A stretch of 32,343 bases of DNA from a virus, in the IMG/VR virus record IMGVR_UViG_3300027759_003078, positions 1 to 32,343 of that record; one strand, written 5' to 3'. The translations under genes were made by a program, and so were the position numbers. Shown here in pieces: positions 1 to 32,343 of this stretch (position 1 is the stretch's first letter; every line of letters begins with the position of its first letter). Under the pieces are notes generated by a model. That model saw only the letters and a list, made by a program, of their open reading frames with translations. It searched no databases and was not told the DNA's origin.

Positions 1-2
1 CC

Positions 3-335
3 GAAGATATGTCAAATTATATTGAATTATACGAATGGTTAGTTGCACTTGGCTTTCCAAACGACTATAATCAATATAGAAATTTTACTGGAGAACGGTT
101 AAATAGGTTTCCTTTTGTTAGAGATGCTTCTGGTAGCTCAATTGCTGTAGCTTACTCAGACGCAACTTTAACTATACTGGATAGTAATAACGTACCGAAG
201 ACGAATATTAATTTTAAAGATGCTTTCCCAGTTTCTGTAGAAGCTCTTGATTTTGATATAACATCTTCCTCGGTTGATTATTTCGTAGGTATCGCTTCTT
301 TTAAATATAAACTATTTGATATTGAAGTATTATAA
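3..335 (+). CDS. Baseplate/tail protein with tail-tube-like C-terminus, 5'-truncated (gp54/gp48-like)
   Basis: The frame is open to the left edge of the window, so the ATG at 9 is probably internal and only the last ~110 residues are seen. The visible part begins with an aromatic stretch (NYIELYEWLVALGFP). It ends with a segment, FKDAFPVSVEALDFD followed by FKYKLFDIEVL, that resembles the strand pattern closing T4-family tail-tube-fold proteins such as gp19, gp48 and gp54. Such proteins form or initiate the inner tail tube at the baseplate. No ribosome binding site precedes position 9, which fits an internal methionine. Which tube-fold protein this is cannot be settled without the N-terminus. 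Confidence 0.5.
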   Translation, partial: EDMSNYIELYEWLVALGFPNDYNQYRNFTGERLNRFPFVRDASGSSIAVAYSDATLTILDSNNVPKTNINFKDAFPVSVEALDFDITSSSVDYFVGIASFKYKLFDIEVL

Positions 336-356
336 TTCTTTTTTTGGAGCTAAATT

Positions 357-1223
357 ATGGCAACTAAGCAAGTTCAACTTTCCGTTGATGAGATTCGTAA
401 AAATAAATTCTTTATCGCTACACCATGCTATGGTGGTCAGCTAAACGAACCTTACTTCCGCTCAGTCATCAAGATGATGACCTTCTTTAACGGTCATCAA
501 ATCCCTCTCGCCTTTGGTACTATTGCTAACGAGTCCTTAGTTACTCGTGCCCGTAATGTATTGGTAGCTTACTTTCTTGCATCTGATTATACCCATCTTA
601 TGTTCATCGATGCTGATATCGAATTTCAGACCGAAGACATCTTAAAGCTCTACGCTCATAAGAAGGATGTTGTTGTAGGCGCGTATCCTAAGAAGGGTGT
701 TGCATGGGATAAGATCAGATCTAATTTAACTGACCCTGCTAATAAAGACAAAGAACTATCTGATCGCGATATGGCATCCTTTGGTTCAGACTACGCTATT
801 AACTTTAAGTTCGTAGATAAAGAGACTAAGACTATTGGCGTTGAAAATGGCTTAATTAAACTACATGATGCTGGAACTGGGTTCATGATGATTAGCCGTG
901 AAGCTATTCTTAAAATGATTAAAGCATATCCTGAACTTAAGTATAACAACGATGTTAATATTAATAATGCCGATCTAAAGGATCACTTCTATGCGTTGTT
1001 TGATACTATGATCGACCCTGTTGATCGTCGTTATCTATCTGAAGACTATACGTTCTGCCGACGCTGGCAAGAAATTGGTGGTGATGTTTGGCTTGATCCA
1101 TCTATCTCTCTTAACCATTACGGTCATTTCTGCTTCCAAGGCAATCCAGAAGCTATCATTAGCTTTGGTCCTCAACCAGAAGAAAAAAGAGAAGAAGTAC
1201 TTACAATCGATCTACCTGAATAA
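357..1223 (+). CDS. GT-A-type glycosyltransferase
   Basis: A 288-residue protein with a nucleotide-sugar transferase N-terminus: a beta strand with a Cys-Tyr-Gly-Gly turn (FFIATPCYGG, residues ~18-27) and, at residues 83-90, FIDADIEF, carrying the DxD metal/nucleotide-sugar motif at D85-D87. The family is common in T4-like aquatic phages, but the acceptor (DNA base, protein or cell surface) is not known. A GGAG ribosome binding site sits about 8 bases before the ATG. It lies between a virion gene and uvsY. Donor sugar and target cannot be read from the sequence; a role on modified DNA is possible but unsupported. Confidence 0.75.
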   Translation: MATKQVQLSVDEIRKNKFFIATPCYGGQLNEPYFRSVIKMMTFFNGHQIPLAFGTIANESLVTRARNVLVAYFLASDYTHLMFIDADIEFQTEDILKLYAHKKDVVVGAYPKKGVAWDKIRSNLTDPANKDKELSDRDMASFGSDYAINFKFVDKETKTIGVENGLIKLHDAGTGFMMISREAILKMIKAYPELKYNNDVNINNADLKDHFYALFDTMIDPVDRRYLSEDYTFCRRWQEIGGDVWLDPSISLNHYGHFCFQGNPEAIISFGPQPEEKREEVLTIDLPE

Positions 1224-1240
1224 AGTTAAATAACTATATT

Positions 1241-1681
1241 ATGAAATTGAGTGAATTGACAGATGAGTGGTCTAAGGACGCTCCCATTAATGAGACAAAC
1301 CTAGGGCACGAAGCTGCCCGGGTTCCTATTCTTCACTCCAAATACATCACTGTAATGTCCACTACTAAACTCCAACTCCGTAAGGCGGAGTCAGAGTATC
1401 TCAACACCAGGCGTATGAAATACAAATACTTCAGGGGTGAGATGACTAAGCAGGAATTAGAGGATGAGGGTTGGTCTCAATACCAAGGTAATAAACCATT
1501 GAAAAATGAAATGGATGAATTACTTGAATGTGATAATAAGTTGATTGAGCTACAAGATAAGATAGAGTATTTTAAAACTACTATCTATACGCTAGAGCAA
1601 ATAATCAGATCACTTAACTCTCGTACCTGGGATATTAAATCCGGTATTGAGTGGGCTAAGTTTACTAACGGTATGATGTAA
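1241..1681 (+). CDS. uvsY: UvsY-like recombination mediator
   Basis: A 146-residue charged helical protein close in size to T4 UvsY (137 aa). It has the same kind of N-terminus (MKLSELTDEWSKDAPIN), an early EAA...SKY segment, and a C-terminal helix ending in IKSGIEWAKFTNG. UvsY loads the UvsX recombinase onto single-stranded DNA coated with gp32. Synteny is strong: its stop codon overlaps the start of uvsW by one base (TAATG), and uvsW and uvsY are also neighbours in T4. No good ribosome binding site is visible before the ATG; only an AAAG lies upstream. The call rests on length, pattern and context rather than catalytic residues. Confidence 0.75.
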   Translation: MKLSELTDEWSKDAPINETNLGHEAARVPILHSKYITVMSTTKLQLRKAESEYLNTRRMKYKYFRGEMTKQELEDEGWSQYQGNKPLKNEMDELLECDNKLIELQDKIEYFKTTIYTLEQIIRSLNSRTWDIKSGIEWAKFTNGMM

Positions 1682-3168
1682 TGGCCGATATAGCAATCAA
1701 AAAGAAAAATGAAGTATACTTAATAGTACAGACAGACCCCTCTATTGCGCAGGAACTGGTAGATCACTTTTCTTTTGATGCCCCTGGTGCTAAGTTTCAT
1801 CCCCTATTTCGTAATAAGATATGGGACGGTAAGATTAGACTCTTTTCTATGTTTACAAAAGAGTTGTATGTTGGCTTACTTTGTTACCTAGAACACTTTG
1901 CAGAAGTTAATAACTATACAATTGATTATAGTGAGTATGTTAAAACTACAGATACCTTAACGATAGAACAGCTGAAAGAATTTATTAATGAACTTAACCT
2001 ATCATTGCCCGGTGGCGAGTCTATTAGAGATTATCAACTCGATGCGGTTTATAAAGCAATTACCGATGGAAGACGTCTTCTTCTGTCCCCAACTGGTTCC
2101 GGTAAGTCTCTCATTATCTACTGTTTACTCCGTTGGAATGAAAAGTTTGGAAGACGACAACTTATCCTGGTCCCTACTACCTCTTTGGTCGAGCAAATGT
2201 ACACAGATTTCCTGTCTTACTCTCAAAACAATGGATGGAAAGTATCAGAATCTTGCTCACGTATATACTCAGGACATTCTAAAGAAAACCTCTTACCAAT
2301 AGTAATTTCTACTTGGCAATCTATTTACGAGTTACCTAAGAAGTTCTTTGAGAACTATCAGGTAGTGTATGGAGATGAGGCGCATACATTTAAAGCTAAA
2401 TCTCTGACTGGCATTATGCATAAGATGGTCAATACACCTTATCGTATTGGTACTACTGGTACGTTAGATGGTACAAAGACTCATAAGTTAGTACTTGAAG
2501 GTCTATTTGGTTCTGTATACAAGGTAACCTCAACCAAGCAGTTGATGGATAATGATCAGCTTGCAGAGTTAAAGATCTTTGGTCTGGTACTTCAGTACCC
2601 TGATGATGTTAAGAAGGCCTGTAAAGATAATAAGTACCCCGATGAGATGACTTTTCTTTGCGGGTATGAGCCTAGAAATAAATTTATTCGTAATCTTGCT
2701 CTTAGTCAAACAGGTAACTCATTAGTACTATTCCAATATGTTGAGAAACATGGGCAAATACTCTTTGATATGATTAAGGCTAAAGCCGGTGATAGAAAAG
2801 TATTCTTTGTCTTCGGTGGTACAGAGACTGCAGATAGAGAAGACATTAGACGAATTACTGAACAAGAGAACGATGCTATTATTGTTGCCTCCTACGGTAC
2901 GTTTTCTACAGGCATAAATATTAGGAACCTTCACAATATTATATTTGCATCACCAACAAAGTCTAGAATTAGAAACTTACAGTCGGTAGGTAGAGGTTTA
3001 AGAAAAGGTGATGCAAAGACATATTGTAATCTATATGATATTGGAGATGATCTTACTTGGAAAGCAAGAAAGAACTATACCTTATTGCATATGATCGAAA
3101 GAATTAAGACCTATAATGATGAGCACTTTGACTACAATCTAGTAAAGGTACCTCTAAATGTACTGTAA
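1681..3168 (+). CDS. uvsW: UvsW-type superfamily 2 DNA helicase
   Basis: A 495-residue SF2 helicase. The N-terminal ~110 residues contain a UvsW-like stretch (FRNKIWDGKIRLF). Motif I (PTGSGKS) is at 137-143, the DEAH box at 232-235, motif III (GTTGT) near 258, and motif VI (QSVGRGLRKG) near the C-terminus. T4 UvsW (503 aa) unwinds branched DNA and R-loops and helps switch replication from origin- to recombination-dependent initiation. It overlaps uvsY by one base and the Sm-like gene by 11 bases, so the three are probably translated from one message. Confidence 0.93.
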   Translation: MADIAIKKKNEVYLIVQTDPSIAQELVDHFSFDAPGAKFHPLFRNKIWDGKIRLFSMFTKELYVGLLCYLEHFAEVNNYTIDYSEYVKTTDTLTIEQLKEFINELNLSLPGGESIRDYQLDAVYKAITDGRRLLLSPTGSGKSLIIYCLLRWNEKFGRRQLILVPTTSLVEQMYTDFLSYSQNNGWKVSESCSRIYSGHSKENLLPIVISTWQSIYELPKKFFENYQVVYGDEAHTFKAKSLTGIMHKMVNTPYRIGTTGTLDGTKTHKLVLEGLFGSVYKVTSTKQLMDNDQLAELKIFGLVLQYPDDVKKACKDNKYPDEMTFLCGYEPRNKFIRNLALSQTGNSLVLFQYVEKHGQILFDMIKAKAGDRKVFFVFGGTETADREDIRRITEQENDAIIVASYGTFSTGINIRNLHNIIFASPTKSRIRNLQSVGRGLRKGDAKTYCNLYDIGDDLTWKARKNYTLLHMIERIKTYNDEHFDYNLVKVPLNVL

Positions 3169-3580
3169 GTTTATAAAGTTAACCAGTGGAGAGAATTTAA
3201 TTGTCTCTACTGAAGATGAATGTAATGAGTTAGATATGAAGAGTTATATTGAGGTATCAGAACCTGTTGTAATTCACTCTATGAAAATGCCGTATGAAGG
3301 CGGCTTTATTGAGTCATATATTATGCAGCCTTGGCTTAAAATGACTGCAAAAGAAGTTTTAAGGCTCCCGGTACGTAATATTGTTATTGCAACGAATTTG
3401 CTTGAGAAAGCTGAATCTCAATATAAACAATTTATAGTTGAGTACGATAGTTTTGTAATGGCTACAGAAGAAGATATTGATGAAGCACTTTCAGGTGATA
3501 TCGATATTGAAGGAAATGAAATCACCGAGGAGGATGATAATGATAGTTGGACAAGTGGTCCCGTTAGGACCTATCACTGA
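3158..3580 (+). CDS. Sm/Lsm-like small beta-barrel protein, conserved phage hypothetical
   Basis: A 140-residue protein whose first ~95 residues read like an Sm-type barrel: KFIKLTSGENLIVS, then EVSEPVVIH, a Q-P-W segment, and VRNIVIATN. A very acidic tail follows (EEDIDEALSG... EEDDND). Similar proteins sit between uvsW and gene 55 in aquatic T4-like phages, with no established function. An AAAGG precedes the ATG inside the end of uvsW. The 3' end overlaps gene 55 by 41 bases and carries its ribosome binding site. RNA binding would be a guess from fold resemblance only. Confidence 0.6.
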   Translation: MYCKFIKLTSGENLIVSTEDECNELDMKSYIEVSEPVVIHSMKMPYEGGFIESYIMQPWLKMTAKEVLRLPVRNIVIATNLLEKAESQYKQFIVEYDSFVMATEEDIDEALSGDIDIEGNEITEEDDNDSWTSGPVRTYH

Positions 3581-4115
3581 AAAGAAAGCACCAGCGCATT
3601 ACGTAGACAACAAAAAGTTTTTCGAAGCTTTAGTTGAATATCGTAAGCTGGTTCTTGATGCAGCTGCTAAGGGTGAAGAGAGACCGAGAGTAACGGAATA
3701 TATTGGCGAGTGCTTTCTCAAGATAGCTACCCATCTCTCATATAAAGCCAACTTTATTAACTACACCTATAAAGACGATATGATATCAGACGGTATCGAA
3801 AATTGTCTGACAGCTGTTATTAAGTTTGACCCCGAACGCGGTATGAACCCATTTGCCTACTTTACGCAAATTACTTTCTTTGCATTCGTAAGACGGATTC
3901 AGAAAGAAAAGAAACAGCAAGCAACAAAGTACAAGTTAATGGAAAACATTGATATTGATATGCTGATAGCACATTCTGAAGGTAACGAGGAATTCGCGAA
4001 TTCTTTAGTAGAAATGATGCGAAAACAAGTAGATAACATTGATATTGATAAGAGAACGGTAAAAAAACCTAAGAAAAAAGCCGTTTCTAACGAAGGAACA
4101 CTTGACATTGAATAA
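3540..4115 (+). CDS. 55: gp55-like late-transcription sigma factor
   Basis: A 191-residue protein, close to T4 gp55 (185 aa). Residues ~55-130 have sigma region 2 character: YKDDMISDGIENCL, FDPERGMNPFAYF, then FVRRIQKEKKQ. gp55 redirects host RNA polymerase to late promoters together with gp33 and the sliding clamp. The start is placed at 3540 because GAGGAGG lies six bases upstream (3527-3533); longer readings from 3477, 3480 or 3534 run through that site. The gene overlaps the acidic tail of the preceding gene. The C-terminus is lysine-rich (KKPKKKA), possibly the clamp or flap contact region. Confidence 0.88.
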   Translation: MIVGQVVPLGPITEKKAPAHYVDNKKFFEALVEYRKLVLDAAAKGEERPRVTEYIGECFLKIATHLSYKANFINYTYKDDMISDGIENCLTAVIKFDPERGMNPFAYFTQITFFAFVRRIQKEKKQQATKYKLMENIDIDMLIAHSEGNEEFANSLVEMMRKQVDNIDIDKRTVKKPKKKAVSNEGTLDIE

Positions 4116-4130
4116 GGTATAGTATATAAT
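4102..4130 (+). promoter_or_regulatory. Sigma70-type promoter, consensus
   Basis: TTGACA at 4102-4107 and TATAAT at 4125-4130, separated by exactly 17 bases: a perfect consensus match lying over the end of gene 55. Transcription would start near 4137, which is the A of the ATG of the next gene, so that message may be leaderless. Confidence 0.75.
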
Positions 4131-4136
4131 AGGCTT

Positions 4137-4451
4137 ATGCCTGTTAAAGTATATTATTACACTAAAGATAAAGATGGTTATGTCACCCCTGACGCAACCT
4201 ACGAGAGTACTCCGGAAGACGAGGATGGCCTTTTCCTGTGGCAGCACATTAATAAGGCTCGTAAACAAGCCGGTGTACCTCGTGAACGTTTTTTTATAAT
4301 TAATACTTCATGCTCACCTCGTAAGAAACCAACCTGGATTAATCCAGATTGGCCTGTAGTACCTTTCCCTAAGCTCAAAAAAGCTAAGCTGGCTTTCGGT
4401 AGATATGTTATCGAGAAACCACCAGAACCCGTTGATCCTGATTATGACTAG
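4137..4451 (+). CDS. Hypothetical protein, possibly translated from a leaderless mRNA
   Basis: A 104-residue protein of unknown function. It is rich in aromatic residues (VKVYYYTKDKDGY), with a basic middle and a proline-rich end (PPEPVDPDYD). It has no transmembrane segment and no catalytic motif that I recognise. There is only one in-frame methionine, and no ribosome binding site at normal spacing; the ATG lies six bases after a TATAAT box. It stands between gene 55 and the deazaguanine island with its own promoter. Confidence 0.7.
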   Translation: MPVKVYYYTKDKDGYVTPDATYESTPEDEDGLFLWQHINKARKQAGVPRERFFIINTSCSPRKKPTWINPDWPVVPFPKLKKAKLAFGRYVIEKPPEPVDPDYD

Positions 4452-4461
4452 CCTATATAAT
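4432..4461 (+). promoter_or_regulatory. Sigma70-type promoter for the deazaguanine island
   Basis: TTGATC at 4432-4437 and TATAAT at 4456-4461 with an 18-base spacer. The predicted start near 4468 gives a leader of ~30 bases to the ATG at 4498, which has an AGGAG site. It lies directly upstream of the queE-folE gene string and would drive it. Confidence 0.6.
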
Positions 4462-4497
4462 GGATCGTGCCCTTCCACGTACAACTAGGAGAATCTA

Positions 4498-4674
4498 ATG
4501 ATTCAATTTGACTTTGATCTGCTTCCAGATCCTGACCGCCACCGTAAGATTAGCTTTGTAAAAAGTGGTCTACGTATTCTAGCTGGCATTGCTCTAATTT
4601 TCGGTAGTCTCATTACTACTGGTATCCTCTTAATCATTGCTGAAATTCTCGGCATTGCGGAGGAGCTTGTTTAA
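4498..4674 (+). CDS. Small single-pass membrane protein
   Basis: A 58-residue protein. An acidic N-terminus (IQFDFDLLPDPDRHRK) is followed by a hydrophobic segment of ~28 residues beginning LAGIALIFGSLI and a short acidic end (EELV). It therefore looks like an inner membrane microprotein. AGGAG lies before the ATG and a promoter lies 37 bases upstream. Its TAA overlaps the ATG of queE by one base, so it is the first gene of the island. Function unknown. Confidence 0.7.
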   Translation: MIQFDFDLLPDPDRHRKISFVKSGLRILAGIALIFGSLITTGILLIIAEILGIAEELV

Positions 4675-5531
4675 TGGCTAAACTTAAAGTAGCAGAACTA
4701 TTCTACTCTATTCAAGGTGAAGGCCGCTATATGGGAGTACCTTCTGTATTCCTTCGTACCTTTGGTTGTAACTTTACCTGCAGTGGCTTTGGTATGCCTA
4801 AGGGTGAGCAAAGTAAAGAGGTTGAATATGTGGCTGCAGAGGTTGGTAAGTTTCTTTCATATAAAGAATTACCGCTTGTTAGTACAGGTTGTGATTCATA
4901 CGCTAGTTGGGATCCTCGTTTTAAGCATCTATCTCCCGTTCTTGATACTGACTCGGTTGCCGAAGCTGTTGTTGACTCTCTACCGTACAAAGAATGGAAA
5001 GAAGAACATCTTGTAATTACCGGTGGTGAACCTTTACTAGGTTGGCAAAGAGCGTACCCAGACTTGCTTGAACATCCAAAGATGAGAGCATTAAAAGAGA
5101 TTACCTTTGAGACCAACGGCACTCAAGAACTTAGCGAAGCGTTTAAAGATTATCTTGATAGATGGGGATGGGGAGTACCTGGTAACTTCGATCGTCAGAT
5201 AACATTCTCTGTATCTCCTAAGCTATCCGTATCAGGTGAGAAGTGGGATGATGCTATTAAACCAGAAATTGTTGCAGACTACGGTAACGTGGGTTATGTG
5301 TATTTAAAGTTTGTAGTTGCATCTCAGGAAGATGCTGATGAAGCAGAGAAAGCGGTGGAGATGTATCGAGCATCTGGCTTCATGGGACCGGTATACTTAA
5401 TGCCTGTTGGTGGTGTTGAGTCGGTATATCATATGAACAATCGGGCTGTGGCAGAACTTGCCATGAAGAAGGGGTATCGTTACAGCGATCGTCTTCAAGT
5501 GCCTTTATTTAAAAACGAATGGGGAACCTAA
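4674..5531 (+). CDS. queE: 7-carboxy-7-deazaguanine synthase QueE (radical SAM)
   Basis: A 285-residue radical SAM enzyme converting 6-carboxytetrahydropterin to 7-carboxy-7-deazaguanine. The start matches the family (VAELFYSIQGEGRYMGVPSVFLR), as does VITGGEPLLGWQ near residue 115. The cluster cysteines are atypical: C32-x3-C36 is followed by a long insertion before C73 in TGCDSYASWD, instead of the compact CxxxCxxC. Phage QueE proteins with this long spacing are known. Later motifs (FETNGTQ, SVSPKLSVSGE) and a C-terminal DRLQVPLF segment fit QueE. It is the first enzyme of the island and is coupled to the small membrane gene before it. Confidence 0.93.
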   Translation: MAKLKVAELFYSIQGEGRYMGVPSVFLRTFGCNFTCSGFGMPKGEQSKEVEYVAAEVGKFLSYKELPLVSTGCDSYASWDPRFKHLSPVLDTDSVAEAVVDSLPYKEWKEEHLVITGGEPLLGWQRAYPDLLEHPKMRALKEITFETNGTQELSEAFKDYLDRWGWGVPGNFDRQITFSVSPKLSVSGEKWDDAIKPEIVADYGNVGYVYLKFVVASQEDADEAEKAVEMYRASGFMGPVYLMPVGGVESVYHMNNRAVAELAMKKGYRYSDRLQVPLFKNEWGT

Positions 5532-5532
5532 A

Positions 5533-6210
5533 ATGTCATTACAAATTGGAAAAACGGATGCCGAGCTCGGCTATAAAGTAGAAGAGTATCTTATCTCTAA
5601 AGGTGTTCATACACCTATTGTATTAGATAGACTCGGAGTTAAAGACGAGCGTAAGATTGCAAAGATTGAAAAGAACTTTGCTGTCATTATGGAGACGTTG
5701 GGTCTTGACTTGACCGATGACTCGTTGATGGATACTCCTAAGCGTGTTGCTAAGATGTTTGTACGAGAGATCTTCTGGGGCTTAAAACCTGAAAACTTTC
5801 CTAAGTGTACCGTTATCGATAATAAGATGGGGTACGACGAGATGGTGGTTGAGAAAGATATTACTATGATGTCTAACTGCGAGCATCACTTTGTTACTAT
5901 CGATGGTAAAGCTCACATTGGTTATATTCCTAAAGGTAAGGTGCTTGGTCTATCTAAGTTGAATCGTATTGTAGAATACTTCTCACGTCGCCCTCAGGTT
6001 CAGGAACGTATAGCCGAGCAGGTATATCATGCATTGGTCTTTATTCTTGGTACTGAAGATGTTGCCGTTGTGATCGAAGGTACACATTACTGCGTTAAGT
6101 CACGAGGTGTTGAAGATCATTCCTCTTCTACCCTTACAGCCAAGCTTGGTGGTTGCTTTAAGAGTGAGCCCGATTGCCGAGCTGAATTTATGTCTTTAAT
6201 TAAGAGGTAA
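5533..6210 (+). CDS. folE: GTP cyclohydrolase I (FolE)
   Basis: A 225-residue enzyme converting GTP to 7,8-dihydroneopterin triphosphate, the first step to preQ0 (also to folate). Zinc ligands are visible: C116 in the SNCEHHF motif with H119, and C187 in THYCVKSRGVEDHSSS. The GYIPKGKVLGLSKLNRIVEYF block is canonical for type I. The gene starts two bases after the queE stop. Here it most likely feeds the QueD-QueE-QueC-QueF branch, though it could also support the formyl-folate used by the formyltransferase downstream. Confidence 0.96.
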   Translation: MSLQIGKTDAELGYKVEEYLISKGVHTPIVLDRLGVKDERKIAKIEKNFAVIMETLGLDLTDDSLMDTPKRVAKMFVREIFWGLKPENFPKCTVIDNKMGYDEMVVEKDITMMSNCEHHFVTIDGKAHIGYIPKGKVLGLSKLNRIVEYFSRRPQVQERIAEQVYHALVFILGTEDVAVVIEGTHYCVKSRGVEDHSSSTLTAKLGGCFKSEPDCRAEFMSLIKR

Positions 6211-6213
6211 TTT

Positions 6214-6648
6214 ATGACATGGTATGCAAACTCTGAAGGTCGCTATGGTGCTAAGGGCGCCAAGGGTGACCGCGGGGAAGCTATAGTAGAAGAATACTGT
6301 AACGATAATGATATTTTTTTTGAAGATAAGAATGATATTAACAGTCAAGTAAAGCTTAAAATAGATTGCATCATTGACGGGGTTTCTGTTGATGTAAAAT
6401 CTAACTACTATCAAGGCTTCCTTTGTGTAGAGTTGTATACCGTAAAGAATGGAGCTGGATGGTTATACACAACTACTGCCGATCAGATTTACGGGGTAGA
6501 TGTGGATACTAAATCCATCTTCCGTTATAATGTACAGGACATGGTATCATATGTTAGTGAGAATAAAGCCAGAGCTAAGAAAACTAAGTTCGGTGATATT
6601 GTAATGTGGGTACCAGTTAAGTCAAAAATTATTGAGAAATTACAATGA
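6214..6648 (+). CDS. PD-(D/E)XK nuclease-fold-like protein
   Basis: A 144-residue protein. The N-terminal KGDRGEAIVEEYC helix supplies E22; then KIDCIIDGVSVDVKS gives D51 and the D60-V-K62 pair. This E...D...DxK arrangement is the core of the PD-(D/E)XK nuclease fold seen in Holliday junction resolvases and restriction-type nucleases. No DNA recognition domain is apparent. It begins three bases after folE with a good AGAGG site, and its stop overlaps the DpdA-like gene (ATGA). Its place inside a DNA modification island is suggestive, but activity is unproven. Confidence 0.55.
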   Translation: MTWYANSEGRYGAKGAKGDRGEAIVEEYCNDNDIFFEDKNDINSQVKLKIDCIIDGVSVDVKSNYYQGFLCVELYTVKNGAGWLYTTTADQIYGVDVDTKSIFRYNVQDMVSYVSENKARAKKTKFGDIVMWVPVKSKIIEKLQ

Positions 6649-7445
6649 AAATTAGCCATGAATCCCCGCTTTGTCTTCTTGATCGGTCTCGTGATTATAA
6701 CGATTACGATTACGCTCTTGTCCACTTGTTCGAGACCGAACCAACTTACCTACAATTCTTTAAAGATTCTCTAGCACAGGGTAGAACTGTTCTACTAGAT
6801 AATTCAATCTTTGAACTAGGTACCGCTTTTGACTCCGATAAGTTTGCCTACTGGATTAAAGAACTTAAACCAACAGAATATATTATTCCTGATGTTCTAG
6901 AAGATGCATTAGGTACAATGGATAATGCTTTAGATTGGAAAGAAAAGTATTCTGATCTACCAGGTAAGACTATTGGTGTGGTTCAGGGTAAGAGCTATGA
7001 AGAAATTGTTCAATGCTATGACTATCTTGATAATGTAATTGGGGTAGATAAGATTGCTATTTCTTTTGACTATTCGTACTACCTCGAAGTCTGCCCTCAC
7101 CCTAATAAATGGATGGGTTACGCATTAGGTAGAGTACAAACTTTAACGAGATTATTAAATGACGGTGTTATCAATACTAAAAAACCACATCACCTCCTTG
7201 GGTGCGCGCTTCCGATTGAGTTCCTATTCTATCGGAAAGAGTTCAAATGGTTGGAGTCACTGGATACTTCCAACCCTATTGTTCATGCTCTGTTGGGCTT
7301 TGGCTACGAGCCTGGTGGTCTGGATAGTAAAAAATCCATTAAACTCATTGAACTACTTAATACTCCTGAACCCTCGGTAGCTACTATGTATACTATTAAA
7401 CATAATATTAAGTATTTTAAATCATATGTGCATGGTTACAGATAA
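6645..7445 (+). CDS. dpdA: DpdA/TGT-like deazaguanine transglycosylase (DNA guanine exchange)
   Basis: A 266-residue TIM-barrel-type protein resembling tRNA-guanine transglycosylases and the phage DpdA family, which swap guanine in DNA for a 7-deazaguanine base. Signs are the strand-end acidic motif LLDNSIFELG (D52, possible general base), IIPDVLED (D83), GVVQGKSYEE (111-120), HHLLGCALP (182-190) and SLDTSNP (206-212) with D207 placed like the TGT nucleophile. It is shorter than bacterial TGT (~375 aa) and lacks an obvious zinc-binding C-terminus. It sits among queE, folE, queF, queC and queD and is coupled to the formyltransferase. The exact DpdA subfamily cannot be given by eye. Confidence 0.75.
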   Translation: MKISHESPLCLLDRSRDYNDYDYALVHLFETEPTYLQFFKDSLAQGRTVLLDNSIFELGTAFDSDKFAYWIKELKPTEYIIPDVLEDALGTMDNALDWKEKYSDLPGKTIGVVQGKSYEEIVQCYDYLDNVIGVDKIAISFDYSYYLEVCPHPNKWMGYALGRVQTLTRLLNDGVINTKKPHHLLGCALPIEFLFYRKEFKWLESLDTSNPIVHALLGFGYEPGGLDSKKSIKLIELLNTPEPSVATMYTIKHNIKYFKSYVHGYR

Positions 7446-7987
7446 TGAATTGGATTACGTTTTTTAGTCAAACTGGTTCGGAGATTGTTGAGTTATCTAA
7501 GTCTATTGGACGTAAACCAGACCTACTGGTAACTAATAATTTTGAAGATAAAATTAAATTTCACCCAGGCATACGTGACTTGGGTGTTACTATTATGTCT
7601 GCCAAGCATGATATGTTAATGAACTACTTTAGAAATCAGGCGGTTTATAATGTTCCTCAGACCCTTATTAGTCTTCATGGTTACCTTCGCATTCTACCAG
7701 CTGATATATGTGAGAAATACGAAATATATAACGGGCATCCTGGAGCAATTGATCTCTACCCTGAGTTAAAGGGTAAAGACCCTCAAGAAAAAGTATGGCA
7801 AGATAACGACAAGTATAATATAATAGGCAGTGTTGTTCATAAATGCACATCAGAATTAGACGATGGTGATGTATTAAAATCTGTTTATGTACGTAATAGA
7901 AACTATACTAGAGAAGATCTTTATGCCTCTCTTAAGATGACTTCTTTATCGGCATGGAATTTCTTCTTGAGAGAAAAGGGATTATGA
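7445..7987 (+). CDS. Formyltransferase-fold enzyme, candidate DpdN (preQ1-DNA formyltransferase)
   Basis: A 180-residue protein of the formyltetrahydrofolate-dependent formyltransferase fold (PurN/Fmt type). It has a strand-turn LHGYLRILP (78-85), the YNGHPG signature giving N96 and H98, and VVHKCTSELDDG with H132 and D139, which match the Asn-His-Asp catalytic set. Literature on phage deazaguanines proposes a preQ1 formyltransferase, DpdN. This gene overlaps the DpdA-like gene (TAATG) and lies next to queF, so that role fits well. A purine-biosynthetic PurN is the alternative; the sequence is shorter than PurN (~212 aa) and divergent. Confidence 0.75.
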   Translation: MNWITFFSQTGSEIVELSKSIGRKPDLLVTNNFEDKIKFHPGIRDLGVTIMSAKHDMLMNYFRNQAVYNVPQTLISLHGYLRILPADICEKYEIYNGHPGAIDLYPELKGKDPQEKVWQDNDKYNIIGSVVHKCTSELDDGDVLKSVYVRNRNYTREDLYASLKMTSLSAWNFFLREKGL

Positions 7988-8517
7988 GAATTGGTATAAC
8001 GGGTGCGCAGTCGGTAGGTAAGACTACTCTACTAAATGCATTGCGATCTGAAAAACTATTTAAAGACTATGTTATATGCGATGAAGTAACTCGTCGTGTC
8101 AAGGGTTATGGTCTACCTATCAACGAAGACGGTACTGATAATACTCAACGTCTGATCATGAATGAGCATATTGTTAATGTGTTTATGAATGGTAATATGC
8201 TGACAGATCGTACAGCATTAGATGGTCTGGTATACAGTACATATCTTTATAAAAATAATAAGATTACAAATAATACTTTAAAATATGCAAAAGATGTATT
8301 TAATAAAGTATGGAATTCCTACGACTATGTGTTCTATATTGAGCCTGAGTTTGAAATTGTAGACGATGGGGTGCGTAGTGTTGATAAGCAGTTTAGAAAT
8401 GAAATTGCTGATCTGTTTGAAACTACTATTGAAAAAGAAAAGTTGACCTTGCGTAGAGTTAAAGGCTCAGTACGCGATAGAGTTAATACGATTATAGATT
8501 ATTTAGAAGGAAGATAA
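7984..8517 (+). CDS. P-loop kinase/ATPase of the NadR/AAA_28 type
   Basis: A 177-residue protein with a Walker A at its N-terminus (GITGAQSVGKTT, residues 4-15), a CDEVTRRV segment like the DE-x-x-R of deoxynucleoside or nicotinamide riboside kinases, and a LTDRTALDGLVYS segment. The start at 7984 is chosen because it overlaps the preceding stop as ATGA and puts the P-loop right at the N-terminus; AGAAAAGGG precedes it. Its TAA overlaps queF. The substrate is unknown: NMN/NR-like, a nucleoside, or a modification intermediate. Confidence 0.65.
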   Translation: MRIGITGAQSVGKTTLLNALRSEKLFKDYVICDEVTRRVKGYGLPINEDGTDNTQRLIMNEHIVNVFMNGNMLTDRTALDGLVYSTYLYKNNKITNNTLKYAKDVFNKVWNSYDYVFYIEPEFEIVDDGVRSVDKQFRNEIADLFETTIEKEKLTLRRVKGSVRDRVNTIIDYLEGR

Positions 8518-9440
8518 TGAATAACCAAGAAGAATTGAATAAACTAGTTGGCGTTCACCTAGGTAAAGCTGGTGATGGTACTGCTGTTAAGCCGTATGTA
8601 ACTCCTGATACTGTAGACCCTACTCTACTGGTATCTGTTCCGAGAGTCTTAAATAGAACAGCATATGAGATTGATGAGTCAAATTTACCATTCGTAGGAA
8701 TGGATGCATGGAATGCTTATGAATTCTCTACCTTACTTGTAAACGGGTTTCCTGTATCAGGTTGGCTAAAGTTTACTTACCCTTCTGATTCTCCTAATAT
8801 TGTAGAGTCTAAGTCGGTTAAGTTATATTTGAATTCTTATAATATGGCTAAACTAGTTACTACTACCGATGATATGTGGCAGGTAGAAGATAAGATTGCA
8901 AGTGATCTTTCTGAAGCAGTAGGAGCTGAGGTAGAAGTGTTTGTTCGTTGGGGTGATGTTGATACCGTCAGGCCTATTATTGGTGATTTTACTTCATTAG
9001 AGCATTATTGTAATATTGGTAAGATGACGTTTGATGAGTATAATGAAAGCCCTAATACCTTACAAGTAGTACCCAGTATCGGTCGATATGAAAAGTGGCG
9101 ATCATACTCGCTAAGATCTAATTGCCGGGTAACTAATCAGCCCGATTGGGGTGATGTGTATGTGCATATCAAAGGTGAGAGGGCTGTTACCCCAGAGTCA
9201 TTACTTAAGTATATTGTTTCGATGCGTAAAGAGAACCACTTTCATGAAGAGATTGCTGAATGTATCTATAAGCGTCTCTTTGACTTGCTTCAGCCTGAAG
9301 AGCTATTTGTAGCGTGCTTGTATACGCGTCGAGGTGGTATTGATATTAACCCCGTACGTGCAAGTGATAACAGGGTACTCTATAAGTACGCAGCAATTGC
9401 CGATGTAACTAACTTCTGTACAAAGACTGCAAGACAATGA
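8517..9440 (+). CDS. queF: NADPH-dependent preQ0 reductase QueF (type II)
   Basis: A 307-residue enzyme, length typical of the long QueF class (E. coli 282 aa). It reduces the nitrile of preQ0 to the aminomethyl group of preQ1. The N-terminal half has the QueF signature SPNIVESKSVKLYLNS (92-107). The C-terminal half has SNCRVTNQPDWGDV with the thioimide cysteine C203 and the acid D210, at the same +7 spacing as E. coli C190/D197, followed by KENHFHEE and a YTRRGGIDINP end. Having this gene means the phage can go past preQ0 to preQ1. It overlaps its neighbours on both sides. Confidence 0.95.
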   Translation: MNNQEELNKLVGVHLGKAGDGTAVKPYVTPDTVDPTLLVSVPRVLNRTAYEIDESNLPFVGMDAWNAYEFSTLLVNGFPVSGWLKFTYPSDSPNIVESKSVKLYLNSYNMAKLVTTTDDMWQVEDKIASDLSEAVGAEVEVFVRWGDVDTVRPIIGDFTSLEHYCNIGKMTFDEYNESPNTLQVVPSIGRYEKWRSYSLRSNCRVTNQPDWGDVYVHIKGERAVTPESLLKYIVSMRKENHFHEEIAECIYKRLFDLLQPEELFVACLYTRRGGIDINPVRASDNRVLYKYAAIADVTNFCTKTARQ

Positions 9441-9685
9441 CCATTAAATTAAATAAAGGTGTTAGGTTTGATTTAAGCGTTGAAGATAACAACGTAAATG
9501 AAATATGTCTAGAGTATATGAAAAGAGCCGACCATGGGTTTAAGAAGTACGGCGTTACTACTGAACGTAGAGATCTAGATTTAATGGATTGGATTCAGCA
9601 TTTAAAAGAAGAGCTGATGGATGCTACGGTTTATATCCATCGTATTCAAAAAGAATTGAAAGAGAAACAAGATGACCTCAAGTGA
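9437..9685 (+). CDS. MazG/DUF550-like small nucleotide pyrophosphohydrolase
   Basis: An 82-residue helical protein with a FKKYGVTTERRDLDLMDWIQHLKEELMDA core, cut here into FKKYG, DLDLMDWIQH and KEELMDA. The last two give the E/D pairs expected of an all-alpha NTP pyrophosphatase fold. It may hydrolyse a non-canonical or host nucleotide in support of the pathway. Its ATG overlaps the queF stop (ATGA) and its end overlaps queC by 14 bases. Function is inferred only from pattern. Confidence 0.55.
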   Translation: MTIKLNKGVRFDLSVEDNNVNEICLEYMKRADHGFKKYGVTTERRDLDLMDWIQHLKEELMDATVYIHRIQKELKEKQDDLK

Positions 9686-10433
9686 AGCGCTAGCATTATT
9701 GCCCGATGTCAAGGGCTGTGTAATTATCCTATCCGGTGGTATGGATAGTACCATTGCTATGAGACTGGCTGTAGAAAAATATGGAAAGGAAAATGTATCT
9801 GCATTAACTTTTTATTACGGTCAGAAGCAGAGACGTGAAATTGATATGGCTAGAATGTCTACTAACCTACTGGGCGTTAAGCATAAAGTAGTAGATGCAT
9901 CGTTCCTTGGTGATATTAGTAAAGGTTTTTCTGCTAATGTCGATACGGATATGGCTATGCCAACGATTAAAGACGTGTTAGGTGATCCTCGTCCTAAGAC
10001 TTACGTACCTAATCGTAATATGATCTTGATGTCTATTGCCGCAGCTTTTGCAGAGACACAAAACGTTGATACTGTTGTATGTGGGTTACAGGTGCATGAC
10101 GAGTATGGGTATCATGATACTACTCAACGATGGGTAGATAAAGTAAATGACTTGCTGTCTGAAAATCGTATCATTAAGATTAAACTAACTGCTCCCTTCA
10201 GTCAACTATCTAAGTATGATGAGTTACAGATCTTGCAAGAGCTAGATGGTAACCTAGCCCTTACATCATTTACTATGACTTGTTATAACCCTAATGATCA
10301 ACACCAATCATGCGGTGAGTGTCCTAGTTGCTCTGAACGTATTGCCAATTTTGCTAAGATAGGTTATAATGATCCTGTTGAGTATTCAAAAGTAATTCCC
10401 TGGCAAGACCTAATTGAAAGAATGAAGGTTTAA
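9672..10433 (+). CDS. queC: 7-cyano-7-deazaguanine (preQ0) synthase QueC
   Basis: A 253-residue ATP-dependent enzyme that turns 7-carboxy-7-deazaguanine and ammonia into preQ0. The PP-loop SGGMDST is at 21-27; YVPNRNMILMSIA (111-123) is the QueC signature; and the C-terminal zinc site is C204, C214, C217 and C220 (in CGECPSCSER). The start lies within the end of the MazG-like gene. The next gene, two bases on, is a glutamine amidotransferase, which could supply ammonia or act on the product. Confidence 0.95.
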   Translation: MTSSEALALLPDVKGCVIILSGGMDSTIAMRLAVEKYGKENVSALTFYYGQKQRREIDMARMSTNLLGVKHKVVDASFLGDISKGFSANVDTDMAMPTIKDVLGDPRPKTYVPNRNMILMSIAAAFAETQNVDTVVCGLQVHDEYGYHDTTQRWVDKVNDLLSENRIIKIKLTAPFSQLSKYDELQILQELDGNLALTSFTMTCYNPNDQHQSCGECPSCSERIANFAKIGYNDPVEYSKVIPWQDLIERMKV

Positions 10434-10434
10434 A

Positions 10435-11052
10435 ATGTGTGCAATAACTGGATCTTTGTATAAAGAAAAACTTAAAGAGTTATATACTCTTAATGCTTAT
10501 AGAGGTGAATTAAACTATTCCTTAGCTACCTTTACACCTCATAAGAGTAAGGTAGAGTTTCAAACTTTATTTCAAGATTCCGGTAAAATGCCCGAAACTT
10601 TAATTGACGGTATACCTTGTAAGGAAGGTGATTTTATAATTGCTCATTCCCAAGCACCTACTACAAATTCGAATAATATACATCCAGCAGTGTATGGTGA
10701 AGCCTTGTTATGGCATAACGGTATTATTAAGCAAAATAAACTTAGTCCTAATACTTGGGATACTGCTTGGTTGCTTGAACAAATTACTGACTACGGCTGG
10801 TCATCGTTATCCAGGGTAGATGGAACGTTCGCCTGTATTATGTACATGGGTGGAAATCTTTATGTATTTAGAAATGAAATTTCACCTTTGTTTATAGATG
10901 ATCACTTTAATATATCTTCAACAAAGTTTCAAGGTAGTTCATCTCTTACTCCAAATCAAGTCTTTAAATTAAATTTTGAAACTAAGTATCTTGATGCCGT
11001 AGCTTATTTTGAGACGAAAGAAAATCCATATTATATTCCGGAGAATGCATGA
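10435..11052 (+). CDS. Class II glutamine amidotransferase (Ntn hydrolase) beside QueC
   Basis: A 205-residue stand-alone glutaminase domain. Cys2 follows the initiator Met (MCAITGSLY), giving an N-terminal nucleophile. YRGEL (R23), the AHSQAP segment (H71), HPA at 83-85, LWHNGII (HNG 94-96) and VDGTFACIMY follow the order of type II GATase domains. No synthetase domain follows. In phage 9g a related amidotransferase is fused to QueC and is linked to deoxyarchaeosine formation; here the two are adjacent, separate genes. It may release ammonia for QueC or amidate preQ0 to an archaeosine-like base. Confidence 0.75.
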   Translation: MCAITGSLYKEKLKELYTLNAYRGELNYSLATFTPHKSKVEFQTLFQDSGKMPETLIDGIPCKEGDFIIAHSQAPTTNSNNIHPAVYGEALLWHNGIIKQNKLSPNTWDTAWLLEQITDYGWSSLSRVDGTFACIMYMGGNLYVFRNEISPLFIDDHFNISSTKFQGSSSLTPNQVFKLNFETKYLDAVAYFETKENPYYIPENA

Positions 11053-11579
11053 CAGTTACATATAAATTATATTCAGAACCCTTTAGTATGAAGCACGTAA
11101 TGGGTGAAAGTAGTAGGACTAAGCTAACCAATGTTGTTGATGAAGATATTCAACCTAATGCTGTAGATCTACGTTTAGGTAAGGTATTTCGTATTAATAA
11201 TGAGGTGTTTGAGGTAAGCAATGATCACAAAAAACATAGAGGCTCTACTGAACTCGTACCAGACTCAGAAGGCTATTTTACGCTATACCCGGGGAGTTAT
11301 GAGATCGTTATGGAAAACGTCATCCATGTGGGTGAAGGTGAAGCTGGTTGGGTCATTACTCGTAGCACTCTCAACCGCAATGGTTGTTTTATTACTTCAG
11401 GTCTTTATGATTCTGGCTATCATGGTGTCATGGCCGGGGTACTACATGTTACGACTGGCCCGGCTCGCATTAAGCAAGGTACGAGGGTAGGGCAGTACTT
11501 GTCTTTTGATGCAGAAGCGCTTAAAACGTACGATGGCAGTTATGGCATTGGTAAAGAGCACGATAAGAAGTATACATAA
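11049..11579 (+). CDS. dUTPase/dCTP-deaminase superfamily protein
   Basis: A 176-residue protein with QPNAVDLRLG (35-44), RSTLNRNGC (105-113, motif 2-like), SGLYDSGYHGVM (117-128, with D121 in the dUTPase motif 3 position) and GTRVGQYLSF (144-153). This supports the trimeric dUTPase/Dcd fold. The Glu that follows in dCTP deaminases (V-L-E-F) is replaced by V-L-H-V, so dUTPase-like pyrophosphatase activity is more likely than deamination. It overlaps the amidotransferase stop (ATGA). Likely role: keeping uracil out of DNA and supplying dUMP. Confidence 0.75.
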   Translation: MTVTYKLYSEPFSMKHVMGESSRTKLTNVVDEDIQPNAVDLRLGKVFRINNEVFEVSNDHKKHRGSTELVPDSEGYFTLYPGSYEIVMENVIHVGEGEAGWVITRSTLNRNGCFITSGLYDSGYHGVMAGVLHVTTGPARIKQGTRVGQYLSFDAEALKTYDGSYGIGKEHDKKYT

Positions 11580-11624
11580 TAAACAAGCGGTCTCCGGCGT
11601 CATCCCGCTCTATAAACTCTGCTG

Positions 11625-11644
11625 CCTATGCTAACTAACATAGG
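11625..11644 (+). promoter_or_regulatory. Hairpin over the queD ribosome binding site
   Basis: CCTATG (11625-11630) and CATAGG (11639-11644) form a perfect 6-bp stem with an 8-base loop. The right arm includes the AGG of the AGGA site (11642-11645), six bases before the queD ATG. It could mask the site or simply end the upstream message. No T tract follows. Confidence 0.4.
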
Positions 11645-11651
11645 ATTAAAA

Positions 11652-12128
11652 ATGGCAAAAAAATATATTTCAACTAAAACGTATAAACAAATTGGACCGG
11701 TTGCATACCGTCAGTGGCGCGCTGATAGTCATTGTAACTTGGTCCATGGTTATGCTTTATCATTTCATTTTGAGTTTGAGTCTGATACCTTAGACGTCCG
11801 TAATTGGGTAATGGACTTCGGTGGTCTACGCCCATTAAAAGATAAACTAGAAGAATGGTTTGATCATACCTTGTTAGTTGCGCAAGATGATCCTAAGAGA
11901 GAGTACTTACTTGAACTTGGTCGTCAGGGTATTGCTAAGATTACAGAAGTAGAAAAGACTGGTTGTGAAGGTCTTGCAGACTTCTTGTACGAGTATATCA
12001 ATACTATCTTCTTACCAAGTTATGGCGAACAAGATCGTATTTGGTGCTGTAAGGTAGAGGTTCGTGAGACCGATAGCAATATGGCTATGCGCGTAGGCCA
12101 TCAAGAAGACAATGAGTATAATGACTGA
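11652..12128 (+). CDS. queD: 6-carboxy-5,6,7,8-tetrahydropterin synthase QueD
   Basis: A 158-residue member of the PTPS/QueD family converting dihydroneopterin triphosphate to 6-carboxytetrahydropterin. The active-site region reads RQWRADSHCNLVHGYALSF, with H27, C28 (catalytic Cys) and H32. The usual second histidine of the HGH zinc motif is Tyr34. WVMDFGGLRPLK and EWFDHTLLVAQDDP match the variant found in alphaproteobacteria. The start at 11652 is chosen for its AGGA at six bases; an upstream ATG at 11628 lies inside a hairpin. It closes the island. Confidence 0.88.
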   Translation: MAKKYISTKTYKQIGPVAYRQWRADSHCNLVHGYALSFHFEFESDTLDVRNWVMDFGGLRPLKDKLEEWFDHTLLVAQDDPKREYLLELGRQGIAKITEVEKTGCEGLADFLYEYINTIFLPSYGEQDRIWCCKVEVRETDSNMAMRVGHQEDNEYND

Positions 12129-12277
12129 TGTGGCGTTTGTGGGCTAAAGCATTGGGTAAGAAAGCCTCCGATAACGATTGTGAGGCTGATCGCGTTGCAG
12201 TAATACGAACTATTATTGTTCTTTCCTATATAATAACTAACCTGTTTATTGTTGCAGGGGTAATAAGGCATTGGTAA
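12128..12277 (+). CDS. Small conserved membrane protein between queD and gene 47
   Basis: A 49-residue protein with a basic start (MWRLWAKALGKKAS), an acidic middle (DNDCEAD) and one transmembrane stretch (VIRTIIVLSYIITNLFIVAG) ending RHW. It overlaps the queD stop and its TAA overlaps the gene 47 ATG. Similar short proteins occur in this place in T4-like phages of aquatic bacteria, by my recollection; the function is not known. Confidence 0.7.
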   Translation: MWRLWAKALGKKASDNDCEADRVAVIRTIIVLSYIITNLFIVAGVIRHW

Positions 12278-13338
12278 TGACAAAGATAGCGCTAGTAACA
12301 GATACTCATTTTGGGGCAAGATCGGATTCTATTCCCTTTGATAACTTCTTTAGAAAATTTTATGAGGAAATCTTTTTCCCTGAGATTGATAAGAGGGGTA
12401 TACGGACTATTGTGCACCTTGGTGATTGTTTCGATCGCCGTAAGTATATCAATTTTAATACCCTGTCTTCTTGTCGTAATTACTTCTTTGACGAGATTAA
12501 GAAGAGGAATATCGAACTACATATGATTGTAGGTAACCATGATACCTTCTTTAAAAATACTAATGACGTTAACTCACCTCGACTATTGCTTAAAGACTAT
12601 GAGTTTAATGTCATTGATTCCCCCTCTGAGTTAGAGTTCGATGATGGGTCTAAGATATTCATGATGCCATGGATATGTACAGATAACTATAATCAAAGTA
12701 TGGAAGCTATTAAGACTACAGATGCCCAGGTATTGTTCGGGCATTTCGAGATCGCTGGCTTTCAGATGTATAAAGGTCACGAGAACGATGAAGGATTTGA
12801 TCCTAAAATATTTGAAAAGTTTGATCTGGTTTGTTCTGGCCACTTTCACCACCGTAGTAGTGATAGGAACATTAACTATCTTGGAAATCCTTATGAGCTT
12901 ACCTGGGCGGATTTCGAAGACCCTCGTGGCTTTCATATATTCGACACCAGTGAGAGATCGTTGGATTTTATTCAGAACCCGTTTTCGATCTTTTCAAAAG
13001 TATATTACGACGATGAGAAAGTAGATCCTTCTACTGTTGATGTAAGCCAGTATGCTAACCAGCACATTAAGTTAATAGTAGTTAATAAAAAAGATTACTA
13101 TAAGTATGATCAGTTTATTGAAAGACTATATAAGGTTAACCCTTTAGAGTTAAAAATTATTGAGGATCTATCTGAGTTTGAATCTGATGCTCTTGGTGGT
13201 CAAGAAATAGACTTAGAAGATACTGTTACTCTACTATCGCAATATGTTGATAGTCTTGAGACAGAAGCTGATAAAGATCGCATTAAGACGTTAATGAAGA
13301 CATTATATGTTGAAGCGCAAAACTATGAAGAAGCATGA
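12277..13338 (+). CDS. 47: gp47-like recombination endonuclease subunit (SbcD/Mre11 type)
   Basis: A 353-residue calcineurin-like phosphoesterase (T4 gp47 is 339 aa). Metal-ligand motifs are in order: DTHFG (D9, H11), HLGDCFD (D50), GNHD (86-89) and, further on, SGHFHHR. With gp46 it resects double-strand ends to start recombination-dependent replication and degrades host DNA. The start at 12277 overlaps the preceding TAA. The last four bases overlap gene 46 (ATGA), so the subunits are translationally coupled. Confidence 0.95.
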   Translation: MTKIALVTDTHFGARSDSIPFDNFFRKFYEEIFFPEIDKRGIRTIVHLGDCFDRRKYINFNTLSSCRNYFFDEIKKRNIELHMIVGNHDTFFKNTNDVNSPRLLLKDYEFNVIDSPSELEFDDGSKIFMMPWICTDNYNQSMEAIKTTDAQVLFGHFEIAGFQMYKGHENDEGFDPKIFEKFDLVCSGHFHHRSSDRNINYLGNPYELTWADFEDPRGFHIFDTSERSLDFIQNPFSIFSKVYYDDEKVDPSTVDVSQYANQHIKLIVVNKKDYYKYDQFIERLYKVNPLELKIIEDLSEFESDALGGQEIDLEDTVTLLSQYVDSLETEADKDRIKTLMKTLYVEAQNYEEA

Positions 13339-15047
13339 TAAAATTTAAAGTTATAAGATGGCAAAACTTCCTATCAACTGGCGCGCATCCTACAGAGGTT
13401 AGATTTGATAAGTCACCTACTACTCTTATTGTAGGTGAAAATGGGGCAGGTAAATCTACTATCCTAGATGCGCTGTGTTTTGCTCTGTTCAATAAGCCAT
13501 TCCGCAATATCAATAAACCTCAATTAGTTAACTCTATCAACGGTAAGAATATGTTGGTAGAGGTTGAGTTCTCTATTGGTAGTAAGGACTATAAGATATG
13601 TCGTGGCGGTAAGCCAACGGTATTTGAAATCTATCTCAATGGTGAGTTATTGAATCAGGATGCCGCTGCTAGAGATTATCAGAAGTATTTGGAAGAGCAT
13701 GTACTTAAGTTAAACTATAAGTCGTTTACTCAGATCGTTATTCTGGGCTCTGCCTCCTTTACCCCCTTCATGCAATTACCTGCCGCACATAGACGTGAGG
13801 TAATTGAGGATCTATTAGATATTAAGATCTTTACTGTAATGAATACGGTACTTAAGGACAAGGCTAACGATGTTAAAGTTAAGCTAACCGATCTAGAGAA
13901 TAAGATTGAACTAGGTAAGTCTAAGGTAAAGATCCAGCAGGACTATATTAAGACGCTTGAAGAAGATAAGCAGAAAAAGGTTGAAGATGTACAAAAGCGA
14001 ATATCTGAATCGAATGCAGAGATTACACAACTGCAGCTCAACGTTGCGACGGAACAAAGCGGGGCAAGCGATCTGGAATCCAATATTAAGGATGGAGCCG
14101 AAAAGCGCAACAAGCGTACTGAAGTGGGAGCTCTCCTTAGAAAACTATCCGAGCGAATTAAGACACAGGAGAAACATGTATCGTTTTATGACGAACATGA
14201 TGTATGTCCGACATGCAACCAATCTCTGGAAGCAGAAGTCAAAAAAAATGCAAAAGCGGCTCACCAACATAAAATTAGTGAGATTGAAGTCGCAGTTCAA
14301 ACCCTTACCGAGCAACTTGACGCTATTGAGACACGACTTGATGAGATTGCTCTTGTCGAAGAGAAGATCGCTCAACATAAAAGCGCTATCATTAACCTCA
14401 ATACCCGAATCATTGCCAGTCAAAACTACATCCAGAAGCTCAACCAAGACATCCCTACTGCTGGAGCGGATGTATCTAAGCTTGCTGAAGAGCAGTCCAA
14501 GCTCAAAGCAATTGCTAAAGAGGTGGTCGTTCATTCGGAAGCAAAAAGCACATTGGTTGAAGAAAGGCACTATCTTGAGATTGCCAGTTTACTCCTTAAG
14601 GATACCGGGATCAAGACGAAGATTATTAAACAGTACCTACCGGTCATTAATAAACTAGTCAATAAGTACTTGCAGGCTATGGACTTCTTTATCTCGTTTG
14701 AGATTGATGAGGCATTTAACGAGAAGATTAAGTCTAGGCATCGCGATGAGTTTAGTTATGCATCGTTCTCAGAAGGTGAGAAAGCTAAGATCGATCTGGC
14801 TCTATTGTTTACTTGGCGTACTATTGCTAGAATGAAGAACTCAGCCTCTACTAATCTATTAATGTTGGATGAAGTATTCGATGGTTCATTAGATATTAAC
14901 GGAACAGACTTCGTTATGACTATCCTCAATACCATAGGGGAGGATAATAATATTTTTATCATCAGTCATAAAGATGCTTTGTTTGATAAATTTAGATCAG
15001 TTATTAAATTTGAAAAGCATCAGAACTTCAGCAGGATTGCAAAATGA
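13335..15047 (+). CDS. 46: gp46-like recombination endonuclease subunit (SbcC/Rad50 type)
   Basis: A 570-residue ABC-type ATPase (T4 gp46 is 560 aa). The Walker A motif GENGAGKST is at 34-42, two long coiled-coil arms flank a zinc hook CPTC (C291, C294), and the C-terminal lobe has the ABC signature FSEGEKAKIDLAL and Walker B LLMLDEVFDG. It is the ATPase partner of gp47 in double-strand end processing. Its stop overlaps the dehydratase start. Confidence 0.96.
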   Translation: MIKFKVIRWQNFLSTGAHPTEVRFDKSPTTLIVGENGAGKSTILDALCFALFNKPFRNINKPQLVNSINGKNMLVEVEFSIGSKDYKICRGGKPTVFEIYLNGELLNQDAAARDYQKYLEEHVLKLNYKSFTQIVILGSASFTPFMQLPAAHRREVIEDLLDIKIFTVMNTVLKDKANDVKVKLTDLENKIELGKSKVKIQQDYIKTLEEDKQKKVEDVQKRISESNAEITQLQLNVATEQSGASDLESNIKDGAEKRNKRTEVGALLRKLSERIKTQEKHVSFYDEHDVCPTCNQSLEAEVKKNAKAAHQHKISEIEVAVQTLTEQLDAIETRLDEIALVEEKIAQHKSAIINLNTRIIASQNYIQKLNQDIPTAGADVSKLAEEQSKLKAIAKEVVVHSEAKSTLVEERHYLEIASLLLKDTGIKTKIIKQYLPVINKLVNKYLQAMDFFISFEIDEAFNEKIKSRHRDEFSYASFSEGEKAKIDLALLFTWRTIARMKNSASTNLLMLDEVFDGSLDINGTDFVMTILNTIGEDNNIFIISHKDALFDKFRSVIKFEKHQNFSRIAK

Positions 15048-15970
15048 TATTAGTGACCGGAGGCGCAGGTTTTATTGGAAGCAACTTTGTTAAGCTTCTG
15101 TGTAACAAAGACAAAGAAGTCGTTGTAGTAGATAATTTAACATATGCATCTAATTATGATTACATAAAAGATCAACCTATGCAATTTGTCAAATGCGATA
15201 TTACAGATAAAATATCGCTTGATAATATTTTTAAACAATATAAAATAGATACCATATTTCATTTTGCTGCTGAGAGCCATGTAGACAATTCAATTAAAGA
15301 TTGTATGCCTTTTGTATATACAAATATAGTAGGTACAATTAATCTTTTAGATATGGTAATTAAATACAATGTATCTAACTTTATTCAGGTATCAACGGAT
15401 GAAGTATTTGGTAGTATCGATACAGGATATTTTAATGAAGATTCTCAAATACAGCCTCGTAACCCTTATTCAGCTTCCAAAGCATCAGCAGAGCACTTTG
15501 TTAATGCGTACGCCAATACTTACGGGCTAAATACTATTATCGTAAATAGCTCTAATAATTACGGCCCTAATCAATATAGGGAAAAATTAATTCCTATGAT
15601 GATTACAAAACTTTTAAATGAGGAGCAGGTTCCTGTATATGGGGATGGGAAGCAGATAAGAGATTGGATTTATGTTGATGATACCTGTGAAGCTATCTAT
15701 CAAGTATACCTCAAAGGACAAAGAGGTGAAAGATATTGTATTGGTGCTGATAGTGAGGTAGCTAATATTGATATAGTCAAGATGGTTATTAATAAACTAG
15801 GTATGTCTGAAGATAAAATTAAATTTGTAGAAGATAGACCGGGGCATGATACAAGATATGCTACAAGCATAAGTAAAATGGTTAAACTAGGTTGGAGGCC
15901 AGTCGTTTCGTTATCAGACGGGCTTGATAGAACTATTCAATGGATTCAAAATGATTATCAAAAAAAGTGA
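15044..15970 (+). CDS. dTDP-glucose 4,6-dehydratase-like (RmlB, SDR family)
   Basis: A 308-residue extended short-chain dehydrogenase. The Rossmann motif GGAGFIG is at 6-12, VSTDEVFG supplies the T-D-E active-site triad (118-120), PYSASKASAE gives Y142 and K146, and RDWIYVDD and PGHDTRYA are RmlB signatures. It makes dTDP-4-keto-6-deoxyglucose; no other rhamnose-pathway gene is in this window. It is visibly more AT-rich than gene 46 before it, suggesting separate acquisition. The product could serve surface glycan change in the host, or the phage glycosyltransferase. Confidence 0.88.
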   Translation: MILVTGGAGFIGSNFVKLLCNKDKEVVVVDNLTYASNYDYIKDQPMQFVKCDITDKISLDNIFKQYKIDTIFHFAAESHVDNSIKDCMPFVYTNIVGTINLLDMVIKYNVSNFIQVSTDEVFGSIDTGYFNEDSQIQPRNPYSASKASAEHFVNAYANTYGLNTIIVNSSNNYGPNQYREKLIPMMITKLLNEEQVPVYGDGKQIRDWIYVDDTCEAIYQVYLKGQRGERYCIGADSEVANIDIVKMVINKLGMSEDKIKFVEDRPGHDTRYATSISKMVKLGWRPVVSLSDGLDRTIQWIQNDYQKK

Positions 15971-16526
15971 ATTAAAAATATTACCAGCTGAAGAACTTAA
16001 TCAAGGGTTTGCATCTAAATTTAATTTTGAAGAGGTTAATGCCTCTATGCTTACCAACATTATGTTTGATAGGATGTCTGAGATGGGAGGAGCTGCTTTG
16101 TCTGCCCCACAGGTAGGCCTTGATATGTGTATGTTTGTAATGGGTATAGATCAGGCTAGGATTGAGGTATTTAATCCAACTATCATTTCTTATTCAAAAG
16201 AAGAGACGTTAATGAATGAAGGCAGTCTTACCTTCCCAGGCATTTTAGTAATAGTAAAAAGACCAGTATCTGTTACAGTAGAATATTATAATAAGAATGG
16301 TGAGCTTCAGCAGAACGAATTTAACGGGCTAACAGCTAGAATCTTTCAGCATGCATTTGATCACCTACAAGGTACTACAATTAAAGATAAAGTATCTAAA
16401 TTGAAATGGGATATGGCATCCAAGCGTCTTAATAATTATAAACAAAAATTAGTCAAGAAGTATACCCAGAAGAAACTTTTTGATATTAAAAAAGCAATGG
16501 AAGAACAAACAAATGGCCATACCTAA
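15951..16526 (+). CDS. Peptide deformylase-like protein with altered active site
   Basis: A 191-residue protein of the peptide deformylase family. Motif 1 is GGAALSAPQVGL (46-57). Motif 2, normally EGCLS, reads EGSLTFPG, with Ser92 in place of the metal-binding Cys. Motif 3, normally HExDH, reads HAFDH (134-138), with Ala in place of the catalytic Glu. Classical deformylase chemistry is therefore unlikely. The start at 15951 is the first Met matching family length; it overlaps the dehydratase end by 20 bases. The lysine-rich C-terminus follows family KLKWD. Confidence 0.75.
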   Translation: MIIKKSELKILPAEELNQGFASKFNFEEVNASMLTNIMFDRMSEMGGAALSAPQVGLDMCMFVMGIDQARIEVFNPTIISYSKEETLMNEGSLTFPGILVIVKRPVSVTVEYYNKNGELQQNEFNGLTARIFQHAFDHLQGTTIKDKVSKLKWDMASKRLNNYKQKLVKKYTQKKLFDIKKAMEEQTNGHT

Positions 16527-16908
16527 AGAATATCTAGATTCAGATTTTGATTTTGGTTTCTCAACTACTGATACAGAAGTAGTATTATCGACTCCTACTC
16601 CGGTAGTAAATAATCAGGACATATCTGAGCCTATTATTCAGAAATTACAAGCACTTGAATCAATGGTTGCAGATATGGCAGAGACTGTATCAAGATTAGA
16701 GAATGCCTCTACCCCATTGGATACTGATGAGTACAAGGCGCTGATAGAGAAAGATGTTAAGGCAAAACTCACTGCGCTTGAAAAAATGATTCTTCCTCTA
16801 TTGGTTAACCTTATGAAGAACCCTGAAAAGGATACGATTAAGTGGCCAGGAAGAGCACCTATTATTGAAAAGCAAATCGAAAAGATTTTAGCTATTACGA
16901 GGTCATAA
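16513..16908 (+). CDS. Conserved phage hypothetical protein with coiled coil
   Basis: A 131-residue protein. The start motif IPKEYLDSDFDFGFS recalls a conserved protein of aquatic T4-like phages that lies after pdf or gene 46. Residues ~40-70 form a heptad-like helix (KLQALESMVADMAETVSRLE), followed by a second helical segment. GGAAG lies before the ATG at 16513. It overlaps pdf and, by one base, the next gene. Function unknown. Confidence 0.6.
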   Translation: MAIPKEYLDSDFDFGFSTTDTEVVLSTPTPVVNNQDISEPIIQKLQALESMVADMAETVSRLENASTPLDTDEYKALIEKDVKAKLTALEKMILPLLVNLMKNPEKDTIKWPGRAPIIEKQIEKILAITRS

Positions 16909-17342
16909 TGAACATACCTTCTCGTCTTACAGATAGAGATGTAAAGAAGCATGTTAGCTCTATTATTAATCAAATGGTAAGAGCTAATTTTAAACCTGAT
17001 ATTGTTATTGGTTTATCAAGAGGGGGAATAGTTCCTGCTCTTCTAGTCAGTCACTACTTTAATTGTGAATGCTATATCAGGAATAAAAAAGAGTCGCTAT
17101 TTGATGTAGAGTTTCCACAACGAAACATTCTTGTTATTGATGATATAAATGACTCAGGTAATACTCTTACAGCGGTTAATCATGAGTTGTATCAAGATTT
17201 AGAGTTAAGAGATATTAAGTATGCTACTTTAATTAATAACGAGTCGTCTTCATTTACAGTTGATTTTTCAGGAATAGATTTTAATCGTCTTGAGCAAGAT
17301 GATTGGTTTGATTTTCCATGGGAGAAATGGTGGGCTTCTTAA
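16908..17342 (+). CDS. Type I phosphoribosyltransferase
   Basis: A 144-residue PRTase. DIVIGLSRGGIVPA (31-44) is the N-terminal strand-loop and NILVIDDINDSGNTL (73-87) is the PRPP-binding signature. It resembles purine base phosphoribosyltransferases (xanthine/hypoxanthine type) and would salvage a base to its nucleotide. Whether it could act on a deazaguanine base is open. Its start overlaps the preceding TAA. Its last 62 bases are overlapped by the opposing NUMOD3 gene. Confidence 0.85.
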   Translation: MNIPSRLTDRDVKKHVSSIINQMVRANFKPDIVIGLSRGGIVPALLVSHYFNCECYIRNKKESLFDVEFPQRNILVIDDINDSGNTLTAVNHELYQDLELRDIKYATLINNESSSFTVDFSGIDFNRLEQDDWFDFPWEKWWAS

Positions 17343-17862
17343 TCTCTCTAAAACAATAAAGTCCTGCCTCTGTTGAGTAATAATCTCTACCTAATTGGTA
17401 TCCAGGAGGCAGACTATTCCTATCTCTAACTCTTGTCTCTTTATCTGATCGTGAATCATATGCCCAATAAGAGTCTTTTGTATGCTGGTTACCTAACTTC
17501 TTCTCAGCCATTACATCTTTGGTATCAGCGGTATGCCTCTTACCCTGAAAGTTGGATCTACCTTTTAACCCAGCTGATATCTTCAGCCTTGTGGCCTCGT
17601 CTCTAGGTTTACCCATCTTTGCCTCTGACATTCTACGCTTGGTCTCATCAGACATTGGTTTACGAACAATTTGATACCATTCAACAAACTCATACTTACT
17701 GTAGTTTCGTAACAATCTAGTTTTTATAATGTCTACAGCAGAATTATCTCTAATAGAATTCAGTAACTCGTAACGATAGCCATACTTAGCCCTTACCTTA
17801 TCAACAGGCTGATCAGAAATAAGAATTGTCTTAGTTACGTCGTAACAGTAGAAGTGAATCAT
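17281..17862 (-). CDS. NUMOD3 DNA-binding protein, possible homing-endonuclease remnant
   Basis: A 193-residue basic protein and the only convincing minus-strand gene. It has three NUMOD3-like repeats at about 70-86 (MSDETKRRMSEAKMGKP), 88-105 and 107-125 (GKRHTADTKDVMAEKKLGN). NUMOD3 is the DNA-contact module of GIY-YIG and HNH homing endonucleases. No nuclease motif is evident in the N-terminal ~65 residues, so it may be a remnant, or a nuclease-free DNA-binding protein. It converges on the phosphoribosyltransferase and diverges from the gene at 17905; the gap holds TATA boxes in both directions. Confidence 0.7.
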   Translation of the reverse strand: MIHFYCYDVTKTILISDQPVDKVRAKYGYRYELLNSIRDNSAVDIIKTRLLRNYSKYEFVEWYQIVRKPMSDETKRRMSEAKMGKPRDEATRLKISAGLKGRSNFQGKRHTADTKDVMAEKKLGNQHTKDSYWAYDSRSDKETRVRDRNSLPPGYQLGRDYYSTEAGLYCFREIKKPTISPMENQTNHLAQDD

Positions 17863-17867
17863 GAACT

Positions 17868-17877
17868 AGTATATAAT
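17868..17877. promoter_or_regulatory. Divergent -10 elements
   Basis: TATAAT on the + strand (17872-17877) overlaps TATACT on the minus strand (17868-17873). The + box serves the gene at 17905 and is preceded by CGTAACAG at 17841-17848, as at other promoters here, but its -35 (TAGAAG, 17849-17854) is poor. The minus box lies five bases before the NUMOD3 ATG, so that message may be leaderless. Confidence 0.5.
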
Positions 17878-17904
17878 TGGTCCTATCAATATTTAGGAGT
17901 AATT

Positions 17905-18318
17905 ATGTTTCCAGCTGGCAAGTACTATGTAGGTGATTTGTGCTATGTAATGCATGATGAATGGGATGAGGTATGTGGTTTGTTCTTCAAGGGTCGAGAT
18001 GATCATGGATGCAACCAAGGCGTTTTTGAGTTAAAAGATGGCCGTAAGTTTGCATCTTTTAATACCAAGTATGGCGATGGCGCTTACTTCGACCAGAACG
18101 GTGAAGAGTACGGTGTTGATGCTGGTTTGATTGGCTGTATTGCTTTGAATGATATTGACTTAAATGATGATGGTAATTTTATTACCGGGGGACAGATCGT
18201 TCAGTTCGATAACGACTTTACGGTTTCAGGAGGGGAGAGCTATGAAAGTCGTCGCGATTGGGACGGGGTAATTCGTATCGGGCATATTGTAATTAAGACC
18301 GATGATGACGAGTATTGA
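17905..18318 (+). CDS. Conserved phage/bacterial hypothetical protein
   Basis: A 137-residue acidic beta-rich protein beginning FPAGKYYVGDLCYVMHDEWD. It recalls a widespread small family with a KYYIGDPCYV start, of unknown function. The middle contains G-D-G-A-Y-F and a Gly/Asp-rich segment, and the end is VIRIGHIVIKTDDDEY. The start is chosen for AGGAG at 17894-17898. No catalytic motif is recognised. Confidence 0.65.
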   Translation: MFPAGKYYVGDLCYVMHDEWDEVCGLFFKGRDDHGCNQGVFELKDGRKFASFNTKYGDGAYFDQNGEEYGVDAGLIGCIALNDIDLNDDGNFITGGQIVQFDNDFTVSGGESYESRRDWDGVIRIGHIVIKTDDDEY

Positions 18319-18323
18319 AAAGC

Positions 18324-18330
18324 CTAAATA
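18324..18330 (+). promoter_or_regulatory. Possible late promoter (CTAAATA)
   Basis: CTAAATA resembles the T4-family late element (TATAAATA) and lies 25 bases before the ATG of a likely virion gene; gp55 is encoded in this window. It is part of a small palindrome, CCTAAATATTAGG. A single instance, so weak evidence. Confidence 0.3.
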
Positions 18331-18355
18331 TTAGGAAATAATACTTGGAGATCCA

Positions 18356-19543
18356 ATGAAGTCATTTAAATCTATCAGAGAAGGTAATTCGGTTGAGCCT
18401 GGAGTATCGGAAATAGACGATGTCCAGGATGACCCTATGTCTTTTGTAGAAATCAAGCCTAAAAAATCTAAAGTAGTTAAAGAGGATGCCCTTCAAGAAG
18501 CAGTCTCTGTCAAGAAAGAAAAGCATTCATGGGGAACTATGATGACTGTTCATCATGGCTCTGATACCTCCTATCCTCTACATCCTGAGCACCAGTCTGC
18601 TATTAAGAAGCTAAGACCTGGTATGAAAACTACGTTTAAAGATGAGACTAACTCTACTGTGCATGCTCACCGTGAAGGCGATACAGTTCATCTGACTCGC
18701 CCTAAAACAGGAAGTACTCTTACATCATTACCCTACCATCATTTTGATACGTCTGATCATGCTAAGCCCGCTGCTAAGAAGCCAGCTGGTGAGTATGATC
18801 GCAAGGTAACCGATCACCTTAAAAAGAAATATAACGAAGAGACAGAACAAATGGACGAAAAAGTAACATCTAAAGATATTAAAATGGCTGTTGGAGTAGC
18901 TAAGGATAAGCGCTATGCTGGCGGTAACATGTCAGGAGCAGTTAAAACAATGGAAAAAATAAAACCTGGTCTTTCTAAACACCCTAGAGTACAACAAGTA
19001 CTTAAGTCAACCAATGAAGGTATTGATTTTAATAAGATATGGAACAGTATTAAACCTGTTCATGAAGCAATTAAAACTACACATGAAGATCCTTTAGTTG
19101 TTACAAGGGATACAGAAGGTCATATTCATACTCATGCTAATCTATCGGTTGCTAATGCCATCCATGGTACAGATGTAAAGCATCAAGCAATCCATTCTGG
19201 TAAACCAGTTCAAGCTGGTAAGTTTACATTTGAACTATCTAAGCACCATGAAGGCGCCTTAAAAGAAGATGCTCCTTTTGATGCCGTTGCTCATAAGAAG
19301 GAGCATGATAGATTAATGGGTAAGCACATCGAAGCTCACAAAGCAGTTTCAAAAGCATTTGCAGATATGAAAGCACAAGGCAAGAGTCCTAGCTTTGATA
19401 TTCCTGAAAATGATAAGCTTAACGCTATCAAGAAAGAAATTGCCGCTCATAAGGCTAAGGTACCTCGAGGCCCTGCTCCTGCTCCTGGAAGCGCTGCTGA
19501 ATACTACGCCAGTAAAAAACCTGGTGAATATACTGGAGACTAA
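18356..19543 (+). CDS. Large basic His/Lys-rich protein, probable virion or internal protein
   Basis: A 395-residue protein beginning MKSFKSIREG, an N-terminus I associate with several phage structural or packaged proteins. It is rich in Lys, His and Ala. Residues ~167-215 form a module (VTSKDIKMAVGVAKDKRYAG then KTMEKIKPGLSKHPRVQQVL) that recurs in phage proteins. Repeated E-E/E-D acidic linkers (KEDALQEA, LKEDAPFD) separate the parts, like cleavable or flexible linkers. A terminator follows directly. There is no enzymatic motif; assignment to the virion is inference. Confidence 0.6.
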   Translation: MKSFKSIREGNSVEPGVSEIDDVQDDPMSFVEIKPKKSKVVKEDALQEAVSVKKEKHSWGTMMTVHHGSDTSYPLHPEHQSAIKKLRPGMKTTFKDETNSTVHAHREGDTVHLTRPKTGSTLTSLPYHHFDTSDHAKPAAKKPAGEYDRKVTDHLKKKYNEETEQMDEKVTSKDIKMAVGVAKDKRYAGGNMSGAVKTMEKIKPGLSKHPRVQQVLKSTNEGIDFNKIWNSIKPVHEAIKTTHEDPLVVTRDTEGHIHTHANLSVANAIHGTDVKHQAIHSGKPVQAGKFTFELSKHHEGALKEDAPFDAVAHKKEHDRLMGKHIEAHKAVSKAFADMKAQGKSPSFDIPENDKLNAIKKEIAAHKAKVPRGPAPAPGSAAEYYASKKPGEYTGD

Positions 19544-19563
19544 TTAATTCCTTTGGTCCTTTT

Positions 19564-19593
19564 AGCCCGGTCTTTATGGCTGGGCTTTTTTTT
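19564..19593 (+). terminator. Rho-independent terminator
   Basis: AGCCCGG (19564-19570) pairs with CTGGGCT (19580-19586), seven pairs with one G-U, 9-base loop, followed by eight T (19586-19593). It ends the transcript of the basic protein gene and is the clearest terminator in the window. Confidence 0.9.
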
Positions 19594-19599
19594 AGCTGT

Positions 19600-19605
19600 T
19601 ATAAT
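19600..19605 (+). promoter_or_regulatory. -10 element after the terminator
   Basis: TATAAT lies six bases before the ATG at 19612. The -35 position (TGGCTG) overlaps the terminator and is poor. The start of transcription would coincide with the ATG. Confidence 0.45.
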
Positions 19606-19611
19606 ATATAA

Positions 19612-19746
19612 ATGACTGATGAAGAACTTACCGCTATCTATAGTGAATTTTTAAAATACTTTAACAATAATGTTCCCAATATGGAACACGAGCCCAAGCG
19701 GTTCGAATATTTCGTTAAGCTATTTCTTTACTGCAGGGGAAAATAA
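19612..19746 (+). CDS. Small conserved phage protein (44 aa)
   Basis: A 44-residue protein: acidic start TDEELTAIYSEFLKYF, a middle NMEHEPKRFEYFVKLF, and a basic end. It is similar in kind to a short protein common in aquatic T4-like phages. No ribosome binding site precedes it; its ATG follows TATAAT by six bases. Its TAA overlaps the next ATG. Function unknown. Confidence 0.65.
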   Translation: MTDEELTAIYSEFLKYFNNNVPNMEHEPKRFEYFVKLFLYCRGK

Positions 19747-20006
19747 TGGATGAAGAAGCCAAGATCAAACACTCTAAACGTATTCTTCAAAAAGAGAATT
19801 ACGTTAAAAGACAATTAAAGATAGCTAAGGCACATAATATACCTGTAAAGGAACCTCATACACTTCAAGATCATTCAGCTGTTACTTGTGGTGACTCTAA
19901 CTGTGTAATGTGTGGTAATCCGAGAAAGTTTTTCAAGGAACCTACAATACAGGAGAAATCATTCAATCAAAAGCAATTACAGCTGTGGGATAATGACGTA
20001 ACGTAA
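19746..20006 (+). CDS. Small conserved protein with Cys knuckle
   Basis: An 86-residue basic protein with RILQKENYVKRQLKIAKAHN, then KEPHTLQDHSAVTCGD and a C-x4-C-x2-C cluster (CGDSNCVMCGNPRK) that may bind zinc. This layout is widespread in phages and bacteria as an uncharacterised protein. Coupled to the previous gene by TAATG. A nucleic-acid role is plausible but not shown. Confidence 0.65.
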   Translation: MDEEAKIKHSKRILQKENYVKRQLKIAKAHNIPVKEPHTLQDHSAVTCGDSNCVMCGNPRKFFKEPTIQEKSFNQKQLQLWDNDVT

Positions 20007-20009
20007 CAG

Positions 20010-20038
20010 TTGACGTAACTACCTAAGTAGCATATAAT
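20010..20038 (+). promoter_or_regulatory. Early-type promoter (CGTAAC family)
   Basis: TTGACG (20010-20015), 17-base spacer, TATAAT (20033-20038). ACGTAACGTAACAG lies immediately upstream and CGTAAC recurs just inside the spacer. The leader is ~17 bases to the ATG at 20063, with TTAGGAG. Confidence 0.85.
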
Positions 20039-20062
20039 TCAGACATTGATTAGGAGAATACG

Positions 20063-20416
20063 ATGTCTGAATGGAAATACTTTTTTAATGACGTAAAGGT
20101 TACTGAAGCTGAGTACAGAGCTCATATGTCTGAGTCTAGGGTCGATGTGCCTGCTAAGTTTCATATGACCAGTCCTGTTGAATACATTACAGCAAAGACG
20201 GTAGCTAAGCCTACGAAGAAAATACTTAAGAAAGTTGTAACGAAAGTTACTTCTGGTAAGTCTAAGATTGAGCAGGCTATTGAGATTGTGAATGAGTTGA
20301 AAGGTTCTTTAACTAAAGACCAGCTCATTACTCAACTCCAGCTCAAGCTAGGCGATATTACCAAAGGTAACGCTACCATTTATTATAACAAAGCAATTGC
20401 TCGAGGAGCAAAATGA
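20063..20416 (+). CDS. Hypothetical protein with C-terminal helical (HTH-like) domain
   Basis: A 117-residue protein. The N-terminus is WKYFFNDVKVTEAEY, followed by a basic linker (KPTKKILKKVVTK). A ~45-residue C-terminal domain (KIEQAIEIVNEL, then KDQLITQLQLKLG and KGNATIYYNKA) shares its pattern with the gene at 27247. Possibly DNA binding. TTAGGAG precedes the ATG, and a strong early promoter drives it together with the nucleotidase that follows. Confidence 0.6.
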   Translation: MSEWKYFFNDVKVTEAEYRAHMSESRVDVPAKFHMTSPVEYITAKTVAKPTKKILKKVVTKVTSGKSKIEQAIEIVNELKGSLTKDQLITQLQLKLGDITKGNATIYYNKAIARGAK

Positions 20417-20910
20417 GAACAATTTATATAGATATGGATGGTGTTGTGGCAGACTTTGATACGTATGTCTCTACCCTCCTCGATCGTCCAATTGGTTGGG
20501 GTGCAACTCAAGACCTTACCGACGAAGAGTGGTTAAAGATGTCATCTGTTGACCGTCTTTACTATCATCTTCCCATGATGCCTGATGCTACAAAGCTTGT
20601 AGCTTATATTAAGAGTTTGAATACAAGATTTCATGCTGAATTTTTGACCGCTATTCCTCGGCGTACCACTATTCCTTCTGCTCAAGCAGATAAGCAAGCA
20701 TGGATTACAAAGTATTTTCCTGGCATGAAGATGAATATCGGGCCCTACAGCCATGATAAGCAAAAGTGGTGTACCCCTGGTGATATCTTAATTGATGATC
20801 GCCCTTCTAATATCGAGCAATGGACGGCGGCAGGCGGTATTGCTATCTATCATACTGGAGATGTAGATGCAACGATTAAATATCTTAACAAGGTACTTGT
20901 AAATGAGTGA
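20413..20910 (+). CDS. HAD-family 5'(3')-deoxyribonucleotidase-like phosphatase
   Basis: A 165-residue HAD phosphatase. DMDGVVADFD at 7-16 gives the nucleophile D7 and acid D9; FLTAIPRR is the motif II region; ILIDDRPSNIEQW is motif IV. It matches the NT5C type that dephosphorylates deoxynucleoside monophosphates. It could adjust the dNMP pool or destroy unmodified or host nucleotides. Coupled to the previous gene by ATGA. Confidence 0.8.
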   Translation: MRTIYIDMDGVVADFDTYVSTLLDRPIGWGATQDLTDEEWLKMSSVDRLYYHLPMMPDATKLVAYIKSLNTRFHAEFLTAIPRRTTIPSAQADKQAWITKYFPGMKMNIGPYSHDKQKWCTPGDILIDDRPSNIEQWTAAGGIAIYHTGDVDATIKYLNKVLVNE

Positions 20911-21328
20911 AGATTTTGACTTTGACTTCCCCTTTGAAGTTAACTATGAAAAGGTATTTAAAACCGATAGCGTTCTTCCTATGGCTAGACTACTAGCGGC
21001 TACTCTTATGGAGAATCCCTATATGACCGTTGGCACTTATATGCAAAAGGCAAGGGATTCAGAGCTGGCTTTAATTATGGAAATCTCAGAGGATGAAGAA
21101 GACGAACGAATGGGTGATCTGCTCCTTATGTCGGAAATGTTAGCGAGGGCCGAAGGAGTAGATACTCCAGACATTGAAACAGTTCAAGGACACTTACAAG
21201 CCTTTATCTCTTTTGCTGCTATTGCCTCCCTTCATCGTAAGGATCTGGTAGATGCTCAATACGAAAATATGTCGTTTGGAGAAGAATTCCATGAGCACAT
21301 TATAGCTAAAAGGAAGCCAAATGTCTGA
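20903..21328 (+). CDS. Acidic helical hypothetical protein
   Basis: A 141-residue protein with an acidic aromatic start (SEDFDFDFPFEVNYE), Met-rich helices (MARLLAATLMENPYMTVG) and a central acidic run (EISEDEEDERM). No motif recognised. It overlaps the nucleotidase by eight bases and the next gene by eight bases. Confidence 0.6.
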   Translation: MSEDFDFDFPFEVNYEKVFKTDSVLPMARLLAATLMENPYMTVGTYMQKARDSELALIMEISEDEEDERMGDLLLMSEMLARAEGVDTPDIETVQGHLQAFISFAAIASLHRKDLVDAQYENMSFGEEFHEHIIAKRKPNV

Positions 21329-21509
21329 CGGAGGTAAGGGGTCTAAGTCTCGCCCTCTGGGTGTTGAGTATGATAAATACAGTAGTAACTGGGACACTAT
21401 TTTTCGTAAGTCTCCTAAAGAAATAGATGACGCAGTTATAGAAGACGAAGCCTTTAATTTAGTAAAAGAAAGAAACAAAAATGTTATATCAGATCAGAAG
21501 CCTGACTGA
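21321..21509 (+). CDS. Small conserved phage protein (SDGGKGSxxRP type)
   Basis: A 62-residue protein beginning SDGGKGSKSRPLGVEYDKYS, then NWDTIFRKS. The Gly-Lys-Gly-Ser, Arg-Pro and W-D-x-I-F pattern recurs in short proteins of many T4-like phages with no known function. GGAGG lies inside the gene just after the ATG, so ribosome contact is from the upstream AAAAGGAAG. Confidence 0.6.
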   Translation: MSDGGKGSKSRPLGVEYDKYSSNWDTIFRKSPKEIDDAVIEDEAFNLVKERNKNVISDQKPD

Positions 21510-21912
21510 TAGCTTTTTTAGTTTGTTAAATCAAGACCCCGTACGCCCGCACATACCACATACACAGAGATTTGGCGATAGCAAGGACATTTTTGTCCTT
21601 AAAGATGATGAAAACAAAGCAAAAGCTATCACGTGTGTATCGTATCAACCATCTATTCCTACCTCCGAAAGTGAATTATTCATTGACGGACAAGCTGACA
21701 CAGCGGTATTTTATACCATCTGGAGTTATGTTCCTGGGGCAGGAAGAAACCTTATCTTTGATGCAGTAAAACATATCAAAGAAACCAAACCAGAAATCAA
21801 ACGATTTGTCACCCTCTCTCCCAAGACTGAGATGGCAAAGAAGTTTCATCATAAGAACGGCGCGATTACCTTCAGGGAAAATCACGAATCCGTTAACTAT
21901 GAGTACTGCTGA
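21481..21912 (+). CDS. GNAT-like acetyltransferase family protein
   Basis: A 143-residue protein with HIPHTQRFGDSKDIFVL, AVFYTIWSYVPGAGRNLI (the P-G-A-G-R loop resembles an acetyl-CoA-binding turn) and RFVTLSPKTEMAKKFHHKNGA, typical of a GNAT-type family found in bacteria and phages. The substrate is unknown. It overlaps the preceding gene by 29 bases. Confidence 0.55.
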   Translation: MLYQIRSLTDSFFSLLNQDPVRPHIPHTQRFGDSKDIFVLKDDENKAKAITCVSYQPSIPTSESELFIDGQADTAVFYTIWSYVPGAGRNLIFDAVKHIKETKPEIKRFVTLSPKTEMAKKFHHKNGAITFRENHESVNYEYC

Positions 21913-21917
21913 CATAT

Positions 21918-21935
21918 GTAACTAGTTATAGTTAC
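21918..21935. repeat. GTAACTA inverted repeat
   Basis: GTAACTA (21918-21924) and TAGTTAC (21929-21935) are perfect 7-base inverted repeats around GTTA. The same GTAACTA/TAGTTAC pairs flank two other promoter regions (near 24069 and 26399), so this may be an operator. Confidence 0.5.
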
Positions 21936-21940
21936 TTTCG

Positions 21941-21975
21941 AACCCGTAACGTAACAGTTGCGGGTTTCCTTTTTT
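21941..21975 (+). terminator. Likely terminator overlapping a promoter
   Basis: AACCCG (21941-21946) pairs with CGGGTT (21961-21966) around a 14-base loop, followed by TCC and a run of T. The loop contains CGTAACAG and the right arm overlaps the -35 of the next promoter. Confidence 0.55.
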
Positions 21976-21986
21976 GGGTCTATAAT
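21958..21986 (+). promoter_or_regulatory. Early-type promoter (CGTAAC family)
   Basis: TTGCGG (21958-21963), 17-base spacer, TATAAT (21981-21986), preceded by CGTAACGTAACAG. It would drive the string of small genes from 22012. Confidence 0.75.
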
Positions 21987-22011
21987 AGATACATCAACAG
22001 GAGAAAACGAA

Positions 22012-22239
22012 ATGCAAGACTACTTTAACGCCAAGTTCACATACGATTACGATGATAAGCGTATGCGTTACGATGTAACCGAATGGGATGCTCCTATCAA
22101 TGGAGTTCGTATTGGTAAGGTTGTATTTTTCTCTGACGTAAAAGAAGAATGTATTGCAATGGCTGAAGAATTCAACTATAATTATGAATGCAATGAGTGG
22201 GCTTTGTTTAACAATCAAGAATGTGAGTTTGACGTATGA
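22012..22239 (+). CDS. Hypothetical small acidic protein
   Basis: A 75-residue protein (start QDYFNAKFTYDYDDKRMRYD), acidic and aromatic, with no recognised motif. The start at 22012 is chosen for CAGGAG; an upstream in-frame start at 21958 would lie inside the promoter. It overlaps the next gene (ATGA). First gene of an early operon. Confidence 0.6.
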   Translation: MQDYFNAKFTYDYDDKRMRYDVTEWDAPINGVRIGKVVFFSDVKEECIAMAEEFNYNYECNEWALFNNQECEFDV

Positions 22240-22601
22240 AATTGTATATCTTTACCCAGAATCAAGAGAACTACGGCGCCCATGATTGGGATGGCGAGGG
22301 CGAGGTTCCTCAGTATTGGAAGATGAAAGGTGGTACTGACTATATCGTTGATATCGAAGGCTTTCGTTGGAACGATACGTTTGCCGAGAAGAATCTTCGT
22401 ATGATCGTAGATGAACTCCGCTTCATCATCGATGAGTCTAACGACTTCTATCGTAGTAATATTATCGGCTACGAGGTAGTTGAAGATGACTTCATGACTG
22501 AGTTTGAGCAGTCACAGTTAGAGTATGAGGGTAAAGTTATGTACCCTGCCATTCGTAAGTCTTATAATGAGATGATGTTAGTTAACCTGGAGAACGTATA
22601 A
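22236..22601 (+). CDS. Conserved phage hypothetical protein (ENYGAHDWDG type)
   Basis: A 121-residue protein beginning KLYIFTQNQENYGAHDWDGE, then PQYWKMKGG. This N-terminal pattern is shared by uncharacterised proteins of many phages. The rest is acidic and helical. It ends with TAATG overlap to the next gene. Function unknown. Confidence 0.65.
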   Translation: MKLYIFTQNQENYGAHDWDGEGEVPQYWKMKGGTDYIVDIEGFRWNDTFAEKNLRMIVDELRFIIDESNDFYRSNIIGYEVVEDDFMTEFEQSQLEYEGKVMYPAIRKSYNEMMLVNLENV

Positions 22602-22927
22602 TGTCTTATTTGTATGATAAATTGAATTCGCTTCAATGGGAAATTAACGAAAAAGTCGAAGCTATTATTGATGATATGCGAGAAGTTCGTCCTGCCGATC
22701 TAGGTTTGGATAAACGTTGTGCCTATCATTTATATGTTGATGAAGAGTACATTGCCGTTCAAAAGTCTGATCTTCGAACCCTTCGCTACTATGGCGGCTT
22801 TGAGTATGTGAGTGAAGAATATGTTCTTGAGTTAGGCGAATATGTTTTCTACCATTCAGAAGATGAGCGAGTTACCGGTCACCTTTCAGAGTACTATGAT
22901 AAACAAGAAGAGAAAGAAAACGTTTAA
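22601..22927 (+). CDS. Hypothetical acidic protein
   Basis: A 108-residue protein with an N-terminal amphipathic helix (LYDKLNSLQWEINEKVEAI), a middle RPADLGLDKRCAYHLYVDEE and an acidic, Lys/Glu-rich tail. No known motif. Coupled to the gene before it by one base and followed immediately by the next. Confidence 0.6.
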   Translation: MSYLYDKLNSLQWEINEKVEAIIDDMREVRPADLGLDKRCAYHLYVDEEYIAVQKSDLRTLRYYGGFEYVSEEYVLELGEYVFYHSEDERVTGHLSEYYDKQEEKENV

Positions 22928-23257
22928 ATGGAATACCATCCCGATCGCTGGCTAATGGTTTATCTTACTACTGATAGTAAGAGTCATTATCGGGTCTTTG
23001 CTACTTGGTCGGGCGGCTATTTGGATGGTGATTCCTGGCAATTAAACTCAGGAGTAGTTCAGGTAACAGAAACGAAAGACAAGTATTCTTTTCATGGATC
23101 TTCTGGCTCCTTGTATGTTTGTCGTAAGAATAGTTACGGGTCAACAGGATATGGGTTTGGAGTATTAGATGATCTTATTAAAAGATCTCTAGTGCAAGGA
23201 ACCGTGATAGAGATATTACCTGAAGAGACTGACTTTATGTCTTTGAATTATGAATAG
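22928..23257 (+). CDS. Hypothetical protein (phage, beta-rich)
   Basis: A 109-residue protein with alternating aromatic/beta character: DRWLMVYLTTDSKSHYRVFA, WSGGYLDGDSWQLNSG, then YSFHGSSGSLYVCRKN. This looks like a compact beta fold of unknown role. It starts directly after the previous stop and its end overlaps a small membrane gene. Confidence 0.6.
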   Translation: MEYHPDRWLMVYLTTDSKSHYRVFATWSGGYLDGDSWQLNSGVVQVTETKDKYSFHGSSGSLYVCRKNSYGSTGYGFGVLDDLIKRSLVQGTVIEILPEETDFMSLNYE

Positions 23258-23429
23258 ACCTCGTAAAAAAATTACGTTTTTTCATGGATTTGTTATTGTA
23301 TTTATTTTATACTTTTGTGTTCATGTGGTTATTGGTTACATTCATTGCGAGTATTCTGAGTATGCCAATTGTCCCGGTAATGAGGCTCTGTTTACAGATG
23401 AGGAAGTAACTACCGATGACAAGAAATAA
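23250..23429 (+). CDS. Small membrane protein (59 aa)
   Basis: Basic start NRPRKKITFFHG, then one transmembrane segment (FVIVFILYFCVHVVIGYI) and an acidic C-terminus with two Cys (HCEYSEYANCPG). Likely a single-pass inner membrane protein with the acidic part outside. It overlaps the end of the previous gene. Confidence 0.6.
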   Translation: MNRPRKKITFFHGFVIVFILYFCVHVVIGYIHCEYSEYANCPGNEALFTDEEVTTDDKK

Positions 23430-23468
23430 TATTCAGAAAGTTTAAATATGTGGAGAAAAAGAGAAATT

Positions 23469-23633
23469 ATGGAAGCACAAAATAAAGTAACTTTGAGTAT
23501 GCTGGTTGATGACGTTCCTACTGATACATCGGGTAAGTGGGTAAAGAAAGAAGAATTGTATGCGTTTGCATCGGTTGTGGCTGATTATGTTCTTTCGAGA
23601 CTAGAGAACAAGACCAATGATCCCACTCTTTAA
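23469..23633 (+). CDS. Hypothetical small protein (54 aa)
   Basis: EAQNKVTLSMLVDDVPTDTS, then WVKKEELYAFASVVADYV and a charged tail. The start at 23469 is preferred because a purine-rich GGAGAAAAAGAG stretch precedes it; an in-frame ATG at 23448 lies before that stretch. Unknown function; overlaps the next gene. Confidence 0.5.
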   Translation: MEAQNKVTLSMLVDDVPTDTSGKWVKKEELYAFASVVADYVLSRLENKTNDPTL

Positions 23634-23775
23634 GTTAACCGTTACAGATGAGTTTCATTCTGACTTCATCTACGAGACTAACGATAAGGAAGAGGTATTA
23701 GATAGGGTTGCGATATGGCTTGCGCAATTAGATAGTACTCCTATCTACAGCTTGAATATTGAGGTAAATCCATGA
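23617..23775 (+). CDS. Hypothetical small protein (52 aa)
   Basis: IPLFKLTVTDEFHSDFIYET, then DKEEVLDRVAIWLAQLD and a short beta end. A beta-alpha-beta-like microprotein with no recognised family. It overlaps the preceding gene by 17 bases and the next by ATGA, which supports it as real. Confidence 0.5.
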   Translation: MIPLFKLTVTDEFHSDFIYETNDKEEVLDRVAIWLAQLDSTPIYSLNIEVNP

Positions 23776-23972
23776 CGACTATCTTTACGTGCGGTCATAA
23801 GGCTAACGATGATGAGAATGGGTGGACTATTTCCACAAGGGCTTATACCAGGGAAAACAACAGAGCGGTCGACTATAGAACGGTCTGTAATAATTGTTAC
23901 TATGTCTATGATTCGGAAGATCTGATTCTATACAATGACGATGCTGTAGAGAAATGGTTAAAGGGAGAGTAG
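23772..23972 (+). CDS. Small putative zinc-binding protein
   Basis: A 66-residue protein with TCGHKA (C7, H9) near the N-terminus and VCNNCYYV (C39, C42), giving a Cys/His set suited to one zinc, as in small zinc ribbons. The remainder is acidic. Coupled to the previous gene by ATGA. The function is unknown. Confidence 0.55.
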   Translation: MTTIFTCGHKANDDENGWTISTRAYTRENNRAVDYRTVCNNCYYVYDSEDLILYNDDAVEKWLKGE

Positions 23973-23979
23973 GGAGAGA

Positions 23980-24072
23980 ATGGACTTTAATACAATTCTT
24001 TTTATAGTTCTCATGGTGTCCGTAGTAGGGATAGTGCTGTGGGATATGAAAAATGACAATGAAAAAAAGTAA
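23980..24072 (+). CDS. Membrane microprotein (30 aa), paralogue of 25829-25933
   Basis: Start DFNTILFIVLMVSVVGIVLW followed by DMK and a charged tail. One transmembrane helix. AGGGAGAG precedes the ATG. The segment VVGxVLWDMK is shared with the 34-residue protein at 25829. Its stop lies in the repeated regulatory block that follows. Confidence 0.55.
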   Translation: MDFNTILFIVLMVSVVGIVLWDMKNDNEKK

Positions 24073-24140
24073 CTATTTTATATGCATTTTAGACGGCAAA
24101 TGATCTAGTTACTTTTGCATAATACCCATCTTCAGGGTAT
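24065..24140. repeat. Regulatory cassette, copy A
   Basis: An 11-base inverted repeat, AAAAGTAACTA (24065-24075) and TAGTTACTTTT (24106-24116), is followed by GCATAATACCC and a hairpin ATACCC/GGGTAT (24122-24127, 24135-24140). GCAAATGATCTAGTTACTTT at 24096-24115 recurs identically at 26426-26445 upstream of another promoter. Probably operators or a small RNA element. Confidence 0.6.
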
Positions 24141-24149
24141 GGTTACTGC

Positions 24150-24178
24150 TTGACGTTTGGTCTGAGGGAGACTATAAT
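24150..24178 (+). promoter_or_regulatory. Early-type promoter after cassette A
   Basis: TTGACG (24150-24155), 17-base spacer, TATAAT (24173-24178). GGTTAC lies just upstream. An in-frame ATG lies five bases after the -10, but the ribosome-binding-site-supported start is at 24202. Confidence 0.85.
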
Positions 24179-24201
24179 AACGTATGTTTAAAGGAAATCA
24201 A

Positions 24202-24366
24202 ATGCAAACCTCAATCAAGCTTACAGAAAAGCAAGTCGCCCTTCTTCTTCAGATTCTCGACGAACAAATCTCAGTCGGAAATATCGATCCTTCCGATAAA
24301 GCTTTAGCTTCCGAAGTTCTCGACATTCTCGAAACAGCCGAAAACAAAATCACCTCTCTCTATTAA
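24202..24366 (+). CDS. Hypothetical small helical protein (54 aa)
   Basis: QTSIKLTEKQVALLLQILDE, then a helical, Leu-rich remainder ending TAENKITSLY. Compact two- or three-helix pattern; unknown. AAAGGA lies before the ATG. An in-frame ATG at 24184 would add six residues if the message starts there. A single-gene unit bounded by two promoters. Confidence 0.6.
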   Translation: MQTSIKLTEKQVALLLQILDEQISVGNIDPSDKALASEVLDILETAENKITSLY

Positions 24367-24392
24367 TAACCATCCATTAAGTAAGGTTATTA
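24364..24392. repeat. Inverted repeat before the ATPase promoter
   Basis: TAATAACC (24364-24371) and GGTTATTA (24385-24392), eight paired bases around a 13-base loop, beginning at the stop codon of the preceding gene. No T tract follows, so it is either a weak terminator or an operator. Confidence 0.45.
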
Positions 24393-24402
24393 CGTAACGA
24401 AG

Positions 24403-24431
24403 TTGACGTAACGTCCAAAGTAGCCTATAAT
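24403..24431 (+). promoter_or_regulatory. Early-type promoter (CGTAAC family)
   Basis: TTGACG (24403-24408), 17-base spacer, TATAAT (24426-24431). CGTAAC occurs just before and just after the -35. It drives the AAA ATPase gene. Confidence 0.88.
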
Positions 24432-24457
24432 CAGTCATCGTTTAAAGGAACACACAC

Positions 24458-25348
24458 ATGAATACAGAGATCAAATTTATCGGCGGCAAGTTCGTCGGCT
24501 TCGTTAACGGTAAATCCGTTGTTAAGTCTACTTCTGAGTACTATGTTAAGCGTCAATTGGAAGGTCAAAAATTGGCTTTCCGTGATGCTCCTGCTCCCGT
24601 TGAGTCCGAGTTCGGTATTAACCAGCGCTTTAGCTTTGTTGAGCAGATGGTGGATATGATCGTTCAGAAGACTTTGCCCTCGGCCGTTATTACCGGTGAA
24701 GGTGGTTTGGGCAAGTCCTATACCGTTCTGAAGTCTCTGGAAAAGAACGGTTTTACTAATATTACCGATCTGTCGAACTTTGCCGTTGGTGCTAAGATCA
24801 ATAAGGCTAAGTCCTATACCGTAGTCAAAGGTTACTCGACCGCTAAAGGTCTCTATCGTACGCTGTTTGAAAATAACGGTATGGTTATTGTGTTTGATGA
24901 CTGCGATAGTATCCTGAAAGACGATGTGGCTAAGAACCTTTTAAAGGGTGCTCTCGATAGCTATAGCAAGCGTTATATCTCTTGGAATGCCGATATGCGT
25001 GACGATGATCTGCCGCGTTCTTTTGAGTTTACCGGTTCTATCGTCTTCGTATCGAATATGGCTTTGGAGAAGATCGATCAGGCGATTCGTACCCGTAGTT
25101 TGGTTGTTGACTTATCGATGACTGAGGCTCAGAAACTCGAAAGAATGGAAGTAATTGCTAAATCGGACGAGTTTTTGCCCGAGGTAAATGCTACTGCCAA
25201 GGGCCTGGCTCTGGATTTCCTCAAGTCTAATTTGGGTAAGATTCCTAATATGTCTCTCCGTAGTCTGATTGCCGTTACTAAGATCGCTAATACCGGTAAT
25301 AAGGAATGGAAAGACTTGGCTAAATACGTTCTGACTCAGGGTAATTGA
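24458..25348 (+). CDS. AAA-family ATPase
   Basis: A 296-residue ATPase. The N-terminal ~60 residues are a small separate region (FIGGKFVGFVNGKSVV). Walker A GEGGLGKS is at 80-87, Walker B MVIVFDDCDS at 142-151, sensor-like IVFVSNM and a QAIRTRS arginine segment follow. It resembles single-domain AAA proteins of T4-like phages of unknown function. Codons are richer in C/T third bases (GTT, GGT, CGT) than those of neighbouring genes, fitting strong early expression from its own promoter. Confidence 0.8.
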   Translation: MNTEIKFIGGKFVGFVNGKSVVKSTSEYYVKRQLEGQKLAFRDAPAPVESEFGINQRFSFVEQMVDMIVQKTLPSAVITGEGGLGKSYTVLKSLEKNGFTNITDLSNFAVGAKINKAKSYTVVKGYSTAKGLYRTLFENNGMVIVFDDCDSILKDDVAKNLLKGALDSYSKRYISWNADMRDDDLPRSFEFTGSIVFVSNMALEKIDQAIRTRSLVVDLSMTEAQKLERMEVIAKSDEFLPEVNATAKGLALDFLKSNLGKIPNMSLRSLIAVTKIANTGNKEWKDLAKYVLTQGN

Positions 25349-25349
25349 T

Positions 25350-25553
25350 ATGGGAAAAGGCTTAGAAATTGACTTCGATACTGCCGATAGGTTCACGCTT
25401 CTCAATCTAATAGATCAAAGGAAGTATCTGAAGAAAGCACTAAAGGAACATAAAAAAGGTAAGTATCTTCATCCAGAAGACGTTGTCAGGAATGCCGAGA
25501 TTATAGCTGCCCTAGAACTATTAATACCATATTACGGGGGAACCAATGATTAA
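25350..25553 (+). CDS. Hypothetical small protein, phage conserved type
   Basis: A 67-residue protein: acidic start (GLEIDFDTADRFTLLNLIDQ), basic middle (KKALKEHKKGKYLHPEDV), helical end with PYYGG. No known motif; it looks like a small regulator or inhibitor. It begins one base after the ATPase stop. Confidence 0.6.
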   Translation: MGKGLEIDFDTADRFTLLNLIDQRKYLKKALKEHKKGKYLHPEDVVRNAEIIAALELLIPYYGGTND

Positions 25554-25860
25554 GAGAGAAAATTGCATTCAAAAACCGGCCAAGGGTACGAAGGGATACC
25601 TTATCTACACGATGAATGATGAGTATGTGTTCAGGGTATATAAGGAAGATCATAGTTTCATCGACTACGATATCCTGCATTGTGATCTGGAATTAACTAT
25701 AAACGACGATGATGCAACGTTCTATGAGTTCGAAGACGGGAGAAACATCCTGGATCATAGCTACTCCATGGCAGGAGAAAGTCATATGACAGATAAAGGA
25801 TACGAGTTAGGTACGGAGGAAGGTTATAATGAATTTGTTAAACAACGAAATAAGCAATGA
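25546..25860 (+). CDS. Hypothetical protein (104 aa)
   Basis: KGTKGYLIYTMNDEYVFRVY and a following DYDILHCDLELTIND are beta-like; the C-terminus (SHMTDKGYELG...) is charged. No family recognised. GGGGG lies before the ATG, which sits within the end of the preceding gene. The 3' end carries the ribosome binding site and start of the membrane microprotein. Confidence 0.55.
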   Translation: MIKRENCIQKPAKGTKGYLIYTMNDEYVFRVYKEDHSFIDYDILHCDLELTINDDDATFYEFEDGRNILDHSYSMAGESHMTDKGYELGTEEGYNEFVKQRNKQ

Positions 25861-25933
25861 TTTAATCTTCGTTATCTTTATCGTAGTAGTGGTAGGGGCG
25901 GTGTTATGGGATATGAAAAGAAATGGTGAATAA
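25829..25933 (+). CDS. Membrane microprotein (34 aa), paralogue of 23980-24072
   Basis: After NLLNNEISND comes a transmembrane stretch LIFVIFIVVVVGAVLW and a DMKRNGE tail. GGAGGAAGG precedes the ATG. The VVGxVLWDMK ending matches the microprotein at 23980, supporting both as real. It overlaps genes on both sides. Confidence 0.55.
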   Translation: MNLLNNEISNDLIFVIFIVVVVGAVLWDMKRNGE

Positions 25934-26144
25934 AACGTTTATATTAGCCTTTAATTATCACGAGGCTAAATCGTTTATCTATAAGAATGATAATCCAGGA
26001 GATTATATTATCCTTAATAGTCCAGACCAATTAAAAGGTACAATAAGTCCTACGATAAAGATAATGCCTAATGCATATAGGAGAGAAGATTTTTTTGATA
26101 TGATGGATGCTATTACGATGAGACAAGGTAATATAGTAAGATGA
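25923..26144 (+). CDS. Hypothetical small protein (73 aa)
   Basis: VNKTFILAFNYHEAKSFIYK, then PGDYIILNSPDQLKG, then RREDFFDMMDAITMR. Reads as a small alpha/beta protein of unknown function. It overlaps the microprotein by 11 bases and the next gene by ATGA. Confidence 0.55.
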   Translation: MVNKTFILAFNYHEAKSFIYKNDNPGDYIILNSPDQLKGTISPTIKIMPNAYRREDFFDMMDAITMRQGNIVR

Positions 26145-26323
26145 CTGATAAAGAAGAGTTAAAGGCATTACTAAAATCGTATAAAGAATCTCCTTCTAGA
26201 GGTATAAAGGATGAGATAATGATCAGTAAGATAGAGGATATAATCGATAATAACGATATAGTATTCAGTAGAATAGAAGAATTACCTGACGATTATGATA
26301 TTAGTAAGGTATACTTACTATAA
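26141..26323 (+). CDS. Hypothetical small protein (60 aa)
   Basis: TDKEELKALLKSYKESPSRG, then helical and acidic through DDYDISKVYLL. No motif recognised. Last gene of the ATPase operon, coupled by ATGA. Confidence 0.5.
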   Translation: MTDKEELKALLKSYKESPSRGIKDEIMISKIEDIIDNNDIVFSRIEELPDDYDISKVYLL

Positions 26324-26398
26324 TTTTATTTTAAATTGGTATGTATTTATACAGAGAAAATCAGCATTTTTCTGCCGGCTTAAACGCTTTCACAAAAC

Positions 26399-26480
26399 GT
26401 AACTATATTATATGCCGAAATAACTGCAAATGATCTAGTTACTTTTGCAAGATGAATACCCAACCGTAACGTAGGGGTAT
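26399..26480. repeat. Regulatory cassette, copy B
   Basis: GTAACTA (26399-26405) and TAGTTAC (26436-26442) inverted repeats, the shared GCAAATGATCTAGTTACTTT (26426-26445), then a longer-loop ATACCC/GGGTAT pair (26456-26461, 26475-26480) enclosing CCGTAACGTAG. It has the same order as copy A at 24065-24140. The 26324-26551 gap holds this cassette and the next promoter; no gene is seen. Confidence 0.6.
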
Positions 26481-26492
26481 TACCGTAACTTC

Positions 26493-26521
26493 TTGACGTT
26501 TCGCCGGTTTTGGACTATAAT
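26493..26521 (+). promoter_or_regulatory. Early-type promoter after cassette B
   Basis: TTGACG (26493-26498), 17-base spacer, TATAAT (26516-26521), with CCGTAAC just upstream. An in-frame ATG lies six bases after the -10 (26528); the ribosome-binding-site-supported start is 26552. Confidence 0.87.
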
Positions 26522-26551
26522 CATTACATGAACAACGAAAAAGGAACCAAA

Positions 26552-26791
26552 ATGACAGATTTCGAAACTAAGTGCTATGGTATGTCAGAAGCTGATATCC
26601 GTGATCAGTACATCAACTCTTTCACTGCTTCACGCTGTGGTTTAGAGATGGTAGTCATGGGCATCATGTCTGACTGCCAAGAGATGTTGGCCATGGGTGC
26701 CGGTCCTCGTGCTGTAGAGCATGTTCGTAAGCAGATGAATGTTGCTAAATTCATCTTATCTGAAATGATGGAATCTAAGGAGTCTGTATAA
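26552..26791 (+). CDS. Hypothetical small helical protein (79 aa)
   Basis: TDFETKCYGMSEADIRDQYI, then Met-rich helices (LEMVVMGIMSDCQEMLAMG) and KQMNVAKFILSEMM. Predicted all-alpha; the family seems common among phages but unnamed. AAAGGA before the ATG. It ends by TAATG overlap with the next gene. Confidence 0.6.
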   Translation: MTDFETKCYGMSEADIRDQYINSFTASRCGLEMVVMGIMSDCQEMLAMGAGPRAVEHVRKQMNVAKFILSEMMESKESV

Positions 26792-26952
26792 TGTCTAGAA
26801 TGTCTCAACTGCACATGATCATCACAGATGCTATTGCCTGCGATCTCTCTGAAAACTTGATCATCGATCTGATGGTTGAAGAAGGCCTGCCACGTGAAGC
26901 CTGTCCCGAAATCTTGCGTGTTTTTAAACAAGTGGAGTCTGTAAATGAGTAA
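26791..26952 (+). CDS. Hypothetical small helical protein (53 aa)
   Basis: SRMSQLHMIITDAIACDLSE, then a second helix and a third ending FKQVESVNE. A small three-helix pattern of unknown function. Coupling at both ends (TAATG before, overlapping ATG after) supports it. Confidence 0.55.
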   Translation: MSRMSQLHMIITDAIACDLSENLIIDLMVEEGLPREACPEILRVFKQVESVNE

Positions 26953-27157
26953 TTGGAAATCTTTAGACCAGTCTTACGAGACTATGAGCCAGGCTGAAGC
27001 CCTGGAAATCGTTCAACTAGAGGCAATTGCTCTGGGCCTTCCCATGCTGGAAACTCTGATGTTCATGCAGGATAACTACGAAGAACTGGACTCTGTACAG
27101 AAGAATGCCTTTAGAACGGCTTTCCGTGGATTCCAACGCCTTCTAGCACCTGCATAA
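26945..27157 (+). CDS. Hypothetical small helical protein (70 aa)
   Basis: SNWKSLDQSYETMSQAEALE, then helices with Leu and Met (LGLPMLETLMFMQ) and a basic end. Unknown family. GTGGAG precedes the ATG. It ends the operon before the inverted repeat at 27171. Confidence 0.55.
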   Translation: MSNWKSLDQSYETMSQAEALEIVQLEAIALGLPMLETLMFMQDNYEELDSVQKNAFRTAFRGFQRLLAPA

Positions 27158-27170
27158 TAACCTGACGTAA

Positions 27171-27213
27171 AGATCCGGTATTACTTGACTTTTATCCGGA
27201 TCTAGACTATAAT
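27171..27213 (+). promoter_or_regulatory. Early-type promoter inside an inverted repeat (operator)
   Basis: TTGACT (27185-27190), 17-base spacer, TATAAT (27208-27213). AGATCCGG (27171-27178) and CCGGATCT (27196-27203) are perfect 8-base inverted repeats placed around the -35, the arrangement expected of a repressor site. Confidence 0.8.
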
Positions 27214-27246
27214 AAGGCATCTTAACACAAACACACAAGGAACTAT

Positions 27247-27576
27247 ATGACTAAAGTAACTAACCTCGAAACCGCTGTTTCCATCGTTCGCAATACTCCT
27301 GATAAGGCTCTGGCTTTGTCTGAGATCATGAACATCTTGGGCGTGAGCCGCTCTAATGCTTTTGTATACCATACCAAGGCTTCTAAGATTTTGTTCTCTG
27401 CCGATAAGGTAGACGGTGTGATGGCTAAGGTGTCTCCTAAGTATAAGAAGGTCTCTGAGTCTATTCAGGGTACGTCTAGTACTAAGAAGGCTCAGAAGCT
27501 GGCTGAGATTGATGCCTTCTTGGCAAGCAATGCCGCTTCTTCTAAAGGCAACCCATTTGCCGCTTTAGGAGCCTAA
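27247..27576 (+). CDS. Small HTH-like protein, possible DNA binder
   Basis: A 109-residue basic protein. Residues ~5-50 (LETAVSIVRNTPDKALALSE, then IMNILGVSRSNAFVYHTKA) look like a winged-helix or HTH domain. The tail ends NPFAALGA. The domain pattern is shared with the C-terminus of the protein at 20063. CAAGGA precedes the ATG. It stands behind a promoter with an operator-like repeat and could be its own regulator. Confidence 0.6.
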   Translation: MTKVTNLETAVSIVRNTPDKALALSEIMNILGVSRSNAFVYHTKASKILFSADKVDGVMAKVSPKYKKVSESIQGTSSTKKAQKLAEIDAFLASNAASSKGNPFAALGA

Positions 27577-27577
27577 T

Positions 27578-27676
27578 ATGAAGCAGTTCTTGATCGAGGT
27601 GGTTCAGTCCTTCATCTTGGCCGCCATGGTAGGTGGCCCACTCTTCTACTACTTTCTCTTTATAATGAAGCCCTGA
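27578..27676 (+). CDS. Membrane microprotein (32 aa)
   Basis: KQFLIEVVQSFILAAMVGG, then PLFYYFLFIMKP: one hydrophobic helix. TTAGGAG lies before the ATG at the end of the HTH-like gene. Function unknown. Confidence 0.5.
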   Translation: MKQFLIEVVQSFILAAMVGGPLFYYFLFIMKP

Positions 27677-27679
27677 TAT

Positions 27680-27907
27680 ATGTCTAAAGTAAAAGAACTT
27701 GTATGTGAGGCGGCCGAGATGATGTGTCTTGGCTACACCGATCACGAGATCATCCGCATTCTTCGTGTACCGGCCAGTCAGGCTAATGATCTGATCATAG
27801 CGGCCGAGGACTGGAACTACGAAGTAGATATGGAGAACCGTAGAGGGGCAGAGTCGTATACAGAAGAAATCGTAGACGACATGGCCGCCTTCTACGGAGA
27901 AGACTAA
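27680..27907 (+). CDS. Hypothetical small acidic protein (75 aa)
   Basis: SKVKELVCEAAEMMCLGYTD, then HEIIRILRVPASQANDLI reads like a helix-turn-helix; the C-terminus is acidic (DMAAFYGED). Possibly a small DNA- or RNAP-binding regulator, with no clear family. No strong ribosome binding site is visible, and it follows the microprotein by three bases. Confidence 0.55.
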   Translation: MSKVKELVCEAAEMMCLGYTDHEIIRILRVPASQANDLIIAAEDWNYEVDMENRRGAESYTEEIVDDMAAFYGED

Positions 27908-27921
27908 CAGTTTATAGGGGT

Positions 27922-27955
27922 ACCGGACAAAGTATTGCTACCCAGAGAGTCCGGT
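27922..27955 (+). terminator. Stem-loop, possible weak terminator
   Basis: ACCGGAC (27922-27928) pairs with GTCCGGT (27949-27955), seven bases, 20-base loop. Only three T follow, so termination is doubtful; it could be a regulatory RNA or DNA hairpin. Confidence 0.4.
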
Positions 27956-28000
27956 TTAAATGGCTACCCGTATTGGGACCAGCCCCACCTATACAGAAAA

Positions 28001-28185
28001 ACAGTAGTAAAAACAGTAGTACTCACTTTTCGAAAAAAAGTATAGTTACTCTATCAACCAGGTTTCAGGCACAGTTACTTATACCTATGTTTAAATTTTT
28101 TCGCGCGCAGAAAATCCTGCGGATAGAATTTCCCGCTAGAAACTCCCCTCTGAAAAATTTTTGCGCTAGAAAAACCGCTCTGAAA
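28001..28185. repeat. Repeat-rich noncoding stretch
   Basis: The 286-base gap from 27908 to 28193 holds no convincing gene. It contains a direct repeat ACAGTAGTA (28001-28009, 28013-28021), GTTAC words (near 28054 and 28073), and two imperfect 22-base units 30 bases apart (28134-28155, 28164-28185; shared CGCTAGAAA...CTCTGAAA, three mismatches). A weaker third unit lies near 28104. Confidence 0.5.
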
Positions 28186-28193
28186 GATCCCCG

Positions 28194-28307
28194 ATGAATC
28201 AGTACAGTTACCTGGCTGTTGCCCTGGTAGTAAAGCTTGCCTTTGTATGCTTTATACTCTATAATGATCTATCGGCCTGGTGGCTGTTATTACTGTTATT
28301 CCTATGA
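28194..28307 (+). CDS. Membrane microprotein (37 aa)
   Basis: NQYSYLAVALVVKLAFVCFI, then LYNDLSAWWLLLLFL: two hydrophobic segments around a short polar turn. Its TGA overlaps the next ATG (ATGA), which supports it although the upstream GAAAG is weak. Function unknown. Confidence 0.55.
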   Translation: MNQYSYLAVALVVKLAFVCFILYNDLSAWWLLLLLFL

Positions 28308-28486
28308 AACCTAAATTTTTACCTGTATTAGAGATGTGTATTGAGAATGGCCTGGCTTATGGTTATACCCGTGCGTTCAAGCATGATGATAACCCTACCG
28401 AGGAATTCATCACCAATACCATAAAAGATTCTATTATGCATGAACTGTATGAATGGTTTGACTTTGAGGAGTTGAAGAATGAATAA
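28304..28486 (+). CDS. Small conserved phage protein (60 aa)
   Basis: After KPKFLPVLEMCIENGLAYGY comes TRAFKHDDNPTEEFI and HELYEWFDFEELKNE. The G-Y-x-R-A-x-K-H, D-N-P and W-F-D-F pattern recurs in short proteins of aquatic T4-like phages. The start at 28304 is chosen for coupling to the microprotein. Function unknown. Confidence 0.6.
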   Translation: MKPKFLPVLEMCIENGLAYGYTRAFKHDDNPTEEFITNTIKDSIMHELYEWFDFEELKNE

Positions 28487-28667
28487 GAGTGCAGTAGAAC
28501 AACGCATGAGTGAACTCATGGCACCGGTTGAACAACAGATTATGATGTGTGATAATAGGGAAGAACTACTCATGATGGCCTGTGCCATGATGCAGCGTAC
28601 CCACGAAATATTCCTTCATGAATTAGGTGAAGAAGGTTCAAAGTTAATGTACAAAGGATTTGTATGA
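28479..28667 (+). CDS. Small conserved phage protein (62 aa)
   Basis: NKSAVEQRMSELMAPVEQQI, then MMCDNREELLMMACAMMQRT and a short end. The M-C-D-N-R-E and A-C-A-M-x-Q-R-T words are typical of a recurring phage microprotein family. All helical. Overlaps the genes on both sides by 4-8 bases. Confidence 0.6.
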   Translation: MNKSAVEQRMSELMAPVEQQIMMCDNREELLMMACAMMQRTHEIFLHELGEEGSKLMYKGFV

Positions 28668-28891
28668 ACGAGCGAATTAAAGAACTAGCCGAAAAGGCAG
28701 GGTTTGTACTGTGGGGTGAGGAGATCTGGAATCCAGGGGATGCTATTGATTGGTCTTGTCGCTACGATGATGAACTAACCAAGTACACCGATCTAGTTAT
28801 TCAGATGTGTGCCGATCATATTCTTGATACATCCGATAGATACAGAAAAGAATATTTTGCTCATAAAGTATTGGAGTTAAAAAGTGGATAA
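28664..28891 (+). CDS. Hypothetical small protein (75 aa)
   Basis: NERIKELAEKAGFVLWGEEI, then WNPGDAIDWSCRYD and a helical C-terminus ending HKVLELKSG. The N-terminal pattern resembles small phage proteins of unknown function. Coupled by ATGA to the gene before it. Confidence 0.6.
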   Translation: MNERIKELAEKAGFVLWGEEIWNPGDAIDWSCRYDDELTKYTDLVIQMCADHILDTSDRYRKEYFAHKVLELKSG

Positions 28892-29195
28892 GAAAATTAA
28901 AGATGGAATGGTAGCCATTCTGTATTCTCCCGGCTTTGGTGCCGGTTGGTACTCATGGCATAATGTTGAGGAATTACTCTACGATCCTAAACTGGTAGAT
29001 ATGGTAGAAGATAGAACGTCGGCGGAGACCATAGAATTATACTGTAACGAGGTGTATGGGGATAAGGCATATTATGGTGGTTCCGATCAACTTACTGTAA
29101 CTTGGATACCCGTTGGAACCTCCTTCCGTATCCATGAATACGATGGTTCCGAAACGATTGAAATTCGTGAAGAAATAGATTGGAAAATAGCATGA
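28884..29195 (+). CDS. Conserved phage hypothetical (GAGWYSW type)
   Basis: A 103-residue protein with KIKDGMVAILYSPGFGAGWY, then SWHNVEELLYDPKLVDMVE, a Y-G-G segment and VTWIPVGTSFRIHEYDG. This layout occurs in uncharacterised proteins of other large phages. No catalytic motif. Overlaps neighbours on both sides. Confidence 0.65.
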   Translation: MDKKIKDGMVAILYSPGFGAGWYSWHNVEELLYDPKLVDMVEDRTSAETIELYCNEVYGDKAYYGGSDQLTVTWIPVGTSFRIHEYDGSETIEIREEIDWKIA

Positions 29196-29725
29196 GAGAA
29201 GAACTAGATAATCTGTTGTGTGAGAAGTATCCTTTACTCTTTAAAGACCGTAATGCCGATATGAGAACCACTGCCATGTGCTGGGGCTTTGCCCATGGTG
29301 ATGGCTGGTTTAATATTATCGATACGTTATGCTGGCACCTTTACGCCGGTTACGATAGAGCCAAGTCCAATCACGATTACTTGGTCTCCCGCCTAGGTAA
29401 GTCCCGCTTTGGTGATAGTAATAAGAACATCGTAGTCCAGGAAGATATTGATGAGTCAAAGGCTAAGATGGATGCCGAGGCAGAATTGGTTCCTACCGTG
29501 GTTCAGGTTAAGGAAAAATTCGGTACTCTCCGTTTCTATATCCAAGCCGGTACCGATGCCCATTATAACTATATCTCCTTTGCCGAATCCATGTCTGCGG
29601 TTACTTGTGAGACCTGTGGTAAACCTGGGAAACGTCTGGGCCGTGGATGGATCTATACTGCTTGTGAAGAACATGCAGAGGATGACGATTGGGCTGACTC
29701 CCTGGCTACTTACGAAGAAGAGTAA
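29192..29725 (+). CDS. Conserved phage protein with Cys-rich site
   Basis: A 177-residue protein. EKYPLLFKDRNADMRTTAMC and WGFAHGDGWFNIIDTLC form the first half; VVQVKEKFGTLRFYIQAG and a probable zinc site (CETCGKPG, later ACEEH) the second. The family is familiar from many phages but unassigned. The start at 29192 gives ATGA overlap; a TTG at 29180 is less likely. Confidence 0.65.
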   Translation: MREELDNLLCEKYPLLFKDRNADMRTTAMCWGFAHGDGWFNIIDTLCWHLYAGYDRAKSNHDYLVSRLGKSRFGDSNKNIVVQEDIDESKAKMDAEAELVPTVVQVKEKFGTLRFYIQAGTDAHYNYISFAESMSAVTCETCGKPGKRLGRGWIYTACEEHAEDDDWADSLATYEEE

Positions 29726-29768
29726 CGTTACGTTAGGTAGTTGATTTTCTCGCTCAAGCCCCTATAAT
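29722..29768 (+). promoter_or_regulatory. Early-type promoter with GTAACGTTAC palindrome
   Basis: The perfect 10-base palindrome GTAACGTTAC (29722-29731) is followed by TTGATT (29741-29746), a 16-base spacer and TATAAT (29763-29768). It drives the SprT-like gene, whose site is AAGGAG. Confidence 0.75.
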
Positions 29769-29793
29769 AGGGTATGAGAAGGAGTAATATATT

Positions 29794-30279
29794 ATGATTA
29801 AAGATACCGATAAAATGGTTACGAAGGGTGTATACATGTCCCTCTCGGCCATCTATACCCATACTAAAACTGCCAAGGTCATTGCTCTAATGATCCAGCG
29901 TTCTCTACCGGAGTTTCGTAAGCAATTGAATCTACCCCGAGATGTAAAGTTTCGTATTGCACCCATTAAGGCTAAAAATACGAATGGTTACTACGAGGTA
30001 GAGAATAATATGGCTACCATTGAATGTCGCCTGGGTTGGGCAAAGGCGTTAGAGGTGATTGCCCATGAACTAGTCCATGCCGAACAATACCATACTGGTA
30101 AACTGAAGAAGAAATACGTTCAACGTAAGGGTTGGTTACATTCCTGGAACGGTACTCCTGGTAAAAAGGGTACTACCTATAAGGCTTACCGTGATCAACC
30201 GTGGGAGCAAGAGGCCTGGAATCGTCAGATGTATCTGGCCGAAACTGTTTGCCGTATTTTAGAGGAAAAATATCCATGA
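29794..30279 (+). CDS. SprT-like zinc metalloprotease-fold protein
   Basis: A 161-residue protein with the gluzincin helix VIAHELVHAEQYH (HExxH at 91-95), a Gly/Lys-rich loop and a C-terminal PWEQEAWNRQ segment whose Glu could be the third ligand. It resembles SprT/Wss1-type domains, some of which act on DNA-protein crosslinks. GAGAAGGAG precedes the ATG. Substrate unknown. Confidence 0.65.
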   Translation: MIKDTDKMVTKGVYMSLSAIYTHTKTAKVIALMIQRSLPEFRKQLNLPRDVKFRIAPIKAKNTNGYYEVENNMATIECRLGWAKALEVIAHELVHAEQYHTGKLKKKYVQRKGWLHSWNGTPGKKGTTYKAYRDQPWEQEAWNRQMYLAETVCRILEEKYP

Positions 30280-30608
30280 ACCGCAATGAAGAGATAATGA
30301 CCATACTCCAGGAGGAGTGCGCCGAGGTGATTCAAGCAGTTTCTAAGGTGAGACGCTTTGGAATGTCGGAAAATCACGCTGCACTCGTCGTAGAGTTGTG
30401 TGATTTACAGGCAATGCTTGACCTGATGTATGAATATGAGGTGGTTCACTGCAGTTACGAGCAACGACTTGATAATATTTTCCAAAAACGGGAAAAATTA
30501 AAAAAGTTTTCCAAGATTTTTGAAGAATCTAAAGAATTACGCTATGAAGACCTAAGTGAGCACCAGAAAAATAGTGTTAACTGGTTTGGTTCACCAAATG
30601 GTGCGTAA
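30276..30608 (+). CDS. MazG-like nucleotide pyrophosphohydrolase
   Basis: A 110-residue protein with ILQEECAEVIQAVSKVRRFG near the N-terminus (E-E-C-A-E) and VVELCDLQAMLDLM (E-x-x-D), the two acidic helices of MazG-type enzymes that hydrolyse NTPs or alarmones. The C-terminus is Lys/Glu-rich. Start at 30276 overlaps the SprT-like stop (ATGA) with AGAGGA upstream. Confidence 0.7.
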   Translation: MNRNEEIMTILQEECAEVIQAVSKVRRFGMSENHAALVVELCDLQAMLDLMYEYEVVHCSYEQRLDNIFQKREKLKKFSKIFEESKELRYEDLSEHQKNSVNWFGSPNGA

Positions 30609-30624
30609 ATTTTTAACGAAACAG

Positions 30625-30653
30625 TTGATTTTATCACAAAACCGCGCTATAAT
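30625..30653 (+). promoter_or_regulatory. Early-type promoter for the DUF932 gene
   Basis: TTGATT (30625-30630), 17-base spacer, TATAAT (30648-30653), with TAACGAAACAG upstream, a variant of the CGTAACAG word. Confidence 0.8.
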
Positions 30654-30684
30654 TGATACATCACAACACAGAAAGGTAATTTAA

Positions 30685-31659
30685 ATGTCACATGAACTTG
30701 AAATTCAGAAAAACGGCGAAGCAGACATGGCATATGTCGGTGAAACCCCCTGGCATGGCTTAGGTAAACGCGTTCCTAACGATGTTTCGCCTGAGCAGAT
30801 GTTAAAAGCCGCTAATCTTGACTGGTCTGTCAGTAAAAAGCAGTTATTCTTCAATTCCGAAGGTGGTCCTGTACCAACAACCGCCCAGGCTTTGGTACGT
30901 TCTACCGATAGTAAGGTTTTGACCATTGTTTCTGATAATTGGAACCCAGTTCAGAACCTGGAAGCGTTCGAATTCTTTAATGACTTCGTTCACGCCGGTG
31001 ATATGGAGATGCATACCGCTGGATCCCTTAAGGGTGGTAAGATGGTCTGGGCTATGGCGCAGATCAAGGATTCGTTTACTCTATTTGGAGGAGATAAAGT
31101 TGAAGGATATTTGCTATTTAGTAATCCTCATGAGTTTGGTCGTTCTATCGATGTTCGTTTCACACCCGTTAGAGTGGTTTGCAATAATACGTTAACTATG
31201 GCTCTGGATAGTAAAGCCAAGCACTCTGTTAAGATTAATCATCGTTCTAAATTCGATGGTGACTCTGTAAAAGAGACCTTGGGTATTGCCAAGGATCAGT
31301 TGTCACGTTATAAAGAGCAAGCCCAATTCCTGGGTAAGAAGAAGTATAACAAAGAAACGATTGTTGAGTACTTTAACCGTGTATTCCCATCTATGTCTAA
31401 AGATGAGATGAAACGTGCTAATACTTCATTCCCTATCAGCCGTCAGGCCGAAGAGGCAATGGCAGTTGTTCATACCCAGCCTGGTGCAAACTTTGCCGAG
31501 GGTAGCTGGTGGCAGGCATTCAATGCCGTTACCTATATGACTGATCACAAGATGGGTCGTTCACGCGATAGTCGTTTGACTTCTGCCTGGTACGGTCTGA
31601 ATCGTGCAAAGAAAGAACGTGCCCTTGACTTAGCCGTTGAGTACGCAGAAACTGCTTGA
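30685..31659 (+). CDS. DUF932 phage/plasmid-like protein
   Basis: A 324-residue protein with the DUF932 start MAYVGETPWHGLG (residues ~15-27), a central FTPVRVVCNNTLTMAL segment and a C-terminal TQPGANFAEGSWWQAFNAVT segment. Such proteins are carried by many phages and plasmids; their role is not established. AGAAAGG precedes the ATG. The gene has its own promoter, and the GroES-like gene follows 22 bases on. Confidence 0.88.
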   Translation: MSHELEIQKNGEADMAYVGETPWHGLGKRVPNDVSPEQMLKAANLDWSVSKKQLFFNSEGGPVPTTAQALVRSTDSKVLTIVSDNWNPVQNLEAFEFFNDFVHAGDMEMHTAGSLKGGKMVWAMAQIKDSFTLFGGDKVEGYLLFSNPHEFGRSIDVRFTPVRVVCNNTLTMALDSKAKHSVKINHRSKFDGDSVKETLGIAKDQLSRYKEQAQFLGKKKYNKETIVEYFNRVFPSMSKDEMKRANTSFPISRQAEEAMAVVHTQPGANFAEGSWWQAFNAVTYMTDHKMGRSRDSRLTSAWYGLNRAKKERALDLAVEYAETA

Positions 31660-31681
31660 TTAAATTGAAAAAGGAATTATA

Positions 31682-31945
31682 ATGATTGTTAAACCTCTTA
31701 AAGACAAAGTGCTGATTGCTGAAGGTAAGAAAGATACCACAACAGAGAGTGGTATTATTCTAGATGGCCGTGGTCTAGGTAATACAACACCTGGTATAGT
31801 TGTAGCTGTAGGTCCTGATGTTAAAGAGGTTAAAGAAGGTGACGCCGTCTACCTTGACTGGAGTAAGTCCTCTCCTGTTAACGTAGACGGTGCACAAAGA
31901 GTTATGATTTCTGAGAAAGAAATTATTGCTGTAATAGAAGTTTAA
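31682..31945 (+). CDS. GroES/Cpn10-family co-chaperonin
   Basis: An 87-residue protein: IVKPLKDKVLIAEGKKDTTT is the GroES N-terminus, TTTESGIIL corresponds to the mobile loop that binds GroEL, then PGIVVAVGPDVKEVKEGDAV and KEIIAVIEV. It is closer to bacterial GroES in length and sequence than to T4 gp31 (111 aa), which replaces GroES for capsid folding. It may do the same here. AAAGGA precedes the ATG. Confidence 0.88.
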   Translation: MIVKPLKDKVLIAEGKKDTTTESGIILDGRGLGNTTPGIVVAVGPDVKEVKEGDAVYLDWSKSSPVNVDGAQRVMISEKEIIAVIEV

Positions 31946-32152
31946 GATCCCGTTCCTACTTTTCGTTAAAGTAGCGTTTGACTAGCGATAGAGGTCCGGT
32001 GGCAGAAAACCGTTAGCGTAGGGATGGAAACTACCCCCACAGACTCTGATAGGCAGACTCCTAACTGCACACAGACATCGAGAATAAAATGGAAGGACAG
32101 GGTAACAACTCATGTAGGGGCGATTGTGGAAGACGTAGCCTGCAACTAATTT
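31946..32152 (+). ncRNA. Unexplained, apparently structured noncoding region before tRNA-Asp
   Basis: No gene is seen for 207 bases. A perfect hairpin CTACTTT/AAAGTAG (31956-31962, 31968-31974) opens the region. Words GGGATGGAA (32021-32029), GGCAGAC (32052-32058) and CCTAACTG (32060-32067) all recur after the tRNA. Composition is richer in G and C than the coding sequence nearby. It could be a processed RNA; I cannot assign a family. Confidence 0.35.
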
Positions 32153-32227
32153 GGTCTCATAGTATAACGGTTAGTACGGTGGCTTGTCACGCCATTAATA
32201 GGAGTTCGATTCTCCTTGAGACCGCCA
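32153..32227 (+). tRNA. tRNA-Asp(GTC)
   Basis: Acceptor arms GGTCTCA/TGAGACC, anticodon stem GTGGC/GCCAT (one G-U) with loop TTGTCAC and anticodon GTC at 32186-32188, T arm AGGAG-TTCGATT-CTCCT, discriminator G and encoded CCA (32225-32227). All arms fold; aspartate identity (GTC anticodon, discriminator G) is consistent. Confidence 0.92.
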
Positions 32228-32343
32228 TTGTTAAGTGTTATCAGGGTATCGTGGGCAGACGTGTACACTATGCGGGCCTAACTGGCGAGGGACAGGTCCT
32301 GATATAACTGCTTAGTCGCTATGGGATGGAAGCACCAGACCCC
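32228..32343 (+). ncRNA. Unexplained noncoding sequence after tRNA-Asp
   Basis: TATCAGG (32239-32245) and CCTGATA (32298-32304) could close a long stem-loop. Inside are GGCAGAC (32254-32260), GTGTACAC and CCTAACTG (32277-32284); GGGATGGAA follows at 32323-32331. Three of these words also occur before the tRNA. The region runs off the window. Confidence 0.35.

Follow-up and report, generated by a model that had tools for sequence, protein, structure and literature searches.

The window, an IMG/VR virus record of 32.3 kb, carries on its plus strand (7445-7987) a gene for a 180-aa protein of formyltransferase fold (hereafter FT), a relative of PurN confined to phages, which we predict, with a probability of about 80%, to be an N-formyltransferase acting on preQ1 or dPreQ1 and to belong to the DpdN kind that has been proposed. 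Its fold, the conservation of the catalytic residues, the loss of other PurN residues, the presence of a complete set of pathway genes and the linkage to DpdA and QueF make this the most likely function. The name DpdN is used here as a prediction drawn from sequence, modelled structure and gene context. The same role had previously been suggested, under the name DpdN, for a related gene of phages; DpdN was reportedly put forward as a dPreQ1 formyltransferase by Cui et al. 2023 (NAR 51:9214-9226; cited in PMC12783734), the name implying dPreQ1, and is said to be a predicted enzyme so far. New here are a switched substrate pocket and a genomic slot between DpdA and a kinase that holds FT, nothing or a GNAT-family protein.

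In the proposed pathway, FolE, QueD, QueE and QueC would provide preQ0, which QueF would convert into preQ1, creating a primary amine, and a DpdA-type transglycosylase would swap guanine in DNA for the deazaguanine. FT would formylate the exocyclic primary amine of 7-aminomethyl-7-deazaguanine, with 10-formyl-tetrahydrofolate as donor, acting either on preQ1 prior to insertion or on dPreQ1 once it is part of DNA, and the end product would be 7-(formylamino)methyl-7-deazaguanine in phage DNA. Substrate, product and folate donor are given as we infer them; the minimal, single-domain size of FT, without a nucleic-acid-binding domain, leans slightly towards the free base.

The deazaguanine island and its putative formyltransferase gene

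The window encodes several T4-like proteins (UvsY, UvsW, a late sigma factor and an SbcD-like protein), and megablast of 25 kb of it against GenBank phages produced no match. Upstream of uvsY, positions 357-1223 encode a phrog_1574 protein with a weak match to Anp1 glycosyltransferases. The deazaguanine island spans approximately 4674 to 12128, and its queE-like, folE, DpdA-like, FT, kinase, queF, queC and queD-like genes lie on the plus strand. It begins with a QueE-like radical SAM protein (4674-5531; phrog_2076, E=2e-56), FolE, the GTP cyclohydrolase I (5533-6210; PF01227, E=2.6e-60), an unknown ORF and a DpdA-like DNA guanine transglycosylase of 266 aa and TGT fold (6645-7445; phrog_19058, E=1.6e-53). 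FT, the candidate DpdN, follows, and after it come a P-loop kinase-like protein (AAA_28, thymidylate kinase/NadR-like; 7984-8517; PF13521, E=1.3e-16; phrog_2107, E=2.5e-28), the QueF nitrile reductase for the preQ0 to preQ1 step (8517-9440; PF14819, E=2.6e-31; TIGR03138, 232 bits for a cut-off of 293) and a small ORF. QueC, the preQ0 synthase (9672-10433; PF06508, E=1.1e-51), a glutamine-amidotransferase-like ORF, a dCTP-deaminase-like gene and a QueD-like PTPS (11628-12128; phrog_2389, E=4.1e-41) complete the island. The ORF adjoining queC (10435-11052, starting with MCAITGS; phrog_12378, weak GATase_6 match, E=0.017) is conserved across many related loci and resembles a free-standing class-II glutamine amidotransferase, an arrangement that recalls a split Gat-QueC.

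The initial annotation had described the FT gene as translationally coupled to the DpdA-like gene and near queF, and this was confirmed: the ORF is present exactly where it had been placed, its ATG overlaps the stop codon of the DpdA-like gene (TAATG, 7443-7447) and queF lies two genes downstream. The FT stop codon in turn overlaps the likely start of the kinase gene (ATGA, 7984-7987). The protein matches Pfam Formyl_trans_N (PF00551, E=3.9e-7, 30.4 bits, cut-off 26.1), and the gene is under strong purifying selection, with dN/dS of 0.08-0.14 against homologues of 84-95% identity. Besides, 368 relatives were found among the IMG/VR pattern matches, indicating that the ORF is not a chance occurrence. 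FT had also been described as shorter than PurN, which holds for the E. coli enzyme (180 versus 212 aa) but does not discriminate, as cyanophage PurN proteins of 174-191 aa are equally short, and we dropped length as a mark separating the two. Longer FT proteins of about 300 aa, with a C-terminal extension, are encoded in other loci (L190:2331-3239, L213:8919-9824, L224:2200-3126 and L227:10817-11743); the extension matches phrog_1485, of unknown function (E=5e-5 in L190).

Fold, phylogeny and active site compared with PurN

An AF2 model of FT, built from an alignment of 60 window and locus sequences, attained a mean pLDDT of 96.3. When it was compared with solved structures, as had been suggested for this gene, PurN proteins were the best matches (Z 18-20, rmsd 2.1-2.4, about 170 residues); deformylases and sugar and tRNA formyltransferases also have this fold. 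PurN (TIGR00639) was likewise the best NCBIfam model, with 25.1 bits for the window FT and 55.4 for its homologue in the Flavobacterium phage immuto, against a cut-off of 150.1. The phylogeny, however, did not place FT firmly inside PurN. A tree was computed for 88 sequences, comprising PurN, cyanophage PurN, PurU, Fmt, ArnA and others. In it, a 100/100 branch set the 34 FT-family members apart from everything else, and their stem measured 3.0 changes per site. Their clade joined near PurN and PurU with weak support (PurU nearest, 95/69), on a long branch whose bootstrap had not fully settled. Cyanophage PurN (phrog_9240), which resembles FT in being short, phage-encoded and PurN-like, was placed elsewhere in the tree, and the window FT reached only 28 bits against its profile.

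Considering the range of enzymes that share this fold and the position of PurU as nearest, if weakly supported, neighbour, FT might formylate some other island-linked substrate or hydrolyse 10-formyl-THF in the manner of PurU. We judge this very unlikely, since FT has neither the ACT domain of PurU nor a tRNA-binding or sugar-binding C-terminal domain, its catalytic set is intact and its linkage to DpdA and QueF is strict.

The active site shows what FT shares with PurN and what it has lost. The residues N96, H98 and D139, highlighted in the initial annotation as the Asn-His-Asp set of formyl-THF transferases, are indeed present and invariant in 60/60 diverse aligned family members; they align with Asn106, His108 and Asp144 of E. 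coli PurN, the last two being its catalytic residues (PMC3261824). The folate-side motif L-R-I (LRI/MRI) is also retained, as in PurN. On the contrary, Asn13 of PurN, located in the G-S-N phosphate loop, is replaced by Glu in 60/60 FT members, Glu173 by Ser in 55/60 and by Ala in 4/60 (Ser167 in the window), and Arg64 mostly by Leu, Ile or Val in the same 60 members, whereas the PurN comparison set kept Glu173 in 33/33 and Asn13 in 31/33 sequences. We take N13, R64 and E173 of E. coli PurN to be the GAR phosphate and ribose contacts seen in PurN complexes. A phosphate ligand would be ill served by a phosphate loop with an invariant acidic residue, and a Glu13 that reads the guanine edge of preQ1 would be suitable.

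These replacements weigh on the idea that FT is a phage GAR formyltransferase boosting host purine synthesis, as cyanophage purN does. The best-scoring NCBIfam model and the GenBank annotation of the immuto homologue as phosphoribosylglycinamide formyltransferase speak for it, but we consider it very unlikely: the scores fall far under the cut-off, the clade is separate and lies apart from cyanophage PurN, the phosphate-loop Asn and the ribose-contact Glu have given way to an invariant Glu and to Ser, and the FT gene is linked to DpdA and QueF, whereas neither purM nor any other pur gene was seen.

Transglycosylase, QueF and kinase partners across phages

The model of the DpdA-like protein (pLDDT 96.2) matched TGT (Foldseek E 4e-8; Z 17-18) and 7ui4, the DNA preQ0 insertase DpdA (E 7e-6; Z 17.3). 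The protein shares 54% identity with an immuto protein that carries the annotation DpdA and 43.5% with a protein of Campylobacter phage CP220, this type being common to Flavobacterium phage immuto and Campylobacter Firehammervirus. At the sequence level, the window protein had no significant match to Pfam DpdA (PF23859) or TGT (PF01702), the best scores among 44 members of the family were E=0.005 (TGT) and E=0.064 (DpdA), and PDB sequence profiles gave nothing usable. When the Campylobacter DpdA alone served as query, the scan retrieved only that protein, close relatives and two weak matches. As its identity is evident solely from the fold and from similarity to annotated phage proteins, and given the lack of a Pfam match to DpdA or TGT, we named it DpdA-like, on fold and context.

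The window QueF contains the motifs ESKSVKLY (reductase motif) and CRVTNQPDW, and the former pattern was found in 236 of the 241 QueF ORFs of the set. We take QueF proteins with ESKSVKLY to be of the NADPH-reductase type and not of the amidotransferase type, and therefore expect preQ1, which bears the primary amine, to be produced. The phage QueF homologues of Dp-1 and HVTV-1 have been shown to go with dPreQ1 (PMC6884629). The previous proposal of FT as a candidate DpdN is thus supported by its separate clade, by its neighbour of TGT/DpdA fold and by a QueF with the reductase motif.

A kinase of the AAA_28 type lies beside DpdA in 141 of 158 loci, including Campylobacter phages that have neither QueF nor FT (L083:10819-11361 is a further example). 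Formylation at the nucleotide level, on a route in which the deazaguanine would be handled as a deoxynucleotide, phosphorylated by the adjacent kinase and incorporated by a polymerase, would account for this partnership and for the recurrence of kinase or NTP-pyrophosphohydrolase-like neighbours in immuto and phiST, but it is highly improbable in view of the TGT fold of DpdA, of its family's invariant Asp residues, which fit base exchange in nucleic acid, and of a 13-locus sub-clade with DpdA, FT and QueF that has no kinase. In Cellulophaga phage phiST (L343:4573-6735), a distant DpdA homologue follows a P-loop ATPase and a MazG-like pyrophosphohydrolase, and nucleotide-metabolism genes recur beside this DpdA type. 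In a sub-clade (L045, L048, L057, L063, L069, L075 and L082) the kinase is absent between FT and queF, and a short reading frame (YECIDVIEDLC...YNRFQAFKYVWRAG type) encoding some 80-120 aa takes its position.

The closest known system is that of Flavobacterium phage vB_FspM_immuto (MW353175), whose protein immuto26A_67 shares 43% identity with the window FT over 97% of the latter. The order DpdA-FT-kinase-QueF is common to immuto and to more than 90 contigs, FT standing beside a DpdA-type transglycosylase as in the window, together with QueF and the preQ0 pathway, and with one small ORF between the DpdA and FT genes in immuto. GenBank lists immuto26A_67 as PurN, unlike our DpdN reading of the window FT, and we infer that it is the published DpdN. 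CP220 resembles the window in having the same DpdA type adjoining a kinase, but differs in that no QueF and no formyltransferase were found in its whole 177.5-kb record. Among GenBank phages, FT matches were restricted to Flavobacterium immuto isolates, and 84,980 bacterial and archaeal species genomes yielded a single match, on a phage-like contig.

Co-occurrence was assessed on 158 distinct DpdA proteins whose genes are followed by at least 2.6 kb of sequence. FT and QueF were both present in 105 loci, FT alone in 1, QueF alone in 39 and neither in 13. In the subset below 90% identity, the corresponding values were 74, 1, 25 and 11 (Fisher p=1.2e-5, a test that counts related phages), and the DpdA tree offered only about 4 independent contrasts, 3 for, 0 against and 1 neutral (sign test p=0.25), so that the explanation that FT merely follows phage ancestry is only partly excluded. 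The locus-based calls held up when 16 records were searched over their whole length: the 14 FT-less records tested hold no FT, and no convincing QueF appeared in those FT-less records classed as lacking it. In G053, a weak sub-threshold QueF match (E=8e-5, 19.7 bits) in a 222-aa frame more probably represents a related protein of the FolE type. The sole FT without QueF (L229/L268, DUVY01000197.1) is on a phage-like contig of a Clostridiales MAG, with DpdA and no kinase; no QueF was found in the contig (20 kb of 20.9 kb) or in the 1.7-Mb MAG, and salvage is a possible source of preQ1 for this locus. The FT-less, QueF-containing loci were also searched for another tailoring gene, which returned mostly structural genes and spurious ORFs.

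A possibly exchangeable slot next to DpdA

Most loci have FT between DpdA and the kinase, others have nothing there, and four contigs harbour in this slot a GNAT acetyltransferase-like ORF: L170:10798-11346 (L170/L233), L200:10801-11343 (L200/L231), L209:10801-11345 (L209/L232) and L234:617-1162. PF00583 was over the cut-off in the 3/3 GNAT proteins scanned, the gene is coupled on both sides through overlapping start and stop codons, and it never occurs together with FT in the 158 DpdA loci. The DpdA proteins of the four GNAT loci form one clade (99), pointing to a single origin. Replacement of FT by a GNAT protein is in keeping with acylation of one and the same amine by whichever enzyme occupies the slot, and as N-formylation and N-acetylation affect the same kind of group, the exchange supports the preQ1 amine as the target. 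The slot GNAT is a candidate N-acetyltransferase for preQ1 or dPreQ1. Tentatively, and at somewhat less than even odds, the slot could be an exchangeable tailoring position that chooses the acylation of the preQ1 amine, FT giving the N-formyl form, an empty slot dPreQ1 and GNAT N-acetyl-dPreQ1. We know of no report of N-acetyl-dPreQ1 as a DNA base.

The size of the family and its defined pocket switch (Glu13 for PurN Asn13, Ser167 for PurN Glu173) make the DpdN prediction directly testable, with the help of natural loci that contain or lack FT. FT would exemplify the recruitment of a PurN-like enzyme for the modification of nucleic acids. The exchange of FT for GNAT suggests that different phages attach different acyl groups to a single DNA base, a diversity to be expected where host restriction enzymes exert pressure.
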